Shown here: positions 1 through 5,754 of the stretch, piece after piece
How the letters are laid out: the number at the start of each line of letters is the position of its first letter
Position numbering within the stretch: the stretch's first letter is position 1
Source: PVC group bacterium
Lineage (GTDB): Bacteria; Verrucomicrobiota; Kiritimatiellia; UBA8416
NCBI GenBank assembly: GCA_003567805.1
Contig: PWYP01000081.1
Location: forward strand, 1-5,754
Reading direction: 5' to 3'
Length of the DNA stretch: 5,754 nt
Notes under the pieces: model-generated
The model's input: only the letters and a program-made list of their open reading frames with translations
Told to the model about the DNA's origin: nothing
Database searches by the model: none
Program-made: the position numbers and the translations under genes

Positions 1-117
1 GCCGTAAACTTCGTCGGCTACCAGGAACTCCTCAAAAACAAACGCGCGACTGGCCGCGACAAGGATCGAGTAGACGTAGCAGAGCTTCTCAAACGTAACG
101 CCAACAACAACGCGTAG
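1..117 (+). CDS. C-terminal end of a nucleotidyltransferase-like protein (partial)
   Basis: The frame is open from the first base and ends at TAG 115-117, giving 38 residues. The peptide contains NFVGYQELLKNKRATGRDKD followed by RVDVAELLKRN. This resembles the C-terminal tail common in small nucleotidyltransferases of the AbiEii/DUF6036 type, where a segment like 'sleDLIanKRAaGRpqDlaDveaL' closes the protein. The Lys-Arg-Ala, Gly-Arg and Asp-Val positions support that reading. The catalytic part lies outside the window, so activity cannot be judged. If the family is right, it could be the toxin half of a TA pair or a nucleotide-transfer enzyme. The family call is from memory of the tail motif only; that the frame is coding is more secure than the name. 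Confidence 0.6.
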   Translation, partial: AVNFVGYQELLKNKRATGRDKDRVDVAELLKRNANNNA

Positions 118-127
118 CCCCCCGGAG

Positions 128-172
128 CCTGTCCGCCGTCATGTCCCGCGTAGTTCGCAGAACGAAGCGGGA
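128..172. repeat. REP-like hairpin, copy R1
   Basis: The palindromic core is 144-172. The outer stem is TCCCGC (144-149) with GCGGGA (167-172). An internal loop places GTA (150-152) opposite GAA (164-166). The inner stem is GTTC (153-156) with GAAC (160-163), and the loop is GCA. The 5' arm is preceded by a diverged copy of itself with a 12-nt period: 128-139 and 140-151 match at 9 of 12 positions, both containing TGTCC. The same architecture with different stem sequences recurs at 3333-3374 and 3426-3458. It lies 27 nt after the stop of the leftmost gene. There is no U-tract, so it is not a classical terminator. A half-like piece with CGCGAAGCGCGAAG follows at about 176-189. Confidence 0.7.
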
Positions 173-216
173 GCCCGCGAAGCGCGAAGAAGGTTCCCCC
201 ACCTCATCCCTGTCTC

Positions 217-439
217 CACTTTCAGCTTTTCCCCACTGCCCATCAGCCTACGCGCCACCCCATCTTCCCCTTCTGCGTTTTCTGCGTGTTCTGCGGTTCC
301 CCCAGCAGAGCCTAACAGCCTTCGTGTCTTGGCGCCTTCGTGGTTAAATCCGCCCTCCGCAGTGCCCTGCGTAGTCCCATACCCCATAAGGAGTCGGGAC
401 GAAGCACGGGACCTCCGACCTCCGACTTCCGACCTCCGC
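217..439. repeat. Composite microrepeat region, copy A
   Basis: This is most of the 325-nt spacer between the first gene and the phosphatase. In order it contains: TTTCAGCTTTTCC at about 220-232; three 9-nt units TTCTGCGTT, TTCTGCGTG and TTCTGCGG at 271-296; CAGCAGAGCC at 303-312; a 27-nt element at 319-345 built from CCTTCGTGTCTTGG and GCCTTCGTGGTT; GGAGTCGGGACGAAGCAC at 390-407; and a heptamer array ending at 439. The same modules recur in the same order and strand in copy B (2401-2640) and partly in copy C. The + strand is pyrimidine-rich. Open frames here are repeat translations, not genes. Confidence 0.75.
412..439. repeat. Heptamer tandem repeat (four units)
   Basis: Four consecutive 7-nt units occur at 412-418 CCTCCGA, 419-425 CCTCCGA, 426-432 CTTCCGA and 433-439 CCTCCGC. 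The array stops 3 nt before the stop codon (443-445) of the minus-strand phosphatase, so the repeat reaches the very end of that gene. Copy B carries only about one unit (near 2629-2635), so unit number varies between locations. Confidence 0.75.
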
Positions 440-442
440 CCC

Positions 443-2221
443 CTACCGTTTCACAGGCTGCACGATGTGATCGAGAAGATTACCATTACGCGTCATAACT
501 TTGATATCCCGCTGATGCTCGGATAGCGTAACGAGAAGAAAATGCCGGATCGCGGACGAGCGCGCAAGGTACCACTCCTCCTCCGGGGTCCGCGGCACGC
601 GCTCCCCCACACCCCAGGCACCATCGCCAATATAGATGATGCCATCCGCGGCCTCTTCGCCATTGCGCAACGGCACAGTACGTTTATAGGTGTGATCATG
701 ATTTTCAAAAGCCACCTGAATTCCATACCGTTCCATTAATGGCACCCAATGCTCACGCACCCGCACCGAAACGCGTCCACTGAAAGAACGATGCGAAGGA
801 TAAGCTGGCACATGATACACAGGCAACACATGCAGAATATCAGTCCGTGCCCGCAAAACCTCTTCAAACCACTCCGTCTGTGGTCCGGCTACCGGTGTCG
901 AGTGATCCGTATCAAGCAAGATGATGCTTAAATAATCCGACACATCCAGCACGCCATACCCCGGATGCCCCGGAAAGGCAAACATGCTGTAGTAGAAAGG
1001 CGCAATTTCATTGCGAAAAGCATCGGTTAACACAACAGGATCTTCCTCCTCAGCATGACGGAAAAAGTAGCCTTGTTTGACCTCGTGATTCCCGATCCCC
1101 ATCAACACCGGAACGACCCTTCCCGACTCATCCACCAGCGTGTTTTTCATTGCGTCAAAAAATTCATCCCACCGGTACCACCGGCGCACAAGCCCATCCG
1201 CATAGGCGAGATCGCCACCCCACACAATCGCATCCAGATCATAGCGCATCGCGATGCGATTCACTTCCTCCATCCACGACTGCCGGTGTCGCACATCGCC
1301 CCCGATCGCCAGGCGCACGGGACGATCCAGAGTCGCCGGCATGGTACGGAACCGATAAACGGAACTGGACGCATGCGCGGAAAAACGAAACGTGTACTCC
1401 GCATCCGGCTGCAGATCCGTTAGCTCTACCGTATGAACCCAACGTGGAATCCCGGGGATCGGTTGGCTTTGTACGGTATCTTTTTCGCCAAGCTTCTGCC
1501 CATCGGCATCACCATAAATCACCGTTCCAGCCTCTACCCCCTCCGTATGCCATTGGATGGTCATCGTTGTCGTCGGGTCCTGCTGCCAGGTAAGATAAAA
1601 TGCAAGCGGCTCAACCACAGGCTCAATCAGCGACACCCGCAAACCCAGACATATATCCGAACTGCTTGTGTTGTTATTATGCAACGATACGGCCAGAATA
1701 TTTGTTCCCTGCACCAAAGGTGGATTATCGATGAGAAGAAGATCCTGGGTTTCCCAAGGATTCGTAAAGCCCGTGGCTGCCGTCTCAAACGTAACGGGAC
1801 CTTCCGGCATTAATGCGCTACGCGCAATTTCCTCTCCATTCAGATAATAGACAGCCGCATCATCCAGTATTTGCTCAATCTTCAGTTGTTGCCCCTCGGC
1901 ATCGCCCGTATAAACAAATGAGGTACGCAGATAATACGTGAGCAGATTCGGTTCCATCTCGGTTTGCAAACCCGGCTCCGGCCACCGTCCGGTTCGACCC
2001 CCTGTGTCGTATCCCAAAAGCCCCGGACCTTGCGACCAGGCATCATCCGGATAATCCGGCATGCGCCAAGCATCCCCCAGATCCTCATTACCGTCGTGAT
2101 ACCGCCATACACTATCAAAATCGACTAAGATCGTTTCCGGTGTGAGCGCATAACCGGTTCCCGCCAGACAAAAACACATCACGCCCAATAACAACTGCAT
2201 CGCCAACTTATTCATACCCAT
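443..2221 (-). CDS. Exported purple-acid-phosphatase-like metallophosphoesterase
   Basis: This protein of 592 residues probably hydrolyses phosphate esters outside the cytoplasm with a two-metal centre. Residues 1-25 form a type I signal peptide (basic MGMNK, hydrophobic core, AGTGYA before LTPE). About 30-200 resemble a galactose-binding-like sandwich domain (ILDDAAVYYLNGEEIARS, then VQGTNILAVSLHN). About 204-293 are the fibronectin-like N-terminal domain of purple acid phosphatases (LTWQQDPTTTMTIQWHT). The metallophosphoesterase domain follows: GGDVR (Asp309), GGDLAY (Asp337, Tyr340), GNHE (Asn378, His379), VYH (His470) and NHDH (His508, His510), where the usual Gly of GHxH is Asn. All expected ligands appear present. 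The frame extends upstream to 2296, but ATG 2221-2219 is chosen because GGAGG lies 6 nt upstream and the signal peptide then starts at residue 1. It is convergent with the leftmost gene and flanked on both sides by composite repeats in direct orientation. The substrate is unknown. Confidence 0.88.
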   Translation of the reverse strand: MGMNKLAMQLLLGVMCFCLAGTGYALTPETILVDFDSVWRYHDGNEDLGDAWRMPDYPDDAWSQGPGLLGYDTGGRTGRWPEPGLQTEMEPNLLTYYLRTSFVYTGDAEGQQLKIEQILDDAAVYYLNGEEIARSALMPEGPVTFETAATGFTNPWETQDLLLIDNPPLVQGTNILAVSLHNNNTSSSDICLGLRVSLIEPVVEPLAFYLTWQQDPTTTMTIQWHTEGVEAGTVIYGDADGQKLGEKDTVQSQPIPGIPRWVHTVELTDLQPDAEYTFRFSAHASSSVYRFRTMPATLDRPVRLAIGGDVRHRQSWMEEVNRIAMRYDLDAIVWGGDLAYADGLVRRWYRWDEFFDAMKNTLVDESGRVVPVLMGIGNHEVKQGYFFRHAEEEDPVVLTDAFRNEIAPFYYSMFAFPGHPGYGVLDVSDYLSIILLDTDHSTPVAGPQTEWFEEVLRARTDILHVLPVYHVPAYPSHRSFSGRVSVRVREHWVPLMERYGIQVAFENHDHTYKRTVPLRNGEEAADGIIYIGDGAWGVGERVPRTPEEEWYLARSSAIRHFLLVTLSEHQRDIKVMTRNGNLLDHIVQPVKR

Positions 2222-2227
2222 TTTCAC

Positions 2228-2232
2228 CCTCC
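2228..2232 (-). promoter_or_regulatory. Shine-Dalgarno site of the phosphatase
   Basis: On the minus strand GGAGG sits 6 nt before ATG 2221-2219, inside GGGAGGGTGAAA. This strong site decides the start over the upstream in-frame ATG at 2296 and the ATG at 2215. No convincing -35/-10 pair was found upstream of it. Confidence 0.75.
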
Positions 2233-2358
2233 CGGTCTGATTTACTAACATTTCCCTAACACCATTACACATATTGCGCACCTCTACAACCCCCAAACCC
2301 CACGAAACTGATTCTCTCTCCCATTTTCCCCAACGCCCTCACCCCACTCCCCACCAGC

Positions 2359-2388
2359 AATCATCCTGCCCCCAAATCATCCTGCCCC
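2359..2388. repeat. Short direct duplication, 16-nt period
   Basis: AATCATCCTGCCCC occurs at 2359-2372 and again at 2375-2388. A related copy, ATCATCCTGTCCCC, occurs at about 3495-3508 in copy C. It is one of several short building blocks shared between the spacers. Confidence 0.65.
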
Positions 2389-2592
2389 GCAGAGCCTATC
2401 AGCAATTTCAGCATTTCTGCTTTTCAGCTTTTCAGCTTTTCCCCATCCCCCTTCTGCGTTTTCTGCGTGTTCTGCGGTTCCCCTCCCCATTTCAGCATTT
2501 CAGCATTTCAGCTTTTCCCGACATAAGCCCACCAGCCTTCGTGTCTTGGAGCCTTCGTGGTTCAAACCAGCAAAGCCCATGATCCCGTACCC

Positions 2593-2616
2593 TCCCGACC
2601 TCGCAGGGAGTCGGGA
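2593..2616. repeat. Small inverted repeat in copy B
   Basis: TCCCGAC (2593-2599) and GTCGGGA (2610-2616) are perfect 7-bp arms around a 10-nt loop. The 3' arm belongs to the shared GGAGTCGGGACGAAGCAC module. Copy A keeps only a weaker TCCC/GGGA pairing. There is no U-tract, so a terminator role is not supported. Confidence 0.45.
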
Positions 2617-2663
2617 CGAAGCACTGGACCTCCGCCCTCTAGCCTACTCTCGCGTTTCTACAT

Positions 2664-2692
2664 TTGATTTTAGCCGCCTGCTCTGCTAGTTT
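2664..2692 (+). promoter_or_regulatory. Weak candidate promoter of the TA operon
   Basis: TTGATT (2664-2669) could serve as -35 and TAGTTT (2687-2692) as -10 with a 17-nt gap, leaving a leader of about 13 nt before the antitoxin ATG. The -10 matches the consensus at only three positions, so this is a placement suggestion. Confidence 0.25.
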
Positions 2693-2711
2693 TGTGTAGC
2701 TGGAGGTAAAC

Positions 2712-2936
2712 ATGACAGTAGCACAAGCCATTCAGAAACATATAGCATCACTGCCCGAAAACACGTTGCAGGAAGTCCTTGATTTTGTCGAATTTCTCGA
2801 AATGAAACGCGCGGCAACCGCTACCCCCCCCCACGATCAAAGCTGGTCAAACTTTTCTCTCGCCTCTGCCATGCACGGATTGGAATCAGAAGAAAGCCCG
2901 TACACTCTCGCCGATATCCGCGAGGAAAGACCGTGA
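2712..2936 (+). CDS. DUF2281-type antitoxin of a type II TA pair
   Basis: This 74-residue protein probably neutralises the PemK/MazF-like toxin encoded immediately downstream. Residues about 3-33 (QAIQKHIASLPENTLQEVLD, then FVEFLEMKR) match the short helical DUF2281 segment found in many VapB/MazE-like antitoxins. Residues 45-74 form a separate tail (WSNFSLASAMHGLESEESPY, then TLADIREERP) expected to contact the toxin. GGAGG at 2702-2706 lies 5 nt before ATG. The stop overlaps the toxin start by 4 nt (GTGA), indicating translational coupling. Such pairs usually repress their own promoter, but no clear operator is visible here. Oddity: a run of nine C (2824-2832) encodes the Thr-Pro-Pro linker between the two parts. 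Confidence 0.8.
   Translation: MTVAQAIQKHIASLPENTLQEVLDFVEFLEMKRAATATPPHDQSWSNFSLASAMHGLESEESPYTLADIREERP
2824..2832 (+). repeat. Nine-C homopolymer inside the antitoxin gene
   Basis: The run lies in codons 38-41 (Thr-Pro-Pro-His), at the hinge between the N-terminal helical part and the C-terminal tail. Loss of one C would shift the frame for the whole tail and carry translation past the toxin start to a TGA near 2948. Runs of this length can slip during replication. Confidence 0.9.
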
Positions 2937-3280
2937 TTACGGAAGGTGACATTGTCTTGTTTGAGTTCCCGCAGACAGACAAGTCCAGCGGCAAGCTACG
3001 GCCTGCGCTTGTACTTCGAAAATGTCCGGGACAATATGATGACTGGCTCATCTGCATGATATCCTCACAGCTTCGCCAAGCGAACACGGATCTCGATGTT
3101 ACCATACGCTATAATGACCCGGAATTTGAGACCTCGGGACTTAAAATCGAAAGTGTTATTCGCGCGTCAAGGTTGGCCGTAATATCCGCCGACGTTCTCA
3201 AGGGCTCGATTGGCAAATTATCGGCAACACGAATCAAAACGATCCAGCAGAGCATAGCAAACTGGATAGCAGACCAATAA
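2933..3280 (+). CDS. PemK/MazF-family toxin (endoribonuclease)
   Basis: The product has 115 residues, normal for the family. MazF/PemK toxins cleave mRNA at short sequences and slow growth when their antitoxin is lost. Family hallmarks appear in order: GDIVLFEFPQTDKSSGKLRP at 5-24 with the conserved Arg23-Pro24, ALVL at 25-28, CMISSQ at 41-46 (the usual Thr of MITSQ is Ser44), SGLKIESVIRASRL in the middle, and the closing GSIGKLSATRI segment. The start is GTG 2933, with AGGA (2923-2926) 6 nt upstream inside the antitoxin gene. The start overlaps the antitoxin stop, so the two are co-translated. No truncation or missing key position is seen. The exact cleavage sequence cannot be predicted. Confidence 0.88.
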   Translation: MITEGDIVLFEFPQTDKSSGKLRPALVLRKCPGQYDDWLICMISSQLRQANTDLDVTIRYNDPEFETSGLKIESVIRASRLAVISADVLKGSIGKLSATRIKTIQQSIANWIADQ

Positions 3281-3332
3281 CCCGACCACCCCCCTTCTGT
3301 CCGCCCCATCCCCCCACTCTCTGTGTCTTCTG

Positions 3333-3374
3333 CTTGTCCTCCATCTTGTCCTGCATAGCTTTAGCGAAGGAGGA
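3333..3374. repeat. REP-like hairpin, copy R2
   Basis: The 5' arm is duplicated with a 12-nt period: CTTGTCCTCCAT (3333-3344) and CTTGTCCTGCAT (3345-3356). The rest is AGCTTTAGC and GAAGGAGGA to 3374. The outer stem is TCCTCC (3337-3342) or TCCTGC (3349-3354) against GGAGGA (3369-3374); the distal arm pairs perfectly, the proximal one with a mismatch. The internal loop is ATA opposite GAA, and the inner stem is GCT/AGC. It interrupts the microrepeat of copy C. Confidence 0.68.
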
Positions 3375-3425
3375 GGTTCTCTGTGGTAAATAACCAGCAG
3401 AGCCCACCAGCCTTCGTGTCTTTGG

Positions 3426-3458
3426 CTTGTCCTCCATAGCTCGAAGAGCGAAGGGGGA
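3426..3458. repeat. REP-like hairpin, copy R3
   Basis: After CTTG, the outer stem is TCCTCC (3430-3435) with GGGGGA (3453-3458; one G-T pair). The internal loop is ATA (3436-3438) opposite GAA (3450-3452). The inner stem is GCTC (3439-3442) with GAGC (3446-3449), and the loop is GAA. It splits the CCTTCGTGTCTTTGG / GCCTTCGTGGTT element, which is uninterrupted in copies A and B. Confidence 0.72.
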
Positions 3459-3555
3459 TGCCTTCGTGGTTCAAACCAGCAGAGCCCACCAGCCATCATC
3501 CTGTCCCCCATTTTCCTAAAAACAACATTGGCATCAACCAATATACGATACCACT

Positions 3556-3596
3556 AACTCCATAAATACCATAATTATGGAGTTGACGACTCCATA
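3556..3596. promoter_or_regulatory. Three-half-site operator before the ATPase
   Basis: AACTCCATAA (3556-3565) and TTATGGAGTT (3575-3584) form a perfect 10-bp inverted repeat with a 9-nt spacer. A third half-site, ACTCCATA (3589-3596), follows in direct orientation. The second arm overlaps the -35 box and the third lies between -35 and -10, as expected of a repressor-binding site. The binding protein is unknown; autoregulation through the winged-helix-like part of the ATPase is one possibility. Confidence 0.6.
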
Positions 3597-3611
3597 TTAA
3601 CAACATACGAT
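3583..3611 (+). promoter_or_regulatory. Promoter of the ATPase gene, probably leaderless
   Basis: TTGACG (3583-3588, five matches to consensus) and TACGAT (3606-3611, four matches) are 17 nt apart. Transcription would start about 7 nt downstream, at or next to the A of ATG 3618. The only G-rich stretch, GGGG at 3613-3616, is 1 nt from the ATG, too close to act as a Shine-Dalgarno site, so a leaderless mRNA is likely. Confidence 0.55.
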
Positions 3612-3617
3612 CGGGGC

Positions 3618-4763
3618 ATGATAAAAAGAAATATCGTATTCCCCGAGGGTAATTTCTTTCTTTTTGGTCCGCGGGGCAGTGGCAAATCCTACTGGCTGCA
3701 CAATGCGTATGCAGACGATGTGGTCTATATCGACCTGCTGGAATCGCGGGTATGCAACCGGCTGTCAGCAGATCCGCAACGACTCACGGAGTACATACCC
3801 GGAAGATATGCCGGATCGGTCATCATTGATGAAATACAGAAGATACCGGCGCTGCTTGATGAGGTACATCGCCTGATCGAGCAGAGCAGGAATCTGCGTT
3901 TCATTCTGACGGGCTCCAGTCCCAGAAAGCTGAGGCGGACCTCGTCGAATCTTCTGGGAGGGCGTGCTTCAACATGTCACTTCCATCCTCTGACGGCCAT
4001 GGAACTGGGGGGTGCCTTTGACCTTGTGAAAGCGCTGCGATACGGGCTGCTACCGACCCTTTATGATGCCGAGAAAAATATAGCCCCGGACAACTACCTA
4101 GCCGGCTATATTGAGGCCTATCTCAGGGAAGAGATTCTGCAGGAGGGGCTAACCCGGAATGTTGCCGCCTTCAACCGTTTTCTCGAAGCGGCGAGTTTTT
4201 CCCAGGGCGAAGTGCTAAATGTCACACAGGTGGCACGAGAATGTTCGGTACACAGGAAGGTCGTGGAAAGCTATTTCCAGATACTGGAAGACCTCCTGAT
4301 CGCGCACCGTATACCTGTGTTTACGCGAAAAGCCAAACGCAGGCTCATTCAGCATGCCAAGTTTTATTTTTTTGATACTGGCGTGTATCGGGCGATCAGA
4401 CCAAAAGGTCCCCTCGACACCCCGGAGTTAATCGACGGTGCTTCACTGGAAACCTTGGTGCTCCAAAACTTGCAGGCACACATTAATAACCACAAACGCA
4501 AATATACGATACACTATTGGCGGACAACTGCCGGCAAGGAAGTCGACTTCATCCTGTATGGTGACGATGGCCTCGTCGCCATTGAGGTTAAGCGTAGCCA
4601 AACGGTGACCCCAAAGGATGTATCCGGTCTACGGACATTCATGGAAGATTACCCAGCGACAAAAGCCGTGCTGTTGTATGGCGGGGACAAACACCTGGAC
4701 ATCAATGGAATTCGCGTAGTGCCAATCCTGCATGCGTTAACGCACCTGGACAAACTACTCTAG
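3618..4763 (+). CDS. AAA ATPase with DUF4143 C-terminal domain
   Basis: This 381-residue protein has the usual length and domain order of the AAA_14-DUF4143 family, widespread stand-alone bacterial and archaeal ATPases of unclear role. The N-terminal ATPase has Walker A GPRGSGKS (17-24), Walker B SVIIDE (67-72), the ILTGSSPRKLRR sensor segment (96-107) and LLGGRA (112-117). A middle part (about 195-230, NVTQVARECSVHRKVVESYF) looks like a winged helix. The C-terminal part has EVDFIL (308-313) and IEVKRS (322-327), giving an Asp310 and Glu323-X-Lys325 arrangement like the PD-(D/E)XK nuclease fold. Nuclease activity is not established for the family. It stands alone, with its own promoter and a three-half-site operator, and apparently no Shine-Dalgarno site. 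The frame is intact. The stop is followed by 127 nt of non-coding DNA without an obvious terminator. Confidence 0.88.
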   Translation: MIKRNIVFPEGNFFLFGPRGSGKSYWLHNAYADDVVYIDLLESRVCNRLSADPQRLTEYIPGRYAGSVIIDEIQKIPALLDEVHRLIEQSRNLRFILTGSSPRKLRRTSSNLLGGRASTCHFHPLTAMELGGAFDLVKALRYGLLPTLYDAEKNIAPDNYLAGYIEAYLREEILQEGLTRNVAAFNRFLEAASFSQGEVLNVTQVARECSVHRKVVESYFQILEDLLIAHRIPVFTRKAKRRLIQHAKFYFFDTGVYRAIRPKGPLDTPELIDGASLETLVLQNLQAHINNHKRKYTIHYWRTTAGKEVDFILYGDDGLVAIEVKRSQTVTPKDVSGLRTFMEDYPATKAVLLYGGDKHLDINGIRVVPILHALTHLDKLL

Positions 4764-4804
4764 CGCATCAATCAAAAAGCATCTCGTGCCTGTGATCCGC
4801 CCCC

Positions 4805-4832
4805 CTCCCCACCAGCAATTTCAGCATTTCAA
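4805..4832. repeat. Microrepeat fragment, copy D
   Basis: CTCCCCACCAGCAAT (4805-4819) and the overlapping AGCAATTTCAGCATTTC (4814-4830) are exact copies of pieces at 2347-2361 and 2401-2417, on the same strand. Here they are joined, whereas in copy B about 40 nt separate them. They lie in the 127-nt spacer before the RhuM gene. Confidence 0.7.
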
Positions 4833-4890
4833 CTTTACCGTCCCCTCCCCATCATGCACTATACCCACAATCACCATCGAGAGGCACAAC

Positions 4891-5220
4891 ATGAGCGAGC
4901 CAAACAAGCAAATCATCATTTTCAAGACCGATGATGGAAAAATATCGGTCAATGCGCAGTTTGATGCGGAAACGGCCTGGCTATCCCTTGATCAAATGGC
5001 CGTGCTGTTTGGCCGGGACAAATCGACCATCTCCCGCCACATAAAAAATGTATTTGCAGAAGGTGAATTGCCGCAAGAATCAGTTGTTGCAAAATTTGCA
5101 ACAACTGCGGCAGACGGCAAAACCTATCAGGTAGATTACTACAATCTTGATGTAATTATCTCGGTGGGTTACCGGGTAAAATCTCTACGCGGCACGCAGT
5201 TCCGGCAGTGGGCAGCATGA
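4891..5220 (+). pseudogene. RhuM-family protein, C-terminally truncated
   Basis: The 109 residues match the N-terminal third of the RhuM family (about 330 residues), named for a Salmonella pathogenicity-island gene of unknown biochemical role and common near restriction systems and on mobile DNA. A helix-turn-helix-like segment lies at 31-60 (LSLDQMAVLFGRDKSTISRH). It is followed by the conserved VVAKFATTAADGKTYQVDYY and NLDVIISVGYRVKSLRGTQF. The protein stops at FRQWAA, where the family normally continues FRxWAT and some 200 residues more. The stop (TGA 5218-5220) sits 22 nt before the repeat at the GxxExxY start. ATG 4891 is chosen because GAGAGG (4879-4884) lies 6 nt upstream; the frame is open back to GTG 4786 but that part is copy D repeat. 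The short form may still be expressed as a small DNA-binding protein. Confidence 0.8.
5081..5107. repeat. Perfect 13-bp inverted repeat within the RhuM gene
   Basis: CAGTTGTTGCAAA (5081-5093) and TTTGCAACAACTG (5095-5107) are exact reverse complements around a single A (5094). The palindrome covers codons 64-73, encoding the conserved VVAKFATT peptide. A perfect palindrome this long is not expected by chance in a window of this size. Confidence 0.9.
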
Positions 5221-5242
5221 ATGGAAGATAATGGGGGGAGTC

Positions 5243-5272
5243 AACCACGAATGAACACGAATGGACACGAAT
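5243..5272 (+). repeat. CACGAATGAA-type repeat, left copy
   Basis: A 30-nt element begins AACCACGAATG and is built from 10-nt units (CACGAATGAA, CACGAATGGA, CACGAAT). It spans the GxxExxY start codon (5251) and encodes residues 1-7 of that protein (MNTNGHE), so the repeat is partly coding. It is 28/30 identical to the direct copy at 5636-5665 and 26/30 to the inverted copy at 5690-5719. Confidence 0.85.
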
Positions 5273-5634
5273 TGATTTATAAGGAGGAGGTTTATCAGAT
5301 CGTTGGGTGTGCTATGGAGATATTGAATGCGCTGGGGCATGGGTTTTTGGAAAAGCCGTATGAAAATGCACTGGTGGTGGAGTTCGGTCTTCGCGGGATC
5401 TCCTGCTCGCAACAGCCTTCATTTGATCTGATGTACAAAGGGGTAAAGGTTGGTTTCTATATACCTGATCTGATTGTGATGGATAAAATAGTGGTGGATA
5501 CCAAAACCATTGAGCGCATTACCGATCATGAGCGGGGACAGATGTTGAATTATTTGAAAACAACCGGTCTGCGGGTCGGTGTGATCCTGAATTTCAAGCA
5601 TGCGAAACTCGAATGGGAACGGATTGTTTTGTAA
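5251..5634 (+). CDS. GxxExxY-family protein (PD-(D/E)XK-like)
   Basis: This 127-residue protein has normal family length. The defining motif is GFLEKPY (Gly31, Glu34, Tyr37), inside GHGFLEKPYENAL. The nuclease-like core is IPDLIV (Asp73) and VVDTKT (Asp83-Thr84-Lys85, where most members have Glu-X-Lys), followed by HERGQMLNYL (93-102) and GVILNF (110-115). The fold belongs to the PD-(D/E)XK_3 group; the biological role is unknown. The frame opens at ATG 5221, directly after the RhuM stop and in the same frame, but ATG 5251 is preferred because GGGGGG and GAG (5232-5240) give a ribosome site about 10 nt upstream and family members commonly begin like MNTNGHE. Repeats of one family lie at its start, just after its stop, and inverted 56 nt after its stop, so the gene looks like a cassette placed beside the broken RhuM gene. 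Confidence 0.87.
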   Translation: MNTNGHELIYKEEVYQIVGCAMEILNALGHGFLEKPYENALVVEFGLRGISCSQQPSFDLMYKGVKVGFYIPDLIVMDKIVVDTKTIERITDHERGQMLNYLKTTGLRVGVILNFKHAKLEWERIVL

Positions 5635-5635
5635 G

Positions 5636-5665
5636 AACCACGAATGAACACAAATGGACACAAAT
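5636..5665 (+). repeat. CACGAATGAA-type repeat, middle copy
   Basis: This is a direct 30-nt copy of the left element with two changes (G to A in the second and third units). It begins 1 nt after the GxxExxY stop codon. With the left copy it brackets the gene in direct orientation; with the right copy it can form an imperfect hairpin. Confidence 0.85.
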
Positions 5666-5689
5666 CCGGGGGAGAGAAGGCTGAAACTA

Positions 5690-5719
5690 ATTAGTGTGTA
5701 TTCGTGTGCATTCGTGGTT
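5690..5719 (-). repeat. CACGAATGAA-type repeat, right inverted copy
   Basis: Read on the minus strand it begins AACCACGAATG and matches the left copy at 26 of 30 positions. Left and right copies therefore behave as imperfect terminal inverted repeats of a 477-nt unit (5243-5719). Pairing with the middle copy gives a long imperfect stem with a 24-nt loop, which could stop or protect transcripts, though no U-tract follows. Confidence 0.8.
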
Positions 5720-5734
5720 TAAAAAAGGATTTGA

Positions 5735-5754
5735 ATGAAGCTGAGTGAAGAAAA
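5735..5754 (+). CDS. Start of an unidentified gene (partial)
   Basis: ATG 5735 opens the frame MKLSEE and runs off the window. AGGA at 5726-5729 lies 5 nt upstream, a good ribosome site immediately outside the right repeat. Six residues are too few to name a family. The sequence does not look like the missing remainder of RhuM. Confidence 0.45.

Follow-up and report, generated by a model that had tools for sequence, protein, structure and literature searches.

REP-like hairpin units of 30 or 33 nucleotides with covarying stems form a multicopy family spanning phyla

Results

Three hairpins found in the window, a 5,754-nucleotide stretch of DNA from a PVC group bacterium, belong to a multicopy family that spans phyla. 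Our proposal, to which we give a probability of about 60%, is that each is a copy of a mobile, REP-like unit, 30 or 33 nt long, and that a single-strand nuclease from an unlinked gene moves such units in trans.

All window copies lie on the forward strand. The first unit (positions 140 to 172, 33 nt) consists of a CATG foot, an outer stem TCCCGC/GCGGGA, an internal loop of GTA opposite GAA, and an inner stem GTTC/GAAC closed by GCA; it is located just downstream of the stop codon of an open reading frame ending at position 117. The second unit (3345 to 3374, 30 nt) has a CTTG foot, outer arms TCCTGC/GGAGGA, an ATA/GAA loop, and an inner stem GCT/AGC closed by TT, and the third (3426 to 3458, 33 nt) combines a CTTG foot, outer arms TCCTCC/GGGGGA, an ATA/GAA loop, and an inner stem GCTC/GAGC closed by GAA. 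The original prediction had recognized all three hairpins, each of which was found by our covariance model, but two of its ranges, 128 to 172 and 3333 to 3374, turned out to comprise a full unit together with an abutting half unit of 12 nt, made of a foot, a 5' arm, and the first two loop bases (CCTG-TCCGCC-GT at 128 to 139 and CTTG-TCCTCC-AT at 3333 to 3344). Over a larger sample, 3 of 239 units were immediately preceded on the 5' side by a half unit, compared to 6 of 4,575 control positions.

The covariance model, built from 32 copies with the three window units among them, scored these units at 41.1 (140 to 172), 40.9 (3345 to 3374), and 44.6 (3426 to 3458) bits, with E values of 5e-11 to 5.6e-10. 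It also matched a possible degenerate fourth copy with a long loop at 361 to 412 on the forward strand (17.8 bits, E = 0.0015); a repeat related to this one (repeat D9) is present at 2598 to 2639. Rfam families gave no match in the window at the gathering threshold. The units encode nothing themselves; those of the window reside in intergenic repeat DNA.

The stems had been thought to pair in every copy. This holds for unit 140 to 172, the only one of the three with perfect outer pairing, but the outer arms of unit 3345 to 3374 carry one G.G mismatch and those of unit 3426 to 3458 one T.G wobble. The exact pair TCCTCC/GGAGGA, also part of the original prediction, is absent from the window, its TCCTCC arm having been taken from the half unit at 3333 to 3344. 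Folded as DNA, unit 140 to 172 did better than 200 of 200 shuffles (z = -3.54), while the folding of unit 3426 to 3458 was weak (z = -1.25, 22 of 200 shuffles being equal or better) and that of unit 3345 to 3374 unremarkable (z = 0.29, 119 of 200 shuffles being equal or better). Only two pairs, one outer and one inner, show two-sided changes among the three window copies, and these copies by themselves are therefore weak proof of covariation.

The compensatory change originally claimed is nevertheless real in other genomes. Among 143 anchored sites picked irrespective of outer-stem pairing, 128 have outer arms that pair at 5 or 6 of 6 positions, while none did so in reversed sequence. Of the 45 sites whose arm differs from TCCTCC, the commonest one, 30 still pair, whereas 2,000 shuffles reached at most 20. 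A further analysis that did not select for the outer stem agreed. Since the outer arms pair even at sites chosen blind to pairing, the covariation is genuine, and the stems covary around a conserved internal loop.

Members of the family begin with a 4-nt foot at the 5' end, followed by an outer stem of 6 bp that encloses a 3x3 internal loop (RWA/GWA) and a small inner hairpin. Among 232 units, 136 measure 30 nt and 53 measure 33 nt; the feet are variable (CCTG in 74, CTTG in 52, TTTA in 16), GTAG being found in 4 units, all from the Kazan scan. Units are present in at least 68 genomes belonging to about 14 phylum-level groups, their distribution among relatives is patchy, and core matches range from 1 to 182 per genome, compared to 0 to 13 for the reversed pattern. 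The many copies that the original prediction called for are thus found, as counted in other genomes, and its view of the architecture as REP-like (a 30- or 33-nt palindrome with a bulged stem and a 4-nt foot) is borne out. The Kazan genome, a single contig of 0.7 Mb, harbors 31 to 42 units, and the reversed-sequence control on this contig gave 0 units versus 31 in the true orientation. Hosts include ultra-small Patescibacteria and two Acidobacteriota MAGs with recent expansion (G003 and G011), and a viral contig also carries units at the junctions between genes.

Units insert exactly, with neither duplication nor loss of the target, into dispersed repeats, other units, and genes. In the window, unit 3426 to 3458 is held by a repeat of family D3, of which repeat analysis gave an empty copy at 2526 to 2568 (forward strand) and a third copy at 309 to 351; compared by eye, the flanks of the filled repeat and the empty copy are alike in 42 of 44 columns. 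Units adjoining heptamer arrays keep the phase of the array in 16 of 21 cases and are out of phase in 5. For nested units, excision restores another hairpin in 4 of 232 cases, compared to 1 of 4,308 control cuts. In-frame insertion into genes was seen in the two cases checked: one unit adds 10 residues to alanyl-tRNA synthetase (AlaRS), an insert missing from 119 of the 119 relatives listed, and the DnaE linker containing a unit is exactly 10 residues longer than in P0122 to P0126. PurL is at most a doubtful third in-gene insertion, its structure alignment showing no clear insert and its relatives sharing the loop or varying in it.

Shifting the cut edges gave a sharp right edge and a blurred left edge, the latter because the scanner tolerates loop length. 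Evidence for the left edge comes instead from AlaRS, DnaE, the window repeat, and array phase. A 7-nt duplication would be compatible with array phase by itself but is excluded by the AlaRS case.

Mobilization by an associated RAYT, with matching hairpins flanking its gene, had also been suggested. We looked for this arrangement in 150 fetched Y1_Tnp loci, a subset of all Y1 matches (E threshold, 0.001), and none had units on both sides. A single unit was present in 8 of the 150 loci at a model E value of 0.01, and 3 of the 150 (L189, L221, and L233) have one unit within about 300 bp. The unit scanner, whose positive control gave 201 matches in unit loci and which was later complemented by the covariance model, returned 8 matches in 120 Y1 loci, 3 of which were judged by eye to be chance (L190, L200, and L247), and 3 matches in reversed sequence; a regular expression, applied to 30 Y1 loci without a positive control, returned none. 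A Y1 match was present in 57 of 68 unit-bearing genomes. The other 11 had none at E 0.001, the Kazan genome among them; G005 (61 core matches), G006 (49), G022, and G070 (15) gave no Y1 match at this threshold. These results and the rarity of the GTAG foot do not support the suggested RAYT. Unit and Y1 counts correlated weakly in 58 genomes (rho = 0.32, P = 0.015), and no correlation was detectable in 30 genomes (rho = 0.20, P = 0.28). A lagging-strand bias is the expectation for HUH elements; on the Kazan contig the ratio was 20 to 10, which was not significant (P = 0.10). A plasmid search with the ATPase gene gave no match.

Discussion

According to the explanation that we favor, the unit would move as a folded single strand and be recognized through its foot and internal loop. 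Cutting and joining would be carried out by a single-strand DNA transesterase of the HUH/Y1 type, acting in trans from an unlinked gene, a phage, or another cell. PMC6006769 gives a foot with a bulged hairpin as the structure by which IS200/IS605 ends and REPs are recognized. The frequent presence of Y1 genes in unit-bearing genomes is consistent with an enzyme of this type. Against this explanation it counts that both the enzyme and the movement are putative, that no fetched Y1 locus is bracketed, that several unit-bearing genomes gave no Y1 match, that unit and Y1 counts correlate weakly or not detectably, that the strand bias on the Kazan contig is not significant, that the feet vary, and that some array cases are out of phase. 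Possible, though on balance doubtful, is a third REP-like superfamily set apart by its foot, in which a single 30- to 33-nt family, moving among these phylum-level groups and inserted in frame in essential genes, would be mobilized by an undiscovered enzyme, distinct both from the Y1 family and from any linked transposase.

Alternatively, the units could be classical RAYT REPs whose dedicated, bracketed Y1 gene was missed through loss, assembly gaps, or unfetched loci. Their architecture, like that of the bulged REPs described in part of PMC6006769, would fit, as would the four GTAG feet of the Kazan units, the Y1 genes in most unit-bearing genomes, the three loci with a nearby unit, and the weak count correlation in one sample. 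The complete lack of bracketing among the fetched loci, the genomes with units and no Y1 match, including a one-contig genome rich in units, and the predominance of other feet nevertheless make this unlikely. We consider equally unlikely a spread that needs no dedicated enzyme, in which the hairpins would be copied while DNA is replicated, through template switching, microhomology repair, or gene conversion, with passage between species via ordinary DNA uptake and phages. Unit-bearing genomes that lack a Y1 match, half units abutting full units, and units within arrays and other hairpins would fit such events, but exact ends, without target duplication or loss, recur in unrelated hosts, and these ends and the conservation of the internal loop and foot argue for specific recognition.

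Quite improbable is a host functional site in RNA or DNA (a terminator, an mRNA end stabilizer, or a protein-binding site) that is kept for use and not mobile. Such roles are known for REPs, as stated in the portion of PMC3733652 concerned, and the covarying stems, the location of unit 140 to 172 just past a stop codon, and the units at viral gene junctions are in line with them; set against this are the in-frame AlaRS and DnaE insertions, the insertions in junk arrays and other units, the patchy distribution among relatives, and the absence of an Rfam match at the gathering threshold. The units may have gained a secondary use later. That the hairpins are inverted repeats arisen by chance in GC-rich, repetitive DNA between genes, as the poor folding of units 3345 to 3374 and 3426 to 3458 might have suggested, can be dismissed in view of the reversed controls for the Kazan contig, the anchored sites, and the core matches.

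A REP-like element with definable ends is now available in many little-studied phyla, and the movement of transposase-less REPs has thereby become directly testable. The units also explain some inserts of 10 to 11 residues in predicted Patescibacteria proteins, as seen in AlaRS and DnaE, and such inserts can mislead annotation and structure prediction.

Target duplication is likewise not known from the IS200/IS605 family. The ends of these elements, as far as PMC6006769 describes them in its pertinent sections, likewise combine a foot with a subterminal hairpin, whereas our unit consists entirely of a single hairpin, with no gene and no second end. The literature searched, largely without subscription papers, contained no account of the 30- to 33-nt family, although figures and supplements of PMC3733652 and PMC6006769 might show one.

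GTAG REPs, in the passages of PMC3733652 and PMC6006769 on RAYT/TnpA-REP and REPtrons, are marked by a GTAG or GTGG foot, a flanked Y1 gene, a bulged palindrome of 20 to 40 nt, and many copies. Our units have such a palindrome, bulged stem, and copy number, and share with GTAG REPs the short bulged hairpin, the 4-nt 5' foot, stem variants that stay paired, and in-frame copies inside genes. They differ in that their feet are mostly CCTG, CTTG, or TTTA and in that the same sequence occurs across so many phylum-level groups; no bracketed Y1 gene was found in 150 loci, and, judging by the foot (GTAG in 4 of 232) and the anatomy, we reject membership. The CGTC REPs, including RPE-4 and RPE-6 of Rickettsia, lack a dedicated transposase and have insertions in genes such as dnaE, according to part of PMC3733652; our units share such insertions, and none of the 150 fetched Y1 loci was bracketed by them. 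In-frame insertion into conserved protein genes, as in Rickettsia-type palindromic elements, is here a likeness of general kind. CGTC repeats are described in the same part of PMC3733652 as having a CGTC (TGTC, CCTC) foot, stems of 8 to 9 bp nearly always beginning with A and T, loops of 4 to 5 nt, and a CCA-like tail, while our units have a 6-bp outer stem, an RWA/GWA internal loop, and other feet; CGTC being outside the 25 commonest feet of 232 units, we set them apart, on the basis of this text description and not of consensus sequences. Class 3 TnpA-Y1 structures, as outlined in a portion of PMC6006769, are also high-copy atypical hairpins, found in Acidobacteria and Planctomycetes, but have a CnGA foot, absent from the 25 commonest feet of our 232 units, and an association with class 3 Y1 of which we found no counterpart. 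The units resemble known REP sequences yet bear a signature of their own.

Hairpin units of the window

The hairpin units of the window belong to a family that is real, covarying, precisely inserting and REP-like. Its three copies in the window, at 140-172, 3345-3374 and 3426-3458, have the same anatomy, in which a 4-nt foot is followed by the first 6-nt arm and RTA and, after an inner stem, GAA leads into the returning arm. Copy 1 has a CATG foot and perfectly pairing outer arms; copies 2 and 3 have a CTTG foot, with one outer-arm mismatch and one outer-arm wobble, respectively. Folded as single-stranded DNA, the copies gave z-scores of -3.54, 0.29 and -1.25, and under a covariance model trained on 32 copies, these three included, they reached 40.9 to 44.6 bits. 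The same model suggests a degenerate fourth copy at 361-412 (17.8 bits). No Rfam family matched the window at the gathering threshold. Half units of 12 nt directly precede two copies (128-139 and 3333-3344), an arrangement found at 3 of 239 units versus 6 of 4575 control positions.

Short-period repeats of the CCTTCGTGTCTTGG, TTCTGCGTTTTCTGCG and TTTCAGCA types fill intergenic DNA of the window (200-445, 2300-2660 and 3290-3510), and at least one unit is inserted within such repeats.

Spread and copy number

Our first search pattern, a single stem variant with the outer stem fixed, matched 7 stretches of viral contigs and at least 120 stretches of genome contigs. Record titles of the unit loci named many Patescibacteria, Verrucomicrobia, Lentisphaerae, Kiritimatiellae, Planctomycetes and Acidobacteriota, as well as Delta- and Alphaproteobacteria, Bacteroidetes, Sumerlaeota, Armatimonadetes, Elusimicrobia, FCPU426 and Nitrospira; counting from these titles, we arrive at about 14 phylum-level groups. 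Since most of the genomes are metagenome-assembled, some assignments may reflect contamination; the titles for Aequorivita (locus L050) and Poritiphilus (L125) are those of strains.

The picked loci fall in 68 distinct genomes. A core pattern that leaves the outer stem almost unconstrained gave 1 to 182 matches per genome in the first 30, a set selected for carrying the unit; its reversed form gave 0 to 13. Around G026, a Kiritimatiellota genome, the distribution was patchy: of 58 genomes, 32 had a core match, many of them near control level, and 10 had at least 8 matches. A 0.7-Mb unit-bearing genome, the Kazan contig (699,981 bases), contained 31 units by pattern scan, one of them AT-rich and probably due to chance, versus none in its reversed sequence. 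The covariance model, to which this contig had contributed no sequence, found 42 units at E<=0.01 and 58 at E up to 1, these E-values being rough. Among 232 units, lengths of 30 nt (136) and 33 nt (53) were recorded, with feet CCTG (74), CTTG (52), TTTA (16), TTCA (6) and GTAG (4).

Within two stretches (L002 and L005) of a 41-kb viral contig from IMG/VR there are 13 units, several at gene junctions. In two Lentisphaeria genomes (L014, L016, L019, L020, L024 and other loci), the unit is embedded in a conserved repeat longer than itself. In the copies examined (27 and 6), it occupies two positions and orientations, and contig ends are a frequent location.

Covariation of the stems

Because the first pattern fixes the stem, pairing was tested with anchors leaving the outer arms free. 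In the Acidobacteriota genome G003, 50 core matches (20 stretches) averaged 4.66 of 6 Watson-Crick outer pairs, while 2000 partner shuffles averaged 3.86 and never exceeded 4.26. With foot, internal loop and inner stem as anchors, 148 sources yielded 143 sites, and 5 or 6 of the 6 outer positions paired in 128 of them. Where the arm was other than TCCTCC, 30 of 45 sites paired to this extent, compared to at most 20 in 2000 shuffles; the reversed-sequence control yielded 5 sites, none pairing. The original prediction of compensatory stem changes thus held. Among 32 aligned copies, a sample biased by having been chosen for pairing, two-sided changes affected 9 of 10 stem pairs and the covariation score was 0.455 (0.160 shuffled, at most 0.118 slid). 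The number of pair types was less striking (17 versus 13.8 shuffled, reached by 21 of 500 shuffles).

Exact insertion

The flanks of the window unit at 3426-3458 (3401-3425 and 3459-3477) match an empty repeat at 2526-2568 in 42 of 44 columns, as aligned by eye. A 7-nt periodic array adjoins 21 of 239 units; the flanks join in phase (6 or 7 of 7 positions) in 16 cases and out of phase in 5. When the unit was cut out, another hairpin was restored over the junction for 4 of 232 units, versus 1 of 4308 control cuts. The bases most frequently found before and after the unit were GG (66 of 232) and TG (64 of 232).

Lengths of 30 and 33 nt keep the reading frame. An alanyl-tRNA synthetase of Patescibacteria type (L046) owes the residues LVLRSSSEGG, placed between R and E, to the unit; these residues are absent from 119 of 119 listed relatives (the best 120 of 8000 scored). 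In a DnaE carrying the unit (L035), the linker has 17 residues versus 7 in relatives P0122 to P0126, and it is variable in other relatives; DnaE P0121 seems to hold a second, nested insertion. For the PurL of L032, structure alignment gave no clear insert, and the loop is shared by or variable among relatives. Starting from 202 listed units and leaving out those of 32 Lentisphaeria loci, an open frame ran through 167 units, with 60 or more open codons on each side in 30; gene insertions were verified among these open-frame units for AlaRS and DnaE only.

DnaE and PurL loops of relatives P0127, P0128, P0141, P0248 and P0263 hold other odd peptides, e.g., SHPERSEG. These may derive from other short repeats, and insertions may commonly land in such loops.

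Link to Y1 transposases

Action of an unlinked Y1 transposase on the units is possible. Among unit-bearing genomes, a Y1_Tnp (PF01797) match at E 0.001 was present in 26 of 30 in one set and 31 of 38 in another; the group around G026 had Y1_Tnp matches in 45 of its 58 genomes. In this group of 58, unit and Y1 counts correlated weakly (rho 0.32, p 0.015), and the set of 30 showed no detectable correlation (rho 0.20, p 0.28).

The original prediction invoked a REP-associated Y1 transposase (RAYT) flanked by the hairpins. We examined 150 Y1 loci, a subset of all matches. The scanner gave 8 matches, 5 of the unit kind, in the first 120 loci (416 kb) and no unit in the other 30; the covariance model gave 8 units at E 0.01 in all 150 (508 kb). 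Three loci (L189, L221 and L233) have one unit each within about 300 bp. Since none of the 150 loci held more than one unit by either method, and four genomes with core matches (G005, G006, G022 and G070) had no Y1 match, a bracketed RAYT is not supported.

Other features of the window

The purple acid phosphatase is closest to a protein of G094, one of the relatives of G026 (51% identity, residues 232-610; 34 genomes searched), which makes a host from the Planctomycetes-Verrucomicrobia side likely. DUF2281 and PemK/MazF-like proteins adjoin at 2712-3280, probably as a toxin-antitoxin pair. A palindrome, AACTCCATAAATA / TAATTATGGAGTT, at 3556-3584, just upstream of the AAA_14/DUF4143 ATPase gene (3618-4763), is possibly its operator. 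A RhuM-family reading frame (4891-5720 region) matches only family positions 1-48 of 252 and ends with a stop at 5220, and a PDDEXK_3 gene of the GxxExxY type follows immediately (5221-5634). Inverted copies of an ACGAATG-type repeat of 30-36 nt (5243-5278 and 5684-5719) frame this gene, and a direct copy lies at 5636-5665. The PDDEXK_3 gene together with its repeats may be a cassette that entered the RhuM gene.

Comparison with known REPs

In PMC3733652, REPs are divided into GTAG and CGTC kinds, the latter without transposase, and are reported within genes, including dnaE and tRNA synthetases. PMC6006769 describes long REPs with bulges, feet of the form GT[AG]G, a class 3 with CnGA feet, and also transposase genes that contain REPs in frame. 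In-frame REP insertion is thus already known from these reports. The GTAG feet of 4 of 232 units may point to a relationship with GTAG REPs. From known REPs as portrayed in these two papers, the window's family differs in its foot, its internal loop, its phylum range and the lack of a transposase link.
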